This document shows positions 1 to 64,000 of a stretch of DNA of 64,000 bases, one piece after another. Below the pieces are notes generated by a model, which saw nothing but the letters and a program-made list of their open reading frames with translations, did no database searches and was not told where the DNA came from. Location: the NCBI RefSeq assembly GCF_009831575.1, contig NZ_WUUT01000004.1, positions 164,138 through 228,137 on the forward strand. The letters run 5' to 3'. This stretch comes from Halovenus carboxidivorans (lineage in GTDB: Archaea; Halobacteriota; Halobacteria; Halobacteriales; Haloarculaceae). How positions within the stretch are numbered: position 1 is the stretch's first letter; each line of letters opens with the position of its first letter. Made by a program: the position numbers and the translations under genes.

Positions 1-1
1 A

Positions 2-496
2 CAACTCGATCTGCCCTGTGGCGAGACGGTAGCCACGCACGATCTCGATCTCGGGATGCGGGAACTCTCGTGTGAGTGCGGCCGCACGCACGCGGTCGTG
101 ATGGACGTTCACCCGCTCGGCCGGTTCGTCCCCGAATTTCTCGTCGACACGTTGCGTTCGACGATCACCACCGAGGACGAGTACGACGAGTTCACGACCG
201 CACACGCCTTAGCGATGGTCCGCGAGGAGTATCCCGACCGCATCGCCGTCGCGGACTGTTCGGGCGACGGCGAGGTGGGTTACGGTCTCGTCTGGGTCGC
301 CGATATGGACTCCCGCGAACTCCACCGAACCGTCGTCGAACTGCTGGTCGAACTGATGGAACACGCGATCAGCCACGCCGACGACGGCCCGACGGTCGCG
401 GAGTTCGAGGAGCAACTGGCCGAGTTCGATCTGGACGCCTTCGTCGACGCCTACCGCGACGAACGGGACTTCGAGGACGAACACGACAGCCCGTGA
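2..496 (+). CDS. Conserved haloarchaeal protein of DUF5815 type, 5'-truncated by the window edge
   Basis: The reading frame is open from the first bases of the window and runs without a stop through an internal Met at position 56. The residues before that Met still look like protein (a Cys-Gly-Glu segment and an Asp-Leu repeat), so the true start is probably outside the window. The remaining part has a Cys-x-Cys plus Cys-Gly-x-x-His-like cluster near the beginning, which could bind a metal, followed by an acidic helical C-terminus. It resembles a haloarchaeal family I remember as DUF5815. No function is known to me. The next gene begins about 50 bp downstream on the same strand. Confidence 0.75.
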   Translation, partial: QLDLPCGETVATHDLDLGMRELSCECGRTHAVVMDVHPLGRFVPEFLVDTLRSTITTEDEYDEFTTAHALAMVREEYPDRIAVADCSGDGEVGYGLVWVADMDSRELHRTVVELLVELMEHAISHADDGPTVAEFEEQLAEFDLDAFVDAYRDERDFEDEHDSP

Positions 497-547
497 GTCC
501 GTCCCCTCGACGCTATCTTCATATGCCCCGCCCCCGAACCGGCGGGT

Positions 548-886
548 ATGTCCGACGACCTCGAAGATGTCTCGTCGAACGAGTTCCGGGAGTTAGTCGA
601 CCAGAACGGACTGTGCAAACTGTTCGCGAACCGGACCCGGGCGCGGATCCTGGTTACGCTCTTTTACGCGGACCGGTTCCTGTCGGTCAAAGAGATCGCG
701 AACGCGGCGGAGGTCAACCAGACAGCCGTCCAGCAGGCCACGGATCAACTGGAGACGTTCGACTTCCTGGAGAAACAGGACTACGAGACCGAACAGGCCG
801 AGTACAGGATCGACCGTTCGGACTCGCTGGTTCAGGAGATCGAAACCGTCGCAGAGATGGCGACAGAACGCTTCTACGCGGAGTAA
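548..886 (+). CDS. Winged helix-turn-helix transcriptional regulator (ArsR-like)
   Basis: A 112-residue protein, the usual size of a single-domain archaeal winged-helix regulator. Residues 20-85 show the expected pattern: a helix with a Leu-Phe-Ala-Asn-Arg-Thr-Arg-Ala motif typical of ArsR-like proteins, a helix-turn-helix around Ser-Val-Lys-Glu-Ile-Ala and Val-Asn-Gln-Thr-Ala-Val, and a wing ending in Tyr-Arg-Ile. No metal-binding cysteine cluster is visible (one Cys only), so the effector is unknown. It probably binds DNA as a dimer. It ends directly against the stop codon of the convergent gene at 887, which leaves no room for a terminator between them. Confidence 0.85.
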   Translation: MSDDLEDVSSNEFRELVDQNGLCKLFANRTRARILVTLFYADRFLSVKEIANAAEVNQTAVQQATDQLETFDFLEKQDYETEQAEYRIDRSDSLVQEIETVAEMATERFYAE

Positions 887-1414
887 TCACTCGATTCTGA
901 TCGTCGTCTCCGCCGACAGCGCACGGGAGTCCGGGTTGTCGACGTTGAGCGCGGCGGAGATGGTGTACTTTCCGGGAGCGGCCGGTTCCCACTCCGAGTC
1001 GTTCACCTGGAACATCTGTGTCCAGCGCCTGCTGAACCGTTTCCGCTCGCCGCGGTCGAACTCGAACAGCGCGGTCTCCGCACCCGACGGCGGTTTCGGT
1101 GTCTGTCGCTGTCCGTCGATCGCCCAGGTCCACCGGACCGGCGAGACGGTTCTGACAGCGACCGGAAACGGCATTCGGTTGTGCATCTGAATCGAGATCG
1201 GGACTGGCTCGCCTTCCTCGTACGTCGAGTCCGGGGTCTCGATAGAAATAGAGACCGCCCGCCTGTGCACGCGCTGTGGGACCAACCACCTGCTGAGCAG
1301 TCGCTGTGGGAGCGTCCGCGCCGCCTGTGGTTTCTCGCCGTTCTCACGGCTGTTCGGGCGGAACGGATCACCGTCGCTCCGGTCGACCGCCTCGGACTCG
1401 TAAATCCGTCGCAT
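887..1414 (-). CDS. Hypothetical protein with an immunoglobulin-like beta-sandwich
   Basis: A 175-residue protein. Roughly the first 50 residues are Arg-rich and low in order. The rest reads as alternating beta strands, with a Tyr-Glu-Glu-Gly-Glu-Pro-Val-Pro-Ile turn, a conserved-looking Trp-Thr-Trp-Ala-Ile segment and an end motif Pro-Gly-Lys-Tyr-Thr-Ile. This pattern is like the BsuPI/intracellular proteinase inhibitor-type domain found in many haloarchaeal proteins. No signal peptide is evident. The start is uncertain, and a shorter protein beginning near residue 50 is possible. The function cannot be assigned from sequence alone. Confidence 0.6.
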   Translation of the reverse strand: MRRIYESEAVDRSDGDPFRPNSRENGEKPQAARTLPQRLLSRWLVPQRVHRRAVSISIETPDSTYEEGEPVPISIQMHNRMPFPVAVRTVSPVRWTWAIDGQRQTPKPPSGAETALFEFDRGERKRFSRRWTQMFQVNDSEWEPAAPGKYTISAALNVDNPDSRALSAETTIRIE

Positions 1415-1453
1415 ACCCGCTGTAGGTGCTAAATCGCTAAAAACGCACCGCCG

Positions 1454-2785
1454 TTAGTCGTCGCTCTCGGAGACGGCCGCGGTCGGCTGACCCGACGCGG
1501 CGGACTCGTCGACACTGCCGTCCTGATACCGGCTATCGTACAGGTGACAGGCGATCTCGGTGCCCTCGACCTGCTGTAGTTCCGGCTCGTGGACCGTACA
1601 CGGCGTCTCGAAGGCGTCTCCGATCGCGTCGTTCGCCCGCTCGAACGAACCCTGTTCCAGCGCCTGGATGGTCTCGGAGAGAATCTCTTCGGCCTCCGGA
1701 TCGCTCAGCCGTGCCGGGATATCGTGCTCCTCGCGGATCGCCTCGTCGAACTCGCTGGCATCCGACACGTCGTACTCCTCGCGAAGCGAACCCAGGGGGA
1801 GGTCGCCCGACTCGACTCGCGTCGCGAACGACCGCACCGCGCGCCACTCTTCCTGCTCGAACTCCAGGTCGGCGGGCGGGATCACCTTCGGACAGCGCGT
1901 GTGGAACTTACAGCCTGACGGCGGATCGAGCGGCGAGGGGACCGTCCCTTCGAGGATGATCCGCTCGGGATTCCAGCCGGGATCGGGCTCCGGTACCGCC
2001 GACAGAAGCGCCTCCGTGTACGGGTGTTGCGGCGGCGCGAACAGTTCTTCGGGCGTCCCGACTTCGACGATCTCGCCGAGATACATCACCGCGATCCGGT
2101 CGGCGATGTGTTCGACGACCGAGAGGTCGTGTGCGATAAACAGGTAGGTGATCCCGAACTCTTCCTGCAGATCCTTGAGGAGATTCAGAATCTGCGCCTG
2201 GACGGACACGTCCAGCGCAGAGACCGGCTCGTCACAGACGATGAAGTCTGGTTCGACCGCGAGTGCGCGTGCGATCCCGATTCGCTGGAGTTGTCCGCCG
2301 GAGAACTCGTGGGGGTACCGGTTGGCGTGGCTGGCGCTGAGCCCGACCAGTTCGAGTAGTTCCTTGATCCGCTCGTCGCGGCTCTGGCCCTCTTCGAGTC
2401 CGTGGATATCCAGCGCCTCGCCGATGATGTCGTTGACAGTCAGCCGCGGGTTGAGACTGGACTGCGGGTTCTGGAAGATGAGTTGCATCTCCTGGCGGAG
2501 TTCTCGCAGTTCGTTCGAGGAGTACTCCGTGATATCTTCGCCTTTGAAGTACACCGTCCCGTCGGTCGGTTCGTGCAACTGCAGCAGCGTGCGCCCGACG
2601 GTACTCTTTCCGCAGCCGGATTCACCGACCAGACCGAGCGTCTCGCCCTCCTCGATTTCGAGGGAGATACCGTCGACGGCCTTGACCCACTGCTGGCGGC
2701 CCAGCAGTCGGTCGATGAAGTCGCTCTCGTTTTGGTAGTGTTTCTTGAGATTCTCGGCGCGAATGAGTGGTTCGTTGCTACTCAT
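1454..2785 (-). CDS. Dipeptide/oligopeptide ABC transporter, ATP-binding protein (DppF/OppF type)
   Basis: Second ATPase of the importer encoded by 1454-7565. It energises substrate uptake on the cytoplasmic face with its partner ATPase. Visible motifs are Walker A Gly-Glu-Ser-Gly-Cys-Gly-Lys-Ser, signature Leu-Ser/Phe-Ser-Gly-Gly-Gln, Walker B ending Cys-Asp-Glu-Pro, and the oligopeptide-transporter C-terminal extension with a conserved Cys-Lys-Phe-His-Thr-Arg-Cys-Pro motif. The chosen ATG at 2785 overlaps the stop of the upstream gene by 8 bp and has a GGAGG-type ribosome site just before it. A GTG nine bases upstream is possible but less well placed. The 443-residue length is larger than bacterial homologues because of an acidic insertion between the Cys motif and the C-terminus. 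Confidence 0.95.
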
Positions 2786-3869
2786 CGATCTCACCCTCCG
2801 TGGTTCCGCTTCCGTCGGTGGCTGTCGCTTCGAGTTCGTCCCGGACCGTCACCTCGTAATCCAGCGACCCGGCGAGTTCGCCCGTGTGTGCGAGACAGGC
2901 CGCGGCGTGTTGATTCCGGTCGTCCGGAGCGGCCTCCTGGCCCGTCTCGACATCCACGAGTTCCGGGGAGAGCTGTGTACAGATCTCCTCGGCGTACGGA
3001 CACCTCGGATGGAAGTTACAGCCCGGCGGCATCTCGATCAGGTCCGGCATCCTGCCGGGAATCGTCTGGAGCCGTTCGCTGTCGTCGCCGATCCGCGGGA
3101 TCGAACTCATCAGTCCGACCGTGTAGGGGTGTTGTGGATCGTAGTAGATCTCCTCGACCGTTCCGATCTCGACCGGATGACCGGCGTACATGACCATCAC
3201 GCGGTCACAGAACTCGGCGACGACACCGAGGTCGTGCGTGATGAACTGGATGGCGGTATCGAACTTCTCTGCGATCTCTTCGAGCAGCGTGAGGATCTGT
3301 GCCTCGATAGTCACGTCGAGGGCGGTCGTCGGTTCGTCGGCGAGGATCAGATCCGGGTCGCAGGACAGCGCCATCGCGATGACCGCGCGCTGTTGCATTC
3401 CGCCGGAGAACTGGTGAGGATAATCCGAGTACCGCTCGGCGGCGTCCGGAATCCCGACATCTTCGAGCAGTTCTATCGAGCGTTCTCTGGCCTCCTCTTC
3501 GTCCATATCGAGGTGATAGCGGACGGCCTCGGCGATCTGTTCTCCGACCGTGTAGGCCGGGTTCAGCGCCGTCTCGGCGTCCTGGAAGATCATCGAGATC
3601 TCGTTTCCGCGGATCTGGCGCATCTCCTCGTCGGAGAGTTCGAGGAGGTTCTGTCCCTTGAACCGGATCTCGCCGCTTTCGATTACGCCGGGGCTGTCGA
3701 TGAGTCGAAGAAGCGAGAGACTCGTGACGCTTTTGCCGGCACCGCTTTCGCCGACGATACCGAATCGCTCGCCGGCCTCGATCTGATACGAGAGGTCGTT
3801 CGTCGCCTTTACTACGCCGTCTTCGGTGTAGAAGCGGACGTTCAGATCCTCGACTTCGAGCATCGCCAT
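2778..3869 (-). CDS. Dipeptide/oligopeptide ABC transporter, ATP-binding protein (DppD/OppD type)
   Basis: First ATPase of the importer, 363 residues. It has Walker A Gly-Glu-Ser-Gly-Ala-Gly-Lys-Ser near residue 42, signature Phe-Ser-Gly-Gly-Met-Gln-Gln-Arg, Walker B with Ala-Asp-Glu-Pro-Thr, and the C-terminal oligopeptide-transporter motif Cys-Asn-Phe-His-Pro-Arg-Cys-Pro. The start at 3869 follows a strong GGAGGAGG site and lies 1 bp after the permease stop. A longer open frame upstream is only the permease gene read out of frame. The tight coupling of all five genes argues for one polycistronic mRNA and a stoichiometric complex. Confidence 0.95.
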
Positions 3870-3870
3870 G

Positions 3871-4911
3871 TCAGAGTCCTCCTCCTTCTCTGTTCTGACT
3901 GGTACTTCCCTGTGGGTCGAAGGCGTCTCTGACCCCGTCGCCGAGGAGGTTGATCGAGAGCACGAACATGAAGATTGCCAGGCCGGGGAAGATCGCGGCC
4001 CACCAGTAGCCCAGCCGGATCGCGCCGTTCGCGTTCGCGACGTTGAGCATGACGCCCCACTCGGCGCTGGCCGGCGAGAGACCGAGGCCGATGAATCCGA
4101 GCGCGGCGGCCGCCAGCACGACTGTCCCGACACTGAGTGTCGCCTGGACGATGACCGGCGCCATCGCGTTCGGCAGGATGTGTCGGGAGATAATCTTCCG
4201 GTCTGTCGCGCCCAGCGCCTTCGCGGCCGTGACGTACTCGTTTTCCTTGACGCTGAGAATCTCCCCGCGAATGATGCGGGCGTACGCCAGCCAGCCGGTC
4301 AGCACCAGCGCCATGACCATCTCCCAGTAGCCGCGTCCGAGCACGGCGATGATCGCGATCGCCAGCACGATGAACGGGAACGCGTAGAGCAGATCGACCA
4401 CTCGCATGATGAGTTCGTCGACCCAGCCGCCGAAGTAGCCCGCAATCGCACCGAGCGGGACGCCGATCAGCATCGCGACGCCGACCGCAATGAATCCGAT
4501 CGAGAGGCTCCAGCGGGCGCCGTACATGATCCGTGAGAGAATGTCACGGCCTGCCCAGTCGGTACCGAACAGGTGTTCGGCCGACGGCGAGGAGTACCCC
4601 GTCAGCACGTCCTGTGCCGCGGGATCGTACGGTGCGAGCGAAATCGGTTGCACCGGGACGCCTGCGACCGTGATCGGTCGGGAGAAAATCGTCATCAGCG
4701 TCATAATCACGATGACCGCCGCACCGAACAGCGCCAGGCGGTTCGACTTGAACCGTTTCCAGGCGTAATACAGCCGACCTTTCCCTTCTTCGGATTCGAG
4801 GCTCGGTTGCCAGTCCGAGAGCGGTTCGCGCTTCTCAATTGACTCGGCATCGAACCCGTCGATGCTGATCCGACCCCGCTTCGCGTGTTGGTGTGTTTGT
4901 TCCGTCGTCAT
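3871..4911 (-). CDS. Dipeptide/oligopeptide ABC transporter permease (DppC/OppC type)
   Basis: A 346-residue integral membrane permease. A cytoplasmic N-terminus of about 60 residues is followed by the first membrane helix, a loop containing the family-typical His-Leu-Phe-Gly-Thr-Asp motif, and five further helices. The EAA-type coupling loop that contacts the ATPase is seen as Ala-Ala-Lys-Ala-Leu-Gly-Ala with downstream Ile-Leu-Pro-Asn. It pairs with the permease encoded just upstream (2-bp gap) to form the channel. Substrates of the family are di/oligopeptides, nickel or sugars. Sequence alone does not decide which. Confidence 0.95.
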   Translation of the reverse strand: MTTEQTHQHAKRGRISIDGFDAESIEKREPLSDWQPSLESEEGKGRLYYAWKRFKSNRLALFGAAVIVIMTLMTIFSRPITVAGVPVQPISLAPYDPAAQDVLTGYSSPSAEHLFGTDWAGRDILSRIMYGARWSLSIGFIAVGVAMLIGVPLGAIAGYFGGWVDELIMRVVDLLYAFPFIVLAIAIIAVLGRGYWEMVMALVLTGWLAYARIIRGEILSVKENEYVTAAKALGATDRKIISRHILPNAMAPVIVQATLSVGTVVLAAAALGFIGLGLSPASAEWGVMLNVANANGAIRLGYWWAAIFPGLAIFMFVLSINLLGDGVRDAFDPQGSTSQNREGGGL

Positions 4912-4913
4912 GG

Positions 4914-5864
4914 TTAGTACCTGATCCGTGGATCGAGATACGCGTAGAGAATGTCTGCGAGCAGGTTCGCGAGAATCACCGCGACCCCGATCAGCAACAC
5001 GAGCGCCTGAATGACCGGGAAGTCACGTGCGCCCACGCTGTTGACCAGCAGTCGTCCGATTCCGGGGTAGCTGAACACGATTTCAACAACCACGGACCCG
5101 CTGATGATGAACGCGACCTGGATCGCAGCGACCGTCACGACGGAGATGAGCGAGTTCCGAAGGACGTGTTTGTTCACGACTGTCCGCTCCGGGAGCCCCT
5201 TGGCTCTGGCCATCGTGACGTAATCTTTGTCCAGTTCCTCGATCATGGACGAACGCATCAGGCGCATCAGCAACGCTGTCGCTCCGGTCCCGATCGTGAT
5301 CGCGGGCAACAGCGTATATACCGCCATCTCCGGCGTGAGGGCACCCCCGGACGACGGCGCGAGGAACGGGAAGATATTCAGTTGGCTCGCGAAGATCAGG
5401 AGGAGCAAGATTCCGAGGAAGAAGTTTGGAATCGCGATCCCCACGACCGAGAACACCCGGCTCGCTTGGTCGATGACCGAGCCGCGGTAGTACGCGGCGA
5501 TGATCCCCGTCGGAATCGCCGTGATCAGCGTGACCATAAACGCCATCGACCCCATCAGCAGCGTGTACGGAAGCCGTTCCATGATCAGTTCCGTCACTGG
5601 CCGCTGATTCGAGATCGAATCGCCGAAGTCGAACTGCACGACACCGGCCAGCCAGTCCAGATACTGCATGAACAACGGCTTGTCGAGGCCGTACTGCTCG
5701 CGCAACTGTTGCTCGACCTCTGGGCTCACGTCCTGGAACGCGATGATGTAATCCACCGGATCACCCGGCGTCAGCGCGACCAGGCCGAACGTGAGCATCG
5801 TCGCACCAATGAGTATCGGTATCGTTACGAGCACCCGTTTGAGAACGTAACGCTGGAGGCTCAT
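4914..5864 (-). CDS. Dipeptide/oligopeptide ABC transporter permease (DppB/OppB type)
   Basis: A 316-residue permease with six predicted membrane helices. It shows the DppB hallmark N-terminus (Arg-Tyr-Val-Leu-Lys-Arg then a long hydrophobic helix with Leu-Thr-Pro-Gly-Asp-Pro) and the coupling loop Ala-Arg-Ala-Lys-Gly-Leu-Pro with Val-Leu-Arg-Asn. It is the first permease after the binding-protein gene, in the standard A-B-C-D-F order. The 27-bp gap to the binding-protein stop suggests the whole cluster is read from the promoter ahead of the lipoprotein gene. Confidence 0.95.
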   Translation of the reverse strand: MSLQRYVLKRVLVTIPILIGATMLTFGLVALTPGDPVDYIIAFQDVSPEVEQQLREQYGLDKPLFMQYLDWLAGVVQFDFGDSISNQRPVTELIMERLPYTLLMGSMAFMVTLITAIPTGIIAAYYRGSVIDQASRVFSVVGIAIPNFFLGILLLLIFASQLNIFPFLAPSSGGALTPEMAVYTLLPAITIGTGATALLMRLMRSSMIEELDKDYVTMARAKGLPERTVVNKHVLRNSLISVVTVAAIQVAFIISGSVVVEIVFSYPGIGRLLVNSVGARDFPVIQALVLLIGVAVILANLLADILYAYLDPRIRY

Positions 5865-5891
5865 CCGTTGGGTTTAGTGCTTGTTATACCG

Positions 5892-7565
5892 TTATTCGGG
5901 GGGCTCCACTACTTTGCCGACGTTCGGACGGTAGATCGACCAGTACCGGAAACTCGCGTTCGGATACGGCTGCCAGTCGTCGGGGTTGGCGAACGAGTCC
6001 GGCTGGATGACCTGAATTGCGTCGCCCGTCCACATGAACGCCTCGGGGACCTCGTTAGCCAAAACAGTTTCGAGTTCTCGGTAGATCTGGATCCGTTCTT
6101 CGGTCTCTGTCGCCTGCTTGCCCTCGGTGATCAGCCGGTCGACTTCCTCGTTCTCGTAGAGGTTCCAGTTGAACCCGGCCGGGACGTGCTGGTCCGAGGC
6201 GAGCAGCTGTTCGACGTGGCCGTTGGGGTCCGAGCCGCCAGTCCACCCGATACCGACGATGTCGGTACTCTCTGCGGCCTCACCCTGGACCAGGAACGGG
6301 ACGAGCTGATCGAACGCCTGCACCTCGAGTTCGGCGTTGAACAGCTCCGTCTCGTCGAAGGTCTGCTGGATGACCTCCATCCACCGTTCTCGGGTCGTGT
6401 TCACGTTGGTGATGAACGACAGATCGAACGGCGGCTCGATGCCCTCCTCGTTGAACGCCTCCTCGATCAGCGAGAGCGCTTCCTCGCGGTTCTCGCCGAC
6501 GTAGTTGTCGAGCAGTTCCTGGTTGCGCTCCTCGTCGAAGTACGTTCCCAGTCCGGGACTGATCGGGCCGCCGAGCGGCGTTGCGAAGTCGCTGAACACC
6601 GCTTGGATGACGTCGCTCCGCGGGATGAGCTTGGTCATGCCGCGGCGGAGTTTGGGGTTGTTGTACGGCGACTGGTTGACGGGGTAGGAGACGAAGTCGA
6701 AGCCGACGGCGTCCCCGATCTTCGGCTCGGGATCGATGCTGTCCCACTGTCCGAGGTTGAACGGCGCGGGGTTGTCGATCATGTCGAGTTCGCCGTTCTG
6801 CATCGCCTCCTCCTGGGAGGACTGTTCGGGGATGATACGGAACGTAACCCGCTCCCACGGCGGAGTGCTCGGGTAGTCGTCGCCGTCGTACCAGTAGTCG
6901 TCGAACGGGACGATTTCCAGGCGGTCCTCGGACTGGAAGGCGTCGAGCTCGAACGGCCCGGTCCCGAGTGACTGATCTTGGAAGGAAAAACTGTCCTCGC
7001 TCGGAGTCGTGCTGAGTCCGTCGACCGAACTGGGCAGAATCGGGACCCCGCCGAAGTTCGTCAGGAACAGCCCCTCTCCGCGGGGGTTCGTCAGATTGAC
7101 TCGGATCTGGTAGTCGCCGAGTATCTCGACGTTGTCGACGTTGTCGACTGCCGCGGTGTTCACCGTTCCCCGGATTCGCTCGACGGAGAACCGGACGTCT
7201 TCGGCCGTCATCTCGTCGCCGTTGTGGAACTGGACCCCCTCTCGAAGTTGCATCTCGAAGGTCGTGTCGTCGACCTGCGTCCAGGACGTTGCGAGCGACG
7301 GCTGCCACTCTGTCAGGCTGAAGTTGTTGTCGACGAGATACTCGTAACAGAAGGCCCCAACTGTCGACGCCGAAGTCGCATCGGCGATGATCGTCGGGTC
7401 GAACGTCGATATATTCGCCCCGGCGGAGACGGTCAGCTCTGACGGGCTACTCTCGCTGTCAAAGATGCCACAGCCGGCGAGTCCTACTGAGACGCCGCCG
7501 CCCATGGCCGCGAGTACCTTCCTGCGGGTGCTCTCTACGTGTGATTGGTCACCATCGGATGACAT
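5892..7565 (-). CDS. Extracellular solute-binding lipoprotein, family 5 (DppA-like)
   Basis: A 557-residue substrate receptor of the importer. The N-terminus has a Tat motif Thr-Arg-Arg-Lys-Val-Leu and a lipobox Leu-Ala-Gly-Cys with Cys32 as the predicted lipidated residue, so the mature protein is anchored outside the cell membrane. The body has the family-5 pattern: an early Phe-Asp-Pro segment, a Gly-Val-Gln-Phe-His-Asn-Gly-Asp motif and a Thr-Ala-Glu-Asp-Val block. These are typical of peptide-type binding proteins. It is the first gene of the transporter operon, with an AT-rich promoter immediately upstream. Ligand identity is not predictable here. Confidence 0.95.
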   Translation of the reverse strand: MSSDGDQSHVESTRRKVLAAMGGGVSVGLAGCGIFDSESSPSELTVSAGANISTFDPTIIADATSASTVGAFCYEYLVDNNFSLTEWQPSLATSWTQVDDTTFEMQLREGVQFHNGDEMTAEDVRFSVERIRGTVNTAAVDNVDNVEILGDYQIRVNLTNPRGEGLFLTNFGGVPILPSSVDGLSTTPSEDSFSFQDQSLGTGPFELDAFQSEDRLEIVPFDDYWYDGDDYPSTPPWERVTFRIIPEQSSQEEAMQNGELDMIDNPAPFNLGQWDSIDPEPKIGDAVGFDFVSYPVNQSPYNNPKLRRGMTKLIPRSDVIQAVFSDFATPLGGPISPGLGTYFDEERNQELLDNYVGENREEALSLIEEAFNEEGIEPPFDLSFITNVNTTRERWMEVIQQTFDETELFNAELEVQAFDQLVPFLVQGEAAESTDIVGIGWTGGSDPNGHVEQLLASDQHVPAGFNWNLYENEEVDRLITEGKQATETEERIQIYRELETVLANEVPEAFMWTGDAIQVIQPDSFANPDDWQPYPNASFRYWSIYRPNVGKVVEPPE

Positions 7566-7590
7566 ACTTCTCTGTTTTTCACAGGGTGCG

Positions 7591-7600
7591 TATATATTTA
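7591..7600 (-). promoter_or_regulatory. TATA box for the ABC-importer operon
   Basis: Read on the minus strand, an A/T-only stretch (TAAATATATA) lies about 30 nt before the ATG of the binding-protein gene at 7565. This is the distance expected for a leaderless or nearly leaderless haloarchaeal transcript. The surrounding 7590-7690 is clearly AT-richer than the coding DNA on either side. Confidence 0.6.
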
Positions 7601-7764
7601 TCGCCGTCTGATCCCCTTATTTAGTAACTATTTTGATGTCTGTGGCCGCATTATTATACATCTGAATAATTGTAATAATTCGGTCCCGATGATCATTAGC
7701 TCTGAGTTTCACGTCCGGTGAGCCCCGGGTACACCGACCCCGTGAGCGGGGGGATAGCAGACAG

Positions 7765-7995
7765 TCACTCCAGGCAGATGTACGTCCGCGTGTCGACGAC
7801 ACCGTCGAGGCTCGTCAGATCGGTCGCGACGGCGTGGATCACCTCGTAGACCTCCTCTCCCCGCACCTCCGCGATCACGTCGTACTGGCCGGCGATGACG
7901 TGGGATTCGAGTACTGCCTCCATCCCGACCACCTGCTCGCGGACCGCCGCGGACTCCCCGGCGGCCGTCTTGATCATGATGAATGCCTGGACCAT
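7765..7995 (-). CDS. Stand-alone Lrp/AsnC ligand-binding (RAM) domain protein
   Basis: A 76-residue protein consisting only of the alpha/beta RAM domain found at the C-terminus of Lrp/AsnC regulators. It starts Met-Val-Gln-Ala-Phe-Ile-Met-Ile-Lys and has the Val-Ala-Gly-Gln-Tyr-Asp-Val-Ile strand-turn typical of the amino-acid-binding interface. No DNA-binding domain is present, so it probably works by assembling with itself or with other RAM proteins. The start at 7995 is preferred because an upstream Met would add residues unlike the family. It is divergent from the TrkA-like gene and about 31% of its residues match the other RAM protein at 8777 by eye. Confidence 0.88.
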   Translation of the reverse strand: MVQAFIMIKTAAGESAAVREQVVGMEAVLESHVIAGQYDVIAEVRGEEVYEVIHAVATDLTSLDGVVDTRTYICLE

Positions 7996-8058
7996 TGGTA
8001 TGTGGTATGATATGGCATGCAAAAAGTGTTCCCCTCGTGGTAGCTCTGGACCGGGTTA

Positions 8059-8067
8059 GCTTTATCC
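8059..8067 (+). promoter_or_regulatory. TATA-like box ahead of the TrkA-like gene
   Basis: A GCTTTATCC element ends 24 nt before the ATG at 8091, placing the expected transcription start at or within a few bases of the start codon. The 95-bp gap also has to carry the promoter of the divergent RAM gene, whose AT-rich patch is near 8010-8030. Confidence 0.5.
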
Positions 8068-8090
8068 TCCTCCTTGTTGTACGGTAGCAC

Positions 8091-8774
8091 ATGCGATTCA
8101 TAATCCTGGGCGCAGGCCGGGTTGGGTTGCGGACTGCGCGGGCGATCCGCGGTTCCGCCCACGAGGTTGTCGTCGTCGACCCCGACGAGGAGGCCGTCGA
8201 GCGAGCGCGGTCGGAGGGGTTTTCGGTGATTCAGGGTGACGCCGCCAGCGAGGACGTTCTGCTGGAAGCGGGCGTGGCGGAGGCCGACGCCGTCGGCGCC
8301 CTGACCGGCGACCTCAACGCGAACTACGCCGCCTGTGCGATTGCTAACCAGTACGGCTGTCGGACGGTGATGCGAATCGACGAGGACTACCGCGAGGATA
8401 TCTACCGGCGCTACGTCGAGGAGGTCGATCAGATCGTCTACCCCGAACGGCTCGGCGCGATCCTGGCGAAAAACGCGCTGACCGGCGGCAATATCCGGGC
8501 GATCGCGGATATCGAACAGTCGCTCCAGATCGTCGAGTTCACGATCACGAGCGACTCCCCGATGGAGGATTACACGCTGAGCGAACTCGAACTCCCGGGC
8601 ACGGCGCGGCTGATCGCCTACGGATCGAAGGGCAACCCACTCAGGCTTCCCACGCCGGACGACGCCCTCGAAAACGGTGATCGGGTCGTCGTCCTCGGCG
8701 ACGTGGAGACCCTCGACGAGATTCGACAACTGATCGTCGGCGACGGCGCACAGGCGCAACCGGGTGGTGTCTAA
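8091..8774 (+). CDS. TrkA-type K+ uptake regulatory protein (RCK N plus TrkA_C)
   Basis: A 227-residue cytosolic RCK protein that would gate a Trk/Ktr potassium channel in response to bound nucleotide. Residues 1-30 form the dinucleotide-binding Rossmann loop Gly-Ala-Gly-Arg-Val-Gly, followed by an acidic residue in Val-Val-Asp-Pro-Asp-Glu. Residues 30-135 complete the RCK_N fold, and the C-terminal 80 residues match TrkA_C with a Gly-Asp-Arg-Val-Val-Val-Leu-Gly motif. No channel (TrkH) gene is within the window. It is followed after 2 bp by a RAM-domain gene and flanked upstream by another, a linkage suggesting co-regulation. Confidence 0.92.
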   Translation: MRFIILGAGRVGLRTARAIRGSAHEVVVVDPDEEAVERARSEGFSVIQGDAASEDVLLEAGVAEADAVGALTGDLNANYAACAIANQYGCRTVMRIDEDYREDIYRRYVEEVDQIVYPERLGAILAKNALTGGNIRAIADIEQSLQIVEFTITSDSPMEDYTLSELELPGTARLIAYGSKGNPLRLPTPDDALENGDRVVVLGDVETLDEIRQLIVGDGAQAQPGGV

Positions 8775-8776
8775 CT

Positions 8777-9007
8777 ATGGTACGAGCATACGTCATGATC
8801 AAAGCGAACACGAGCGAGGCGGACCGACTCAAGGATGCAATCACGGCAATCGAGGGGGTCGAACGGACTCATATCGTCGCCGGGGACGTCGACCTCATCG
8901 CCGTCGTCGCGGTCGATTCCCCCGCCGACGTGAAGGACATCGCCGCGACGGAGATCCAGTCGATCGACGGCGTCAGTAGCACACAGACCTATATCGCGAT
9001 GGACTAA
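8777..9007 (+). CDS. Stand-alone Lrp/AsnC ligand-binding (RAM) domain protein
   Basis: A 76-residue RAM-only protein with start Met-Val-Arg-Ala-Tyr-Val-Met-Ile-Lys and the Val-Ala-Gly-Asp-Val-Asp-Leu-Ile signature. It is the same size as the one at 7765 and lacks a helix-turn-helix. It starts 2 bp after the TrkA-like stop, so the two are translationally linked. A plausible role is ligand sensing for K+ transport or for a partner regulator, but this is inference. Its stop overlaps by 4 bp the stop of the convergent gene at 9004. Confidence 0.9.
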   Translation: MVRAYVMIKANTSEADRLKDAITAIEGVERTHIVAGDVDLIAVVAVDSPADVKDIAATEIQSIDGVSSTQTYIAMD

Positions 9008-9522
9008 AGCGGCGTGCCGCCGCGTCTCGCGCTGCTGTCGTCGGCCTGGCTCGCTTCCGAGAGCAGATCCGCCACGGGTGGCTCGTACTCGTAGCCGGGA
9101 ACGATACCTTCGACGTAGGTCCCCTCGACGTACTCGACGAAGGTCTTCGCAATCTCGGCGGCGCGGTCGGCGTTGCCGAACTCGAAGGTGAAGGTGATCT
9201 GGAGTTCGTCGTCGATCTCCTCGACGCTCAGGTCGTGCAGGTCGACGGCCGCCCGGGTCGACTGCGGGGCGTCCCCTAACCGCCGTTCGAGGGTGTCCCG
9301 CCACCCGTCCTCGACGGCCGGGCCGACGGCCTCCGCCGCCGCCGCGGACAGCGTCGGAACGAACACTGTCACCGTGTAGGTGTTCTTCCAGTCGGGGCCG
9401 TCACTGGCCCGGACGTAACCGTCGAACACAGTCGTGTCGACAGCGTACCCTTCCTCGGTCGCCGTGATCTTCTCGTGTGCCTCGAACGCCTCGCGGGCCG
9501 AGTCCGGAATCTCCTCTGTCAT
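9004..9522 (-). CDS. Conserved haloarchaeal protein of DUF5813 type
   Basis: A 172-residue acidic protein starting Met-Thr-Glu-Glu-Ile-Pro. I recall this family as DUF5813 in haloarchaea. It contains a run Val-Thr-Val-Phe-Val-Pro-Thr-Leu and a later strand Leu-Gln-Ile-Thr-Phe-Thr-Phe-Glu-Phe, suggesting a mixed alpha/beta fold, then helices rich in Glu. No motif points to an activity. A longer in-frame extension upstream exists but would overlap the promoter of the zinc-ribbon gene and has an atypical Arg/Pro-rich composition, so the ATG at 9522 is preferred. Confidence 0.8.
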   Translation of the reverse strand: MTEEIPDSAREAFEAHEKITATEEGYAVDTTVFDGYVRASDGPDWKNTYTVTVFVPTLSAAAAEAVGPAVEDGWRDTLERRLGDAPQSTRAAVDLHDLSVEEIDDELQITFTFEFGNADRAAEIAKTFVEYVEGTYVEGIVPGYEYEPPVADLLSEASQADDSSARRGGTPL

Positions 9523-9608
9523 GGGGGCGGATAGGCGGCGGATCAGCAAAAATCCGGCGTGTCCGGCCGACCACCGAGAGTTATATCCCATCGAGTCCAA
9601 CTGACAAC

Positions 9609-9779
9609 ATGGCGCGACAAACGACGGTCTGTGACCGCTGTGGTTACCGCGTTCGCTGGGATCCCGAAACCAGAGAAGGACCGCGCGAGTTCTTCGAGGA
9701 CGGCGACTGTCCGAGTTGCGGCAAATCCTTCGAGGACCGTGCCCCGGTGTCGGCCCGACGTGGCTCGAAGCGGCGCTGA
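9609..9779 (+). CDS. Small zinc-ribbon protein
   Basis: A 56-residue protein with two Cys-x-x-Cys pairs (Cys-Asp-Arg-Cys near residue 8 and Cys-Pro-Ser-Cys near residue 35), which form a classic zinc ribbon. A basic tail with two Arg-rich patches follows. Such zinc-finger micro-proteins are common in haloarchaea, and some affect motility, biofilm or stress. The role of this one is unknown. The start at 9609 is chosen because upstream in-frame sequence lies within the promoter and is unlike protein. It is 50 bp ahead of the nucleotidyltransferase gene. Confidence 0.8.
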   Translation: MARQTTVCDRCGYRVRWDPETREGPREFFEDGDCPSCGKSFEDRAPVSARRGSKRR

Positions 9780-9829
9780 ACCGCGTCGGTGACGATACCC
9801 ATTTTAGTCCCGGCCGAGACGATACGCCC

Positions 9830-11008
9830 ATGCAAGCAGTACTGCTGGCCGCGGGACAGGGAACCCGGATGCGCCCGCTGACTGACGCGCTCCCGAAACC
9901 GATGGTGCCGGTCGCCGACCGACCGCTCGTGGCACACGCCGCCGACGCCGCCGTCGACGCCGGCGTCTCGGAGTTGATCGTCGTCGTCGGCTACGAACGC
10001 GACGCGATCACGTCGTATTTCGGTGAGTCGTATCGTGGCGTTCCGGTGACGTTCGTCACCCAGTCCGAACAGCGCGGCACCGCCGACGCGGTCCGCGCGG
10101 CCGCTCCCGAACTCGACGGCGAGTTCGTCGTACTCAACGGTGACAACCTCTACGACGAGGGAATCGAAGGGCTGTTCGGCGACGGGCCGGCCATCGCCGC
10201 TATCGAAGTCGAGGATCCGACCAGTTACGGTGTGCTGTCCACCGCGGGCGAGACTGTCACCGACATCGTCGAGAAACCGGCCGATCCCCCCTCGAAACTG
10301 GCAAACGCCGGCGCGTATCAGTTCCCCGCCGCCGCCATCGAGTATCTGGACGTGCCGAAATCCGAACGCGGGGAGTACGAACTGACCGACGTTCTCGCCC
10401 GCGTGATCGACGAGTTCGACGTTCGCGCCGTCGAACTCGACCGCTGGCTGGATGTCGGCCGCCCGTGGGAGTTGCTCGAAGCCAACGAGTGGCGACTCGG
10501 TGAACTCGACCGCCGGATCGACGGCTCCGTCGCGGACTCTGCGACGATTCGCGGTCCCGTCGTGGTCGAGGAAGGCGCGACGGTCGAACCGGGCACGGTC
10601 GTCGAAGGCCCGGCGCTGATCCGCTCGGGCGCGACTGTCGGTCCGAACGCCTACGTTCGCGGGAGAACGTTGCTCGCGGAGAACACGAAGGTCGGCCAGT
10701 CCGTCGAGATCAAAAACAGCGTCATCATGGCCGACAGCAGCGTCCCACATCTCTCCTACGTCGGTGACAGCGTCCTCGGCCGAGACGTGAACTTCGGGGC
10801 CGGCACGAACGTCGCCAACCTGCGCCACGACGATGCCGACGTGCGGGTAACGGTCAAGGGCGACCGCGTCTCCACGGGCCGCCGGAAGTTCGGCGTCGTC
10901 GCCGGCGACCGCGTCAAGACGGGGATCAACACGAGTCTCAACCCCGGGGTCGTCCTCTCGACGGGAGCGCGCACGAAGCCCGGCGAATCGGTCTTCGAGG
11001 ACCGGTAG
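9830..11008 (+). CDS. GlmU-like bifunctional sugar-1-phosphate nucleotidyltransferase/acetyltransferase
   Basis: A 392-residue protein. Residues 1-225 are a nucleotidyltransferase with the activation loop Ala-Ala-Gly-Gln-Gly-Thr-Arg-Met-Arg-Pro-Leu-Thr and the metal-binding Asn-Gly-Asp-Asn. Residues 240-390 are a left-handed beta-helix with hexapeptide repeats and the Gly-Ala-Gly-Thr-Asn-Val-Ala-Asn-Leu segment of GlmU/Sat-type acyltransferases. The likely role is making UDP-N-acetylglucosamine or a related activated sugar for glycosylation. In archaea these two steps are fused as here. The GNAT gene begins 1 bp after its stop, suggesting joint expression. Confidence 0.9.
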   Translation: MQAVLLAAGQGTRMRPLTDALPKPMVPVADRPLVAHAADAAVDAGVSELIVVVGYERDAITSYFGESYRGVPVTFVTQSEQRGTADAVRAAAPELDGEFVVLNGDNLYDEGIEGLFGDGPAIAAIEVEDPTSYGVLSTAGETVTDIVEKPADPPSKLANAGAYQFPAAAIEYLDVPKSERGEYELTDVLARVIDEFDVRAVELDRWLDVGRPWELLEANEWRLGELDRRIDGSVADSATIRGPVVVEEGATVEPGTVVEGPALIRSGATVGPNAYVRGRTLLAENTKVGQSVEIKNSVIMADSSVPHLSYVGDSVLGRDVNFGAGTNVANLRHDDADVRVTVKGDRVSTGRRKFGVVAGDRVKTGINTSLNPGVVLSTGARTKPGESVFEDR

Positions 11009-11009
11009 C

Positions 11010-11543
11010 ATGGCCGACGGGATTCAGTTTCGACGGTACGACCCCCGGGACAGCGAGGCCGTGTTACGGCTCCACGCGTGGGCGATGCGCGAGGCCGGAA
11101 CGGATCCGACCGACGTTCCCGGGACCGAAGACCTCGAAACGATCGAGTCGTCGTACATCGAGAGCGGCGGGGAGTTTCTGGTCGGTATCTCGGAGTCCGC
11201 CGACAGCGAGGTTCCCCGGACCTTCGACGGCGCCGTCGTGGCGATGGGCGGGTTTCTCCCGAACGAACAGGGCCACGACGACGAGCGGACCGTCCCCGGG
11301 AGCGTCGAACTCCACCGGATGCGCGTCGCCCCGCCCAGTCAGGGACAGGGGTACGGTCGAGCGCTCCTCGCGGAACTCGAACGCCGCGTCGACACCGACA
11401 GCTACGACCGCCTGCTGGCGACGACGGCGAGACGCCAGCAGCGCGCCGTCGATCTGTACTCGACGGCGGGCTACCGCGAAGTCGACCGCTCGGTGATGGG
11501 CGAGTACGAACTGGTTCACTTCGAGAAATCGCTGGAAGGATAA
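11010..11543 (+). CDS. GNAT family N-acetyltransferase
   Basis: A 177-residue acetyl-CoA-dependent acyltransferase. The characteristic motif A is visible: a strand Glu-Leu-His-Arg-Met-Arg-Val followed by Gln-Gly-Gln-Gly-Tyr-Gly-Arg-Ala-Leu-Leu, the pyrophosphate-binding loop. Motif B is Leu-Tyr-Ser-Thr-Ala-Gly-Tyr-Arg-Glu. The substrate could be a small metabolite or a protein N-terminus. The 1-bp gap to the GlmU-like gene hints at an amino-sugar substrate, but this is not shown. Confidence 0.88.
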   Translation: MADGIQFRRYDPRDSEAVLRLHAWAMREAGTDPTDVPGTEDLETIESSYIESGGEFLVGISESADSEVPRTFDGAVVAMGGFLPNEQGHDDERTVPGSVELHRMRVAPPSQGQGYGRALLAELERRVDTDSYDRLLATTARRQQRAVDLYSTAGYREVDRSVMGEYELVHFEKSLEG

Positions 11544-11647
11544 CCCCGACAGAACGCAGCGAGAGGGGATCTACGGCCCGAACACCACTCTCCCGTTTCC
11601 GGGTCAGTTGGCCATAACCGATATACGATGTGAGTGATTTGGTTGTA

Positions 11648-11689
11648 GCGAGTACGACTGGGGCGTCTCTCCGAGGAGACGCAACTCGC
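11648..11689 (+). repeat. Long imperfect hairpin between the GNAT gene and the pseudopilin operon
   Basis: GCGTCTC at 11663-11669 pairs with GAGACGC at 11676-11682, and an outer arm GCGAGT at 11648-11653 pairs with ACTCGC at 11684-11689. The result is a 13-bp interrupted stem with a short loop. It stands in a 210-bp non-coding gap. It could be a terminator-like structure for the upstream gene or part of the leader of the pilin-like operon. No T-run follows it, which makes simple termination less likely. Confidence 0.5.
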
Positions 11690-11753
11690 ACTGGGACCGG
11701 GGACGAACCGTGATACATCAGCACTTCACCGACACACGCCGGGGACTCGTCAG

Positions 11754-12299
11754 ATGAGGGCTCACAGAGGTCAGACATCTATCGATTTCGCTATCGGGAT
11801 GGCTGTCTTTCTGGGAGTCGTGCTGTTCGTCTTCACGTTCGTCCCGGGTATTCTCTCGCCGTTCGACCTCAGCGGCGAGGAGGAACCGGCGGTCTCGAAC
11901 CAGATTGCCGACTCGCTCACGCAGGATCTGCTCGGATCGCCCAGCCAGCCCCACGTCCTCGACACCTACTGTACGGTCTCGTTTTTCGAGGGGGATGCGA
12001 GCGCGACGAGTGAGTGTCGATACAACAGCACAGATCCCGCCGAGCAGTTCGATCTCACCGACACGCAGGACGTTCGGATCGTCGTGAGCAAATCCTTCGA
12101 CGAGGACGGCCGCACGTCGATGTGCTGGACGCCGGAGGACGAGGGCGGCCCGGACCTGTACAGCGGCGACTGCGCGGCGAGCGATATCGAACTGGCGACG
12201 GGCAGCGATCCACCGGGTAACGGCACGTCCACGGTGACCGCCCGCCGGGTTGTCTCGCTGCACGGCCAGTCGGTCACGATGGAGGTGCTCGTCTGGTGA
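11754..12299 (+). CDS. Pseudopilin-like membrane protein (DUF7287 type), first gene of the cluster
   Basis: A 181-residue protein with a short basic N-terminus, an Arg-Gly-Gln-Thr-Ser-Ile-Asp-Phe segment and one hydrophobic helix (about residues 10-35). This architecture fits archaeal type IV pilin-like proteins cut by the prepilin peptidase. The remaining exterior part contains cysteines and ends with a Val-Val-Ser-Leu-His-Gly strand. The GTG start of the next gene overlaps its stop by 4 bp, so the five genes from 11754 to 15024 almost certainly form one operon. No other function is evident. Confidence 0.78.
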   Translation: MRAHRGQTSIDFAIGMAVFLGVVLFVFTFVPGILSPFDLSGEEEPAVSNQIADSLTQDLLGSPSQPHVLDTYCTVSFFEGDASATSECRYNSTDPAEQFDLTDTQDVRIVVSKSFDEDGRTSMCWTPEDEGGPDLYSGDCAASDIELATGSDPPGNGTSTVTARRVVSLHGQSVTMEVLVW

Positions 12300-12883
12300 G
12301 CCCGAGCACCGGCGACGAGCGGGCGCAGGCGATGACGCTCGAAGCCGTCACGTCGGCGCTGCTGTTGCTCGTCGCGGTCGGCTTTGCGCTCCAGATGACG
12401 GCAGTGACGCCGCTGTCGGCGAGTACGTCGAGCCAGCACCTCGAAAACCAGCTCCAGAAGAGCAGCGAGGGCGTCCTGGCGAGCACCGCCGAGAACGGCT
12501 CGCTGCAGGCGGCGGTGCTGGCGTGGAACGAGAGCGAACAGCGGTTCGTCGGCGCGGACCCGGTCGGCTACTACCGCGGAACCCCGCCGGACAACGCCTT
12601 CGGCGACGCACTCAGACGCGCGTACACTGATCGAAACGTGGCGTACAACGTCGTCTTGCACTTCCACACTCCCGAGGGAGGGCTCGACAGCCAGGTGCTG
12701 ATCGACCAGGGGGACCCGAGCGACCACGCCGTCAGCGCGTCGTGGACGGTGCCGCTCCGGGACTCCGATACGCTGGCTGACGGGACGCCGCTCTCCGCGG
12801 CGGAGTTTTACGCCTCCGATATCGACGACGACGGCCCGATGTACAACATGGTCCGCGTGGAGGTGGTCGCGTGGCGGATCTGA
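12296..12883 (+). CDS. Pseudopilin-like membrane protein (DUF7288 type)
   Basis: A 195-residue protein beginning at a GTG that overlaps the preceding stop (GTGA). After about 18 residues comes an Arg-Ala-Gln-Ala-Met-Thr-Leu-Glu-Ala motif and a hydrophobic helix up to about residue 40. That gives a class III signal/pilin-like layout in which the Glu is in the position typical of pilins. The outside part has an Arg-Gly-Thr-Pro-Pro-Asp-Asn segment also seen in related haloarchaeal families. It probably assembles with its operon neighbours into a surface filament or secretion piston, which is inference from the fold and context. Confidence 0.75.
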   Translation: MSPSTGDERAQAMTLEAVTSALLLLVAVGFALQMTAVTPLSASTSSQHLENQLQKSSEGVLASTAENGSLQAAVLAWNESEQRFVGADPVGYYRGTPPDNAFGDALRRAYTDRNVAYNVVLHFHTPEGGLDSQVLIDQGDPSDHAVSASWTVPLRDSDTLADGTPLSAAEFYASDIDDDGPMYNMVRVEVVAWRI

Positions 12884-13812
12884 TCCCGGGCGAGGACGGA
12901 CGCCGCGGACAGATCGTCCTCCTCTCGGCGTTCATCCTCGCGGTCGCGTTCGTCGCGCTCGCCCTGGTCGTCAACTCGGCAATCTTCACCGAGAACCTGG
13001 CGACCCGCGACGACGTGCCCGGGTCGCAGGACGCCCTGGAGTATCGGTACGAGGTGACCCGGACCGTCGGGGCCGCCGTTGCCGGAATCAACGACGACCC
13101 CGACAGGTCCCCGTCAGAGATCACCGCGGCCGTCCGAGAGATCAACCGCCGCTCCGGAACCGACCAGTCCGTTCTCGGCCAGAGCGTCGTCATCGAGTAC
13201 GAGAGCCACGACCTCGGAACCAGACTCGCCCAGGACAGCGCCGGCCAGTTCACCGACGCCAACGGCGATACAGACTGGACGCTGGCCGGGACCGTCCACG
13301 CCAGAAACGTCGTCTTCAACGTCACGAGCCAGTCTGCGCTTCGAAGCTCGAACCCCTTCACCTTCGTCGCCGGCGACGGCAGCGACGAGTGGCGGATGAA
13401 CATCTCGGAAGACGGCGGTAACGTGACCGTCGAGGTCGAGACCCCCGCGGGCGAACGCGAGTCCTGTACCCGTGACCTCCCGGAGCAGTTCACGGTCGAC
13501 GTGACGGCCGGGACAATCGACGGCGAGCCGTGTTACGCCCTGATCCAGCAGACGAGCGGCGAGCGGATGCACTTCGCGACTGGACTCGGCGACGCCTACG
13601 ACATCGAGATCAGAAACGGCGACGCAATCGAAGGGACATACTCGATGATCGTCAACAGCACGAGCGTCTCCGGAGGCCAGTACGACAGCTACCCCGACGA
13701 TCCGTACACGGCGGAGGCAATCTACAGCGTCCGCGTCAACTACGAGTTTTTCACCTCGCAGGTCGGCTACCAGACGGAGATCGTCGTCGCCCCCGGGGAG
13801 GTGCCGCCATGA
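12871..13812 (+). CDS. Pseudopilin-like membrane protein (DUF7261 type)
   Basis: A 313-residue protein with a GTG start that overlaps the previous gene by 13 bp. The N-terminus Arg-Arg-Gly-Gln-Ile-Val-Leu-Leu-Ser-Ala-Phe leads into a membrane helix (to about residue 42), and the remaining 270 residues are extracellular. It has several Asn-x-Ser/Thr glycosylation sites, one Cys pair (Cys-Thr-Arg and Cys-Tyr-Ala) and a predicted beta-rich C-terminus ending Ile-Val-Val-Ala-Pro. I recall the family as DUF7261 of haloarchaeal pilin-like clusters. It is the largest of the five and may be a minor tip-type subunit. Confidence 0.75.
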   Translation: MADLIPGEDGRRGQIVLLSAFILAVAFVALALVVNSAIFTENLATRDDVPGSQDALEYRYEVTRTVGAAVAGINDDPDRSPSEITAAVREINRRSGTDQSVLGQSVVIEYESHDLGTRLAQDSAGQFTDANGDTDWTLAGTVHARNVVFNVTSQSALRSSNPFTFVAGDGSDEWRMNISEDGGNVTVEVETPAGERESCTRDLPEQFTVDVTAGTIDGEPCYALIQQTSGERMHFATGLGDAYDIEIRNGDAIEGTYSMIVNSTSVSGGQYDSYPDDPYTAEAIYSVRVNYEFFTSQVGYQTEIVVAPGEVPP

Positions 13813-14297
13813 CGGGACGACTCGGTGCCGACGGTCCGATCCGACGCTCCCGGGGCGTTTCGATCACGCTGAACTACGTCCTCGTACTCGGTATCTCGTC
13901 GGTTCTGGTCACCGGACTCATCGTCGCCGGCGGAACCTTTGTCGAGGACCAGCGCGACGACGTCGCGGAAGGGGAGGCGAACGTCATCGGCACGCACATC
14001 GCCGGCAACATCGAACAGGTCGACCGCTACGTCGAGGCCGGGAACGGGACCGAGACAGCGTACGTCAACCAGACCTTCCAGCCGGACGTGAGCGGCGCGC
14101 CGTATCGAGTGACGCTCGTCGAACCGGACGCGAGCACGGAACTGGCGCGGCTCCGAATCGACGTACAGGGGTCCAGCGCCAGCGTCGAGATCAACGTCTC
14201 CGTCCGGACTCCGGTCATCGAGTCACAGGCCGACGGCGGGGCTATCGCCGTGATCTACGACGACGACGAGGGGGGGATTCGAATCACCAATGCCTAG
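13809..14297 (+). CDS. Pseudopilin-like membrane protein (DUF7266 type)
   Basis: A 162-residue protein whose ATG overlaps the previous stop (ATGA). The N-terminus is Arg-Arg-Ser-Arg-Gly-Val-Ser-Ile-Thr-Leu-Asn-Tyr followed by a hydrophobic helix, matching a prepilin-type cleavage site. The outside domain of about 115 residues has three Asn-x-Ser/Thr sequons and alternating strands. Operon position and architecture suggest a structural subunit of the same filament or complex as its neighbours. No enzymatic motif is seen. Confidence 0.78.
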   Translation: MTGRLGADGPIRRSRGVSITLNYVLVLGISSVLVTGLIVAGGTFVEDQRDDVAEGEANVIGTHIAGNIEQVDRYVEAGNGTETAYVNQTFQPDVSGAPYRVTLVEPDASTELARLRIDVQGSSASVEINVSVRTPVIESQADGGAIAVIYDDDEGGIRITNA

Positions 14298-15024
14298 GGA
14301 ACGAGCAGTCAGCGAGATCATCGGTTACGTCGTCGTCTTCTCGCTCGTGTTGCTGTCGATATCTGTGGTCAGTTTCACCGGTCTCGGCATCCTCGAAGAG
14401 TCCCGGGACAACGAACAGGCCGCAAACGCCGAGCGAGCGTTCGACGTGGTCGCGGACAACATGGCATCGGTCTACGAACAGAACAGTCCGAGTCGAGCAA
14501 CCGAGATCGATCTCGGCGAATCCGAACTGTTCTACGCCGATCCGATCCGGATTCGAGTCACAGTCGATGACGGCGTCGTCCCGCGCACGCACGAGTACAC
14601 GGCCCGCCCGGTCGAACTCCAGATCTCTGACCAGACCAGCCTCGTCTACGAAGGCGGGGCGGTCTTCCGTCAGCAGGCCAACGGCGGACTCATGATCCGG
14701 GATCCCCCGTTCTTACTCAGCGAACAGCGAGTCCACTTCCCGATTATTCACACCGTCTCGGATGGCTCGGAATCCTCGAGCGGTACGACGGTCCTCCTCC
14801 GAGGGAAATCGACCCGGAGGGAGGTCCTCGCCGACACCCAGCGGGAGTACGAGGAGGTGACAATCGAGATCACCTCACCCCGCTACGAGATCTGGGAGCG
14901 GTACTTCGTCGAGGAGCGCGGTCTCGACTGTACTACGGCGGACCAGACGGTCTCCTGTACAATCGACGATCCGGAGACGGTGTTCGTCACCCACCAGCGA
15001 ATCGAACTCTCGATCATCCGGTGA
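14290..15024 (+). CDS. Pseudopilin-like membrane protein (DUF7289 type), last gene of the operon
   Basis: A 244-residue protein whose ATG lies 8 bp inside the previous gene. It begins Met-Pro-Arg-Glu-Arg-Ala-Val-Ser-Glu-Ile-Ile-Gly, very close to the canonical haloarchaeal pilin N-terminus, then a membrane helix. The external part has a Gly-Gly-Ala-Val-Phe-Arg segment like that of the convergent large gene at 15042, an aromatic Tyr-Glu-Ile-Trp-Glu-Arg-Tyr motif, and two Cys near the end. The shared motif shows the two belong to the same wider family. The stop faces the stop of the convergent gene 18 bp away. Confidence 0.78.
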   Translation: MPRERAVSEIIGYVVVFSLVLLSISVVSFTGLGILEESRDNEQAANAERAFDVVADNMASVYEQNSPSRATEIDLGESELFYADPIRIRVTVDDGVVPRTHEYTARPVELQISDQTSLVYEGGAVFRQQANGGLMIRDPPFLLSEQRVHFPIIHTVSDGSESSSGTTVLLRGKSTRREVLADTQREYEEVTIEITSPRYEIWERYFVEERGLDCTTADQTVSCTIDDPETVFVTHQRIELSIIR

Positions 15025-15041
15025 ACGGTCGCGAGTCCAGC

Positions 15042-16892
15042 TTACCCGCTTTTGACCGTAATTTCGTTGACAGTGACGTGGAGGAAGGTCACCGTCACCG
15101 CGCCGGCGTCGGGTTCGATCACCTGCTCGTTTCTGAGCGCTTCGTCGTAGTGGATGCTTCCGGCGTTGAGAGTCGTCGTCCCTGTCAGCATCCCGCCGAA
15201 GACCTCTGCCCCGTCGATGTTGACGGAACTGTCGCTCGTCTCACTCGGCGGCGCGTAGATCACACCGACGAACTTCGCGAGAGTTCCGATGCCTCCACTG
15301 TTACCGATGGTGGCCTTGAAGTCCTCCTTTCCGTACATGCGGAACTTTCGCGCGTCAGTTCCTGTCTCGTTGATTTCGGAGCTATCCTTCAGTGCAAAAT
15401 GATACGTCCCGTCAGGAACATTTCCGCCGACGAATACGCGGACCCGTCCGTCGCCGGTGACGTGTATCGTCGAGTCATCTTCTACGATTACATTCTCTTC
15501 TACGGCAATGTCGATTCTACCGTCTGACGTGTCGAGTGTCAGGTTATCTCCATTGTCGACCGTCAACGACGAATCGAAGTAGTAGTCGCCGGACTGCAGT
15601 GTCTGGTCTGTTCCGGGATCGACCTCGTCGGCATCTTCTTCGATTGCTTCGATCTGGCTCTCGACGTAGAAACCGATCGGTGCGGCCGAGCGCACGCCGT
15701 CTATCTGGGTCGCTTCCCAATCTCGGCTGGGGATGCTCGCGATGGCATCCTCACAGTCGATACAGTCGTCGGTGTACTCGATATTTCCGTACACTGTCGG
15801 TTGTCCTCCCCCCTTGCCGCCGCCACAGTTGATCTCGTCGCCGTCCGTACTTCCTTTCGTCGTCACGGTCCCGCCGGAGATGATGTTCCCGCAGATGTCC
15901 GCCCCACCGGTCCCCTGTGAGATATCGACATCGCCGCCGTAGATGATGTCGCCGTCGATTCCCGGTTCGTTGTTCGAGAGATAATCGCAGTAATCCTCGC
16001 CGTCAGCCAGTTCGGTCGAGTCGTAACTGTCCGTATAGAAGTCACTGGACGAAGAGCCACCGCACCGCGACCCTGCTCGTCCTGCGAGTGTGAAGTCACC
16101 GGCTGCAGCCAGACTCGCCGTCGCGGATGTCACCTCTGTCTCTTCGATTGGGGTGACCAACACGAGCGTCGCCTCCTGGTTGCTGTGGTTGTACTTGACT
16201 TCCCCGTCGGTCCGTTCCTCGAAGTACTGTCCCCACCCCTGGTAGAACTCGCTTTTGACCGTCACGCGGACGAGGTGGTTGTTGAGGGGGTTCTGTTCGT
16301 CCTCGTCGACCGTCCCGATGACCGGAAAGGTTCGGTTGACGCCGGTTTTCGTCACGACCACGTTCGAGCCGAGCGATCCGCTTCCCCTGACGGAGATGGT
16401 TGGCAGCGTCAGCGTTCCGTTCCGGAAGTGAAACTCCGGCGGTGACACCATCGCACCGCCGGCGTCGTTCGCACGCCAGACGCCGCCGCCCTGATACGCC
16501 GCCCGCGAATTTCCGTGTCTGTAGACGACCGATCCGAGCGTCTGGTTCATCACGGTGTATCTGGAACTGGCGGCGGTCTGATTCTCGACGGTCACCTTCA
16601 GCCAGCCGGTGTTCTCCTCGACCGAGAACTGTTCGCCCGCCCCCGTCGGGAACGAAATCCGCTGTGAATCCGACTCGCCGAGGGCGACCAGGCCCGCCTT
16701 CGAGGCGAACTGCGTCAGCGACTGCTCCGCGCGGTCGTCCGACAGCGACTGTTCGGTGTCGTCCAGCGCGACTGAACCGAGACCGACGACCAGGAGTGCA
16801 CCGACAATCAAAATCGAAAACAGGATGATAAATCCGAGCGTCTCGCTCTGGCCGCGAGACCGCGCTCGCCCGTCGCGCGTCGAGGGTGTCAT
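15042..16892 (-). CDS. Large pilin-like surface protein with a C-terminal DUF7305-like beta-helical domain
   Basis: A 616-residue protein. Residues 8-42 carry Arg-Gly-Gln-Ser-Glu-Thr-Leu-Gly-Phe and a membrane helix in type IV pilin style. Residues 45-260 resemble the small pseudopilin at 14290 (Gln-Gly-Gly-Gly-Val-Trp-Arg motif and a Tyr-x-x-Trp-x-x-Tyr-Phe-Glu-Glu segment). Residues 280-590 are Gly/Asp/Ser-rich, cysteine-containing and repetitive. They end with Val-Ile-Tyr-Ala-Pro, a Gly-Gly-Met-Leu-Thr-Gly strand and Ile-His-Tyr-Asp, the pattern of the haloarchaeal DUF7305 domain. The chosen ATG at 16892 has a TATA box 29 nt upstream. An extension to 16997 would lie over the promoter. The likely role is a surface adhesin or major filament protein. 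Confidence 0.82.
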   Translation of the reverse strand: MTPSTRDGRARSRGQSETLGFIILFSILIVGALLVVGLGSVALDDTEQSLSDDRAEQSLTQFASKAGLVALGESDSQRISFPTGAGEQFSVEENTGWLKVTVENQTAASSRYTVMNQTLGSVVYRHGNSRAAYQGGGVWRANDAGGAMVSPPEFHFRNGTLTLPTISVRGSGSLGSNVVVTKTGVNRTFPVIGTVDEDEQNPLNNHLVRVTVKSEFYQGWGQYFEERTDGEVKYNHSNQEATLVLVTPIEETEVTSATASLAAAGDFTLAGRAGSRCGGSSSSDFYTDSYDSTELADGEDYCDYLSNNEPGIDGDIIYGGDVDISQGTGGADICGNIISGGTVTTKGSTDGDEINCGGGKGGGQPTVYGNIEYTDDCIDCEDAIASIPSRDWEATQIDGVRSAAPIGFYVESQIEAIEEDADEVDPGTDQTLQSGDYYFDSSLTVDNGDNLTLDTSDGRIDIAVEENVIVEDDSTIHVTGDGRVRVFVGGNVPDGTYHFALKDSSEINETGTDARKFRMYGKEDFKATIGNSGGIGTLAKFVGVIYAPPSETSDSSVNIDGAEVFGGMLTGTTTLNAGSIHYDEALRNEQVIEPDAGAVTVTFLHVTVNEITVKSG

Positions 16893-16916
16893 TCGTTCGT
16901 CGTACGACACAGGACC

Positions 16917-16926
16917 TGATAAATCA
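16917..16926 (-). promoter_or_regulatory. TATA box for the large pilin-like gene at 15042
   Basis: On the minus strand the sequence TGATTTATC lies 29 nt before the ATG at 16892, the spacing of a leaderless haloarchaeal transcript. It sits in the 123-bp divergent region shared with the gene at 17016. That gene has only a weaker candidate element (TGTTTGG near 16979). Confidence 0.5.
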
Positions 16927-17015
16927 ATTGGCTCTCCCAACGGAACTCCCTTGCCCGGAGCACTTATTCGACTGGACCTGTTTGGTTCCGGTAGCATCGG
17001 CTCCTGCTATCAAAA

Positions 17016-19325
17016 ATGAGATTTAAGGCGCGCCAACAGGGTGGGAACACGCGGCGGGAGCGGCCGCTGGAGACACAGCGCGCGGTGAGTCCAGTTATCG
17101 GGGCCGTCTTGATGATCGCGATCACGGTCTCGCTGGCAGTCGTCGTCGCGCCGCTCGTCTTTGCGACTGCCGGGGAAGAACCGAACAGTACGCCGACAGT
17201 TGGACTCGCCTTCCACTACGAGGAAGTGGACCACCAGAGGGAGGATAGCTTCGGGGTCACGCCCGCGGACAGCGGGACAGAAGCGGCCGGGCTGTTGACG
17301 ATTGCCGTCGACAGTGGGGAGGGGATTCCGGCGTCGGAACTCGAAATCGACGCGGCGGTAAGCGGCGGAGAGTTGACCAGCAGCGACCAGTACAGCGCTG
17401 ACGACGAACTCGAGTCGGGCGAGTCGATCAGGCTCTGGGTCGAACGCGGCGAGACAGTCCGCGTGATCTGGCGCAGTGGAGAGGACAGCGCGGTGCTCGA
17501 CTCGTTCACGATTCGCCCGGGAGAAGAGCCGTTACCGCCGGGAGTGCCACAGCCAGAGAACGGCTGTGGATATATCGAGGATCAACTCGCGTCCGGTTCG
17601 GACGTAACCGTCCAGAATACGGTGGTCCGATGTGATCTAACCGAGGAAAACGTCGGGCTGATCGAAGATCTGACAATCGATGACGGTGCCGTCCTGGGGG
17701 AAATCGATGTCAACGGAACGGTTTCGATGACCGACGGCGAGACGTACCTCGGTGACGTTGTGGCCGGTGACGCACTCCAGATGGACTCCGGATCGGAGAT
17801 CAACGGTGACGCCACCGCGGGCGGCGATATCACTATCCAGGGTGGATCGACAATCGACGGCACAGCTACCGGCGGTGAAAACAGTAGTCTGAGCGTGACG
17901 GACTCGACGATCCAACAGGGCGCAACCACTGGCGAGGATATCTCACTCAGCGACGCCGTCATCGGTGGCGCCGTCGAGACCAGTGACGGCTCTGTCACTC
18001 TGGGCACTGGCTCGGCTATCGGCGGCAGTCTCACGGCGGAGAACGCGAGCAACGTCGACGTAGATAGCGGTTCGACCGTGAGCGGAACCGTAACGACCGG
18101 AGACGGAACCGATATCGACCTCGACAGCACCTCGGAGGTCGGTGGCGACATCGTCGCTGACGACAGCAGTGATGTACAGGTTCTCGGCGGCTCCCAAGTC
18201 GGGGGCGATATCACAGTCGACACGCAGGGTTCTGCCTCCGTGACTGGCGGGACGGTCGATGGGTCGATAACGACCGGGGACAACAGCGATGTCTCGGTGA
18301 CCTCGATTTCCTACGTGGGAGGAACAATCGACTCAGGGGGGGATGTCACCACGACAGATAGCACCATCGGCGTGGATGTCTTCCTCGAAGGTAGTTTCTC
18401 GTGCACGAACACGACAATCGGCGGCGAAAACTGTACCGTATACAAACAGCCCGAACACCACGTCTCCATCGACAATACCAACTCTGCGATCACCGACGGC
18501 GAGACACTCCACGTCAACGTCAGTGTTACCAACGAACGGTTCGAGGGAACCGAAGATATCAACCTCTCCGTCGGCGGCGCCTTGAGGGACAGCCAGTCGC
18601 TCCACCTCAACAAAGACGAGACGAAACAGATCACGCTCAGTTGGACATCCGCATCGACCGGTGAGTACGACGCGACTGTCCGAACCGAGAGCGGGTTCGA
18701 GGATTCGACGCCGGTGTCGGTCACCGACGGCAGCGGTCCGTTCTTCGACGTGACCGTCGACTCCTACGACGACGAGGTGTTCGAGAACCAGACTGTCGAT
18801 GTCGCGGCCACGATAGAAAACGTCGGGGACACTGCCGACACACAGGACATCGAACTGTACGATTACAACGGCAATCTGGTCGACAGCTACAGCGACAACA
18901 ACGGCGACAACAATCTGTCTCTCTCGTCGGGGGCCAACGAGTCTGTCAGCCTCTCCTGGAACACGACCGGGACCGTCCCCGACACCGGCGACATATCCAT
19001 CCAGAGTGACAACGGGACTGTTCTCAAAGAAGTGACTGTCCTCGAAGCGACCTACGAGATCAACGACGTGACGCTCGGGTCGAGCGGCGGTGATCTCGTA
19101 GTCGACATCGAGGCGAACTCGAACGATCCCGATGCAGAGATGCGAATCCGTGTGAACCGCTCGAAGAACAACAACGACGACGACAATCTCGCGACCAGAA
19201 CTGGACTTACCGTCGAGAACACGGCCGAGACGTTCGACGTGAACCTCAACAAGGTCGACTACGTGACCGTCGAAATTGTCGACGGCGAGGGGAACGTGCG
19301 TGCCGGAACGACAGTCGAGTACTGA
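17016..19325 (+). CDS. Type IV pilin-like protein with a bactofilin-like beta-helix and CARDB-like domains
   Basis: A 769-residue protein. Residues 20-52 carry the archaeal pilin N-terminus (Arg-Ala-Val-Ser-Pro-Val-Ile-Gly-Ala-Val-Leu-Met) and one membrane helix. Residues 55-180 are a typical small pilin domain. Residues about 225-470 consist of around 12 coils of 17-20 residues with a repeated Gly-x-Ile/Val-x-Gly-(Asp/Ser/Thr) turn, as expected for a right-handed beta-helix of the bactofilin type. Residues 475-680 form two CARDB-like beta domains, and a third strand-rich module ends the protein. Many Asn-x-Ser/Thr sequons suggest glycosylation. It probably forms an elongated surface structure. 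It has its own strand, divergent from the gene at 15042. Confidence 0.85.
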   Translation: MRFKARQQGGNTRRERPLETQRAVSPVIGAVLMIAITVSLAVVVAPLVFATAGEEPNSTPTVGLAFHYEEVDHQREDSFGVTPADSGTEAAGLLTIAVDSGEGIPASELEIDAAVSGGELTSSDQYSADDELESGESIRLWVERGETVRVIWRSGEDSAVLDSFTIRPGEEPLPPGVPQPENGCGYIEDQLASGSDVTVQNTVVRCDLTEENVGLIEDLTIDDGAVLGEIDVNGTVSMTDGETYLGDVVAGDALQMDSGSEINGDATAGGDITIQGGSTIDGTATGGENSSLSVTDSTIQQGATTGEDISLSDAVIGGAVETSDGSVTLGTGSAIGGSLTAENASNVDVDSGSTVSGTVTTGDGTDIDLDSTSEVGGDIVADDSSDVQVLGGSQVGGDITVDTQGSASVTGGTVDGSITTGDNSDVSVTSISYVGGTIDSGGDVTTTDSTIGVDVFLEGSFSCTNTTIGGENCTVYKQPEHHVSIDNTNSAITDGETLHVNVSVTNERFEGTEDINLSVGGALRDSQSLHLNKDETKQITLSWTSASTGEYDATVRTESGFEDSTPVSVTDGSGPFFDVTVDSYDDEVFENQTVDVAATIENVGDTADTQDIELYDYNGNLVDSYSDNNGDNNLSLSSGANESVSLSWNTTGTVPDTGDISIQSDNGTVLKEVTVLEATYEINDVTLGSSGGDLVVDIEANSNDPDAEMRIRVNRSKNNNDDDNLATRTGLTVENTAETFDVNLNKVDYVTVEIVDGEGNVRAGTTVEY

Positions 19326-19338
19326 GTCCAGAAAGCAA

Positions 19339-19448
19339 TAGTTAAACGGTCGGCTCCACTTCCCACGGACGGGAACGCACGACCGCAAATCTGACTCGCC
19401 ATCCGCTTGGATGGCTCGGGATTGTGGGAGTGTCGGCCGGTATCGGCC
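19339..19448 (+). promoter_or_regulatory. Promoter and hairpin-containing leader candidate upstream of rps15
   Basis: A TATA-like ATAGTTAAA at 19339-19347 would start an RNA near 19372. That RNA would contain two perfect hairpins: GCCATCC/GGATGGC (19398-19404 with 19409-19415, loop GCTT) and GGCCG/CGGCC (19435-19439 with 19444-19448). Both lie 57-107 nt before the rps15 ATG. They could be a leader control element or the terminator of the preceding gene. A weaker TATA-like CTTACAG at 19472 would allow a leaderless rps15 message instead. Confidence 0.4.
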
Positions 19449-19504
19449 ACAGCGTCCAGACGGACGCCTCGCTTACAGCGGTTCGTGCAGTTCCAAAGAT
19501 ACAC

Positions 19505-19966
19505 ATGGCACGAATGCACTCACGCCGCCGTGGCTCGTCCGGATCGGACAAGCCGGCGGCAGACGACCCACCGGAGTGGAGCGACGTCGAGCCCGAAGCG
19601 ATCGAAGACCGCGTCGTGGAGTTGGCCGAGGAAGGCCACAGCCCCAGCGAAATCGGGCTGAAACTGCGCGACGAGGGCGTTCAGGGGACACCCGTCCCCG
19701 ACGTGAAGTTGGCGACGGGCAAGAAAGTGACCGAGATCCTCGAAGAGAACGACGCAGACCCGGAGATTCCCGAGGATCTCCGGAACCTGATGGCCAAGGC
19801 GGTTCGCCTGCGCGATCACGTCCAGGAGAACCCCACCGACCATCAGAACAAGCGCGCGCTGCAGAATACCGAGTCGAAGATCCGTCGTCTCATCGACTAC
19901 TACCGGGGCGACGAACTCGACGAGGAGTTCAGTTACAGCGTCGACGAAGCCCGAGACCTGATCTGA
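19505..19966 (+). CDS. rps15: Small ribosomal subunit protein uS15
   Basis: A 153-residue archaeal/eukaryotic-type S15 with an N-terminal extension. Visible signatures are the start Met-Ala-Arg-Met-His-Ser-Arg-Arg-Arg-Gly, Glu-Gly-His-Ser-Pro-Ser-Glu-Ile-Gly-Leu-Lys-Leu-Arg-Asp, and the rRNA-binding core His-x-x-Asn-Lys and Leu-Ile-Asp-Tyr-Tyr. It binds the central domain of 16S rRNA. The next gene follows after 1 bp, and the set rps15, recJ-like, pcc1, rps3ae appears to be one operon. Confidence 0.97.
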   Translation: MARMHSRRRGSSGSDKPAADDPPEWSDVEPEAIEDRVVELAEEGHSPSEIGLKLRDEGVQGTPVPDVKLATGKKVTEILEENDADPEIPEDLRNLMAKAVRLRDHVQENPTDHQNKRALQNTESKIRRLIDYYRGDELDEEFSYSVDEARDLI

Positions 19967-19967
19967 G

Positions 19968-21086
19968 ATGTCCGCCGCCGGTCACCCAGCCGAGACGACA
20001 CCGAGCGATCTTCGGGCCGCAGTCGAGGAGGCGGAGTTTGTCCGTCTCGTCGCGGCGACCGACGCGGACAGCGTCGCCGCCGCTGGGCTGTTGGCCGACG
20101 CGCTCGACCACCGGCAGATCCCCTACCAGATGTCGGTCACGCCGCTGGAGCAGCCAGCACAGCGCTCGACCGACACGGATCTGCTCGTCGCCGTCGGACG
20201 CCCGGTGACCGGCGGGGATCTCACGATCGGACTCGACGACGCGGCCACTCGAACCGCCCACACCGTCGCTCGCGAACTCGGCGCCGGCGACCTGCCCCTG
20301 GCACTGGCCGGGGCGGTCGCCGCCGAGGGGCACCCGGGCGACGAACTCGCCACGGTTGCCCGCCAGCGCGGCATCGAGCGCCGGCCCGGGGTCGCGGTGC
20401 CGACCGCTGATCCCGCGGACGGGCTCGCACACTCGACGCTCGTCCACGCCCCGTTTTCGGGCCGTGACGACATCGGGGCAGAACTCGGCGTCGAGATTCC
20501 GCCCGAACCGACCGAGGAAGACCGCCGACGGCTGGCCTCCGCGGTCGCGCTGTCGGTCGCCGGCGATCCGGCAGGCGTCGACCGTGGCAGCGAAGCGGTC
20601 GAACGGCTCCTCCGGCCGCTGGCCGGCGGTCCGTTCGGCACGATCGGGGGCTACGCCGATCTGCTCTCTGCCGTCGCTCGCGAGCAGTCGGGGCTGGCAG
20701 TCGCGCTCGCACTCGGGAGAGTCGACGCCGAGCGCGCGCTCGATTGCTGGCGGCGACACGGTGCCAGCGCACACGAGGCGATCCGAACGGCGACGACCAG
20801 CCGCTACGACGGGCTGTTCGTCGTCCAGTGCTCGGACCCGGCGCCCGTCTGTACGGTCGCCGAACTCGTCGCAGCGTACCGCTCGCCGGAGCCGGTCGTC
20901 CTCGCAGTCGACTCCGACCGTGCGGCCGTCACGACGCGTGCGGGCGATCCGGTCGACTTCTCCGAGCCGCTGGACGTGGCGGCGACGACCGTCGACGGGA
21001 CGAGCGGGGCGGCCGGTCGGCGGGGACGAGCGGCGTTCTCCGGCGATGCAACCGAGTTCGTCGCGGCGTTTACGGAGGCAGTATGA
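19968..21086 (+). CDS. RecJ/DHH-superfamily-like protein, probably without nuclease activity
   Basis: A 372-residue protein in the position where archaeal genomes often carry a RecJ-like exonuclease between rps15 and rps3ae. Residues 25-45 have the Ala-Thr-Asp-Ala-Asp-Ser-Val-Ala-Ala pattern of the DHH-family N-terminal strand. The diagnostic Asp-His-His is not visible, and the expected place reads Ile-Gly-Leu-Asp-Asp-Ala-Ala. The protein therefore looks like a degenerate DHH-family member, perhaps a structural partner as with Cdc45/RecJ-like subunits of the archaeal replisome. Its stop overlaps pcc1 by 4 bp. The family assignment rests on context plus this partial motif. Confidence 0.72.
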   Translation: MSAAGHPAETTPSDLRAAVEEAEFVRLVAATDADSVAAAGLLADALDHRQIPYQMSVTPLEQPAQRSTDTDLLVAVGRPVTGGDLTIGLDDAATRTAHTVARELGAGDLPLALAGAVAAEGHPGDELATVARQRGIERRPGVAVPTADPADGLAHSTLVHAPFSGRDDIGAELGVEIPPEPTEEDRRRLASAVALSVAGDPAGVDRGSEAVERLLRPLAGGPFGTIGGYADLLSAVAREQSGLAVALALGRVDAERALDCWRRHGASAHEAIRTATTSRYDGLFVVQCSDPAPVCTVAELVAAYRSPEPVVLAVDSDRAAVTTRAGDPVDFSEPLDVAATTVDGTSGAAGRRGRAAFSGDATEFVAAFTEAV

Positions 21087-21340
21087 CCGGTCGCTTCGCG
21101 CGGATCGAGACCGACCACGGCGACGCCGAGACGGCCGTGGCCGTCGCACAGGCGCTCGCGCCCGACAACACGGCAGAGATGGAGACGAGCGTCGACGGAT
21201 CGACGGTCGTCACGACTATCGACCGCGAGTCGACGGGCGGGCTGCAGTCGACACTCGACGATTACGTCGTCAATCTCCAGGTGGCGGAACAGCTCACAAC
21301 CACGGACGGGGACACGTCCACGACAACCACAAACACATGA
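21083..21340 (+). CDS. pcc1: KEOPS complex subunit Pcc1
   Basis: An 85-residue protein of the right size for Pcc1, the dimerising subunit of the KEOPS complex that makes the t6A tRNA modification. It has the alternating strand/helix pattern with Ala-Leu-Ala-Pro-Asp-Asn near residue 27 and Val-Val-Thr-Thr-Ile-Asp-Arg, both typical of the family, then a Thr/Asp-rich tail. The ATG overlaps the upstream stop by 4 bp and its own stop overlaps the rps3ae start by 4 bp, which secures its place in the operon. Confidence 0.85.
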   Translation: MTGRFARIETDHGDAETAVAVAQALAPDNTAEMETSVDGSTVVTTIDRESTGGLQSTLDDYVVNLQVAEQLTTTDGDTSTTTTNT

Positions 21341-21957
21341 GCGAACGATCAGTCTCAAAGCAGAAGCAGGAAAAGCGGTGGTACACCGTGCAGGCTCCCG
21401 AGCAGTTCGACCGGGAGGAGCTCGGTAAGACACCAGCAGACGAACCGGACAAGGCGCTCGGTCGTACGATCGAGACCACGCTCGGCGATCTGAAAAACGA
21501 CGCCAGCGGAAACAACACCAAACTCACGTTCAAGATCACCGAGGTCGCGAGCGACACGGCTTACACGGAGTTCATCAAACACGAGCTGACGCGGGATTAC
21601 CTGCGCAGCCTGGTCCGCCGTGGCTCCTCGAAGATCGAGGCGTACATCACGGTGCTGACCGCGGACGACTACCGCGTCCAGATCCAGCCGGTCGCACTGA
21701 CGACCAAGAGTGCCGACGAGAGCCAGGAGAAGGCGATCCGCCGGACGATGATCGATCTCGTCCGCGAGAACGCCCGCGAACGCACCTTCGAGGACCTGAC
21801 CGACAGCGTCGTCGAAGGCCGGCTCTCCTCGGCGATCTACAACGAGGCGAAGACGATCTACCCGCTTCGCCGCGTCGAGATCCAGAAGATGACCCTCGAA
21901 GCCCGGCCCGAAGAGGTCGCCGCCGAAGAGGAAGCCAGCGTCGACGTCGACGAGTAA
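21337..21957 (+). CDS. rps3ae: Small ribosomal subunit protein eS1 (S3Ae)
   Basis: A 206-residue archaeal S3Ae. The beginning Lys-Gln-Lys-Gln-Glu-Lys-Arg-Trp-Tyr-Thr-Val and the Arg-Gly-Ser-Ser-Lys-Ile-Glu-Ala motif are characteristic, as is the Tyr-Pro-Leu-Arg-Arg-Val-Glu-Ile segment. It sits at the mRNA exit of the 30S subunit. It is the last gene of the rps15 operon, coupled to pcc1 by an ATGA overlap. Confidence 0.97.
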   Translation: MSERSVSKQKQEKRWYTVQAPEQFDREELGKTPADEPDKALGRTIETTLGDLKNDASGNNTKLTFKITEVASDTAYTEFIKHELTRDYLRSLVRRGSSKIEAYITVLTADDYRVQIQPVALTTKSADESQEKAIRRTMIDLVRENARERTFEDLTDSVVEGRLSSAIYNEAKTIYPLRRVEIQKMTLEARPEEVAAEEEASVDVDE

Positions 21958-22075
21958 CGTCGTCGGACCGGTTTCGACGTTGTTCTCGGCGCGATCTGCG
22001 CCTCGGCACTCAGCCGACCAGCCGCGTCGCCGTCCAACTGATGCCGTTTTGATGAGTATTCGCCCTCGACAGCGG

Positions 22076-22082
22076 TATTTTT
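22076..22082 (+). promoter_or_regulatory. TATA-like box for the cupin gene at 22108
   Basis: TATTTTT lies 26-32 nt before the ATG of the cupin gene, in the correct position for a leaderless message. It is within a short AT-rich patch after the rps3ae stop. Confidence 0.5.
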
Positions 22083-22107
22083 GGTTCTCGGTTAGCTACC
22101 AGCGAGC

Positions 22108-22497
22108 ATGGGATATCACCTGCTCGATCCGGACGAACTCGACCAGTGGGACGACAGACCGACAGACGTGCGCTCGCTCAGCGCCGCCGCGGGCTACGAG
22201 TACCAGAACTCGAAAATCGGGTTCCGCGTGTACGAACTCGCACCCGGAGAGCAGTCCGGCCTGGCGTATCACTACCACGACGAACAGGTCGAGGCATTCT
22301 ACGTCCTCGAAGGGACGCTGCACGTCGAAACGCCGGAGGAGGAGTTCGTCGTCGAGGCGGACCAGGCGTTCTTCGTCGACCCCGGGAGTCCACAGCGCGC
22401 GTACAATCCCGAGCGCGCAGACGACTCGGTGCGGGTGCTCGCGGTCGGTGCGCCGTCGGTCGACGACGCACACCCGTACGAGCCTGACGAGGGATAA
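22108..22497 (+). CDS. Cupin-domain protein
   Basis: A 129-residue single-domain cupin. Motif 1 is present as Tyr-His-Tyr-His-Asp-Glu-Gln-Val-Glu-Ala-Phe-Tyr, which gives two His and one Glu as metal ligands. Motif 2 is around Pro-Gly-Ser-Pro-Gln-Arg-Ala-Tyr with the usual Gly-x-x-x-x-x-x-Glu strand between. It may bind a transition metal, but the substrate is unknown. The 'Gly-Leu-Ala-Tyr-His' edge resembles quercetinase/phosphomannose-type small cupins. It stands alone between the ribosomal operon and a secreted nuclease-like gene. Confidence 0.85.
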   Translation: MGYHLLDPDELDQWDDRPTDVRSLSAAAGYEYQNSKIGFRVYELAPGEQSGLAYHYHDEQVEAFYVLEGTLHVETPEEEFVVEADQAFFVDPGSPQRAYNPERADDSVRVLAVGAPSVDDAHPYEPDEG

Positions 22498-22646
22498 CCG
22501 ACCCCCTCACCGCACGGCCACAGCGGTTACTGGTCCGGGGCGTATCCGGACTCACCGGGAAACCTATCCAGCCGGTACGGTCACGACTGTCGGCCAGTAC
22601 GTGTTTAACATACACATACTGAGAACTCTGTTGACGAGTTAGCATG

Positions 22647-22654
22647 TTTTATTT
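22647..22654 (+). promoter_or_regulatory. TATA box for the secreted DUF4350/nuclease-like gene
   Basis: TTTTATTT ends 25 nt before the ATG at 22679, giving a near-leaderless transcript. A second AT-rich patch near 22609 (TTTAACATA) could be an upstream element or second promoter. Confidence 0.55.
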
Positions 22655-22678
22655 GTGTCACCTTCGAGAGATAGCTTG

Positions 22679-25645
22679 ATGCGTCGACGACAGTTCATAA
22701 GTGCGCTGGCGGGAGTAACAGCGGCCGGTACCGCCGGGGCCGAGGCACTCCCGACGGGACCACTACCCCAACAGGTATCGACGACCGAGCAGGGACAGAT
22801 CGGACAGATGTTGTTTCCGTCGACGAGCGGGCTGTTGGCGGCCGACGGGGGCCCGCTGACCGACGACTCGCTGGTCGCCGTCTACGCGGAATCGACCGCC
22901 TCGGTTCGGGACCGCGACGGCGACGGCAACGCGGTTTCCTACCCTGAGGACGCCGACATCCCGCTGGTCGGCATCGACGACCGAGATAGCGGCGCCGTCG
23001 TCGGTATCGGGGGGATGCTGGTCAACGACGGCGACCTCGTCCCTGAGATCGAGGGCGAAGACACGCTCGGTGATCTGGGTAACGAGGAGTTTCTGCTGAA
23101 TCTCTACGACGAGTACGCCTCGGGGGAGACGATCCTGTGGGACGAGAGCCACGGCCAGTTCTACTCCCTCGATCGGTTTCGGAACTTCGCGGCCTACGCT
23201 GAGGACAACGGCTACACGCTGTCGGCGGCGACCGATCTGACCGATCTGTCGGGAGCGGCCGCGGTCGTGATCACCTCACCCGCCGACTCCTTCAGTGACG
23301 CGGAACGCACCGCCCTCTCGGAGTTCGTCGCCGGCGGCGGACTGGTCGTCCTCCACGACCAGTCGGATTTCAGTAACTTCGATCAGACCGCGAACCTGAA
23401 CGCGGTTGCCGAGGCCCTCGGTGCGGGCTTTCGGTTCAACGACGGCGAGGTGGGCGATACGGAGAACAACGTCGGCACCGCGTACCTCCCGCTCACGTCG
23501 AACTTCAACGACGCGTTCCCGCTGTTCGGCGACCGACCGGGGATCACTATCGACCTCCGGCGCGGCCGGGAGTACGACGTTCGCGTCGAGAGCGTGGCCG
23601 ACGGCGACACGTTCGACGGCGAGGATATCGGCCTCGAAACGGAGTACACCGCGACGGTCCGCGTGCTCGGTATCGACACCCCCGAGAGCGCGAGCGTGGC
23701 TGCCACCGCGGAGCGCCCCGAGGAGTGGGAAGGGCTGGCCTACGATATCGGAGCCCCGGATGCCGTCGACGAACTCGTCTTCGATTCGACGGCGAGCCTG
23801 CTCGATGCGAACGGCGAGCCACTGACCGACGACTCGCTGGTCGCCGTCGCCGCCGAACCGACCGCGAGCAACGAGGACAGCGACGGAACCGGCGACGCGG
23901 TTTCCTACCCCGACGACGCTGCGATCCCGCTCGTTGCGATTGACGGGGCCGTCGCCGGCCTCGGAGCACCGTTCGTCGACGAGGGATTCGACACGAGCGC
24001 CGACAACGAGGAGTTCCTGCTGAACCTCTACGACAGCCTCGTGGGCGGCGGCACCGTCCTGTGGGACGAGGGCCACGGCCAGTTCTACGATCTGGCCTCG
24101 TTCCCCGAGTTCGAGTCCTACGCCGAGAAAAACGGCTATACGCTCGAATCGACGACCGATCTAACCGACCTGTCGGGAGCGGCCGCGGTCGTGATCACAT
24201 CACCTGCCGATTCCTTCAGTGACGCGGAACGCACCGCCCTCTCGGAGTTTGTCGCCGACGGCGGGGCGGTGATTCTCCACGACCAGTCGGATTTCAACAA
24301 CTTCGACGCGACGGCCAACCTGAACGCGGTGGCCAACGCGCTCGACCTCGGTTTCCGGTTCAACGACGACCAGGTCGTCGACGACGAGAACAACGCCGGT
24401 GCGCGTTTCGTCCCCGTTACGAGCAACTTCACTGGCCCGGACTCGCTGTTCGAGGCCCGCGACGGCATCGACGACGACCCGAACGCCCGCACGACGGAGT
24501 ATCTCACCGACTGGGCGAGTCGGGCGACGACGTTCGCTCGCGGCCGTCTCGAAGGCGAGAGTATCACGCTGTCGTTCGACGAGAACGAACCGCTCCGGGA
24601 TCCCACGCGGTTGCTCGCGTACGCCGAGTACGATGCCGACGGCGACGGCAGCCGAGAGACGCTGTACAACCGGGAGATGGTCGAAAAGGGATACGCTCGG
24701 GTCTACGGCTCGACGTTCGAGGACCACGACGAGTTCTGGGCGCTCGAACAGGACGCCCGCAGCGACGCTCGCAGGGTCTGGACCGAAAGCGACATCAGCG
24801 AGGCCTCGCCGTACCGCGACGGCGAGATTGCCGAGCTGTTCGTCCCGGACGCGGCGGTTCTCGACCGCGACAACGGGCGACCACGGCCGCAGACCGTCGC
24901 CGCCTACTCCGAGCCTGAGGCGGCCCTGGGCGACCAGACCTCGAGGAAGAAACACCCGCTGTTCGGCGTCGATTCGGCGGCCGGTGTCGCCGTCGGCGGC
25001 TCGCTCCTGATCGACGAGTCCTACGAGCAACTCGAGGGGTTCGGGGCCGACACGTCTGGGTTCGACAACTTTGCGTTCCTGAGCGACGTCATCGAGACGC
25101 TGGCTGGCGACGGACGCGAGGACATCGTCTTCATCGACGGCGGTCACGGCCAGTTCGGCGTCGATTACGCCCTCTCGAACGAGGACGCCGCTTACTACCA
25201 GCGACATCTCGAAGGGCGGGGGATCACATTCGAGCAGATCAACGACGTGACCCTCGACCGCCTCTCCGGGGCGCGAGCCCTCATCGTCACCACGCCCGTC
25301 AGTTCCTTCACCCCGGAGGAGGCCGCAGCAGTTCGCTCTTTCCGTGACGACGGCGGGGCCGTGGTCTGTCTCGGCTCCGCGGCGGCGCCGGCGGAGGCGA
25401 CGGCGAATCTCAACGACCTGATCGGCCGACTCGACACGAGGCTACGGGTGGGCGGCGAACGCGTGACCGACGCCACGAACAACGTGGCAGACGACCCAGA
25501 GATTCCCACGACGACCGACGTGGTCGTTTCGCCGGAGCCACCGCGGAACCCGGGACGAGGCCGCTCGAACGGTCGCGGACCGAACGGTCAGCGGGGTCGC
25601 TCGAACGGCCGCCGAGGGAACTCCAAGAAACACAACGGTACGTGA
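22679..25645 (+). CDS. Secreted protein with three DUF4350-like units and a split thermonuclease (SNase) domain
   Basis: A 988-residue protein with a Tat-type N-terminus (Arg-Arg-Arg-Gln-Phe-Ile) and an Ala-x-Ala-type cleavage region near residue 21. Three related units of a flavodoxin/glutamine amidotransferase-like fold follow, at about 44-290, 366-600 and 720-960, each with a Gly-His-Gly-Gln-Phe motif and Ala-Asp-Ser-Phe or Val-Ser-Ser-Phe. Residues 298-354 are the N-half of a staphylococcal-nuclease domain (Asp-Gly-Asp-Thr-Phe, then Arg-Val-Leu-Gly-Ile-Asp-Thr-Pro-Glu). Residues 603-705 are the C-half (Asp-Pro-Thr-Arg-Leu-Leu-Ala-Tyr, Gly-Tyr-Ala-Arg-Val-Tyr). Catalytic Arg and Glu equivalents are kept, so phosphodiester cleavage outside the cell is plausible. 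The tail is Arg/Gly/Asn-rich. The longer ORF start at 22655 gives a non-signal N-terminus, so the Met before the Arg triplet is preferred. Confidence 0.82.
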   Translation: MRRRQFISALAGVTAAGTAGAEALPTGPLPQQVSTTEQGQIGQMLFPSTSGLLAADGGPLTDDSLVAVYAESTASVRDRDGDGNAVSYPEDADIPLVGIDDRDSGAVVGIGGMLVNDGDLVPEIEGEDTLGDLGNEEFLLNLYDEYASGETILWDESHGQFYSLDRFRNFAAYAEDNGYTLSAATDLTDLSGAAAVVITSPADSFSDAERTALSEFVAGGGLVVLHDQSDFSNFDQTANLNAVAEALGAGFRFNDGEVGDTENNVGTAYLPLTSNFNDAFPLFGDRPGITIDLRRGREYDVRVESVADGDTFDGEDIGLETEYTATVRVLGIDTPESASVAATAERPEEWEGLAYDIGAPDAVDELVFDSTASLLDANGEPLTDDSLVAVAAEPTASNEDSDGTGDAVSYPDDAAIPLVAIDGAVAGLGAPFVDEGFDTSADNEEFLLNLYDSLVGGGTVLWDEGHGQFYDLASFPEFESYAEKNGYTLESTTDLTDLSGAAAVVITSPADSFSDAERTALSEFVADGGAVILHDQSDFNNFDATANLNAVANALDLGFRFNDDQVVDDENNAGARFVPVTSNFTGPDSLFEARDGIDDDPNARTTEYLTDWASRATTFARGRLEGESITLSFDENEPLRDPTRLLAYAEYDADGDGSRETLYNREMVEKGYARVYGSTFEDHDEFWALEQDARSDARRVWTESDISEASPYRDGEIAELFVPDAAVLDRDNGRPRPQTVAAYSEPEAALGDQTSRKKHPLFGVDSAAGVAVGGSLLIDESYEQLEGFGADTSGFDNFAFLSDVIETLAGDGREDIVFIDGGHGQFGVDYALSNEDAAYYQRHLEGRGITFEQINDVTLDRLSGARALIVTTPVSSFTPEEAAAVRSFRDDGGAVVCLGSAAAPAEATANLNDLIGRLDTRLRVGGERVTDATNNVADDPEIPTTTDVVVSPEPPRNPGRGRSNGRGPNGQRGRSNGRRGNSKKHNGT
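23231..23340 (+). repeat. Intragenic near-identical repeat, copy A
   Basis: These 110 nt recur at 24155-24264 (offset 924 nt) with about seven differences counted by eye, most of them at third codon positions. The encoded segment is the Leu-Ser-Gly-Ala-Ala-Ala-Val-Val-Ile-Thr-Ser-Pro block of the first DUF4350-like unit. Confidence 0.85.
24155..24264 (+). repeat. Intragenic near-identical repeat, copy B
   Basis: Second copy of the 110-nt block at 23231-23340, inside the unit that interrupts the SNase domain. The high nucleotide match in a wider, more diverged duplication suggests recent duplication or gene conversion between the units. Confidence 0.85.
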
Positions 25646-25720
25646 ACTGCCTCGCCGGGGTGTCCGATCCGAGAGACGACTCGGGTGACGATTCGCCGGG
25701 CCAGAACAGTCCGAGACGGC

Positions 25721-26179
25721 TCAGTACGACGCCGTCGAGTTGTCGTCGCTGGTCTCCGCTTCCTCGACGATGATCGCACCGACCATATCTTGACGGAGAT
25801 GGGGGATGCAGACGTAGTCGTACCGTCCGGGAGTCGTAAACTCGTTTTCGAACGTATCGCCGGGTTCGAGTATCCCGCCGGCACGGTCGTCCCACGCGGC
25901 CTTGGCGGCCTCGTAGCTGTCGAACCCGCCGGAGGCGAAGTACTCGGAGTCGTCGGCCGCTTCGGGGAGTCCGGACGCGGTGACGGTGTGGCTGTGGCTG
26001 CTCGTGTTCTCGAAGACGACGGTCGTTCCGACCGGCACCCGCAACTCCTCGGGCCGGAAATCGACCTGTGTCATCGTCACCCGGTTGTCATCGGTGGCGG
26101 CCGCTTGCCCGTCGAAACACCCCGCGAGCGTCGCGGACGCGCCGGCACCGACGAGACCCAGAAAAGCACGGCGGTTCAT
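25721..26179 (-). CDS. Halocyanin-like blue copper lipoprotein
   Basis: A 152-residue protein. It has a Tat motif Asn-Arg-Arg-Ala-Phe-Leu with lipobox Leu-Ala-Gly-Cys (Cys21), so it is lipid-anchored outside. The cupredoxin fold shows the copper ligands: His in Ser-His-Ser-His-Thr-Val, then Cys and His in Tyr-Val-Cys-Ile-Pro-His-Leu, with a following Met (Arg-Gln-Asp-Met-Val-Gly). It is probably a mobile electron carrier between membrane redox complexes. Between the His and Cys motifs there is a helical insertion (Tyr-Glu-Ala-Ala-Lys-Ala-Ala-Trp) that is longer than in plastocyanins. It is transcribed toward the nuclease-like gene and separated from it by 75 bp. Confidence 0.9.
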   Translation of the reverse strand: MNRRAFLGLVGAGASATLAGCFDGQAAATDDNRVTMTQVDFRPEELRVPVGTTVVFENTSSHSHTVTASGLPEAADDSEYFASGGFDSYEAAKAAWDDRAGGILEPGDTFENEFTTPGRYDYVCIPHLRQDMVGAIIVEEAETSDDNSTASY

Positions 26180-26270
26180 GTGCGGACCTCAGGACTGCAT
26201 CCCTTTAGACCGCTCGGTTCCGGGTATCACCGTCCGAGGGTTCAAATACCAGTACCGGACCAGCGGGCCT

Positions 26271-26864
26271 ATGGACGACGCACTGACAGAGCGCGTCGAG
26301 GCACTCGAACGGACAGTCGCCGAGGGCGAGTTCGACCAGGAACTGGCCGGTGACTACGCTGACATTCAGGACACCCTCTCGACGATCACGGAGCGCCTCG
26401 ACGACTTAGAGGAGCAGGTCGACGAGATCGACGCGGCGGCGCAGGCGCTCAGGGGATACGTCGGAAACGTCCGGTCAGTCAACGAGGACGTCGAACGGCG
26501 GGCTGACGCCGCCCTCGCCAAGGCGGAAGCGCTCGAATCGAGTTTCGAGACGCTCGAAGCCGGTGGGGTACCCGAAGCTCAAGCGGGTGACGAGATCGAG
26601 GCCCGAGCAGGTGAGCCGACCAAAGCAGGCGGGGACGAGCAACCCACAGAGCGCACCCACGCGGCCGAACGTGGTCGTTGCCACGAGTGCGGGCGACGCC
26701 ACGGCGCTCGCTCGCACCAGCAATCGTCCGGAGACGTGACCCGCCCCGAAGCGACAGACGGCGGTCGTTCACCGTCCCGGTCCGAGCAGCAAACTGACCC
26801 CTCGCTCCTCCCCGAGGAGTCGGACGGAACCGGGAGACTCCAGCGAATCCGGGAACTGCTGTGA
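26271..26864 (+). CDS. Coiled-coil protein with a C-terminal Cys/His zinc-ribbon-like motif (DUF7310 type)
   Basis: A 197-residue acidic protein. Residues 1-95 are a long heptad-type coiled coil. Residues about 125-145 contain Cys-His-Glu-Cys-Gly-Arg-Arg-His, a compact zinc-binding candidate, in a low-complexity Gly/Ser/Arg region. The C-terminus ends Arg-Ile-Arg-Glu-Leu-Leu. Its stop overlaps the GTG start of the secretion ATPase (GTGA), so the three genes 26271-30486 form one operon and this is likely an accessory or tether of the ATPase complex. The family is one I recall as a haloarchaeal DUF. Its function is not shown. Confidence 0.78.
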   Translation: MDDALTERVEALERTVAEGEFDQELAGDYADIQDTLSTITERLDDLEEQVDEIDAAAQALRGYVGNVRSVNEDVERRADAALAKAEALESSFETLEAGGVPEAQAGDEIEARAGEPTKAGGDEQPTERTHAAERGRCHECGRRHGARSHQQSSGDVTRPEATDGGRSPSRSEQQTDPSLLPEESDGTGRLQRIRELL

Positions 26865-28777
26865 TCGCCATGTCGCTGCACGGTCGTCTTCCGGACGCAC
26901 TCGCGTCGCTGCTCAGTGACGACACAGATCAACAGCCGTGCGGCTGTGAGCCGTCCTTCGAGGGGGAAACCCTGATTGTCGACGCCTCGGCCTGCGACCG
27001 GGACGGGCGGCTGGCCGACAGCCCCGACTGCCGGCAGACCGTTATCGGCCGACTCGTCGACCGCGACGCAGAGGCCGTCAAAGTCGAACGCCGCGGGGTC
27101 GTTCGAGCGTACGAGGACAAGTCGGCCGCCCTGCTCGCCGCGGCCGGACGGTTCGCCGAGGCGACGGAGTTTCACGACGAACGGCTCGCTGCCCGGGCGC
27201 TCCGTGACCCACTCGCGGCCGCCCACGAAGCGACCGGACGGGCCGACGCGGTCCGGGATATCGCCGCGGAAACGGGGCTTGCCGAACTCGCTGCCAACGC
27301 CGCTGATTACGAGACGGTACTCGCTCCGGCGGTTGGTCCGACGGTGAGTCACTGGCGCGTGTGCACCACTCCGCCGCCCGATACACAGTTACGGGATGTC
27401 TGCGAACTCGATACCGGCGCGACAGTGCGACGATACGAGCAGCCGACCGGTGTCGACCGGTACTTCCTCTGGCCCGCCGAGCGCGACCTCTCGGCTGAGG
27501 GATACGATCTGCTGGCGACGGCCTACGACCGCCTCGCCAGCGGAGCCTTCGAGGGCGAACAGCGCGCCCCGGGCCGGGCGGTCCGTGCCGTCGCTGAGGA
27601 CGAGGCGTACGCCGAGACAGTTTCCGTCGAGCGGATCAGCGGCATTCTCCGAAAACACACCCGCGGGTTCGGTCTCCTCGAAGACCTCTTTGCCGACCCG
27701 GAGGTTTCGGACGCCTTCGTCACCGCCCCGGCCCCGTCGAACCAGGTGCGCGTCACCGTCGACGGCGAGACCTGTCGAACGAACGTCCGCCTCACGGCCG
27801 AAGGCGTCGAGGCGCTCTCCTCGCGGTTCCGTCGGGAGAGCGGTCGCGCGTTCTCGCGGGCCGATCCAACGCTCGACGCGACGGCGACCGTCGCAGACCG
27901 GCAGATGCGCGTCGCCGGCGTCACGGAACCGCCGAGCGACGGCACGGCCTTCGCCTTCCGGGCGCAGGACGACGCGGTCTGGACGCTGCCCGCGCTCGTC
28001 GGAAACGGGACGCTCTCTGCCACGGCAGCAGCGCTGCTCTCGGTCGCGGTCGAACGCGGTGCCGCGGTGCTGGTCGCCGGGCCGCGCGGGGCGGGGAAGA
28101 CGACGCTACTCGGCGCCCTGCTCTGGGAACTCCCACCAGACGTGCGAACCGTCGCTATCGAGGACACACCGGAGCTACCGGTCGAACCGTTACAGGAGGC
28201 CGGACGGGATATCCAGCCCCTGCTGGCCAGCGCCGACGGTGACGAACTCTCGCCGGCCGGGGCGTTACGAACAGCCTTGCGACTCGGGGACGGAGCCATC
28301 GCAGTCGGAGAGGTTCGTGGCGAGGAAGCGGGGGTTCTCTACGAGGCGATGCGCGTCGGTGCGAACAGCGAGGCGGTTCTGGGGACGATTCACGGCGACG
28401 GCGGCCAGGCCGTCTACGAGCGCGTCGTCGAGGATCTGGGCGTCTCGCCGTCCTCCTTCGGTGTGACCGACCTGATCGTCACCTGTGAGATCACCGCCGA
28501 CAGCACTCGCCGCGTCAGCGCGGTCGAGGAGGTCACGACTGGCACGGCGCCGGCTTTCGAGACGCTGTTCGAGCGGAGCGGCGCGGGCCTCGATCCGACC
28601 GGACGGATCGAGCGGGGCAACAGCACGGCGGTCGACGACCTCCGCGCGGCCGGGGAACCCTATGCCGACCTCCGCGAACGACTCAAACGCCGGGAGCGAC
28701 TCCTGCAATCGCTGGCCGACGCCGGTGGGACCGACGTGGGCGCAGTCGTCGACTCCCACGGGGAGCGAGAGCGATGA
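26861..28777 (+). CDS. Type II/IV secretion (TadA/VirB11-like) ATPase
   Basis: A 638-residue motor protein, numbered here from the GTG that overlaps the previous stop (ATG at 26870 is an alternative). A cysteine-bearing N-terminal domain of about 250 residues (Cys-Gly-Cys, Cys-Asp-Arg, Cys-Arg-Gln) precedes the ATPase core: Walker A Gly-Pro-Arg-Gly-Ala-Gly-Lys-Thr-Thr at 407-415, Asp/Glu box Ala-Ile-Glu-Asp-Thr-Pro-Glu-Leu, Walker B-type Val-Gly-Glu-Val-Arg-Gly-Glu-Glu, and His box Gly-Thr-Ile-His-Gly-Asp-Gly-Gly. It would hydrolyse ATP to assemble pilins in the membrane with the TadC-like protein next door. It is much larger than canonical PilB because of the N-terminal domain. Confidence 0.9.
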   Translation: MIAMSLHGRLPDALASLLSDDTDQQPCGCEPSFEGETLIVDASACDRDGRLADSPDCRQTVIGRLVDRDAEAVKVERRGVVRAYEDKSAALLAAAGRFAEATEFHDERLAARALRDPLAAAHEATGRADAVRDIAAETGLAELAANAADYETVLAPAVGPTVSHWRVCTTPPPDTQLRDVCELDTGATVRRYEQPTGVDRYFLWPAERDLSAEGYDLLATAYDRLASGAFEGEQRAPGRAVRAVAEDEAYAETVSVERISGILRKHTRGFGLLEDLFADPEVSDAFVTAPAPSNQVRVTVDGETCRTNVRLTAEGVEALSSRFRRESGRAFSRADPTLDATATVADRQMRVAGVTEPPSDGTAFAFRAQDDAVWTLPALVGNGTLSATAAALLSVAVERGAAVLVAGPRGAGKTTLLGALLWELPPDVRTVAIEDTPELPVEPLQEAGRDIQPLLASADGDELSPAGALRTALRLGDGAIAVGEVRGEEAGVLYEAMRVGANSEAVLGTIHGDGGQAVYERVVEDLGVSPSSFGVTDLIVTCEITADSTRRVSAVEEVTTGTAPAFETLFERSGAGLDPTGRIERGNSTAVDDLRAAGEPYADLRERLKRRERLLQSLADAGGTDVGAVVDSHGERER

Positions 28778-30486
28778 GCGGCACTCACATTATCAGGCTC
28801 CTCGAAGCGACGGCGGCGCTGTATCCGTGGCGTGCCGAGCCGAGTACGGAACTCCGACTGGCGCTCGATTTTCTCGGCCGCCCCGTCGACCCTGCCGCGG
28901 TAGTCGAGGCCGGGTACGTCGCCGGTCTCGTTGTCGGTTTCTCCCTCTCGCTCTCTGCCGTCGTCGTCCCGCCACAGTTTCGAGCCGTGGCCGTCCTCGC
29001 GGCCGTGACGGTCGGTCTGCTGACGACGCACACGGTCCAGTCCGCGCCGCGCCTGCTGGCGACCGCCCGCCGGACGGCCGCACTCGGGGCCGCACCGGAT
29101 CTCGTCGCCCGGACCGTCCTCAGCATGCGGCTCTCGCCGACTCCCGAGCGAGCCGCGGATTTCGCCGCCCGGACCGGCAGCGGAGTCCTCGCCGCGAGTC
29201 TCGCGGATCACGTCCGCCAGAGCCGACACACCGGCCTCGCCGGGTTCGTCAGTTTCGGTGACGCGTGGGCCGACCTCTTCCCCTCCCTGCGTCGGTCGGT
29301 CGCACTCGTCTCCGCGGCCGGTAACGCGACCGACCGCGACCGCGAGCGCCTGCTCGACCGGGCACTGACGGTCGTGATGGAAGGGACGCGGGACCAGATG
29401 GAATCGTTCGGCGCGTGGGTCCGGACTCCCGTGACGGCGCTGTACGCATTCGGCGTGTTGCTCCCGACCGCCCTCGTTGCGCTGCTGCCGGCAGGCAGTG
29501 CGGTCGGCGTCGCGGTGACGCCGCTGACCGTCGTTACACTCTACGATATCGCGCTCCCCGGAGTGCTGCTCGGTGCCTCGGCGTGGCTGCTCGCCAACCG
29601 ACCCGTCGCCTTCCCCCCGCCAGCGATCACGACCGACCACGACGGTGTCCCCGACAGACGCCGCCTGGCCGTCGCCGTCTCCCTCGGCGTCGCGGTCTGT
29701 GCTGGCGTCGCCGCGGGGTGGGTCACACCGCTGTGGGGCCGAGTCGTCGCTGCGTCCGGATTCGGGGTCGGTGTCGGTCTGTGGCTGTACTACCGCCCGG
29801 TCGTCAGCCAGTACGAACACATTCGACGTATCGAGCGGTCGCTGCCCGACGCGCTGACACTGGTCGGTCGTCGGGTCGCCAACGGACGAGCGGTCGAGAC
29901 CGCGATCGAACACACTGGCGAGGAACTGGACGACGAGATCGGCGCGGTCTTTCGCGCCGGATCTCTCCGACACCGTCAACTGCAGATCGGCGTCGAAGAG
30001 GCGTTCCTGGGCCGCAACGGCGTCCTCGAAGCCGTGCCGAGCCCCCGGGTCCGCGGCAGCGTCGCGCTGCTCGCGCTGGCGGCCGAGGCCGGTCGCCCCG
30101 CCGGGACGGCACTGCTGGCGCTGGGCGATCACGTCGAGGATCTCCAGGCAATCGAGCGCGAGGCCAAGCGAGGACTCACCCACGTCTGCCAGACACTCAA
30201 GACGACCGGGATGCTTTTCGGGCCGCTCGTTGCGGGTGCGACGGTCGCCCTCGCGGAGGGGATCGGCGGCGAGGAGTTTCTGGCCGAGCAGACGCAGTCG
30301 CTGGTCTGGCTCGGCGGTCCCGTCGGGGTGTACGCGTTGCTGCTCGCAGTCGTGCTGACCGGGCTGGCGACCGGACTGACTCGGGGGCTGGATCGCGAAC
30401 TGCTGGGGTATCAGATCGGCCGCGGGCTGGTCTGCGCGACCGGCGCATATCTGATTGCGTATCTCCTCGTCGGACGGTTGTTGTGA
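28774..30486 (+). CDS. TadC/PilC-like type II secretion system F-type membrane protein
   Basis: A 570-residue membrane protein overlapping the ATPase stop by 4 bp (ATGA). It has around eight or nine hydrophobic segments in two blocks. Each block carries a cytoplasmic helical domain with pilus-platform features such as Arg-x-Ala-Asp-Phe-Ala-Ala-Arg and Ala-Asp/Glu-Arg-Ser-Leu-Pro-Asp-Ala-Leu. Together with the ATPase it makes the minimal engine for archaeal type IV-like filaments, probably acting on the pseudopilins at 11754-19325. Sequence similarity to bacterial PilC is low, so the family call relies on size, topology and the neighbouring ATPase. Confidence 0.85.
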   Translation: MSGTHIIRLLEATAALYPWRAEPSTELRLALDFLGRPVDPAAVVEAGYVAGLVVGFSLSLSAVVVPPQFRAVAVLAAVTVGLLTTHTVQSAPRLLATARRTAALGAAPDLVARTVLSMRLSPTPERAADFAARTGSGVLAASLADHVRQSRHTGLAGFVSFGDAWADLFPSLRRSVALVSAAGNATDRDRERLLDRALTVVMEGTRDQMESFGAWVRTPVTALYAFGVLLPTALVALLPAGSAVGVAVTPLTVVTLYDIALPGVLLGASAWLLANRPVAFPPPAITTDHDGVPDRRRLAVAVSLGVAVCAGVAAGWVTPLWGRVVAASGFGVGVGLWLYYRPVVSQYEHIRRIERSLPDALTLVGRRVANGRAVETAIEHTGEELDDEIGAVFRAGSLRHRQLQIGVEEAFLGRNGVLEAVPSPRVRGSVALLALAAEAGRPAGTALLALGDHVEDLQAIEREAKRGLTHVCQTLKTTGMLFGPLVAGATVALAEGIGGEEFLAEQTQSLVWLGGPVGVYALLLAVVLTGLATGLTRGLDRELLGYQIGRGLVCATGAYLIAYLLVGRLL

Positions 30487-30554
30487 TTTTGCTGTCGTGG
30501 GAGCGAGACTAACTTTGATTATGCCACGCGTCGAACTTCGATGTGGAGATTACG

Positions 30555-31697
30555 ATGGATATTGCTGACATAGCCACTCCCGATTACGCCGAGATTGACG
30601 CGGACGAACGCCTCGGGAAGGTCCGCTCGATGTTCGAGGAAGACAGACCGAAAGGGATCGTGGTCACGGAAGACGGTGACTATACGGGGATTATCAACCA
30701 GAAACAGCTGATTCAGTCACACATTCAGGACGGGGCGAAGGTCCGGGGGCTGGTCAGATCCGCGCCCAAGGTCCGGCGGACCGACGACGTGCGTGAGGTG
30801 GCACGAGTGCTGGTCGAAAGCGGCGCGAAGATCGCGCCGGTGTTCGAGGGAGAGACGCTCTGGGGAATCGTCAGCGAGGAGGCGATCCTCGAAGCGGTGC
30901 TCGACAACCTCGATACGCTCGACGTCGCGGACATCTACACGGCCGAGGTCGTGACAGTCGACGACGACACCCAGATTGGTCGCTGCATCAACCTGCTCCG
31001 GGAGAACAGTATCTCCCGACTTCCCGTCCTCGACGAAGACGGCCGACTCACCGGGATGGTCACGACCCACGACATCGCCGACTTCGCGGTCCGAGATATG
31101 GAGCGCCAGCAGAAAGGCGACCGATCGGGCGATATCGACCGCGTCCTCGACATCCCGGTCTACGATATCATGTCCAGCCCCGTCGCGACGACGACGACCG
31201 GTGCCACGGTCAAATCCGCCGTCGAGCAGATGCTCGACAACGACTACGCCGGGCTGGTCGTCACGCCCGACGATGACGACGAGACGGTCGCGGGAATCGT
31301 GACGAAAACCGACGTGCTCCGGGCACTGACGTACACGGAGGAGGATCACATGGACGTTCAGATCACGAACATCAAACTGCTGGACACCCTCTCCCGCGAG
31401 GAGATCCGCGAGGAGATCCAGCAGACCGCGGACAAGTACCAGGACATGCAGGTCCAGCACGCTCACGTCCGCTTCCACAAACACAAGGAGAAACTCCGCG
31501 GTACCCCGCTGATCCAGTGTCAGGTCCGCCTGCGGACCAACAAGGGACAGGTCGCCGGCTCCGGCGAAGGCTACGGTGCCGACACGGCCTTCAACGTCGC
31601 TTTGGATAAACTCGAACGGCGCGTCCTCGAACTGAAAGGCGTCCGCGCCGACGAGGAGTACCGCGGACAGTTGCTGCGCAAACTCGGCGAGCTGTAG
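30555..31697 (+). CDS. CBS-domain protein with C-terminal ribosome hibernation factor (HPF/RaiA)-like domain
   Basis: A 380-residue protein. Residues 5-275 hold four CBS motifs in two Bateman pairs. The second pair is clearest, with Asp-Ile-Met-Ser-Ser-Pro-Val and Gly-Ile-Val-Thr-Lys-Thr-Asp. Residues about 280-375 match the beta-alpha layout of HPF: Val-Gln-Ile-Thr-Asn-Ile-Lys, His-Ala-His-Val-Arg-Phe-His-Lys-His, then Asp-Thr-Ala-Phe-Asn-Val-Ala-Leu-Asp-Lys-Leu-Glu-Arg-Arg-Val. It may link adenylate sensing by CBS to ribosome dimerisation or silencing. The ATG at 30555 is preferred, as a GGAG site 8 bp upstream is well placed. A GTG at 30543 is possible. Confidence 0.88.
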   Translation: MDIADIATPDYAEIDADERLGKVRSMFEEDRPKGIVVTEDGDYTGIINQKQLIQSHIQDGAKVRGLVRSAPKVRRTDDVREVARVLVESGAKIAPVFEGETLWGIVSEEAILEAVLDNLDTLDVADIYTAEVVTVDDDTQIGRCINLLRENSISRLPVLDEDGRLTGMVTTHDIADFAVRDMERQQKGDRSGDIDRVLDIPVYDIMSSPVATTTTGATVKSAVEQMLDNDYAGLVVTPDDDDETVAGIVTKTDVLRALTYTEEDHMDVQITNIKLLDTLSREEIREEIQQTADKYQDMQVQHAHVRFHKHKEKLRGTPLIQCQVRLRTNKGQVAGSGEGYGADTAFNVALDKLERRVLELKGVRADEEYRGQLLRKLGEL

Positions 31698-31704
31698 TCG
31701 GGAG

Positions 31705-32427
31705 CTACTCGGGGTCGACGACCGTATTTTTCAGCCGACCGATCCCCTCGTACCAGATTTCGATATCGTCTCCGGGTTCGAGCAGCCCCGGGTTCGCCGG
31801 GCTCCCGAACGAGATCACGTCGCCCGGCCGGAAGGTGTACCGCTCGGAGAGGAAGGCGACCGTCTCGTAAGGATCGAAGATCATCCACTCCGTCGTCGCG
31901 TCCTGGCGCTTCTCGCCGGAGATGTGCGTCTCGATTTTGCTGTCCCGGGGGTCGAGGTCGGTCTCGATGACCGGCCCCAGCGGCGCGGAGCCGTCGAATG
32001 CCTTCCGGGCGGTTCGTCGCTCCTGATCCAGGGCGTCGAGGTCGTTCAGAATCGTCCAGCCCCGGAGAACCTCCCGCACCTCGTCCTCGCCGTCGAGGTC
32101 CGTACACTCCTCGTCGATGACGGCGGCGAGTTCGCCGGCGTATGTCAGTTCCTCGGTCCACTCCGGGTATTCGATCGGCTGTTCGGGCGGATGCAGCGAG
32201 ACGGCCGGCTTGATGAACCAGTCCGGCGTGTCCGGGATGTCGTAGTCCATCTGGTCGATTTTCTCCGCGAAGTTTCGACCGACGCAGTAGAACGTCCCCG
32301 GTTCGCAGGGCGCTCGCAGCGTCGCGTCCTCGCCAATCTCGTACTGTTCACCTTCCACCGTCACCGTTCCGTCGTCGTATTCGCCGGTGAGGATGCCGTC
32401 GTCAGTCTCGATGCGCGCCAGTTTCAT
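31705..32427 (-). CDS. Fumarylacetoacetate hydrolase-family protein
   Basis: A 240-residue protein with the FAH/5-carboxymethyl-2-hydroxymuconate fold: Tyr-Cys-Val-Gly-Arg-Asn-Phe-Ala-Glu, Phe-Ile-Lys-Pro-Ala-Val-Ser, and Glu-Leu-Thr-Tyr-Ala-Gly-Glu-Leu-Ala-Ala-Val-Ile. A Gly-Pro-Val-Ile-Glu-Thr-Asp segment follows, together with Gly-Asp-Val-Ile-Ser-Phe-Gly-Ser-Pro-Ala-Asn. In this superfamily these residues bind a divalent cation and cleave or hydrate diketo/oxo acids in aromatic degradation or act as oxaloacetate decarboxylase. The substrate is not predictable. The ATG 32427 is chosen as the first Met before the family N-terminus Met-Lys-Leu-Ala-Arg. It converges with the CBS gene 7 bp away. 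Confidence 0.88.
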   Translation of the reverse strand: MKLARIETDDGILTGEYDDGTVTVEGEQYEIGEDATLRAPCEPGTFYCVGRNFAEKIDQMDYDIPDTPDWFIKPAVSLHPPEQPIEYPEWTEELTYAGELAAVIDEECTDLDGEDEVREVLRGWTILNDLDALDQERRTARKAFDGSAPLGPVIETDLDPRDSKIETHISGEKRQDATTEWMIFDPYETVAFLSERYTFRPGDVISFGSPANPGLLEPGDDIEIWYEGIGRLKNTVVDPE

Positions 32428-32665
32428 GCCCGGTCGTTTCTCGCGGCGGCTTACAACAGTTTCGAGGTGGGACGCCACAGAGAGTGGTCGTTCGACTGAG
32501 TCCACGACAGATCGAAGCGGGATCGGACCCGGACTCGCAACTATTTGATGGATTGTAGATCCTCACGGCTGTGAGCCGCGGATTGGGTGGTGCGACCGTT
32601 CGACTCAAGCGGTGTCTCGGGTCGTCGTCGGTCCTGTGACTCGTCTCTGAGCGGCGCTTCGAGGC

Positions 32666-32673
32666 ACTTATTT
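32666..32673 (+). promoter_or_regulatory. TATA box for the AAA ATPase gene
   Basis: ACTTATTT lies 26-33 nt before the ATG at 32699, fitting a leaderless transcript. The 270-bp gap (32428-32698) contains nothing else supported, apart from a small hairpin CGGCT/AGCCG near 32565. Confidence 0.55.
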
Positions 32674-32698
32674 GGCTTGCGGCGCTACCTTTGTGAGA

Positions 32699-34024
32699 AT
32701 GAAGGACCCGGAACTCGCTGTCGTCGAGTTCGTTCTGACGACGACCGTCTACAACGAGACAGATACTCTCGATGCCGACGATCTGCCCGCGGCCTACCGC
32801 GGCCCGTTCTGGAGTGACGGCCGGATCGAGCGCCCGCTCTCGCCGACGGTCGGCGGCGCACAGAGCGCGACCGGCGTCGATCAGCCGTGGGACGCTATCT
32901 CCGGACTGATGTTCACCGATTACGACGACTTCTCCGGCACGCTCTCGTTTACCGACCGGGAGATGGCCGAACAGTGGTATCTCGACCGGGCCGACGACGA
33001 CCGGATCGAGGCCAACCCCGTCCTCGCCAAGCACTTCTCCGACGGCCGCAACGTCTCCTACGAACGGGCCAGCGAGCGGAACCGCCCGGCCCGGGCGGAC
33101 CGGGAGTTCATCGACTCGCTGCTCGAGGAGTACTTCGACGACGAGGAAGAGGAGGAGATGCTGGATCTGGTCGACATCCGCGCTCCCGAAGAGATCGAAC
33201 AGACCCTGGACGAAATCGTGTTGACGAGCGAACAGGAAGGCGAGATCCAGAAAATCGTCAAGGCCATCGAACACCGCGAGTATCTGGCCAGCATCGGACT
33301 CCGTGAGATCGGAAAACTGCTGTTCGTCGGCCCGCCGGGAACCGGCAAGACCAGCGTCGCGCGGGCGCTCGCGAGCAAACTCGGGCTCCCCTTCGTCGAG
33401 GTCAAACTCTCGATGATCACCAGCCAGTATCTCGGCGAGACCGCGAAAAACGTCGAGAAGACCTTCGAGGTCGCCAAGCGCCTCTCGCCGTGTATCCTCT
33501 TCATCGACGAGTTCGACTTCGTCGCCAAGACCCGATCCAGCGACGAACACGCCGCGATCAAACGCGCCGTCAACACGCTGTTAAAGAGCATCGACGAGGT
33601 CAGTCTCATCCAGGACGAGGTGCTTCTGATCGGCGCGACGAACCACCCCGACCAGCTCGACGCGGCGGCGTGGCGGCGGTTCGACGAGATTGTCAACTTC
33701 CCGAAACCGGACCACAGCATGCGCGCCGGGATCCTCGAAATCGTCACCGAGCAGATGGAGATCGTCGACTTCTCGGCGGACGAACTGGCCGAACTCACGG
33801 AGGGGCTCACCGGCAGCGACCTCCGACTGGTGCTCCGGGAAGCGGTCCTCGAAGCGCTCACCGAGGAGCGGACGACGCTCACCCAACAGGATCTCATCGA
33901 CGCCGTCGAGGAGTTCGAGGAGCGAGACACGCTGAAAAATCTCGACATGATCGAGGGCGACCACGACACGCTCGTCGCCGGCGGCGGCGGGTTCGACGGC
34001 GACCACGACCACAGCCACGACTGA
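32699..34024 (+). CDS. AAA-family ATPase
   Basis: A 441-residue protein. An N-terminal domain of about 190 residues is followed by an AAA module: Walker A Gly-Pro-Pro-Gly-Thr-Gly-Lys-Thr at 211-218, Walker B Leu-Phe-Ile-Asp-Glu-Phe-Asp, sensor 1 Ile-Gly-Ala-Thr-Asn-His-Pro, and an arginine-finger region Arg-Arg-Phe-Asp-Glu. The C-terminal lid has Gly-Ser-Asp-Leu-Arg (sensor 2). It ends in a short His/Asp-rich tail. It resembles haloarchaeal Cdc48/Rpt-relative single-module AAA proteins, probably an unfoldase or adaptor. The substrate is unknown. The gene is monocistronic. Confidence 0.9.
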   Translation: MKDPELAVVEFVLTTTVYNETDTLDADDLPAAYRGPFWSDGRIERPLSPTVGGAQSATGVDQPWDAISGLMFTDYDDFSGTLSFTDREMAEQWYLDRADDDRIEANPVLAKHFSDGRNVSYERASERNRPARADREFIDSLLEEYFDDEEEEEMLDLVDIRAPEEIEQTLDEIVLTSEQEGEIQKIVKAIEHREYLASIGLREIGKLLFVGPPGTGKTSVARALASKLGLPFVEVKLSMITSQYLGETAKNVEKTFEVAKRLSPCILFIDEFDFVAKTRSSDEHAAIKRAVNTLLKSIDEVSLIQDEVLLIGATNHPDQLDAAAWRRFDEIVNFPKPDHSMRAGILEIVTEQMEIVDFSADELAELTEGLTGSDLRLVLREAVLEALTEERTTLTQQDLIDAVEEFEERDTLKNLDMIEGDHDTLVAGGGGFDGDHDHSHD

Positions 34025-34095
34025 TCCCTCCCCGCGCCGACCCGCCCGCCGTATCCACCGACTTTTTGTCCGTCGTTGCCGTATCACTGCTGACG

Positions 34096-34977
34096 ATGCA
34101 GGTCACGTTGCTCGGGACCGGCGACACGACTGGGACGCCGACGGTCGGCTGTGACTGCGATACCTGCCAGGCCGCACGCGACCCCGAGGAGGGGGTCCTC
34201 CAGCGTGCCCGCGAGCAGGGCGCGACCATCACCGCTGGCGGCGGTGTCGAGCGGACTCGCTTCTCCGTCCACGTCCACAACGAGCGCACCGACGAATCGC
34301 TGCTGATCGACTTCAGCCCGGACTTCCGCCAGCAGTTCCTCCGCGAGGACGTTCCGCTCCCCGACGAGGCGATCATCACACACATCCACTTCGATCACCT
34401 CGACGGCCTCGGCAACTGCTTTCGACTCGTCGACGATCTGACCGTCCACGCGGCCGACGAAACCGACCCGGAGACCGACAAGAGCGTCGCCGAGACCGTC
34501 GAGAGTGACTACTACTATCTCGACCAGATCGGCGTCACCCCGCAGACACCGTTCGAACCGTTCGAGACCTGCGGCTTCGAGGTGACGCTGGTCCCGGTCG
34601 ATCACCCGCCGCTGCTCTGTTACGGACTGGCGGTGGAGGACCCCGAGACCGGCGCGAAGCTCTCGCTGTCGGGCGATACGAGCTACGGACTCTCCGAGCA
34701 GTCCCGCGAGGTGCTCTCGGACCCGGATCTGCTGTTAGCCGACGGCATCGTCCCCGCACACCTCTGTGAGTACCACCCGATGGGCGGCACGCACCACGAC
34801 GACGAGGGCGTCCCCCGGACGTTCGGGACCAAACATATGACTCGCGAAGGGGCGTTGGCGCTCGCGGAGGATCTGAACGCCGAGCAGACGCGGATCGTCC
34901 ACATCGCACACTACTACCCGGCGGAGGAGGCCTTCGAGCAACCGCTCGCTCTCGACGGCGAACGGTACGACCTATAG
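34096..34977 (+). CDS. PhnP-like metallo-beta-lactamase-fold hydrolase
   Basis: A 293-residue metallohydrolase. It starts with Leu-Leu-Gly-Thr-Gly-Asp and a Cys-Asp-Cys-Asp-Thr-Cys cluster, as in PhnP (phosphoribosyl cyclic phosphate phosphodiesterase) and related coenzyme PQQ synthesis protein B-like enzymes. The metal-site motif Thr-His-Ile-His-Phe-Asp-His-Leu-Asp and a later Ser-Gly-Asp-Thr are clear, and a final His lies near His-Ile-Ala-His-Tyr. The enzyme cleaves phosphoesters or is an RNase Z-like relative. No other phosphonate genes are nearby, so the substrate is open. Its stop overlaps the histidine kinase stop by 6 bp. Confidence 0.85.
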   Translation: MQVTLLGTGDTTGTPTVGCDCDTCQAARDPEEGVLQRAREQGATITAGGGVERTRFSVHVHNERTDESLLIDFSPDFRQQFLREDVPLPDEAIITHIHFDHLDGLGNCFRLVDDLTVHAADETDPETDKSVAETVESDYYYLDQIGVTPQTPFEPFETCGFEVTLVPVDHPPLLCYGLAVEDPETGAKLSLSGDTSYGLSEQSREVLSDPDLLLADGIVPAHLCEYHPMGGTHHDDEGVPRTFGTKHMTREGALALAEDLNAEQTRIVHIAHYYPAEEAFEQPLALDGERYDL

Positions 34978-36723
34978 CGTCGCCCGGTCCGCTGACTCCG
35001 CGACCGGTAGTCTGATTGTGACGGTGGTGCCGTCCTCGCCGGTCTCGAACCGACAGTCCCCGTTCGAGTGTTCGGTCGCGATCTGAATCAGCCACAGTCC
35101 CGCCCCGCTCCCGTGATCCAGCGAGGTCTCCTCGCCGCGGTCCAACACGTCCAGTTCGTACTCCGGGATTCCAGGACCGTTATCGCTGATCCTGAGTTCC
35201 ACGACTCCGTCGATTCGCTCGCCGGTGATCTCCACGTGCGGGCTGGTGTCGTTGTGGACGATTGCGTTCTCGATCACCTCCCGCAGTGCCGCGTCGAACT
35301 CGGGGTTGATCGACACCGTCGCGTCGGGCACGTCGACGTCGACGGTCGCACCGGGGTGGCCGTCACGGGCGGTTTCGACCGCTCGGGCGACGAGTTCCCC
35401 GAGCGACACCGGTACCGGTTCCGTGCTGTCGATGACGTTTTTGATCGCTCGGGCGGTTTCGCTGGTGTTCAGGAGCACGTTCGTCCGGTCGACGATCCGC
35501 TCCGCCTCGGCGGCGGTCCCCTCGTCGCCCTTGTCGGAGATCGACGAGGCGAACCCGCGGATGACGGTGATCTCGTTGCGGAGGTTGTGTCGGAGGACAC
35601 GTGAGAGCACCTCCTTGAGGATATCGAGGTCCTGTGCGCGCTCGCGCTCGGCGGTCACCTCGCGGAACACGACGAGGTGGCCGGCGGCGTCGGGCCCGGC
35701 CGAGAGAGCGGTGCTCGTCACGGTGTAGTAGCTGACACCGCCCTCGGTGACCAGCGCGAACTCCGTCTCGGAGAGAGAGTCGCCGCGGTGAAGCGCCTCG
35801 ATCACCGGGTGTGACGGATCGAAGTGCCGGCGTCCGTCGAGCACGAGTCCGCCGACCGGAGCGGCCGCGCCCGCGGAGACGCTCTCGGAGGATGTCAGTT
35901 CCTCGTCGGTCGAGAAGACCGCCTCCGCACGCTGTCCGATCTCTCGGTCGTCGATACCGAAGGTGTCTCTGGCGGCCCTGTTCGCGTCGGCGACGTGCGT
36001 TCGAGCGTCGACGGCGACGACGGGATCGGAGACGTAATCGAACAGCGTCTCCCGGGCGATGGGACTGGTCTGCAAAAACTCGTACCGGAAGAGCGCGATT
36101 CCGAGTACCACACAGCCGCCGCTCATGCCCAGCAACGTGAACTCGACGAACGGGTCCGAGTAGAGCCGTTCGAGCAGACCGAACCCGGCCCCGAGCGCCA
36201 GTCCGAGCGAGAGCGCCCCCGCCTGTTTTCGGTAGACGCCCTGCGAGCCGAGATACTGGCGGACGAACAGCACGAGTCCCGACACCGCGACGACGACCCG
36301 ATAGAGGAAGTCGGCGTTTGCTAGCGTGCCGAACGCCTGGCTATCGACCGCGCCGGCGAAGATGCGCCCCACTGGGAGCGCAACCGCAGCGAACGCCAGG
36401 ACGGCGAGCAGCCACCGTCGGATCAACCAGGTGTGGTTCGTGTACTCGGCGGCGACGTACAGCGTTCCGAGTACCGCGACGTTCACGCTCGCGAGCAACG
36501 CGATGTGCAGCACGATTCCGACCGACGCCGAGAGTCCCAGCGGTCCGTCGAGAAACCGGCCGGCCTGGACGATACTCGCTGCGGCCGCCGCGAGACCGGT
36601 CACGACCAGCGCCGCCGCTCCGGGCGTCCCCCGGTTGCGCCAGGAGACCGCGGCGACGGCCGCCGGCACCGCCCCGATCAGGGTGTAGACGACCGCGGCG
36701 ACGAACGGGAGGTGGCTACTCAT
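34972..36723 (-). CDS. Membrane histidine kinase with a PAS domain
   Basis: A 583-residue sensor kinase. Seven hydrophobic segments (about residues 5-215) match the haloarchaeal 7TM sensor region, followed by a PAS-like domain (Phe-Asp-Tyr-Val-Ser-Asp-Pro-Val). The phosphoacceptor is His379 in Val-Leu-Arg-His-Asn-Leu-Arg-Asn-Glu. The ATP-binding domain has Glu-Asn-Ala-Ile-Val-His-Asn and Asp-Asn-Gly-Pro-Gly-Ile (N and G1 boxes) and Gly-Ser-Gly-Ala-Gly-Leu (G2). No response regulator is adjacent, so the partner is unknown. The signal is unknown too. Confidence 0.93.
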   Translation of the reverse strand: MSSHLPFVAAVVYTLIGAVPAAVAAVSWRNRGTPGAAALVVTGLAAAAASIVQAGRFLDGPLGLSASVGIVLHIALLASVNVAVLGTLYVAAEYTNHTWLIRRWLLAVLAFAAVALPVGRIFAGAVDSQAFGTLANADFLYRVVVAVSGLVLFVRQYLGSQGVYRKQAGALSLGLALGAGFGLLERLYSDPFVEFTLLGMSGGCVVLGIALFRYEFLQTSPIARETLFDYVSDPVVAVDARTHVADANRAARDTFGIDDREIGQRAEAVFSTDEELTSSESVSAGAAAPVGGLVLDGRRHFDPSHPVIEALHRGDSLSETEFALVTEGGVSYYTVTSTALSAGPDAAGHLVVFREVTAERERAQDLDILKEVLSRVLRHNLRNEITVIRGFASSISDKGDEGTAAEAERIVDRTNVLLNTSETARAIKNVIDSTEPVPVSLGELVARAVETARDGHPGATVDVDVPDATVSINPEFDAALREVIENAIVHNDTSPHVEITGERIDGVVELRISDNGPGIPEYELDVLDRGEETSLDHGSGAGLWLIQIATEHSNGDCRFETGEDGTTVTIRLPVAESADRATL

Positions 36724-36816
36724 TGCTCACGTCTGTCTTGCACCCATTCGCGGGCGGAACAGTAAATACCGTCGGATCGCCGGGGGCCGCTCGCTCCGAT
36801 TCGGCTCGCAGTCCGC

Positions 36817-37260
36817 TCACCTGAGGGCGGCTTCGACGTACTCGACCGCCGCGTCCGGGGCGTCGACGGCCTCGACGCCGTCGATATCGTGTGTGTCGAG
36901 ACCGGCGACCGGACGGCCGTAATCCAGCGCCAGACCGAGTTCGGAGAGCGTCCCGGTGCTCCCGTCGATAGCGATCACGGCGTCGCCGTTGAGCACGACC
37001 AGGGCGTTTCGGGCGTTTCCCATCCCGGTCGCAATCGGAGTCTCGACGTACCTGTTTGCGGCCGCCCGGTCGGCCCCCGGTAAGATGCCGATCGTGTGTC
37101 CGCCGGTCTCTCGGGCGCCGCGGCAGACCGCCTCCATGACGCCGCCCCGACCGCCGCAGACGACCTCGTGGCCGCGCTCTCCGAGCAACCGGCCCACCTC
37201 TCGGGCCCGTCTGTACGTCGCCTCGGACACTGACGCACCGCCGATGACACTGACGCGCAT
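36817..37260 (-). CDS. LOG-family-like (TIGR00725 type) nucleotide-binding protein
   Basis: A 147-residue protein with a Rossmann-like beginning Val-Ile-Gly-Gly-Ala-Ser-Val and the Gly-Gly-Arg-Gly-Gly-Val-Met-Glu-Ala motif of the lysine decarboxylase-like/LOG family. The late loop reads Gly-Ser-Thr-Gly-Thr-Leu-Ser-Glu rather than the classic Pro-Gly-Gly-x-Gly-Thr of cytokinin-activating enzymes, as in the TIGR00725 subfamily. It probably hydrolyses or binds a nucleotide. It lies between the kinase gene and the MscS gene. Confidence 0.85.
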   Translation of the reverse strand: MRVSVIGGASVSEATYRRAREVGRLLGERGHEVVCGGRGGVMEAVCRGARETGGHTIGILPGADRAAANRYVETPIATGMGNARNALVVLNGDAVIAIDGSTGTLSELGLALDYGRPVAGLDTHDIDGVEAVDAPDAAVEYVEAALR

Positions 37261-37319
37261 ACAGTTCCATCGTAGCCGAGGGCGGTAAACCATCCGAGTC
37301 GAGCCGACTGCCGCGGCTC

Positions 37320-38108
37320 TCACCCCCGGATCCGGATGATCCCGGAACGGAAGACCTGCTGGTTCGGGATGATGTACTCCTCGCCGTCGGCCTCGATCCG
37401 TGTCACGAACATATCGATCTCCTGAACGATTCCCCGCTTGTCGTCGATGCGGACCTCGTCTCCGATGGTGTACGGCTCGACGAGCAGGAGATAGACGCCC
37501 GCCGCGCCGGCGGTGAGAAACTGCTTGAACGCGATGCCGGACAGAAAGACGAGACCGAAGGCGTACGCGGCTAACAGGACGAGCAGGGCGGTCGTTGCGA
37601 CACCGAGTTGTGCGAGCGCGATCAGCGCCGCGATGTAGTAGATGCTGTACTTGGCGGTGGCACCGATCAGACTCACCTCGGGGAGTTTCACCGACCGGAG
37701 CCGCTCCTGGATGATGATCTCCGATTTGTCACCCGCGATCAACCCGACGATGACCGCGAGCACCGCGATGAACAGCCCGGGGAGATTCCGAGTGACCTGC
37801 GCCCAAAACAGCTCGAAGTTCAGCAGCCGCGCGACGTTGAACGCGGTAATCGCCGTCAGGACGTAGACGAATATCGCCAGCAGTGTGGCGATGATTCCGC
37901 TCGTCGAGGTGCCGAACCGGGCCACCGTCCGCTCGAAGGTCGTCCCCTCGACAGCCTCGTTGATCCCCGTCCGACGAAACAGCGTGTGTGTCCACCGCCA
38001 GGTCAGATAGGAGAGCAAGACGCCGGTGAGAAGCAGTACCACCGCCGCGGTGAGAGCGGCTTCCTCCGAGAAGAGACTACGGATCAGTGTTGGCCAGTCG
38101 ATCTGCAT
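37320..38108 (-). CDS. MscS-type mechanosensitive channel
   Basis: A 262-residue membrane protein with about five hydrophobic helices and the soluble MscS core near residues 190-260: a pore-region Gly-Val-Tyr-Leu-Leu, then Val-Glu-Pro-Tyr-Thr-Ile-Gly-Asp-Glu-Val-Arg-Ile-Asp, and a final Glu-Tyr-Ile-Ile-Pro-Asn-Gln-Gln-Val. It should open on osmotic down-shock. It starts 1 bp after the diadenylate cyclase stop (38110), indicating co-translation. The C-terminal domain is shorter than in E. coli MscS, so the cytosolic cage is reduced or absent. Confidence 0.9.
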   Translation of the reverse strand: MQIDWPTLIRSLFSEEAALTAAVVLLLTGVLLSYLTWRWTHTLFRRTGINEAVEGTTFERTVARFGTSTSGIIATLLAIFVYVLTAITAFNVARLLNFELFWAQVTRNLPGLFIAVLAVIVGLIAGDKSEIIIQERLRSVKLPEVSLIGATAKYSIYYIAALIALAQLGVATTALLVLLAAYAFGLVFLSGIAFKQFLTAGAAGVYLLLVEPYTIGDEVRIDDKRGIVQEIDMFVTRIEADGEEYIIPNQQVFRSGIIRIRG

Positions 38109-38109
38109 C

Positions 38110-38919
38110 TCAGTACTCCTCCGGATCGAGTTCGAAGACCAGTTCGCCGGCCTTGAACGCCCGGACCATCCCGTCGCTCTCCGAGAGGACGATCGCGGTC
38201 GCGTTCGTGTCCTTGGTGATCGCGCCGGCGGCCATGTGTCGCGCTCCCAGCCCTTTCGGGATGTCGACGCCCTCCGCACCGGGTTCGAGATAACGGTACG
38301 CGGAGACGATCTTTCCGCCGTCGGAGATCACGAACGCGCCGTCCAGCCGGGAAAACTCCTTGAGCATGACGTTGACGATCGGATCGCCGACGTGGACGTG
38401 AGACTTCTCGAAGGGGTTGTACGACAGCGGCCGGGACTTGTTCATCACTTTCCCGGCGTCACCGACCACGAACAGCGCGCCGACCGGTTTGCCCTTCTGA
38501 CCCTTCTTCCCGAGTTCGATGGCAACCTCGAACACGTCTCGGACGACGTCGGCGTCGGCCCGGGAGTTGACGAACAGATCGTACAGCCCGGTCTGGGTGA
38601 ACTGATCGGCCTCGACCCGGATGATCGAGTCGATAGCCGAACTGAACGAACTCGTGAGACAGACGACCTCGTCGGTCTCCTCGATGAGTTCCTGATCCAG
38701 TGCGCCCTCGATCCCGAATCTGATTCGGCCGTCGATCTCCTCGAACTGCAGCGGGAGCGAGACGAACTGCTCGGCGTCGACCGCGTTGCTCGTCCCGACG
38801 ACGACCGTGTTGATCTCGTCGGCATCGAAGCGTTTGAACGTCTCCGAATCTTCCGTAAAAAGCAGTACGGCGTCGATTTCCTCGACGACATCATTCAGCA
38901 GGTCGCCCAGCCCGGTCAT
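38110..38919 (-). CDS. dacZ: Diadenylate cyclase DacZ (c-di-AMP synthase)
   Basis: A 269-residue protein with the DAC/DisA_N domain. The catalytic Asp-Gly-Ala (in Arg-Leu-Asp-Gly-Ala-Phe-Val) near residue 195 and the Arg-His-Met-Ala-Ala (RHxxA) motif near residue 224 bind and condense two ATP molecules into c-di-AMP, while the rest is the archaeal DacZ helical N-domain. c-di-AMP in haloarchaea is essential and limits salt stress (established for Haloferax DacZ). The MscS-like channel gene follows after 1 bp, which suggests a direct link to osmoregulation. No c-di-AMP phosphodiesterase is in the window. Confidence 0.95.
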   Translation of the reverse strand: MTGLGDLLNDVVEEIDAVLLFTEDSETFKRFDADEINTVVVGTSNAVDAEQFVSLPLQFEEIDGRIRFGIEGALDQELIEETDEVVCLTSSFSSAIDSIIRVEADQFTQTGLYDLFVNSRADADVVRDVFEVAIELGKKGQKGKPVGALFVVGDAGKVMNKSRPLSYNPFEKSHVHVGDPIVNVMLKEFSRLDGAFVISDGGKIVSAYRYLEPGAEGVDIPKGLGARHMAAGAITKDTNATAIVLSESDGMVRAFKAGELVFELDPEEY

Positions 38920-38982
38920 TGGTGTATCGACTCACCATGTGGGAAAAAACCTTGCGGCAGATCGGTCACGGACGCCTCCGGT

Positions 38983-39954
38983 TCAGTCCCGGAGCACGAC
39001 GATGTATCTGGTCAGCGACCGGTGGACCCGGCGGTCGAACACCGCTTCGGTCGTCCAGCCGGCGTTGTGTGCGGGCTGTGCCCACGGCTTGTCCCCGACG
39101 ACGACACAGCGGGAGGCGACTCGACGGGCCTCACAGAGGGCGTCGTAGACCAGTTCGCCGAGATCACCCTCGATTTTCGACTGGCGGCCGTACGGCGCGT
39201 CGAACACAGCGGTGTCGACGGCGTCCTCTCGGAGTGGCAGTCGTCCGGCGTCGCCGCGGATCACCTCGAACCCCTCGTCGACGGCGGCTGCGAGGTTCTC
39301 ACGGCTCCCCCGGACCATCTTCTCCTGTACGTCGACGCCGATCACGTCTGCCCCCGCGAGCCCGGCCTCGATGAGGATGCCGGCGGTGCCACACATCGGA
39401 TCAAGCACCGTCGCGCCCGGCCGCGCTCCGGCGATGTTCGCGAGCGCTCGGGCGAGCATCGGGTCCATGCTCCCGGGCTGGAAGAACGGTCGGTCGGTCG
39501 GTTTCCGGTCGCCGAACCCGCGTTCGGTCTCGGCGACGAGCCACCCCAGCGCGCAGGTTCCGTTCTCGCCGCCGGAGAACAGCGCCCGGAGTTCGTGATC
39601 CGGGTCGTCGAGGTCGATCTCGAACCCGCGCTCGACGAGTTCGGAGCCCAGCGCTCGCTCGACCGCCTGCGTGTCGATGCCCGTCGTCGAGCGCACGTCG
39701 ACCGCCCGAACCGCGACCGACCCCTCCCGGTCGAGCGTCGCCGTCGAGAGAATCGCCTGCGCGTCTGCCACCGTCGGGACGCCTCGACCGATCAACTCGC
39801 TGGCACGATGGGTGAACGCCAACTGCTCGAAGCGGTCCGAGATACCCCGAGCGGTCACCAGCCCCGGTGCGAGTCTGGAGATATCGCTCGCCGCGTGCTC
39901 GGCCTCGTAGGCCGCGAACTCGTCGTCCTGGCCGGCGAGTTCGAGAACGTACAC
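38983..39954 (-). CDS. trmG10: tRNA (guanine10-N2)-dimethyltransferase TrmG10
   Basis: A 323-residue protein with an N-terminal THUMP domain and a C-terminal methyltransferase. The latter has the class I motif Val-Leu-Asp-Pro-Met-Cys-Gly-Thr-Ala-Gly-Ile and catalytic motif IV Asp-Ala-Pro-Tyr-Gly. This arrangement is the archaeal enzyme that methylates G10 in tRNA, with S-adenosylmethionine as donor. The GTG start at 39954 gives the natural Val-Tyr-Val-Leu-Glu-Leu-Ala-Gly beginning, and an earlier ATG at 40083 would run into the divergent tbp promoter. The 168-bp gap up to tbp holds both promoters. Confidence 0.88.
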   Translation of the reverse strand: MYVLELAGQDDEFAAYEAEHAASDISRLAPGLVTARGISDRFEQLAFTHRASELIGRGVPTVADAQAILSTATLDREGSVAVRAVDVRSTTGIDTQAVERALGSELVERGFEIDLDDPDHELRALFSGGENGTCALGWLVAETERGFGDRKPTDRPFFQPGSMDPMLARALANIAGARPGATVLDPMCGTAGILIEAGLAGADVIGVDVQEKMVRGSRENLAAAVDEGFEVIRGDAGRLPLREDAVDTAVFDAPYGRQSKIEGDLGELVYDALCEARRVASRCVVVGDKPWAQPAHNAGWTTEAVFDRRVHRSLTRYIVVLRD

Positions 39955-40088
39955 GCCTGCACTGACGGCCGAATCGACATCAGCGTATCGGTTGCCGGTG
40001 CAGTCGACACGGACACGGGAATATAAACAGAACCTCTCAAAACACGTATGGTTTCTCGGCCGGTTCCCAGTTTGCGGCGTCACGAACC

Positions 40089-40099
40089 TTTATAAATCT
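40089..40099 (+). promoter_or_regulatory. TATA box of tbp
   Basis: TTTATAAATCT with a purine-poor GAACC upstream (BRE-like CGAACC at 40083-40088) lies 31 nt before the tbp ATG. This gives a leader of only a few nucleotides. A second AT-rich run, CTTAAATAC, follows immediately. Confidence 0.7.
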
Positions 40100-40123
40100 T
40101 AAATACGAGGTTTAAGGTGAGAC

Positions 40124-40684
40124 ATGGTAGATCCCAAGGAGACCATCAATATCGAAAACGTCGTTGCGTCGACTGGTATCGGCCAGGAGCTTGACCTTCA
40201 GAGCGTGGCCATGGACCTGGAGGGCGCGGACTACGATCCCGAGCAGTTCCCGGGGCTCGTGTACCGGACACAGGAGCCGAAATCGGCGGCGCTGATCTTC
40301 CGGTCGGGGAAAATCGTCTGTACCGGCGCGAAAAGCACCGACGACGTCCACCAGAGCCTGCGTATCGTCTTCGACAAACTCCGCGAACTGAACATCCAGG
40401 TCGAGGACGACCCGGAGATCATCGTCCAGAACATCGTCACGTCGGCGGATCTCGGCCGGAATCTCAACCTGAACGCCATCGCCATCGGCCTCGGCCTCGA
40501 AAAGATCGAGTACGAACCCGAGCAGTTCCCGGGACTCGTCTACCGCCTCGAAGACCCCGACGTTGTGGCGCTGCTTTTCGGTTCGGGCAAACTCGTCATC
40601 ACGGGCGGGAAGGAACCCGACGACGCCAAGGAAGCCGTCGACAAGATCGTCACCCGACTGGAAGAACTGAGCCTGCTCGACTGA
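40124..40684 (+). CDS. tbp: TATA-box-binding protein
   Basis: A 186-residue TBP with the two direct repeats clear at residues about 5-90 and 95-180. Each has a Pro-Glu-Gln-Phe-Pro-Gly-Leu-Val-Tyr-Arg motif and a Ser-Gly-Lys-(Ile/Leu)-Val-(Cys/Ile)-Thr-Gly segment. It nucleates transcription initiation at archaeal promoters with TFB. The extremely even pair of repeats and the acidic surface are typical of haloarchaeal TBPs, of which genomes often have several copies. Upstream lies the TrmG10 gene, divergent. Confidence 0.98.
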   Translation: MVDPKETINIENVVASTGIGQELDLQSVAMDLEGADYDPEQFPGLVYRTQEPKSAALIFRSGKIVCTGAKSTDDVHQSLRIVFDKLRELNIQVEDDPEIIVQNIVTSADLGRNLNLNAIAIGLGLEKIEYEPEQFPGLVYRLEDPDVVALLFGSGKLVITGGKEPDDAKEAVDKIVTRLEELSLLD

Positions 40685-40767
40685 CGGACCCTCCCTGTGC
40701 GGTTCTCTCTACGTTTCTCTGTATCTGAATTTTCAACGGACGACGACCGAACGACCGTCCCCAAAAG

Positions 40768-40776
40768 TTCTATAAT
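40768..40776 (+). promoter_or_regulatory. TATA-like box for the gene at 40798
   Basis: TTCTATAAT lies 22-30 nt before the ATG at 40798, so the message is probably leaderless. A nearby in-box ATG at 40775 is out of frame. Confidence 0.5.
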
Positions 40777-40797
40777 GGCGCAGTTGCCGGTACACGT

Positions 40798-41133
40798 ATG
40801 GACGAGATCTGGAACGAGGACGGCGGACTCTCGGAGGAGTTCGCCACCTCGTTCGGGAAGTGGGTCGCCCGGAACAGCGGAGATCTCGACGAGGTGACCG
40901 AGTCGAAGATCGTCTGTGAGTTCGACGACATCGGCGTCACTCTGGGAATGTACGAGGAGACCGGCCGCAAGGAGTTCCGCCTGCAGACCCTCCGCGAGGA
41001 GATCGAACTCCGGATGGTCACCAAGTACAAACTCGGCAACGAGCGACTCGTCTTGCAGACCGGCCGCGGGAGCCGCCGATTCGTCTTCGACGTGCCCGAC
41101 GAGGAGTGGACGGTCAAGAAACGCTCCGTCTGA
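40798..41133 (+). CDS. Small conserved haloarchaeal protein (DUF7110 type)
   Basis: A 111-residue acidic/basic mixed protein starting Met-Asp-Glu-Ile-Trp-Asn. It has strands Val-Cys-Glu-Phe-Asp-Asp-Ile, Phe-Arg-Leu-Gln-Thr-Leu and a final Arg-Phe-Val-Phe-Asp-Val-Pro-Asp, suggesting a small beta-sandwich or PH-like fold. I recall a DUF7110 group of this kind in haloarchaea. No catalytic motif is present. It lies between tbp and a DNA methyltransferase gene that is convergent with it (7-bp gap). Confidence 0.8.
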   Translation: MDEIWNEDGGLSEEFATSFGKWVARNSGDLDEVTESKIVCEFDDIGVTLGMYEETGRKEFRLQTLREEIELRMVTKYKLGNERLVLQTGRGSRRFVFDVPDEEWTVKKRSV

Positions 41134-41140
41134 TCGGCTC

Positions 41141-42268
41141 TCACTCGCGTTCGAGTCGATCTACGACGGTCGTCTCCTCGGCGGGTCGGTGTCTGAGGCT
41201 GTACTCGGTCGGTGATTCCCCGGCTCGTGTGACACTCTCGACGGCGTACAGCCGCAGTGTCTCCTCCTGGCTGGTCATGACCGGGAAGCCGTAATACTCC
41301 GACTCGTAATCGGGTTGGCTTCCGGAGTCGGACCGTTCGCTGACGAACTCCAGATGCCGCTGGAGGCGTTCACCGATCACGTCTCTGGCGATGTCGGGCA
41401 CGTCCTCGACGCGCTCGGAGAAGCGATCCAGAAAGGCGGGGTCGCGCTCGTAGCCGATCGAGTTCCGCCCCGCGACCATCGCCGCGAGCGTCGTCGTTCC
41501 GGTTCCCCAGAATGGGTCTAACACGGTGTCTCCGTAGACGGAGAACATCGAACAGAGCCGGTACGGAATCTCGAAGGGGAAGGCGGCGGCCCGGTCGCGG
41601 AGTCCGTCGTCGTCCAGATCCTGCAACCGCCCGCGGACATCCGTCCAGACATCGGTGAACCAGCGGTTGCGCTCCTCCCAGAAGTAAGCGGCCTCGTAGC
41701 GCCGATCCGCGCCCGGCTCGAACGACCGTCGACTGCCGTTGCGGAAGACGAGGATGTGTTCGTGTTCGAGGGTGACGTACGCGCTCGGTGGGAGCATTCC
41801 GCTGCCCATGAACTTCGCGGCGCTGTTGGTCGGCTTGTGCCAGAGGATATCGGGCATCGGGTCGAACCCGCGGCGCTCGAAGGCGCTGGTGATTCGGCTG
41901 TGGTTCGGGTAGACACGGAACTGTCCGCCGACGGTTCGGGTCGCGTCACCGACGTTGAGACAGACGATCCCGCCGGGGGCGACCACCCGCTGGAGTTCGT
42001 CCCAGACGGCGTCGAGGACGCCGTGCATCGCCTCGAAGGCCGCTTCGCCCTTTTCGGCGTCGAGATACGACTCGACCTCGGGGGCGAGTTCTCCGAAGAG
42101 GTCGTCCCACATCTCGACCATCGGATACGGCGGCGAGGTGACGACCAGATCGACCGCGTTCTCGTCGAGTTCGCTCAGGTCCCGGGCGTCCGCCGCGTGA
42201 ATTCGGTGGGTCGTCTCCCGGTCGGCGCCTCTCTCGTCCGTTCGTGCTCGGCTGTCGTCCTCGCCCAT
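41141..42268 (-). CDS. Orphan DNA (cytosine-N4)-methyltransferase, CTAG-type (Zim-like) candidate
   Basis: A 375-residue SAM-dependent DNA methyltransferase of the beta class. Motif IV is Thr-Ser-Pro-Pro-Tyr-Pro (the TSPPY form indicates N4-cytosine), and it precedes motif X/I-type Asp-Pro-Phe-Trp-Gly-Thr-Gly-Thr-Thr. The target recognition domain lies between. No restriction endonuclease is adjacent, so it is an orphan. Haloarchaea widely carry an orphan m4C enzyme for CTAG (called Zim), and the rarity of CTAG in this window (seen only a few times, for example near 14294, 45323 and 56224) is compatible. The target is inference. The gene starts 1 bp downstream of the hisG stop. Confidence 0.85.
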   Translation of the reverse strand: MGEDDSRARTDERGADRETTHRIHAADARDLSELDENAVDLVVTSPPYPMVEMWDDLFGELAPEVESYLDAEKGEAAFEAMHGVLDAVWDELQRVVAPGGIVCLNVGDATRTVGGQFRVYPNHSRITSAFERRGFDPMPDILWHKPTNSAAKFMGSGMLPPSAYVTLEHEHILVFRNGSRRSFEPGADRRYEAAYFWEERNRWFTDVWTDVRGRLQDLDDDGLRDRAAAFPFEIPYRLCSMFSVYGDTVLDPFWGTGTTTLAAMVAGRNSIGYERDPAFLDRFSERVEDVPDIARDVIGERLQRHLEFVSERSDSGSQPDYESEYYGFPVMTSQEETLRLYAVESVTRAGESPTEYSLRHRPAEETTVVDRLERE

Positions 42269-42269
42269 C

Positions 42270-43115
42270 TTACTCGACTAACCGTTCGATCTCGGTCACG
42301 AGGATGTCGCTGGCACCGACGGCCTTGAGTTCGCTGATCGCCTCGAAGACGGCATCCTCCGCGACGACGGCGTGGACGGCGACCTGCTCTGTCCCGGCGA
42401 TGTCCATCACCGTCGGCCCGCCCATCCCCGGCAGGACCTCCCTGATCTCCTCGAGTCGCTGCTCCGGCGCGTTGAGCATGAGATACCGCTGATCCTCCGC
42501 GGCGAGCACCGAGTCCAGCGCCGTCCGGACCTGTTCGACTTTCGGGTCGTCGAGCACGTCCTCGCGAGCGAACAGCCGAACCGAGGAGCTGAGAATCTCC
42601 TCGATCGGTTCGAGACGGTTCATCCGTAGCGTCGTTCCCGTCGAAGTGATGTCTACGATCCCGTCGGCCATGTCGACGTGCGGCGTGAGTTCGGTCGCTC
42701 CCGAGACCTCGGTGATGCTCACGTCGACATCGGTCCCCTCGAAGTACCCTTCGGTGATTCGGGGAAACTCGGTCGCGATGGTCCCGCCGTCGAGATCCGA
42801 CACGTCTTCGATGTCGCCGTCCTCGGGGACGGCGAGGACGATCCGACAGCCACCGTAGTCGAGATCGAGCAGTTCGTGCAACTCCACCGGGGACTCCCGG
42901 GCCTGATCGTAGCCCGTGATCCCGAGTTCGGCCGCCCCGTCGGCGACGTACTCCGGAATGTCGGCGCTTCGCGCGAACAGCACACTCACGTCGGGATCGA
43001 CGGTGTCGGCGTACAGTTTCCGGTCCGCTCCGTTGACGAGGTGGAGGCCGGCCCGTTCGAGTAGCTCCAGGGTCGGCTCGTGAAGACGGCCCTTGTTGGG
43101 CACAGCGATACGCAT
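42270..43115 (-). CDS. hisG: ATP phosphoribosyltransferase (HisG, long form)
   Basis: A 281-residue HisG, the first enzyme of histidine biosynthesis (ATP plus PRPP to phosphoribosyl-ATP). The N-terminus [11 protein letters not shown] and the PRPP loop [11 protein letters not shown] are diagnostic. The C-terminal 70 residues (ACT-like, Gly-Met-Gly-Gly-Pro-Thr-Val) bind histidine for feedback inhibition, as in the long form that needs no HisZ. No other his gene is present in the window. It probably shares a promoter with the downstream methyltransferase. Confidence 0.96.
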
Positions 43116-43202
43116 ACCGTACCCGTCGGGGGCCCGGGACAACTGTGTTTCGACCCGCGGGAGACAAAGGCTCTTTTTACCGGAGTCCTAATCTGTGGGT
43201 AC

Positions 43203-44231
43203 ATGAACGAGCCCTCCGGGTCGGACGATTTTTATCACTCGTGTGGAACGCAGATCTACCAGTCGGACAACTACTGTCCGGAGTGCGGCGCGGCGCTCGA
43301 CGATCACGGCACCCAGTCGGCGGGGCGACCGCCGGAAAACCAGCACCCAGCGCCGCGTGACGGTACGGGCTCGGGTTCCGACTGGGAGAAGCCGTCACGG
43401 GAACCCCGGCGAACGGGCCCGGGGGCCCCCGGATCGATGCGCGGCAAGGAGCCGGGCTGGCGACCGATTGCGACCGGCATCGGTCTCGCCGTTCTCAGTA
43501 TCATCCTGTTGCTGGCGTTCACCCTGCTCTCCGTCCCGCTCGTCGGTCTCCTGCAGTTGTCCACCGGGGCGGCGCTGATCGTCGGCGCGGCCTTCGGACA
43601 GTACTTCGGCTTTTTCGGACTCGCAGTCGGCTACCTCCGGCGCACCCGACGGTTCGGGTGGGCGGACATCCGCGAGTACCTGGGTCTCCGCGTCCCCTCG
43701 CTCAAGGAGTTGGGGGTGGTGATTCTGGGCTATTTCGGGATCATCGTTCTCGCCATCGTCGTCTCGACCATCATCGCGCTACTCGGGACGGAACCCGCGT
43801 CGAACGAGAGCGCGAATCAGTTGACCCAGAGCGCCGGCACCGATCCCGTCCTGATCGCGGGCGTCTTCGCGCTGATGTTTCTCGTCATCGGCCCGTGTGA
43901 GGAGATTCTGTACCGCGGCGTCATCCAGAACCGCATCCGGGAACGGTTCGACGTCGTGCCCGGCATCGTCGCCGCGTCGATCATCTTCGCGTCCGTCCAC
44001 GTGGTCGCGCTCGGATCGACCGATCCGGTCGCCGTCGCGACGACAATCTCGATTCTGTCCGTCACCGCGCTCGTTCTCGGTGCGGTCTACGAGTACACCG
44101 GCAACCTCGTCGTGCCGTGGCTGTTGCACTCGCTGCACAACTCGATTCTCATCTCTCTGGCCTTTTTTGGACCACAGCAGGCCGGGTCCGTCCTGTTCGC
44201 ACCCGTTCGGTTCGTGATCGGCCTGCTGTGA
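43203..44231 (+). CDS. CPBP-family intramembrane metalloprotease with an N-terminal zinc-ribbon remnant
   Basis: A 342-residue membrane protein. A short N-terminal segment has a Cys-x(14)-Cys-x-x-Cys arrangement (Ser-Cys-Gly-Thr, then Tyr-Cys-Pro-Glu-Cys-Gly), i.e. a zinc ribbon lacking its first Cys. After a Pro-rich linker come about eight hydrophobic segments with the CPBP/Abi protease motif Glu-Glu-Ile-Leu-Tyr-Arg-Gly and a later His in Phe-Ala-Ser-Val-His and Leu-Leu-His-Ser-Leu-His-Asn. It may process prenylated or membrane proteins, but the substrate is unknown. It is divergent from hisG. Confidence 0.9.
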   Translation: MNEPSGSDDFYHSCGTQIYQSDNYCPECGAALDDHGTQSAGRPPENQHPAPRDGTGSGSDWEKPSREPRRTGPGAPGSMRGKEPGWRPIATGIGLAVLSIILLLAFTLLSVPLVGLLQLSTGAALIVGAAFGQYFGFFGLAVGYLRRTRRFGWADIREYLGLRVPSLKELGVVILGYFGIIVLAIVVSTIIALLGTEPASNESANQLTQSAGTDPVLIAGVFALMFLVIGPCEEILYRGVIQNRIRERFDVVPGIVAASIIFASVHVVALGSTDPVAVATTISILSVTALVLGAVYEYTGNLVVPWLLHSLHNSILISLAFFGPQQAGSVLFAPVRFVIGLL

Positions 44232-44280
44232 GCGATTCCGCGCCTACTTCTTTTGAGAGGCGAGGCCGTACCGACTGCTC

Positions 44281-44622
44281 GTGACCAACGAACAGCAGAC
44301 CGTCGCCGTCACTGTCATCGACGGGGCCGACGAACACACTATCGACGTCGAGCGCGGCCGGAGGCTCCGGGACGCCCTGCTCGACCGGGGATTCGAGGTG
44401 TACGGCACCCTCTCCCGACACGCCAACTGCGGCGGTCGCGGACTCTGTGCGACCTGTACCGTCGACATCGAGCCGGAGATTGCTCCGGATCACTGGCACG
44501 ACGCCGCGGCGGTCCAGTTCGGCTACCCTCGGCTGTCCTGCCAGATCACCGTCGAGGAACCCCTGACCGTCCGGTTGCTCGACAAACACGTCTGGGGGCA
44601 GGTCCTGCCGCGGCATCTGTGA
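44281..44622 (+). CDS. 2Fe-2S ferredoxin-type iron-sulfur protein
   Basis: A 113-residue protein starting at GTG. The [2Fe-2S] ligands are seen as Cys in Ala-Asn-Cys-Gly-Gly-Arg-Gly-Leu-Cys-Ala-Thr-Cys and a distal Cys in Arg-Leu-Ser-Cys-Gln, the plant-type pattern. The acidic surface is typical of halophilic ferredoxins, but it lacks the large acidic N-terminal insertion of the main haloarchaeal ferredoxin. It likely transfers electrons to an oxygenase or reductase not encoded here. The next gene begins 35 bp downstream. Confidence 0.92.
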   Translation: MTNEQQTVAVTVIDGADEHTIDVERGRRLRDALLDRGFEVYGTLSRHANCGGRGLCATCTVDIEPEIAPDHWHDAAAVQFGYPRLSCQITVEEPLTVRLLDKHVWGQVLPRHL

Positions 44623-44657
44623 CAGGGATTAAGAGCGTGGCGCGACCCACTCCGGGT

Positions 44658-45956
44658 ATGGACACGCTTGCAGTCACCGGCGGCGAGGTGCTCCGCCCGG
44701 ACCACAGCATCGATCCCGCTGACGTTCTCATCGACACGGTAACGGGGACAATCGACGCTGTCGTCGAACCCGGTGAAGTGGACGCCGACCGCGAACTCGA
44801 CGCCAGCGGCGGCCTCGTCGTCCCCGGGCTGGTCAACGCACACACCCACGTGGCGATGACGCTGTTTCGCGGCAGTGCCGACGACAAACAGCTCGACGAC
44901 TGGCTCCAGGAGGACATCTGGCCCGTCGAGGCCGAACTCCAGGCCGGCGACGTGCGGGCGGGCGCGGCGCTCGGTATCGCGGAGATGATCCGCTCGGGGA
45001 CGACCGCCTTCGCGGACATGTACTTCTTCATGCCGGAGGTCGCGGCGGTCGTCGAGGAGGCGGGCGTCCGCGCCCGTCTCGGCCACGGCGCGATCACCGT
45101 CGGCAAGGACGACGAGGCGGCTCACGAGGATTTCCGGGCGGGGCTGGAGTTCGCCCGCGAGTACGACGGCACAGCCGACGGGCGCGTCCGCACGATGTTC
45201 ACCCCACACAGCCTCACGACCGTCGACGAGTCGTTCTACCGGGAGTACGTTCCGAAAGCCCGCGAGGACGACATCCCGATCCACTTCCACGCCAACGAGA
45301 CCGAAAACGAGGTCGACCCGCTAGTCGAGGAGTACGACCAGCGCCCGCTGGAGTACGCCGACGACCTCGGACTCCTCGCCGAGAACTCCTTTCTCGCCCA
45401 CGGCGTCCACGTCGACGACCGCGAGATCGAACTGCTCGCCGAACGGGAGACGGCGGTCATCCACAACCCCGCCTCGAACATGAAACTGGCGAGCGGGATG
45501 GCCCCCGTCCAGAAGCTACTCGACGCGGGCGTCCCGGTCGGACTCGGCACCGACGGCGCAGCCTCGAACAACGACCTCGACATGTTCGACGAGATGCGCG
45601 ACGCGGCGATGATCGGCAAACTCGCCGCCGGGGATGCCCGGGCGGTCGACGCGCCGGCGGCCGTCGAGATGGCGACGGCCGGCAGCGCCGCGGCGGTCGG
45701 ATTCGACAGCGGCCGCATCGAAGCCGGCGCGAACGCCGACCTGGCCGTGATCGATCTGGATAAGCCGCATCTCACGCCCCGACACGACCTGCTGAGCCAC
45801 CTCGTCTACGCCGTCAAGGGCAGCGACGTTCGCCACACCGTCTGTGACGGCACCGTGCTGATGGCCGACCGGGAACTCCAGACCCTCGATCTGGAGGAGG
45901 TCATCGACGACGCCCGCGAACGCGCCGAGGCGCTGTTCGACCGCGCACAGGCGTAA
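44658..45956 (+). CDS. 5'-deoxyadenosine/SAH deaminase-type amidohydrolase (DadD/MtaD family)
   Basis: A 432-residue metal-dependent amidohydrolase. Visible motifs are Gly-Leu-Val-Asn-Ala-His-Thr-His-Val-Ala-Met for the metal-binding His pair, His-Phe-His-Ala-Asn-Glu-Thr-Glu with a further His, and Gly-Leu-Gly-Thr-Asp-Gly-Ala-Ala-Ser-Asn for the catalytic Asp. This is the pattern of the 5'-methylthioadenosine/S-adenosylhomocysteine deaminases, which convert the by-products of SAM-dependent methylation to inosine forms. In haloarchaea it may supply the purine and methionine salvage. The following gene is 154 bp away with its own promoter region. Confidence 0.93.
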   Translation: MDTLAVTGGEVLRPDHSIDPADVLIDTVTGTIDAVVEPGEVDADRELDASGGLVVPGLVNAHTHVAMTLFRGSADDKQLDDWLQEDIWPVEAELQAGDVRAGAALGIAEMIRSGTTAFADMYFFMPEVAAVVEEAGVRARLGHGAITVGKDDEAAHEDFRAGLEFAREYDGTADGRVRTMFTPHSLTTVDESFYREYVPKAREDDIPIHFHANETENEVDPLVEEYDQRPLEYADDLGLLAENSFLAHGVHVDDREIELLAERETAVIHNPASNMKLASGMAPVQKLLDAGVPVGLGTDGAASNNDLDMFDEMRDAAMIGKLAAGDARAVDAPAAVEMATAGSAAAVGFDSGRIEAGANADLAVIDLDKPHLTPRHDLLSHLVYAVKGSDVRHTVCDGTVLMADRELQTLDLEEVIDDARERAEALFDRAQA

Positions 45957-46058
45957 TTGTACGACCGATAATACAGAGAAATAAACGCCATAAACTGTTT
46001 TTGAAGTATGTCGCTGGCTATCGGCGGCTTTCAACGAGAGCGAACAGCCCCGTGAACG

Positions 46059-46084
46059 ACCTAAACGGGAGGGGGGGTTTAGGT
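46059..46084 (+). promoter_or_regulatory. Perfect inverted repeat upstream of the acidic secreted protein
   Basis: ACCTAAAC at 46059-46066 and GTTTAGGT at 46077-46084 form an 8-bp perfect palindrome around a G-rich 10-nt spacer, 27 bp before the ATG at 46111. The second half-site overlaps where the TATA box should be. This makes an operator for a dimeric regulator, or a stem-loop in the 5' end of the transcript, plausible. Confidence 0.5.
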
Positions 46085-46110
46085 GTATCTCAGAGTAAGG
46101 AGAGGATACG

Positions 46111-47163
46111 ATGCGCAGACAGACAGCACTGATCGTGGCCGCACTGGCATTCGGTGGGCTCGTGCTCGCCGCGGGGGCCGGCACGGCCGCCGCGGACGGG
46201 CACGCGGATCTCTCCGTGACACAGGACGACGACGGAGAGGTTACGGTGACGGTCACGCAGAACGGTTCGGCAGTCGAGAACAGCACGGTAGAAGTGACAG
46301 CGGTGGGTAACGACACCTACAACGGGAGCGGGATCTACACGACCGACGACGACGGCGAGGTCGAACTCCCCGCGCCCGAAGAGAACGCGACCGTTGAGGT
46401 GACTGCGGGGGTCGACGGTGAGACGGTCACCGTCGAGACAGAACTCGACGCGACTACTGAGGACGCAGACGAGGAAAACGAGGAGACCGAAGACGAAGAG
46501 ACTGACGAGGGCGAGACCGAAGGGGAGGACTCCGAACAGTCGTTCGGACAACTGGTCTCCTCGTTCGTTCAGTCGCTGCTCAACGAGGACGTGAGCAGTG
46601 AGAACGAGACGGAGACCAACGAGACGAGCCAGAACGAAACGGCCCAGAACGAGACCGCCGAACCGATCGGCCAGCTCGTCTCCACGTTCGTCTTGAACAA
46701 CAACCCGGCGGCAGACGAGACTCCGGGCGAGGCCGGCCCGCCTGATGACGCCGGCCCGGAAAACGACAGCGAGCGGGGTCCGCCCGAAGACGCGGGCCCG
46801 GACAATGACACCGAACGCGGTCCGCCCGAGGATATCGGTCCGGACAACGACACTGACCGGGGTCCGCCCGAAGACGCCGGTCCCGACAACGACACCGAAC
46901 GAGGTCCGCCCGAGAATGCGGGTCCGAACGGTGAGGACGAGGAGGACGAGACCGAAGCCGAAGAAGACGAAACCGGGGACGCTGACGACGAAGGCGATCA
47001 GGAGGCCGAAGACGAGGAGGCCGACGAAGCAGCGGAGCGGGAAGCGGCTGAGGACACGGATTCGGACGACGCCGACGATGAAAACAACACGGATTCGGAC
47101 GACGAGAACGCCGGGAGCGGTAACGGCGGACAGCGAGGACCGCCGGACGGTGCTGGTCGCTGA
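46111..47163 (+). CDS. Secreted, highly acidic repeat protein with many N-glycosylation sites
   Basis: A 350-residue protein. A signal peptide (Met-Arg-Arg-Gln-Thr then a hydrophobic stretch, Ala-Ala-Ala cleavage near residue 30) leads to an Ig-like strand-rich part (residues 30-115). The rest is Glu/Asp/Thr-rich with sequons such as Asn-Glu-Thr in series. Twice it has Gln-Leu-Val-Ser-(Ser/Thr)-Phe-Val, and residues about 209-273 are a tandem of 14-residue units with Gly-Pro-Pro-Glu-Asp-Ala-Gly-Pro-Asp-Asn-Asp. No C-terminal sorting motif is visible, so it may be released. It has a GGAG ribosome site. It probably lies outside the cell. The function is unknown. Confidence 0.8.
   Translation: MRRQTALIVAALAFGGLVLAAGAGTAAADGHADLSVTQDDDGEVTVTVTQNGSAVENSTVEVTAVGNDTYNGSGIYTTDDDGEVELPAPEENATVEVTAGVDGETVTVETELDATTEDADEENEETEDEETDEGETEGEDSEQSFGQLVSSFVQSLLNEDVSSENETETNETSQNETAQNETAEPIGQLVSTFVLNNNPAADETPGEAGPPDDAGPENDSERGPPEDAGPDNDTERGPPEDIGPDNDTDRGPPEDAGPDNDTERGPPENAGPNGEDEEDETEAEEDETGDADDEGDQEAEDEEADEAAEREAAEDTDSDDADDENNTDSDDENAGSGNGGQRGPPDGAGR
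46735..46929 (+). repeat. 42-bp tandem repeat inside the acidic protein gene
   Basis: Four full 42-bp units and one partial unit, each encoding Gly-Pro-Pro-(Glu/Asp)-Asp-(Ala/Ile)-Gly-Pro-(Asp/Glu)-Asn-Asp-(Thr/Ser)-(Glu/Asp)-Arg. The copies differ mostly at third positions. Length variation between strains would be expected. Confidence 0.85.
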
Positions 47164-47272
47164 GGCGACGACCACCTCGTCGTAGCTCTTTTTCTGTTCT
47201 TTCGGGTCGGATAGCTCCGGCTCCGCCGCCGGGGACCGACCGGCTTAACAGGCTCAAAGCCAACAGGCGTGT

Positions 47273-48400
47273 ATGCGAACTGTCGACGCGGCCGGACTGG
47301 AGATCGGAGACGACCAGCCGCCACGGATCATGGGCGTGTTGAACGTCAGCCAGGAGTCCCCGTACAAGCCGTCGGTCTTCGACGACCCGGGTGAAGCCGC
47401 TGCGTACGTCGACGAACAGCTCATCGATCAGGGCGCTGATATCGTCGATGTCGGCCTCGAATCCGCGAACAAGAAGTTCGAGGTGCTCTCCGCGGAGGAG
47501 GAACTCGAACGGCTCGACACCGCAATCGAGACGATGGAGAGCGTCAGCGGCGACGCCGTCTTCTCGATCGAGACCCGCTACCACGAGGTCGCCGAGGAGG
47601 CGCTCAAGCAGGGGTACGAGATGGTTAACGACATCTGCGGCTTCGCCGACCCGGAGATGCCGCGGGTCTGTGAGGAGTACGACGTGGCCGTCGGCAAGAT
47701 GGCCAGCCCCCCGGATCTCGAACGCCCGGGTGCGATCGAGGACGTCGACGACATCTACGACGCTCTCTTCCAGAACGGGCTGACCGAGAAGACGATCATC
47801 GACCCCGCCTTCGGGGGGTGGAGCGAGGACAAGACCATCGAAGACGACCGCGAGACGTTCCGCCGACTCCGGGAGTTCCGCGCTATCGGCCAGCCGATGC
47901 TCGTCTCGATCAACCGGAAGAACTTCCTCCGGAGCATCGCGGGCCGGGATACCGAGGGCGCCCTCCCGGTCTCTCTCGCTGCCACCTCGATGGCCGTCGA
48001 GCGCGGCGCGCACATCATCAGGACCCACGACGTCGCAGAGACCCGAGACGCGGCGCTGGTCGGGGACACGTTCACGCCGGACCGAACCACCGCGACCATC
48101 GACGGCGTCGAGGTCGAGGAACTCGACGTGCGGACGGTCGGCGACGCCGCCAGATACGTCGAGGAAGACGAACGCGAACTCGCCGAGTCCGGCGTCACGG
48201 CCGCCTGCGAACTGCGCGGGTTGGACGAGCGCTCGCTCACAGAGCTGCGCGACTGCGGGCAGGACCTCGACGTCGCCGTCGGCGGATCGGAGCCGGTGTT
48301 CGTCGCGGGCTCTGTCAGTGCCGTGCGGGCGCTGGCCGAGGCCGTCGACGACGACCGGCTGACCCGGTCGCTGACGGCGGTTGCGGAGGGGTCCCGGTGA
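47273..48400 (+). CDS. folP: Dihydropteroate synthase-like protein (FolP)
   Basis: A 375-residue protein. The first 270 residues fold as a TIM barrel with the pterin-binding motifs Gly-Val-Leu-Asn-Val-Ser-Gln-Glu-Ser and Ala-Asp-Ile-Val-Asp-Val-Gly-Leu-Glu-Ser. Later elements are Asn-Asp-Ile-Cys-Gly-Phe-Ala-Asp and Ile-Asp-Pro-Ala-Phe-Gly-Gly-Trp. It joins p-aminobenzoate to the pterin diphosphate. The C-terminal 100 residues are an extension not found in bacterial FolP. The next gene encodes the pyrophosphokinase that makes its pterin substrate, which supports the call. Confidence 0.88.
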   Translation: MRTVDAAGLEIGDDQPPRIMGVLNVSQESPYKPSVFDDPGEAAAYVDEQLIDQGADIVDVGLESANKKFEVLSAEEELERLDTAIETMESVSGDAVFSIETRYHEVAEEALKQGYEMVNDICGFADPEMPRVCEEYDVAVGKMASPPDLERPGAIEDVDDIYDALFQNGLTEKTIIDPAFGGWSEDKTIEDDRETFRRLREFRAIGQPMLVSINRKNFLRSIAGRDTEGALPVSLAATSMAVERGAHIIRTHDVAETRDAALVGDTFTPDRTTATIDGVEVEELDVRTVGDAARYVEEDERELAESGVTAACELRGLDERSLTELRDCGQDLDVAVGGSEPVFVAGSVSAVRALAEAVDDDRLTRSLTAVAEGSR

Positions 48401-48542
48401 GAAAACTTATACCTAAAGAGCCAAAATCAGGCAATGACGGCCGAAAGGGCATACTCGGGCAGGGGCAGTTCGGTGTGCCATTTCGGCTCAACCCGGTTTA
48501 TCTGGGCCGTGATTGCTTCCGGAGAGAGCGGGGTGTGTAGCC
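48401..48542. other. Intergenic leader ahead of mptE
   Basis: The 142 bp contain an AT-rich AAAACTTATACC at 48402-48413 that fits a TATA box. The expected start would be near 48433, leaving a leader of about 110 nt to the GTG at 48543. No coding potential is supported, although an ATG lies at 48434. Confidence 0.4.
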
Positions 48543-49244
48543 GTGGAGTTCGACGAGTGGGAACCAGTCTACGAGCGCATTCTCTCGGCGTTCGGCTACG
48601 GCCGCGGCGGAGACGAACGGGTCAGGGACCGACTCCAGAGACTGGTTGCGGGCAGCGAGACGTTCGAGACAGAGCGGGTCGACTGGACCGGACAGACCGT
48701 CGCGATAGCCGGCGGTGCGGACTCGCTGATCGAACCGACGGCGCTGCAAACTGCACGGGACGCGGATATCGTCGTCGCTGCCTCCGTCGCGGCGGATCGC
48801 CTCCGTGACAGGGAGATTGCGGTCGACTGCATGGTGACTGATCTCGACAAGAACCCCGCCACTGTCCGTGATCTCACCGCCGACGGGGTTCCGGCCGCCG
48901 TCCACGCTCACGGTGACAATCTCGACCTCGTCGAGGAGTGGGTTCCGCGACTCGACACGGCCTTCGTGATCCCGACAACACAGGCCGAGCCGACCGGAGC
49001 CGTCCACAACTTCGGTGGCTTCACCGACGGGGATCGGGCCGCCTTTCTGGCGGACGAGTTCGGCGCCGCGAGGTTGGTCTTTCCCGGCTGGGAGTTCGAC
49101 GATCCGACGGTCGACGAGGAGAAACGTGCCAAGCTCGGGTGGGCCGAGCGGCTGTTGCACTGGCTCGAACGCCGACGCGACGAGCGATTCGACATCCTCG
49201 ACGGACGGAGAGCGGACATCGACCGCGACGCCCTGCCCCTGTGA
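48543..49244 (+). CDS. mptE: 6-hydroxymethyl-7,8-dihydropterin pyrophosphokinase, MptE type
   Basis: A 233-residue protein of the archaeal DUF115/MptE family. It has Val-Ala-Ile-Ala-Gly-Gly-Ala-Asp-Ser-Leu, then Asp-Cys-Met-Val-Thr-Asp-Leu-Asp-Lys-Asn and Val-His-Ala-His-Gly-Asp-Asn, the usual metal/ATP-binding pieces. It transfers pyrophosphate from ATP to the pterin, feeding FolP in the methanopterin or folate route. A GTG start gives the family N-terminus (Glu-Phe-Asp-Glu-Trp). The gene follows folP by 142 bp. Confidence 0.88.
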   Translation: MEFDEWEPVYERILSAFGYGRGGDERVRDRLQRLVAGSETFETERVDWTGQTVAIAGGADSLIEPTALQTARDADIVVAASVAADRLRDREIAVDCMVTDLDKNPATVRDLTADGVPAAVHAHGDNLDLVEEWVPRLDTAFVIPTTQAEPTGAVHNFGGFTDGDRAAFLADEFGAARLVFPGWEFDDPTVDEEKRAKLGWAERLLHWLERRRDERFDILDGRRADIDRDALPL

Positions 49245-49299
49245 GTGGCCGCGCTATCGCGGGACGGCCTTTTGTCGTATCCAGCCGAAGAGGGTGGTG

Positions 49300-49806
49300 A
49301 TGGCCCTCCTGACGCTTGCGTACGTGTTGCACGTCCTCTCGGCGGCCCTGTGGACCGGTGCGACACTGTACGTCGTCTACGCAGTGCTTCCGGGCGCCCG
49401 TGCCGGTCGGCTCGGTCCGGCGGCGTTCACCGAACAACTCCACCGGCTGTTGCTCATCACTCGCTGGACCGGTGTCGTCCTCCCACTCACCGGGGGATAC
49501 ATGATCTGGGTCCGGTATCCGCTCCCGCTGTTGCTCGACACTCCCCGGGGCTGGGCCGTGCTGGCGATGCTGTCGCTGTGGGGCATCATGAACACGCTCA
49601 TCGAAATCGGCGTGCTCCGGATGCGCCGTGTCGGGGGCCCCGTCGGGATCGGTACGTATCTCCAGGAGGGGTTCCCGGTCGAGCGCCTTCCTCCCGGTAT
49701 CGAGACGGCAACACTGCTCGGGCGCGTGCGACCGTATCTCCTCGCCAGCGCCGCCTGTGCGGTGCTGTTGCTGGGCGATGCGGCACTGTTGGCTGTCGGT
49801 CTCTGA
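49300..49806 (+). CDS. Four-helix membrane protein (CopD-like)
   Basis: A 168-residue protein with four to five predicted membrane helices. The first helix has Leu-His-Val-Leu-Ser-Ala-Ala-Leu-Trp-Thr-Gly-Ala, and the next has a second conserved-looking region with Ile-Thr-Arg-Trp-Thr-Gly. This matches the copper resistance D-like or DUF2269-type transporter families of haloarchaea. A copper or heme role is possible but not shown. Starts at 49294 (GTG) or 49297 are alternatives to the ATG at 49300. Confidence 0.75.
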   Translation: MALLTLAYVLHVLSAALWTGATLYVVYAVLPGARAGRLGPAAFTEQLHRLLLITRWTGVVLPLTGGYMIWVRYPLPLLLDTPRGWAVLAMLSLWGIMNTLIEIGVLRMRRVGGPVGIGTYLQEGFPVERLPPGIETATLLGRVRPYLLASAACAVLLLGDAALLAVGL

Positions 49807-49846
49807 TCGGCGGTGAGAATACGCGTCTCCGGTCAGCCGGCAGTAA

Positions 49847-50737
49847 TTAGAGCAGACCCGTCTTCTGCAGTTTCATCAGATCCTCGGTGTCCAGCGTTTC
49901 GCCCTCCTTGAACTGCTGGTAGATCTCTTCGGCTTCCTCGCGTGCGGCTTCCTGTTTCTCCTCGCGCTGCTCGCGCTCCTCTTCCTCTTCTTTCTTGTCG
50001 AGTTCGCGCAGGCGCTTCTGGACGCGGACGAAGTCCTCGTGGTGCTGGTCCGCGGCCTCCTGAGCCTCGACGAACTTCTCGTGCATCTCGTCGGCCTCGT
50101 CGCGGATCTCGTCGGCCTCGCGGTAGGCCTCGATCATCTCGTTGTGGTGTTTCTGGGCCTCGTCAGCGAGTTCCGTCACCTTCTGGTGGTGTTTCGAGGC
50201 CTCGGCACGGACCTCCTCCGCCTTCTCTTCGAGTTCGTCGATCTCTTCGTTCTGGTCGAGTTTCTCCTTTTTCTCCTGGAGCTTCTCGCGCTTCTCCTCG
50301 ATTTTTTCGATGAGTTCGCGCTCGTCCTCGGTGTCGAGCACCTCGGTCTGCTGTTTGAACTCCAGATCTTCGATCTCGGATTCGAGCTCCTCGATATCCT
50401 TCCCCTCGTCGAGTTTGGCGTCGTCCTTGAGCTGCTCGACCTTGTCGAACAGCTCGTTGGCCTCCGCGTTGAGTTCGTTACGTTTCTCCTTGTGCTCTTG
50501 GACCTGCTCGTTGAGTTCGTCGCGAGTCTCCCGGTGTTCCTGGGCCTCGTCGACTTTCTCGCGGGTCTTGGCGTTGAGTTCGTCGCGCTTAGAGGCCCGT
50601 TCGGAGGCCATCTGGTTCAACTCGTTACGCCGGTCGCGGAGTTTCCCGGCGAGTTTGATAAGTTCGCCTTTGGATTTGTTTTCGAGCTCTTCGTCTGTGA
50701 CTTCGATGTTTTTGGACTCGTCTATCGAATCTGCCAT
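49847..50737 (-). CDS. Long coiled-coil protein (SMC-like, no ATPase)
   Basis: A 296-residue protein made almost entirely of Glu/Lys/Arg/Asp-rich coiled coil (residues about 25-270) and ending Gln-Lys-Thr-Gly-Leu-Leu. No Walker motif or head domain is found, so it is a free structural rod. Halobacterial homologues are annotated as coiled-coil proteins of unknown function, sometimes misannotated as phosphoserine phosphatase. A His-His repeated motif (Lys-His-His-Gln and Gln-His-His-Glu) is notable. It is transcribed from a promoter in the 50738-50934 gap. Confidence 0.85.
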   Translation of the reverse strand: MADSIDESKNIEVTDEELENKSKGELIKLAGKLRDRRNELNQMASERASKRDELNAKTREKVDEAQEHRETRDELNEQVQEHKEKRNELNAEANELFDKVEQLKDDAKLDEGKDIEELESEIEDLEFKQQTEVLDTEDERELIEKIEEKREKLQEKKEKLDQNEEIDELEEKAEEVRAEASKHHQKVTELADEAQKHHNEMIEAYREADEIRDEADEMHEKFVEAQEAADQHHEDFVRVQKRLRELDKKEEEEEREQREEKQEAAREEAEEIYQQFKEGETLDTEDLMKLQKTGLL

Positions 50738-50934
50738 GGTTGTACCTCGATGCCATATGCGCTGCGGCGGTATGTAGCACTCACCCGTCGGATCTGCTGT
50801 CGTCGAAAACAGGCGTTCCCTATCATGTTGGGCGAAATGCTGTACGACCGAAACGCCGCACGCGTTCTGGTGATTATCTATACTACGGGACCGGATTTAA
50901 AGATTCCGGTCGAACAACCCTGTGGCGCGTGTTC

Positions 50935-52824
50935 TCAAGGGGCGGCGTTTCGCCAGCGGGCGAGGTCGTAGACGTTCCTCACGCGCCGGTCGTCGAGGGC
51001 GAGTTCGAGACGAACCTGCTCCGCTTCTGCGGGGATATCGATGGGTCCGCCGGTCCACCGGCCGCTCTCTCCGACGGTGAGATCGAGCGTTCCGTCGGCG
51101 CTGCCGGCCTCCCAGCGGAGCGTCGCGGAGAGCCCCTTCGGAGTATCGTTGACGACGGTGAGTTCGCTCTCGTGGTCTCCGGGCGTATCCAGAAACGCCT
51201 GAACGGGTTCGAACGACTGTCGGACGACCTCTGACGCCCGTTTCCCTTCGCCATCGTAGGCGTACACGCCCATGCCCGCGCTGTCCGTATCCCGGAGAGC
51301 GAACGCGATTGCCCCGGTCCGCTCGCGGCGGAGATACTCGATCACTCGGCGCAACACTTCCGACTGGTACCGCTGCGACTCGTCTGTTCCGCCGTCGACG
51401 TGTCGCTGGTGTTTGCTCGCGTCGAATCCGCTGACTCCGCCGCCGTCCCACGCGTCGGTGACCGACCCGGCTCCGAACTCCGCGACAACCGAGGCCGGGA
51501 ACCGGTCGAGCAGGGAACCGATCTCCTCGGACTCGCCGTAGCTCCAGCCCGGGTAGTACGAGCCCACGTCACCGCCGACGCCCGGGCCGCCGACGACCGG
51601 AACCGACGGTCTGTGTTCGGGTAGAGCCGCGGCGACCTGCTCCGCCGGGCCGGCGTCGTACCCGGAGCGCCACGCCCGATACCGGAACCGGAGCCTGTCG
51701 ACCGTTCCGGTCCCGAGTCCGTCGTCGAAAGCGTCGACGGGATCGTCGTGAACGGCCGTACAGGCCAGACACGGATACCGGCTGTACTGCCGAGCGAGCG
51801 CCGTCGCGAGCTGTTTCGCCCGGTCGGTGTCGAACTCGCCGGGGCCCGTCAGCGGGAGGTCCTGCCAGACCAACACCCCCTCGTTCATGCACCGCTCGTA
51901 CAGTTCGTCCGGGAGGACGTGGCCGTGTGCCCGGACGAGGTTCGCGTTGCACTCCAGCGCGCGGTCGACGTCCGCCTCCTCGGCGGTCACGAGGTTGATC
52001 CCGCGGATCGGAACTGGCTGGTCGTTGACCCGCAGGCGGCCGTCGTCGAACTCGATGTCGCAGATGCCGGTCGTACGGGTCCGCTCCGCGTCTCCCAGTT
52101 TCGCCCGTAGCGTGTACAGGTGTTGCTCGCCCAGACCCCGAGGCCACCACAGTTCGGGGTCGTGTACGTCGACAGTGTGTTCGACGACCGTCCGTCCGGG
52201 CTCGTCCGTCTCGATGCTCCCTCGCTGCATCATTCCCCGGGAGTTGGTGTCGCCGGCCGGCCTGACCGAGTAGGTGATGTGATCGTCGAGCGGGCCGTCG
52301 GTGACGACCGTCGTCCGGAGATCGAGCCGCGCTCCGTCGCTGTCGGCCACGGGTGTGATGTCGATCCGGTCGATGTACGGGAGCGAGCAGGTTTCGAGGG
52401 TCGCGCCCCACCAGATTCCCGGGGTGGACTGCTCGTCCGGGACCGTATCCGTGTCGTGGATCCCGCCGAACCGGTCGGTGGGTCGGTGACATGTGACCGT
52501 GAGTTCGGTCTCCTCCTCCGGGACGAACGGGATCCGCAGCGGTCGAAAATAGGTGTCGTGTTCGACGGCGCCGTCGCCGTCGAGACGGTCTGCACTCAAC
52601 TCCACCTCGGCGTGTGCGTACAGCCCCCGCAGTTCCAGCACTGCAATCTCGTCGTCCGGCCCGCGCGGATCCGCGAACGAACTCGCGTACTCGACCGTCT
52701 CGGCCCCCGCCAGCCCCTCCGGCCGGCCGGGAACGGTGGCCGACTGCTCGGTCGACGCCTCGGATCGGGGGTCGCGTACCCGCCACTCGTCGAACATATT
52801 ACTCGGGGTGTCCCCCGCCGGCAT
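50935..52824 (-). CDS. Glycoside hydrolase family 2-like protein (beta-mannosidase fold)
   Basis: A 629-residue protein. The first third is a jelly-roll/Ig-like region (Asp-Thr-Tyr-Phe-Arg-Pro-Leu, Pro-Glu-Leu-Trp-Trp-Pro-Arg-Gly-Leu-Gly), which is the usual non-catalytic part of GH2. A TIM-barrel-like region follows with Val-Pro-Ile-Arg-Gly-Ile-Asn-Leu. The nucleophile region reads Val-Val-Ala-Glu-Phe-Gly-Ala-Gly, keeping a Glu. Where GH2 has Asn-Glu for the acid/base, this protein reads His-Asp-Asp-Pro, so activity is doubtful. No signal peptide is apparent. The ATG at 52824 was used, but one at 52797 is equally possible. Confidence 0.78.
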   Translation of the reverse strand: MPAGDTPSNMFDEWRVRDPRSEASTEQSATVPGRPEGLAGAETVEYASSFADPRGPDDEIAVLELRGLYAHAEVELSADRLDGDGAVEHDTYFRPLRIPFVPEEETELTVTCHRPTDRFGGIHDTDTVPDEQSTPGIWWGATLETCSLPYIDRIDITPVADSDGARLDLRTTVVTDGPLDDHITYSVRPAGDTNSRGMMQRGSIETDEPGRTVVEHTVDVHDPELWWPRGLGEQHLYTLRAKLGDAERTRTTGICDIEFDDGRLRVNDQPVPIRGINLVTAEEADVDRALECNANLVRAHGHVLPDELYERCMNEGVLVWQDLPLTGPGEFDTDRAKQLATALARQYSRYPCLACTAVHDDPVDAFDDGLGTGTVDRLRFRYRAWRSGYDAGPAEQVAAALPEHRPSVPVVGGPGVGGDVGSYYPGWSYGESEEIGSLLDRFPASVVAEFGAGSVTDAWDGGGVSGFDASKHQRHVDGGTDESQRYQSEVLRRVIEYLRRERTGAIAFALRDTDSAGMGVYAYDGEGKRASEVVRQSFEPVQAFLDTPGDHESELTVVNDTPKGLSATLRWEAGSADGTLDLTVGESGRWTGGPIDIPAEAEQVRLELALDDRRVRNVYDLARWRNAAP

Positions 52825-52895
52825 AGCCTTTTCGCGTTCGCACGCGACGGCTTGCACCGAACCGCTTTTGCCCTCGCCTGCGCAATGACCGGCCG

Positions 52896-53648
52896 ATGGA
52901 CGCTCTCCTCGTCGGTGCGGGCGCGATGGGTCAGTGGCTCGGCTCGGTGCTCTCCGGGGCCGGCCTCCTGACCGAGCTTTCGGTGCTCGATACCGACCCT
53001 CAGCGGGCGCGTGAGACGGCCGAGACAGTCGGCGGTCGTGCGGTCTCGCCCGAGACGGTCCCGACCGCTGATCTGGTCTGTATCGCCGTTCCGATCCCCG
53101 CGGCCGCCGACGCCATCGCGACGTACGCCGGGTACGCCGACGCCGCGATACTCGACGTGACGGGGACGATGGCCCGACCGGTCGACGCGATGACTGAGCA
53201 CGCCCCCGACTGTGAGCGGCTGAGCCTGCACCCGCTGTTCGCTCCCGAGAACGAACCGGGCAACGTTCCGGCCGTCGTCGACGCCGGCGGCCCGATCACC
53301 GACGACGTGCTCGCGGCGCTGCGCGACCGCGGCAACGATGTCTTCGAGACGACCGTCGAGGAACACGACGCGGCGATGGAGACGGTTCAGGCCCGCACGC
53401 ACGCCGCCGTTCTCGCTTTCGGACTGGCCGCGGAGGAGGTCCCCGAACGGTTCCAGACGCCGATCTCGACGGAACTGACGAGGCTCGCCGAGCAGGTGAC
53501 CGGCGGCGAGAGCCGGGTGTACGCCGATATCCAGGCCGCCTTCGAGGGCGCGGACGACGTCGCAGAGGCGGCGCGGCGACTCGCCGACGCCGACGCAGAG
53601 CAGTTCGAGCGACTGTACGACGAGGCCAGGTTGGAGACCCCAGAGTAA
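52896..53648 (+). CDS. tyrA: Prephenate dehydrogenase (TyrA-like)
   Basis: A 250-residue NAD(P)-dependent dehydrogenase in tyrosine synthesis. The Rossmann motif Gly-Ala-Gly-Ala-Met-Gly-Gln-Trp-Leu-Gly and the Asp-Val-Thr-Gly-Thr-Met region after Ile-Leu are typical, as is Ser-Leu-His-Pro-Leu-Phe-Ala-Pro, the prephenate-binding His site. It is shorter than bacterial TyrA because it has no ACT domain. The Rsm22-like gene begins within its stop codon (1-bp overlap). Confidence 0.9.
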   Translation: MDALLVGAGAMGQWLGSVLSGAGLLTELSVLDTDPQRARETAETVGGRAVSPETVPTADLVCIAVPIPAAADAIATYAGYADAAILDVTGTMARPVDAMTEHAPDCERLSLHPLFAPENEPGNVPAVVDAGGPITDDVLAALRDRGNDVFETTVEEHDAAMETVQARTHAAVLAFGLAAEEVPERFQTPISTELTRLAEQVTGGESRVYADIQAAFEGADDVAEAARRLADADAEQFERLYDEARLETPE

Positions 53649-55087
53649 TGGACGACACACAACGCAGTCAGGTACTCGACAACGCGAAGTACCTCCGCGA
53701 GGTCAGACCCATCGACCCCGAGGAGATCCACGAATACGTCCGGGGCCAACCCCACCCGGCCGCCGTCAGGCAGGTGCTGCGGGAGTCCGCCCTCGAACTC
53801 GGGCTGGTCGAACGCGAGGACGGCCGGTTCGAGCCCGCGTCGACCGATCCCGTCGATCTCTCCTTCGACGGCGTCGACTCGCTCCCCTCCGAGATCGCGC
53901 TGTCGGTCGAGGAACTACTGCTCGACGCGTTCGGCCCGGGCTGGCCCGACGGCACCTCGGGAGACCGCCTCCGCGCCACGATCCGCGATTTCAAACGGCA
54001 GTATCTCAGCGGCGGCGAGGTGACATACGACGAGGTGACGGCGCTCGGGTACGCGATCTATCACCTCCCGACGTACTTCGCCGCGACACAGTACGTGCTC
54101 GCGGACCTGGCCGCCGACGGGCTGCTCTCGGGAGAGCTTCGCGTGCTCGATGTCGGGGCCGGCGTCGGCGGCCCGGCGCTCGGGCTCTCGGAGCTGTTAC
54201 CGGACGATACCCTGATCGAGTACCACGCTGTCGAACCGAGCGACGCGGCCGACGTGCTCGAGGACCTCCTCGACACGACCGGCCGGAACTTCCACCCGGC
54301 GATCCACCGTGAACGGGTCGAGACCGCCCCGTACGACGGCGAGTTCGACCTGATCCTCTGTGCGAACGTCCTCTCGGAACTGGACGATCCCGAGTCGGTG
54401 GTGGAGGATCTGCTCGATCACCTCGCGGCCGACGGCACGCTCTGCGCGATTGCTCCCGCGGACCGCAACACTGCGATACGGCTCCGGGAGATCGAGCGCA
54501 CCGCCGAACGGGAGGCCGGGGCGACGATCTACGCCCCGACAGTTCGGCTGTGGCCTCACGAACGGCCCGAGAGCACTTCGTGGTCGTTCGACCGCAGACC
54601 CGACCTCGACGTGCCCGCCTTCCAGCGCCGACTCGACGAGGGCGAGCGCACGCCGGAGTTCGACGACCCCGACAGCGACCGCGAGCCGGGCGACGGCGAG
54701 TTCGTCAACGTCGATGTGCAGTACGCTTGCTCCCTGCTGCGCACCGATGGCCGCCGCCGGCTCGATATCGACCTCTCGGGGGGTCGGTTCGCCAAGATGG
54801 CCGAGACGGAGCGCCACGTCACCGACCGGATCGACTGCGCCGGGGTCAAACTGAGCACCGACCTCGCCGACGGCGGCAACCCCCTGTTTCTGATCGGCGA
54901 CGGCAGCCAGAAGATCGATCACTTCGCGGTCCTCACCGAGGAGTCGCTGCTCAACGAGGATCTCCGGCGGGCCGACTACGGAGAGTTCCTCCAGATCGAG
55001 AACGTGCTGGTCCTCTGGAACGACGACGAGGGGGCGTACAACCTCGTCGTCGACGGGGAGACGGTCGTCGAACGGCTGCCGGCCTGA
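53648..55087 (+). CDS. Rsm22-like methyltransferase of the small ribosomal subunit
   Basis: A 479-residue protein similar to mitochondrial Rsm22/METTL17 and its archaeal counterparts. A SAM-binding motif Val-Leu-Asp-Val-Gly-Ala-Gly-Val-Gly-Gly-Pro-Ala lies near residue 172, followed by Glu-Pro-Ser-Asp-Ala-Ala-Asp and Leu-Cys-Ala-Asn-Val-Leu-Ser-Glu-Leu. The C-terminal part is beta-rich with several Cys (Val-Asp-Val-Gln-Tyr-Ala-Cys-Ser, Ile-Asp-Cys-Ala). The eukaryotic homologues bind an Fe-S cluster, but the archaeal four-Cys signature is not obvious here. It would assist small subunit assembly. It shares an operon with tyrA. Confidence 0.86.
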   Translation: MDDTQRSQVLDNAKYLREVRPIDPEEIHEYVRGQPHPAAVRQVLRESALELGLVEREDGRFEPASTDPVDLSFDGVDSLPSEIALSVEELLLDAFGPGWPDGTSGDRLRATIRDFKRQYLSGGEVTYDEVTALGYAIYHLPTYFAATQYVLADLAADGLLSGELRVLDVGAGVGGPALGLSELLPDDTLIEYHAVEPSDAADVLEDLLDTTGRNFHPAIHRERVETAPYDGEFDLILCANVLSELDDPESVVEDLLDHLAADGTLCAIAPADRNTAIRLREIERTAEREAGATIYAPTVRLWPHERPESTSWSFDRRPDLDVPAFQRRLDEGERTPEFDDPDSDREPGDGEFVNVDVQYACSLLRTDGRRRLDIDLSGGRFAKMAETERHVTDRIDCAGVKLSTDLADGGNPLFLIGDGSQKIDHFAVLTEESLLNEDLRRADYGEFLQIENVLVLWNDDEGAYNLVVDGETVVERLPA

Positions 55088-55126
55088 CCCGCAGGCTTGA
55101 AGCGCTGTCCGCACTTGCGTATCGCC

Positions 55127-55909
55127 ATGGACGACCTCGACATCTTGGTGACGAACGACGACGGGATCGACTCGCTGGGGTTTCACGCGCTGTACGATGG
55201 CCTCTCCGAGATCGGGTCGGTCACCGCCGTCGCGCCGGCAGACGACCAGAGCGCGGTCGGACGGACGGTCTCACAGACCGTCACCGTCCGCGAGCACGAC
55301 CTCGGCTACGTCATCGAGGGGACGCCGGTCGACTGCGTCGTCGCCGGTCTCTCCTCGCTGTGCCCGGAGACGGATCTGGTCGTCGCGGGCTGTAACCAGG
55401 GGGCGAACATGGGGGCGGCGGTGCTGGGGCGGTCGGGGACCGTCAGCGCGGCCGTCGAGGCCGCCTTTCACGGCGTCCCCGGCATCGCGACCTCGCTGTA
55501 CGTGCCCAGCCCGGAGTGGGAGAAAGCCTCGGAGATTCCAAGCGAGTCCTACGCGGCCGCGGTCGACGCGACGAGATATCTCGCGGACCGGGCCTTCGAG
55601 GCCGGGCTCTTCGAGGTGGCCGATTACCTGAATATCAACGCCCCGACGACGGACATCTGCACCGGCGAGATGGAGATCACCCGCCCCTCTCACGTCTACG
55701 AACTCTCCTCTCGACAGGACGGCGACCAGATCGACCTCGTCAACCCGATCTGGGAGAAACTCGCCGACGGCGATATCCCCGACCCCGAGGGGACGGACAG
55801 GCGGGCCATCGTCGAGAACAGGATCAGCGTCTCCCCCCTGACAGCCCCACATACCACGGAGCGGACCGAGGTGCTGGCGGATCTGGCTGCGGAGTACTCG
55901 CTCCAGTAG
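55127..55909 (+). CDS. surE: 5'/3'-nucleotidase SurE
   Basis: A 260-residue metal-dependent phosphatase for nucleoside monophosphates. The opening Val-Thr-Asn-Asp-Asp-Gly-Ile-Asp-Ser and the metal/phosphate loop Ser-Ala-Val-Gly-Arg, plus Gly-Thr-Pro-Val-Asp-Cys-Val and Gly-Cys-Asn-Gln-Gly-Ala-Asn-Met-Gly, are the SurE signatures. The final 40 residues are divergent. It follows the Rsm22-like gene by 39 bp on the same strand and probably shares its transcript. Confidence 0.95.
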   Translation: MDDLDILVTNDDGIDSLGFHALYDGLSEIGSVTAVAPADDQSAVGRTVSQTVTVREHDLGYVIEGTPVDCVVAGLSSLCPETDLVVAGCNQGANMGAAVLGRSGTVSAAVEAAFHGVPGIATSLYVPSPEWEKASEIPSESYAAAVDATRYLADRAFEAGLFEVADYLNINAPTTDICTGEMEITRPSHVYELSSRQDGDQIDLVNPIWEKLADGDIPDPEGTDRRAIVENRISVSPLTAPHTTERTEVLADLAAEYSLQ

Positions 55910-55971
55910 CGGCGAACGCGGGAGCGTAGATACCCGGCGGTATTTTTACCCTCCGGGGCAATCGGACTGGT

Positions 55972-56442
55972 ATGACACCGACGGCAGGCGATCAGGCACC
56001 GGAGTTCGAGGCGCTGCTCTGCACAGGTGAGTCGTTCAGATCGACGACGCTGGACGCGGCGCTGGACGGCGGGGGTGTGCTCGTCTTCTTCGGCTTTGCC
56101 TTCTCGGCCATCGACGAGAACTGGTGGAAACGATACGACCGCGCCGGCTGGGACGAGTTCGATGTCCCGGTTCTGGGGGTGAGTCGGGACGGCCCGTACG
56201 CGCAGAACGCGTTCATCCGCTATCTAGAGAGTCCGTTCCGGATGTTCTCCGATACGGACGGCGAGGCCAGCGAGGCGTTCGGTCTGCTGACCGAGCGCGA
56301 GGGGATGGCCGACACGTCGACGCCGATGCGGTCGGTGTTCGTCATCGACGACGACGGCGAGATCACCTACGACTGGGTGGCCGACGACTGGATCTCGCCG
56401 GTTCCGCGCGAGGAGATCGAGGAGGCGGTCGCCGACCTGTAG
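55972..56442 (+). CDS. Peroxiredoxin-like protein lacking the peroxidatic cysteine
   Basis: A 156-residue AhpC/TSA-fold protein. The usual Pro-x-x-x-Thr-x-x-Cys region reads Phe-Ala-Phe-Ser-Ala-Ile-Asp48-Glu-Asn-Trp-Trp, so an Asp stands where the peroxidatic Cys should be. The only Cys is Cys17, outside the active site. The fold is otherwise preserved, with Val-Leu-Gly-Val-Ser-Arg-Asp and a C-terminal Val-Phe-Val-Ile-Asp-Asp-Asp-Gly-Glu-Ile. It therefore cannot be a classical peroxidase and may be a structural or regulatory paralogue. The same window has an intact member at 63253. Confidence 0.85.
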   Translation: MTPTAGDQAPEFEALLCTGESFRSTTLDAALDGGGVLVFFGFAFSAIDENWWKRYDRAGWDEFDVPVLGVSRDGPYAQNAFIRYLESPFRMFSDTDGEASEAFGLLTEREGMADTSTPMRSVFVIDDDGEITYDWVADDWISPVPREEIEEAVADL

Positions 56443-56491
56443 CGGGGCCATTTCCAAACTGTTTAGACGGCTCGTTGACCTATGACCCGGT

Positions 56492-57529
56492 ATGACAGTA
56501 CGCGCAGGCATCCTCGGCGCGACAGGGGCGGTCGGACAGCGGCTCATCCAACTTCTCGAACCACATCCGGAGTTCGAGATTGCGGCGCTCACGGCGAGTG
56601 AGGACAGCGCCGGCAAACGGTACGACGAGGCGGCCAAGTGGCGGATCGACGTGCCGATCCCCGACTCGGTCGCGGAGATGACCGTCGGCGCGACCACGCC
56701 GGAGGACGTTCCGGACGACGTCGATCTCATCTTCTCGTCGCTTCCGTCGAGCGTCGGCGAGGAAGTCGAACCGGCCTTCTGTGAGGCGGGGTATATCGTC
56801 TCCTCGAACTCCTCGAACGCGCGAGCCGACGACGACGTGCCACTGACGATTCCCGAGGTCAACGCCGACCACATCGACCTGATCGAGGTCCAGCGGGACG
56901 AACGGGGCTGGGACGGCGCGCTCGTCAAGAACCCGAACTGCTCGACGATCACGATGGTGCCGCCGCTGGCGGCGCTCGACGAGGCGTTCGGACTCGACCG
57001 GATCACCGTCTCGACGCTGCAGGCCGTCTCCGGCGCGGGCTATTCCGGGGTCACGTCGATGGAGATCATCGACAACGCCATCCCGCACATCGGCGGCGAG
57101 GAGCGGAAGATGGAGACCGAATCGCGGAAACTGCTCGGCGAGTTCGACGGTGCGGAGGTCTCCTGGCACGGTGCCCGCGTCGACGCCTCCTGCAACCGGA
57201 TTCCCACCCTCGACGGCCACCTCGAAAACGTCTGGACGGACACCGAGGCGGACGCCACCGTCGAGGAAGCCAAGGAGGCGATGCGGTCGTACCCGACGCT
57301 CGACCTGCACAGCTCTCCCGAGCAACTCATCCACGTCTTCGAGCAGCCGGACCGCCCGCAGCCGCGACTGGACCGCGACGCGGACAACGGGATGGCAATC
57401 GCGGCCGGCGGCATCCAGGAGACCGACGGCGGACTCCAGTTCAACTGCCTGGCACACAACACCCTGCGCGGTGCGGCCGGCGCGTCGGTGCTGAACGGCG
57501 AACTGCTACTCGAGCGCGGCTACCTGTAA
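56492..57529 (+). CDS. asd: Aspartate-semialdehyde dehydrogenase
   Basis: A 345-residue enzyme in the branch to lysine, threonine and methionine. It begins with the Rossmann loop Gly-Ala-Thr-Gly-Ala-Val-Gly-Gln and has the active-site Asn-Pro-Asn-Cys150-Ser-Thr with the downstream His-Gly-Ala-Arg region. The Gln-Ala-Val-Ser-Gly-Ala-Gly-Tyr motif binds the substrate in the archaeal/fungal-type subfamily. The start at 56492 is immediately after a TATG context in a short 49-bp gap. Confidence 0.96.
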   Translation: MTVRAGILGATGAVGQRLIQLLEPHPEFEIAALTASEDSAGKRYDEAAKWRIDVPIPDSVAEMTVGATTPEDVPDDVDLIFSSLPSSVGEEVEPAFCEAGYIVSSNSSNARADDDVPLTIPEVNADHIDLIEVQRDERGWDGALVKNPNCSTITMVPPLAALDEAFGLDRITVSTLQAVSGAGYSGVTSMEIIDNAIPHIGGEERKMETESRKLLGEFDGAEVSWHGARVDASCNRIPTLDGHLENVWTDTEADATVEEAKEAMRSYPTLDLHSSPEQLIHVFEQPDRPQPRLDRDADNGMAIAAGGIQETDGGLQFNCLAHNTLRGAAGASVLNGELLLERGYL

Positions 57530-57574
57530 TCCGAGACCAGTACGTATAGGTGACCGTATCACGAAGGCGTCTCT

Positions 57575-58096
57575 GTGACAGGGAGCGACCGGACAGCGAT
57601 CCTCGGCGGGACGTTCACACCGATTCACAACGGCCATCGAGCACTGTTACACAAGGCGTTCCAGACAGCGTCGCACGACGGCCCGGGTGACGGTCACGTC
57701 ATCGTCGGACTGACCTCCTCGAAACTCGCCACGGAGACGCGGGAGAACACCGAACACGCCGAGCAACTGGGATCGTACGACCAGCGCCGGGAAACGCTGG
57801 CTGCGGAACTCGACATTCTCGCGGAGACGTACACGGCGAGCTACGAAATTGTCAAGCTACAGGACACCTACGGCCCTGCCGCGACGCGGCCGGACGCCGA
57901 CGCACTGATCGTCTCTCCGGAAGCGAAGGCACAGCGGCGAGCGAACGAACTCAACGAGGAGCGGATCGAACGCGGTCTCGACCGACTGGAAATCCACACC
58001 GCCCCGTTCGTCGTCGCCGAAGACGGCACGAGAATCAGCAGCACGCGCATCCGAAACGGCGAGATCGATCCCGACGGACGGATCATCGACGACTGA
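57575..58096 (+). CDS. coaD: Phosphopantetheine adenylyltransferase, archaeal type
   Basis: A 173-residue nucleotidyltransferase starting at GTG. It carries the T/HxGH motif as Gly-Gly-Thr-Phe-Thr-Pro-Ile-His-Asn-Gly-His and the C-terminal Ile-Ser-Ser-Thr-Arg-Ile (KMSKS-equivalent). It is the archaeal PPAT of coenzyme A biosynthesis, joining AMP to 4'-phosphopantetheine. The family differs from bacterial CoaD in sequence, hence the symbol by function. The convergent gene ends 18 bp away. Confidence 0.92.
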   Translation: MTGSDRTAILGGTFTPIHNGHRALLHKAFQTASHDGPGDGHVIVGLTSSKLATETRENTEHAEQLGSYDQRRETLAAELDILAETYTASYEIVKLQDTYGPAATRPDADALIVSPEAKAQRRANELNEERIERGLDRLEIHTAPFVVAEDGTRISSTRIRNGEIDPDGRIIDD

Positions 58097-58114
58097 CGGC
58101 CACTGTTCCCGCAC

Positions 58115-59470
58115 TCAGATCGCGTACTCCGATTCCCGGAACTGCACGTAGTTTCCGCTCTTGAATCGGCTTTTGGTCCGCTTGTAGCCGTACAGCAGTT
58201 TGAAGCCGGTCAGCCCGGCACGTAGCGTGCTCCGCCAGTTGTAGTTGCCGCGGTTGACCATCGTCTCGGCCGCGCCGAAGGCCCGGTCCCAGTCGCTCGG
58301 CTGGTACTCCCTGACGAGTTCGGCCATCGTCACGTTGCGGAGGAACTCGGAATCTAGCGCCGACTGCCACTCGCGGTTGTAGCCGGTGAGATCGCCCTCT
58401 CCGGCGAGTCGGCCCGCGATCTTTCCGGTCCGGACCGCAACGTGGTCGCCGCCCTCGTGAAATGCCGACGTGCCGCCCATCGCGCCGCCGACGACCGCGA
58501 TACCGGCCTTCGTCGGTGATTCGATCGGCCGGGTCGAAGAGATGGCGTACGTCTCCGTCCCGTTCCGTTTGCCGCGGTCCTCGACGAGCGGGAAATCGTC
58601 GATGTCGTATCCCGGGTACTCCCGCTCGATCAGCCGTTCGATGTACGTCCGACCCTGCGGGATACGCGTGTCCTCCTCACGAAGTAGCTCCCAGATCCGG
58701 GGGTCGAAGTCGTCGATATCCAGTCCGATGGGCATCGTCAGCCCGATCCGGGCGACGTTGCCGTCGTTCGGGAACACCCACGGATATGCGGTGTGTCCGG
58801 GCATCAGCCCCCACCAGAACTTCAGCCGCGAGGGTTCGTGGATCTCCTCGGGCACCTCGCGGTGCTCCTGATAGGCGATGTGGTTGACCTCCGTCGGATT
58901 GAGCACGGTCTCGATAGCACGGTCCGTGGTGAACTGGTCGAGCGTCTCCGTCGTGACCGTCCGCTGGGGACCGTCCGCGAGGATGAGATACTCGGCGGTG
59001 ATCTCCTCGCCGTTGGACAGCGTCAGGGTGTGCTCGTGGCCGCCGTTGACGGAACTCTCGACGCTCGTGACGCTGTCGCCAACCTGGTAGTTCGCGCCCG
59101 CGGACTCGGCCCGTTCGCGGAGCCAGTCGTCGAACTTCGCCCGGTGAAAGGCGAGGCCGAACTCCGGATACGAGGCCTCGATCCCGGTCTCGTCGATCCG
59201 GAAGGTCTCCGAGGGGCCGATGAAATCCGCCCCGTCCAGCGTCCGGAGAACAACGTCGTCGGGAATCTCGTCGGGTTCGAATCCCATCAGATCGATCCAG
59301 TAATCGAGCAGACCCGCCGCGTCGGTCGAGTCGGGGCCCGGCCCTGCTCGGTCCGCGCGTGGCACCCCTTTCTCGATAACGAGCGCGTTCGCACCCGCCG
59401 ACGCGGCCGCTTCCGCCGCAGATGTCCCGGCGGGTCCGCCACCAACAATTGCTACGTCGACACGCTCCAT
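58115..59470 (-). CDS. FAD-dependent oxidoreductase, geranylgeranyl reductase family
   Basis: A 451-residue flavoprotein. It opens with Val-Asp-Val-Ala-Ile-Val-Gly-Gly-Gly-Pro-Ala-Gly-Thr-Ser for FAD binding, has the Tyr-Pro-Trp-Val-Phe-Pro motif of the geranylgeranyl reductase group, and a Gly-Gly-Ala-Met-Gly-Gly segment for the second FAD contact. Such enzymes saturate the isoprenoid chains of archaeal lipids or menaquinone. This one is longer than typical digeranylgeranylglycerophospholipid reductase, so the exact substrate is open. It is transcribed divergently from the Tat-protein gene. Confidence 0.88.
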   Translation of the reverse strand: MERVDVAIVGGGPAGTSAAEAAASAGANALVIEKGVPRADRAGPGPDSTDAAGLLDYWIDLMGFEPDEIPDDVVLRTLDGADFIGPSETFRIDETGIEASYPEFGLAFHRAKFDDWLRERAESAGANYQVGDSVTSVESSVNGGHEHTLTLSNGEEITAEYLILADGPQRTVTTETLDQFTTDRAIETVLNPTEVNHIAYQEHREVPEEIHEPSRLKFWWGLMPGHTAYPWVFPNDGNVARIGLTMPIGLDIDDFDPRIWELLREEDTRIPQGRTYIERLIEREYPGYDIDDFPLVEDRGKRNGTETYAISSTRPIESPTKAGIAVVGGAMGGTSAFHEGGDHVAVRTGKIAGRLAGEGDLTGYNREWQSALDSEFLRNVTMAELVREYQPSDWDRAFGAAETMVNRGNYNWRSTLRAGLTGFKLLYGYKRTKSRFKSGNYVQFRESEYAI

Positions 59471-59613
59471 ACCAGTAGCCCATACACTCGGTGCTTAAAT
59501 CCACTGTTATCCGTCCCGGTACGCCGCCCGCCGGCACCGTCATGAACGCGAACAGACAGTGTCCGATTCGGTTCAAAAAATACTATGTCCTGTCATATCA
59601 TACCAATGCTAGA

Positions 59614-60186
59614 ATGTGTCCCGAGTCAGAGCCGCCGGACGGCGATTCAGGGCTCTCGCGGAGAGCGTTGTTCAAATCGGTCGGTGCGGGACTGTCGTCG
59701 CTGTCGCTGTTCGGCATGACTGGGCGGGCCTCTCGTCCCGAGGCGGGATCGACGGGCGGGACAGCGGAGACGAGGACGACCGTCGAGGAGCCGGTTGACA
59801 CGACTGTCGGGTTCGACAGCGGGACGATCACGACCAGCGAAACCACGACGATATCATGCGAGTGGGACCTCGGCGCTCAGACCGCCCCGGGCCGGTTTCA
59901 CACTCTGGCGTTGCTCGTTCAGTCTGCAAACATCGACTCGCCGGAGACGGCAGTCGTGCCGTTCGCCCCGGATAGTGCCTGGGAGTACGATATCACCGAC
60001 GAGAGCGTTCCGATCCGCGGGGCGACGTATCGGTGGTCGGTCAGAGACAGGTGGACGACTCCCGGGAGATACCGGGTCGAAGCGATCGTCAGTCCGTATC
60101 TTCCCGGCGATATCACGGCGGTGGCCGGCCCGTACGGTGGCGACGCCTTCGGCTGGTCAGAGGCGACGCTGTCGGTCGAATGGTGA
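59614..60186 (+). CDS. Tat-exported hypothetical protein with an Ig-like domain
   Basis: A 190-residue protein. The N-terminus Leu-Ser-Arg-Arg-Ala-Leu-Phe-Lys-Ser-Val-Gly is a twin-arginine signal followed by a hydrophobic stretch. The rest (residues 50-190) is strand-rich with a single Cys in Ile-Ser-Cys-Glu-Trp, a Gly-Arg-Phe-His-Thr-Leu-Ala pattern and Pro-Gly-Arg-Tyr-Arg-Val, as in small beta-sandwich domains. A start at 59614 puts the Tat motif at residue 15. Earlier in-frame Met codons at 59491 and 59542 would precede a divergent promoter. The function is unknown. Confidence 0.72.
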   Translation: MCPESEPPDGDSGLSRRALFKSVGAGLSSLSLFGMTGRASRPEAGSTGGTAETRTTVEEPVDTTVGFDSGTITTSETTTISCEWDLGAQTAPGRFHTLALLVQSANIDSPETAVVPFAPDSAWEYDITDESVPIRGATYRWSVRDRWTTPGRYRVEAIVSPYLPGDITAVAGPYGGDAFGWSEATLSVEW

Positions 60187-60195
60187 CCTGAGCCG

Positions 60196-60591
60196 TCAGG
60201 AGGACTGATGGATCGATCGCTTCGCTGTGTCGAGGCGCGGTCGGGTCGTCACGTCCTCGATTGTGGATTCGAGCGTCGATTCGTCCACGGGCTTTCGTAG
60301 ATACTCGTCGAGCGGTGACTCCGAGAGACAGACATCTGCTGGCTCCGAGCTAATCATGACGATCGGGCAGTCGTAGCCCGCTGTCCGCATCTCCGCCGCA
60401 ACGTCGAGGCCGGAGGGACCGGGCATGTTTCGGTCCATGAGAACCAGGTCGACGCTGTGATCGATCCTGTCGAGCGCGACCGTCCCGTTCGGGGCTGTCT
60501 CCACTGCGTGGTCGTCCTCCAGCCAGAACGCGTAGAGATCCCGGCAGCCGTCAGTATCGTCCACGATCAACACGTCGAGTGACTCCATCAT
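60196..60591 (-). CDS. Stand-alone response regulator receiver domain
   Basis: A 131-residue protein with only a CheY-like receiver fold. The phosphorylatable Asp is in Leu-Met-Asp-Arg-Asn-Met-Pro, acidic pocket residues are Val-Asp-Asp at the start, the switch Ser is in Met-Ile-Ser-Ser-Glu, and the Lys is in Leu-Arg-Lys-Pro-Val. No output domain is attached, so it would act by protein contact with a kinase or effector encoded elsewhere. The ATG-ATG start at 60591 is used. A longer start at 60609 is possible. The downstream side faces the end of the Tat-protein gene. Confidence 0.9.
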   Translation of the reverse strand: MMESLDVLIVDDTDGCRDLYAFWLEDDHAVETAPNGTVALDRIDHSVDLVLMDRNMPGPSGLDVAAEMRTAGYDCPIVMISSEPADVCLSESPLDEYLRKPVDESTLESTIEDVTTRPRLDTAKRSIHQSS

Positions 60592-60609
60592 CCGTCGTAT
60601 CCCACACAT

Positions 60610-61224
60610 CGTGAAGATCCTTACTTAATTGTGCATACCGTCCAGAATCGTTTACACTGTTTACCGCGTTTTCTCGCGGCTTAAGAACCAACCAGTCCAC
60701 TACAGATACACTCAATGGTTGTAAGTGGCTTCAAATGGAAAAAATCGGTTCTCGACACCTGTTTTCGAGTAATCATTCGAAGGAAGAATTATCTATTAGC
60801 TGACCTGCGAGCGATCAGTGTCCTCGTTCGGCCGGAGTTCCCGCCCGTACGAAGGGTCTAAACGGCTGGGGGGTCACGTCACTGATGCGTGCCCCAGTCC
60901 CCGCGTGAGCAGACCCACTCGGGTGCGATGACGGCGCGGTGAACCCGGGCATGCGATATCCCGTCCCGTCTGGGACACGGTGGTGGCTGACGCCACCACG
61001 TGGTTGTCCGTCCGGACAACCCGCCCGGCACGAGGGTTAGCCGGCCGACCGAGGCACGACGCCGGGAATGACGCCGGTCGTTAGTGTTCCGGGCGACAGT
61101 TCACGACCAGCGACCGTGTTCGGAGATATTCGGGAGTAGACTCACGGGCGGTCCGGCTCTCCAACCGACTGTATGCCAGTAGTACACTCACCGACGAACA
61201 GTCCGAGCCGTTCTCTTTGCACCT
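60610..61224. other. 615-bp non-coding region: AT-rich upstream part, hairpin-rich core
   Basis: Positions 60610-60800 are AT-rich, with runs such as AATTATCTATTAGC at 60787-60800, and contain the promoter of the receiver gene in the reverse direction. Positions 60850-61085 are GC-rich and full of paired hairpin arms. Positions 61086-61224 are the leader of the cupin gene at 61225. No ORF with codon usage like the neighbours was found. An antisense open frame over 61081-61551 is a shadow of the cupin gene. Confidence 0.7.
60854..61080 (+). ncRNA. Candidate structured RNA, family unknown
   Basis: Seven hairpin elements follow one another within about 230 nt. The first is GGGTCT (60854-60859) with AGACCC (60911-60916), enclosing CTGGGG (60866-60871) with CCCCAG (60892-60897). 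Next come CTCGGGT (60918-60924) with ACCCGGG (60943-60949), GTCCC (60963-60967) with GGGAC (60972-60976), GTGGTGGC (60980-60987) with GCCACCAC (60992-60999), and GGTTGTCC (61002-61009) with GGACAACC (61014-61021). Last are CCGGC (61025-61029) with GCCGG (61040-61044) and CGACCG (61046-61051) with CGGTCG (61075-61080). One G-U pair (919/948) works only on the plus strand. An AT-rich box at 60787-60800 could be its TATA. A GATGA and TGA pair within the 60918-60949 stem resembles a kink-turn, so an H/ACA guide is one possibility. SRP and RNase P signatures were not found. Confidence 0.45.
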
Positions 61225-61599
61225 ATGCCTAAGACGACCATCGAAGCCGAACGGGCCTTCGACGACGAGCAGTTCGCGACCTCCGGCGTCTTCCAGAGCG
61301 ACCGGATGAAAGTCGTCTGTGGCTACTTCGAGCCAGGGCAGTTCATCCCCGTCCACGCGCCGGGCAGCGACGTGATGATCCACATCAAATCCGGTACGGG
61401 CGTCGTCCGTGAGGGGCCGACCGAACACGAGGTGTCGCCCGGCGATATCGTCGTCGTTCCCGCCGATACCGACCGCGGAATCAAAGCCGACGACGACACT
61501 CGCCTCGAAGCAGTACTCGTGACGGCACCGCCGCCGACCGACGAGGAACACGCGCCGGTCCGGGCAGGGCTGAGAAACGACGAGTTCGACCCGCAGTGA
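61225..61599 (+). CDS. Cupin-domain protein
   Basis: A 124-residue single cupin. The region Pro-Gly-Gln-Phe-Ile-Pro-Val-His-Ala-Pro and Gly-Asp-Ile-Val-Val-Val-Pro-Ala-Asp covers the two cupin motifs, but only one His is present at motif 1 instead of the usual His-x-His, so metal binding may be weakened. The rest matches small mannose-6-phosphate isomerase-like cupins. The substrate is unknown. It is the first gene after the structured non-coding region, and its start ATG is preceded by CACCT. Confidence 0.82.
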   Translation: MPKTTIEAERAFDDEQFATSGVFQSDRMKVVCGYFEPGQFIPVHAPGSDVMIHIKSGTGVVREGPTEHEVSPGDIVVVPADTDRGIKADDDTRLEAVLVTAPPPTDEEHAPVRAGLRNDEFDPQ

Positions 61600-62331
61600 T
61601 CACTCCGGGTCCGGAGAGAGCGAGACGAATTCGAGTCCGCGGCGTTCGAGCAGGTTGTGCGCCCGGTCAGTCACGGAGGGCGCGACGAGGATTCCACGGA
61701 CCGTCCGGCCCGCGTGCAGGTCGGATTCCAGCGCCTCTACGTACCGGTTGAGTTGGCTCACCGCGTCCGGTCCGACGCGGCGGCGCTTGAGTTCGACCGC
61801 CACGGCGTTGTCGTCGCTGTCGGTTCCGTAGATATCCACCGCGCCGGCGGACGTCTCCCGTTCGGTCGCCCGCGGCTCGAACCCGGCTTCGACGAGTTCG
61901 GGCCGGTCGAGAATCCGATCACGAAGGTCCGCTTCGGTCCCCATCACGGTCACGTCGCTCTCGCCGCTGCCGTCGTAGACGACGACCTGATCGACCCGCT
62001 CGAAGGTGACGAGCAACTGTTCGTCGGGGTTCGAGCGGTGGCTCTCGACGACTAACTGGCCGCCTTCGAGCCGACTCTCGTGGGTACAGCCCGGCGGCTG
62101 CCAGTTGACCGGCTGTTGGCCGGTGTCAGTGTGGACGAGGATGGTCCCGTCCGGCTTGAGGACGGTAAGTCGGTTGCCGGCCTCCAGCGAACTCGCTGCC
62201 CGACCCTCGTACTCGACGCGGCACTGTCCGAAGACCGTGATGAGTCGGTCCGCCTCGATCCCGCGTTCGAGCAGGTCGAGTGCCTCACTGGCCGTGGGCG
62301 CGCTGTGTGCCTGTAGTCCCTGCCCAGTCAC
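61600..62331 (-). CDS. nucS: Mismatch-specific endonuclease NucS
   Basis: A 243-residue NucS/EndoMS homologue that cuts mismatched DNA on both strands and serves in repair in archaea. The N-terminal half is the dimerisation domain. The C-terminal RecB-like nuclease shows Gly-Ala-Val-Asp-Ile-Tyr-Gly and Ala-Val-Glu-Leu-Lys-Arg-Arg-Arg (the Asp-Glu-x-Lys metal-binding set) with Gln-Leu-Asn-Arg-Tyr. A GTG start (62331) is used. It is convergent with the cupin gene. Confidence 0.93.
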   Translation of the reverse strand: MTGQGLQAHSAPTASEALDLLERGIEADRLITVFGQCRVEYEGRAASSLEAGNRLTVLKPDGTILVHTDTGQQPVNWQPPGCTHESRLEGGQLVVESHRSNPDEQLLVTFERVDQVVVYDGSGESDVTVMGTEADLRDRILDRPELVEAGFEPRATERETSAGAVDIYGTDSDDNAVAVELKRRRVGPDAVSQLNRYVEALESDLHAGRTVRGILVAPSVTDRAHNLLERRGLEFVSLSPDPE

Positions 62332-62376
62332 GTTCGGTGGCTCCGGGACGGATCAGTATGTGGCTGGCGGTCTGGA

Positions 62377-62877
62377 TCACCCCCGGAGTTGTCGTCTCCG
62401 GGCCGAGGCAGAGACGTATCGGATCCGAGTTGCGAACTCCGTACACAGAATCCGCCGCGCCTCGGCCGTCTCGAGGCTGCCGCTCTCGATTTCGCGGCCC
62501 AGTCGCTCCTTGCATCCCCGGATCTGGCCTCGAAGTTGGACCAGCCCGGATACCGACCCGACCCGAAGCAGGAGACCACACGCCGTACCGATTTCGTCCG
62601 CGTCGCCCGCCGGAATCCCCAGCCAGACCGGCAGATACAGACGGACTGCGGTTTCGTCACACCGTACACAGAGGTCGAGCGACAGGTAGTCAAGACCGTC
62701 GACGAGCGCTTCCCACCTGATCCGTCCACACCGTTTCCACTCGCTCGATGCGCGTGTCGTGGGGCACTCTCCCCGCTTGGCGACAGCACAGATGCGGACG
62801 GTATTCGCCCACTGCGTCCGGGAGAGATCGTATCGGTCCAACCGACGGTGACGGGCAACCACGGCCCGCTCACCCAC
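62377..62877 (-). CDS. Hypothetical basic, Cys-containing protein
   Basis: A 166-residue frame on the minus strand, upstream of nucS and in the same direction. Codon choice (Gac, Ctc, Gtc, Gcg) is like the neighbours, which makes it more likely to be real than the overlapping plus-strand frames. It has a Cys-Val-Arg-Cys pair near the centre and a segment Leu-Tyr-Leu-Pro-Val-Trp, but it is basic, unusual for this organism. The N-terminal 30 residues are Arg-rich and the true start may be further in. I do not recognise it. Confidence 0.4.
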   Translation of the reverse strand: MGERAVVARHRRLDRYDLSRTQWANTVRICAVAKRGECPTTRASSEWKRCGRIRWEALVDGLDYLSLDLCVRCDETAVRLYLPVWLGIPAGDADEIGTACGLLLRVGSVSGLVQLRGQIRGCKERLGREIESGSLETAEARRILCTEFATRIRYVSASARRRQLRG

Positions 62878-62943
62878 GAGAGTCGCCTCCGTTGTGCTGC
62901 ATTCGGCGGGGTTGGCCGCGGGCTCGTAGAAAAATCTCCGGAG

Positions 62944-63114
62944 TTACTCGGGTCGGTCCCCCGCGCCAAACAGACGCAGTACGACCACCACGAGCAGGAT
63001 AAACGGAAGCACCGGCAGGAAGAGCAGTCCGATCAGAATCGCGATGAACCAGCCGACGGGTCCCATCCCGCCCTTGCTGCCGTACTCGCGCTGTGGGGTG
63101 ACGGTATCAGTCAT
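62944..63114 (-). CDS. Small membrane protein (DUF7535-like)
   Basis: A 56-residue protein read from ATG at 63114. An N-terminal polar part (Gly-Ser-Lys-Gly-Gly-Met-Gly-Pro-Val-Gly) is followed by a hydrophobic stretch of about 30 residues (Trp-Phe-Ile-Ala-Ile-Leu and further) and an Arg-Leu-Phe-Gly-Ala-Gly-Asp end, i.e. one or two membrane helices. Small proteins of this shape are conserved in haloarchaea. It is short and easily missed. The function is unknown. Confidence 0.72.
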   Translation of the reverse strand: MTDTVTPQREYGSKGGMGPVGWFIAILIGLLFLPVLPFILLVVVVLRLFGAGDRPE

Positions 63115-63220
63115 ACCTGAATCTACCTCTGCCGGTCCAAAGAGAGTATCGACTCTCCACCGAGCGTTTGCTCTCCGTCCGTTCTCCGTGTCGGGTCGTC
63201 CGGAACCTGTTTGGCTCCAC

Positions 63221-63230
63221 TTTTATTGAT
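63221..63230 (+). promoter_or_regulatory. TATA-like box for the peroxiredoxin gene
   Basis: TTTTATTGAT lies 23-32 nt before the ATG at 63253, in the position expected for a leaderless transcript. Confidence 0.55.
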
Positions 63231-63252
63231 CTTGCAGTCCAATATCACGACG

Positions 63253-63732
63253 ATGTCTACGCCACAAACAGGTGACGACGCACCGCTGTTTACTGCCACA
63301 GTCGGAACGAGCGATCACGAACCGTTCGACCTGGGAGAGCATATCGGGGACGGACCGATCGTCCTCGCTACCTTCCCCGGAGCGTTCACCCCCCCGTGTA
63401 CAAACGAGATGATCGCCTTCCAGGAGCATCTGGCGGAGTTCGAGGAGGCCGGAGCGACGATCCTCGGTCTCAGCGCTGACTCGCCGTTCTCCCAGGGGGC
63501 TTTCCGGGAAGAACACGGCATCGAGTTCGATCTCGTCAGCGATATGTCCGGCGAGGCGATCCGCGCCTACGGGCTGGAGATGGATATCGAGGACCTCGGT
63601 CTCTACGGCATCGCCAACCGTGCGGTGTTCGTCATCGACAACGACGGCCAGATCGTCTACGACTGGGTCGCCGACGACCCGACCAACGAACCGGACTACG
63701 AGGACGTTCTCGCCGCAGTGCAGGACGTCTGA
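63253..63732 (+). CDS. Peroxiredoxin (AhpC/TSA family)
   Basis: A 159-residue thiol peroxidase with the active-site motif Pro-Gly-Ala-Phe-Thr-Pro-Pro-Cys49-Thr-Asn-Glu. The resolving cysteine is not evident, so it is probably a 1-Cys or BCP-type enzyme. Other family features are Ile-Leu-Gly-Leu-Ser-Ala-Asp-Ser-Pro and Val-Phe-Val-Ile-Asp-Asn-Asp-Gly. It detoxifies peroxides in the cytoplasm, using an as yet unknown thiol donor. Compare the cysteine-less paralogue at 55972, which shares the Val-Tyr-Asp/Thr-Tyr-Asp-Trp-Val-Ala-Asp-Asp end. Confidence 0.93.
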   Translation: MSTPQTGDDAPLFTATVGTSDHEPFDLGEHIGDGPIVLATFPGAFTPPCTNEMIAFQEHLAEFEEAGATILGLSADSPFSQGAFREEHGIEFDLVSDMSGEAIRAYGLEMDIEDLGLYGIANRAVFVIDNDGQIVYDWVADDPTNEPDYEDVLAAVQDV

Positions 63733-63805
63733 TCCGGCTGGCCGCTGTTTTCACTCTCCGGGAACGGTATTCGGGCTCAAGTGCCACCGGATCGAACCAT
63801 CCCGT

Positions 63806-64000
63806 ATGGGGACTACTGACGACCACGATCACGACGCCGAACCGGTCACGGCGGAGATGCACGACAACTCCTGGTCCGTAAACCTGGAGACTCCCGAGTA
63901 CGCCGACGATCCGGCGCGGGCGGTTCGTGACGGTGTCGACGCCATCGAACACACCGTCTCCGGCAACCACGTCAACCTCGTCACCCACGGGGAGTTGGGT
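63806..64000 (+). CDS. Hypothetical protein, 3'-truncated by the window end
   Basis: An open frame from an ATG at 63806 to the edge. The visible 65 residues begin with a His/Asp-rich part (Thr-Thr-Asp-Asp-His-Asp-His) and continue with an Asp-Asp-Pro-Ala-Arg-Ala-Val-Arg-Asp-Gly-Val helix and an Asn-His-Val-Asn-Leu-Val strand. Acidic composition is normal for the host. The family cannot be decided from this fragment. It lies 73 bp after the peroxiredoxin stop. Confidence 0.6.
   Translation, partial: MGTTDDHDHDAEPVTAEMHDNSWSVNLETPEYADDPARAVRDGVDAIEHTVSGNHVNLVTHGELG

Follow-up and report, generated by a model that had tools for sequence, protein, structure and literature searches.

What is encoded in the 615-bp gap between two open reading frames of Halovenus carboxidivorans, within the 64,000-nucleotide stretch of DNA that we analysed (the window)? 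The first-pass annotation, whose size and bounds for the gap agree with ours, had read it as a hairpin-rich, stable non-coding RNA or riboregulator of no known family, and had proposed a search for covariation in relatives, an Rfam scan and a comparison of ACA boxes and guide pockets with rRNA as checks. The gap almost certainly encodes a two-unit archaeal box H/ACA guide RNA of ~215–220 nt on the plus strand, whose guide hairpins, HP1 and HP2, flank a spacer of further hairpins (Table 1). Among the latter are two perfect 8-bp hairpins, which lie exactly where the first-pass annotation had placed them.

Two conserved hairpins with box H/ACA architecture

On each strand, the region folds more favourably than dinucleotide-shuffled versions of itself (z = −2.56 on the plus strand and −3.02 on the minus strand), although these scores are modest and are by themselves no proof of an RNA. 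The single-sequence minimum-energy fold of the whole region lacks the HP2 guide fold and mixes the spacer with HP2, and we rejected it as a misleading structure model. Of 60 relatives searched at the DNA level, 47 have the element, which appears as a pair of conserved blocks, HP1 and HP2, around a variable middle. In alignments of HP1 from 29 genomes and HP2 from 30, the proposed search for covariation in related haloarchaea was successful: compensatory changes on both sides of the pair occur at 8 pairs in each guide hairpin. Shuffles reached the 8-pair score in 3 of 500 cases for HP1 and in 0 of 500 for HP2, and none of the slid controls reached it for either hairpin. The G·A columns of the kink-turns and both adenines of the ANA boxes are invariant across these 29 HP1 and 30 HP2 sequences. 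RNAalifold applied to the HP2 alignment returned a competing register inside the pocket, which we set aside because the lower stem is off by one base in several alignment rows.

Archaeal H/ACA guides comprise a lower stem, an internal loop and an upper stem with a kink-turn, followed by an ANA box, and 14–16 nt separate the pair closing the pocket from that box (PMC4652768, PMC7991803). HP1 and HP2 both have a lower stem, pocket and upper stem, with compensatory changes, and each upper stem holds a kink-turn with tandem G·A pairs, a 3-nt bulge and a C-stem. An ANA box lies directly 3′ of each lower stem, at 14 nt from the closing pair in HP1 (60900–60941) and at 16 or 14 nt in HP2 (closing pair 61040–61079 or 61039–61081, respectively). 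A one-base asymmetry remains in the HP1 upper stem, which we counted against the assignment. The GATGA/TGA pair singled out by the first-pass annotation is the HP1 kink-turn, and its side remark that an H/ACA-type guide was possible proved to be the correct reading, as all the hallmarks occur twice in tandem.

Table 1. Features of the guide RNA locus (positions in the window).
Feature	Position	Strand	Detail or basis
Intergenic gap	60610–61224		615 bp; flanked by ORFs 60196–60609 (minus) and 61225–61599 (plus)
BRE-like element	60850–60855	+	CGAAGG; C/G/A/A enrichment by position, −34 to −29 from RNA start, 136 homologues
TATA-like box	60857–60862	+	TCTAAA; 22–27 nt 5′ of the probable start; A/T at −23 in 99% and at −24 in 93% of 136 homologues
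Probable transcription start	60884–60885	+	22–25 nt 3′ of TATA box; purine-rich column
Guide hairpin HP1	60886–60955	+	covariation, invariant kink-turn columns, model match 93 bits
HP1 lower stem	60886–60894/60947–60955	+	9 pairs
HP1 pocket strands	60895–60899 and 60942–60946	+	
HP1 kink-turn	G60907·A60931, A60908·G60930	+	bulge 60927–60929; C-stem 60909–60910/60925–60926
HP1 ANA box	60956–60958	+	AUA; alignment; ACA in the majority of relatives
Spacer of hairpins	60959–61021	+	63 nt; includes 5-bp hairpin at 60963–60976; final hairpin abuts HP2
Perfect 8-bp spacer hairpin	60980–60999		GTGGTGGC-tgac-GCCACCAC
Perfect 8-bp spacer hairpin	61002–61021		GGTTGTCC-gtcc-GGACAACC
Guide hairpin HP2	61022–61095	+	covariation, invariant columns, model match 99.8 bits
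HP2 lower stem	61022–61028/61089–61095	+	
HP2 pocket strands	61029–61039 and 61080–61088	+	
HP2 kink-turn	G61047·A61071, A61048·G61070	+	bulge 61067–61069
HP2 ACA box	61096–61098	+	alignment

Strand, promoter and distribution

The plus strand favoured by the first-pass annotation is supported by an excess of G-U over A-C cells in the HP1 pairs (58 versus 6), and the conserved promoter is on the same strand. Three features recur in the DNA upstream of the 136 homologues: a GAAA resembling a BRE, a TATA core made up solely of A/T at 23 nt upstream of the first hairpin column and, near −7, a site rich in A/T. The conserved BRE and TATA positions suggest that transcription probably starts at about 60884. 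The first-pass annotation had also drawn a nested two-stem element at 60854–60916. The complementarity exists in the present sequence, but the 5′ arms of the element fall within the conserved promoter, and at an ungapped offset the outer stem is fully kept in only 4 and the inner stem in 1 of the 136 homologues; we therefore rejected it as an RNA element.

Our HP2 covariance model matches 145 of the 146 genomes of the order, with a single match in each except G241, and a further 15 genomes elsewhere in the phylum. At each of the 147 loci measured (136 distinct), HP1 is found on the 5′ side of HP2. Models built from the present alignments detect the guide RNA in nearly every haloarchaeon. Two relatives, G241 (C120:2823–2901; 34.5 bits) and L090 (1287–1371; 21.6 bits), each carry a further, weak HP2-like match downstream of the guide RNA, which may represent an additional H/ACA unit or a degenerate copy.

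Predicted targets in 23S rRNA and mode of action

With the organism's own 23S rRNA (L031; 519 U) as target, the HP1 pocket pairs 5 + 3 around U2618, in GGGUUUAGAC. For the HP2 pocket, the pairing is 4 + 8 around U1953 and, in a shifted register, 4 + 6 around U1955, both in GGUAACUAUGACCCUC. Each of the three has at least 3 bp on either side of the target U. The comparison with rRNA proposed in the first-pass annotation yields ANA boxes at 14–16 nt and pockets that pair with 23S rRNA. Where the register is set by the distance to the ANA box, each target U (U2618, U1953 or U1955) comes first in a ranking of the 519 U. An open-register search of 16S and 23S rRNA was not significant, as shuffled rRNA scored at least as high as HP2 in 53 and as high as HP1 in 5 of 100 trials; we discarded this search as target evidence and retained only the fixed-register rank. 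The target assignment consequently leans on the register rules, on the conservation of the pocket strands (AACCC in 119 and GUUAGUG in 135 of the 136 homologues) and on published positions. In Haloarcula numbering, haloarchaeal HP1 was predicted to guide 23S pseudouridine 2621, and HP2 to guide 1956 and 1958 in alternative structures; all three positions are reported as pseudouridine in Haloarcula (PMC2584109). Judged by sequence, U2618, U1953 and U1955 are the likely equivalents of these three residues, and the guide RNA would explain how haloarchaea make the three reported pseudouridines of 23S rRNA, which lie in helix 69 and at the peptidyl transferase centre.

The structure was established by covariation, and the boxes, their spacing, the promoter, the distribution and the genes for Cbf5, Nop10, Gar1 and L7Ae/eL8, all four of which are present, were likewise observed here. 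Transcription, protein binding, modification and the role of the linker we infer as follows. Each unit would presumably be bound by Cbf5, Nop10, Gar1 and L7Ae, with L7Ae gripping the kink-turn and Cbf5 holding the lower stem and ANA box. The internal-loop strands would pair with rRNA on either side of the target U, which Cbf5 would convert to pseudouridine. HP1 is thereby predicted to guide U2618 (E. coli 2586, as read from sequence context), and HP2 would guide U1953 and U1955 (E. coli 1915 and 1917, helix 69, read likewise) in alternative registers. The hairpins between the units would form a haloarchaea-specific linker, which most likely separates the two particles or insulates their folding.

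A variable hairpin array between the guide units

We surveyed the spacers of 136 distinct elements, counting perfect hairpins of at least 6 bp. Spacers span 0–190 nt and contain 0–7 such hairpins, with 3902 paired bases in all; shuffles gave 1157 on average and at most 1406. The final hairpin ends exactly where the HP2 lower stem starts in 89 of the 114 hairpin-bearing elements. It lies within 1 nt of HP2 in 93 elements; these abutting hairpins have 79 distinct sequences, which indicates that structure is kept while sequence changes. Long arrays (for example, L085, L079, L040, L112 and L164) alternate two hairpin types, GGnG...CnCC and GRCGGY...RCCGYC, the second often flanked by TC on both sides (TC/TC mismatches). 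Loops are mostly of 3–5 nt, and UNNC loops are frequent. The array is absent from a few haloarchaea and, outside the order, where HP1 adjoins HP2 (L067 and L069).

Our tentative reading, held at somewhat less than even confidence, is that selection maintains the spacer as a haloarchaea-specific domain, in which perfect hairpins form an array inserted between the two guide units of an ancient H/ACA RNA, the final hairpin abutting HP2. It may act as a structural linker between two sRNPs, and its function could be, for example, to space the sRNPs on the ribosome precursor, to stabilize the RNA at high salt or to bind protein. Instead, the hairpins might constitute a DNA repeat, mobile or palindromic, or might signal the processing of the RNA into two single-unit guides; either would be compatible with the H/ACA identity and would fit the copy number of 0–7 and the recurrence of unit sequences within arrays. 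We consider this explanation unlikely, as the spacer sequence was not found elsewhere in its own genome, nor were those of four genomes with long arrays, and for these five genomes we rejected a dispersed repeat. The spacer stems, moreover, contain 13 G-U against 4 A-C mismatches, an excess that mildly favours RNA-level constraint on the plus strand. The variable linker, with its 0 to 7 hairpins, offers a compact natural series in which to study how two guide particles are accommodated on a single RNA.

Genomic neighbourhood

The first-pass annotation had suggested a riboregulator ahead of the cupin gene, and the cupin ORF, which is on the same strand, does begin ~125 bp past the 3′ end of the RNA. 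That the RNA acts in cis on this gene, as a leader or riboregulator, is nevertheless very improbable: a cupin gene is near the RNA in 1 of 136 homologues, the present copy, so the linkage is not conserved, whereas the guide RNA has its own promoter and is itself conserved across the order. The commoner neighbour is a geranylgeranyl-reductase-type gene, found at 67 of the 136 loci, mostly upstream and co-directional; these neighbour counts are lower bounds because many loci have only 1.5 kb of flank. In the window, a gene of this type lies ~1.4 kb upstream of the guide RNA (58115–59470, minus strand). Its orientation, opposite here and usually co-directional, suggests a local rearrangement.

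Comparison with known RNAs

The proposed Rfam scan (Rfam 15) gave no match in or around the RNA element, and none in the gap at the gathering score or up to E = 5. Although this result might point to SRP RNA, RNase P RNA or a new class outside H/ACA, we regard such alternatives as having next to no chance, because the H/ACA hallmarks are all present twice in tandem and the existing Rfam covariance models for SRP and RNase P RNA do not match the gap (gathering score or E ≤ 5), which bears out the first-pass annotation in setting both aside. Since no Rfam 15 family matches the guide RNA, Rfam-based annotation will miss it. The sole Rfam match in the window is an S15-Halobacteria ribosomal protein leader at 19368–19433 (71.5 bits).

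The first-pass annotation was right that the plus strand encodes a stable non-coding RNA but wrong that no known family accounts for it. In 2008, Grosjean et al. predicted two H/ACA hairpins, HP1 and HP2, for Haloferax volcanii and 'other halobacteria' (PMC2584109), and the present RNA is that haloarchaeal HP1/HP2 RNA, matched by description and structure rather than by published sequence. It shares with the published RNA the order of HP1 then HP2, conservation among haloarchaea, the long spacer and three 23S targets (PMC2584109), and Haloferax prahovense (L130) has a homologue. Our RNA differs in species and sequence, and its spacer is here resolved as a variable hairpin array. The family is already known and the guide RNA itself is ordinary; the array is its less-described part. 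The published RNA was later named sR-h45.

The spacer has been described merely as a 'long spacer' (PMC2584109), though other papers may say more. HP1 and HP2 are stated to be homologues of stems II and III of the Pyrococcus H/ACA RNA Pf7 (Pab40), which are adjacent in Thermococcales; Pf7 lacks a spacer but carries a third hairpin, whereas the haloarchaeal RNA lacks stem I and has the spacer (PMC2584109). In the non-haloarchaeal homologues L067 and L069, HP1 directly adjoins HP2, as in Pf7.
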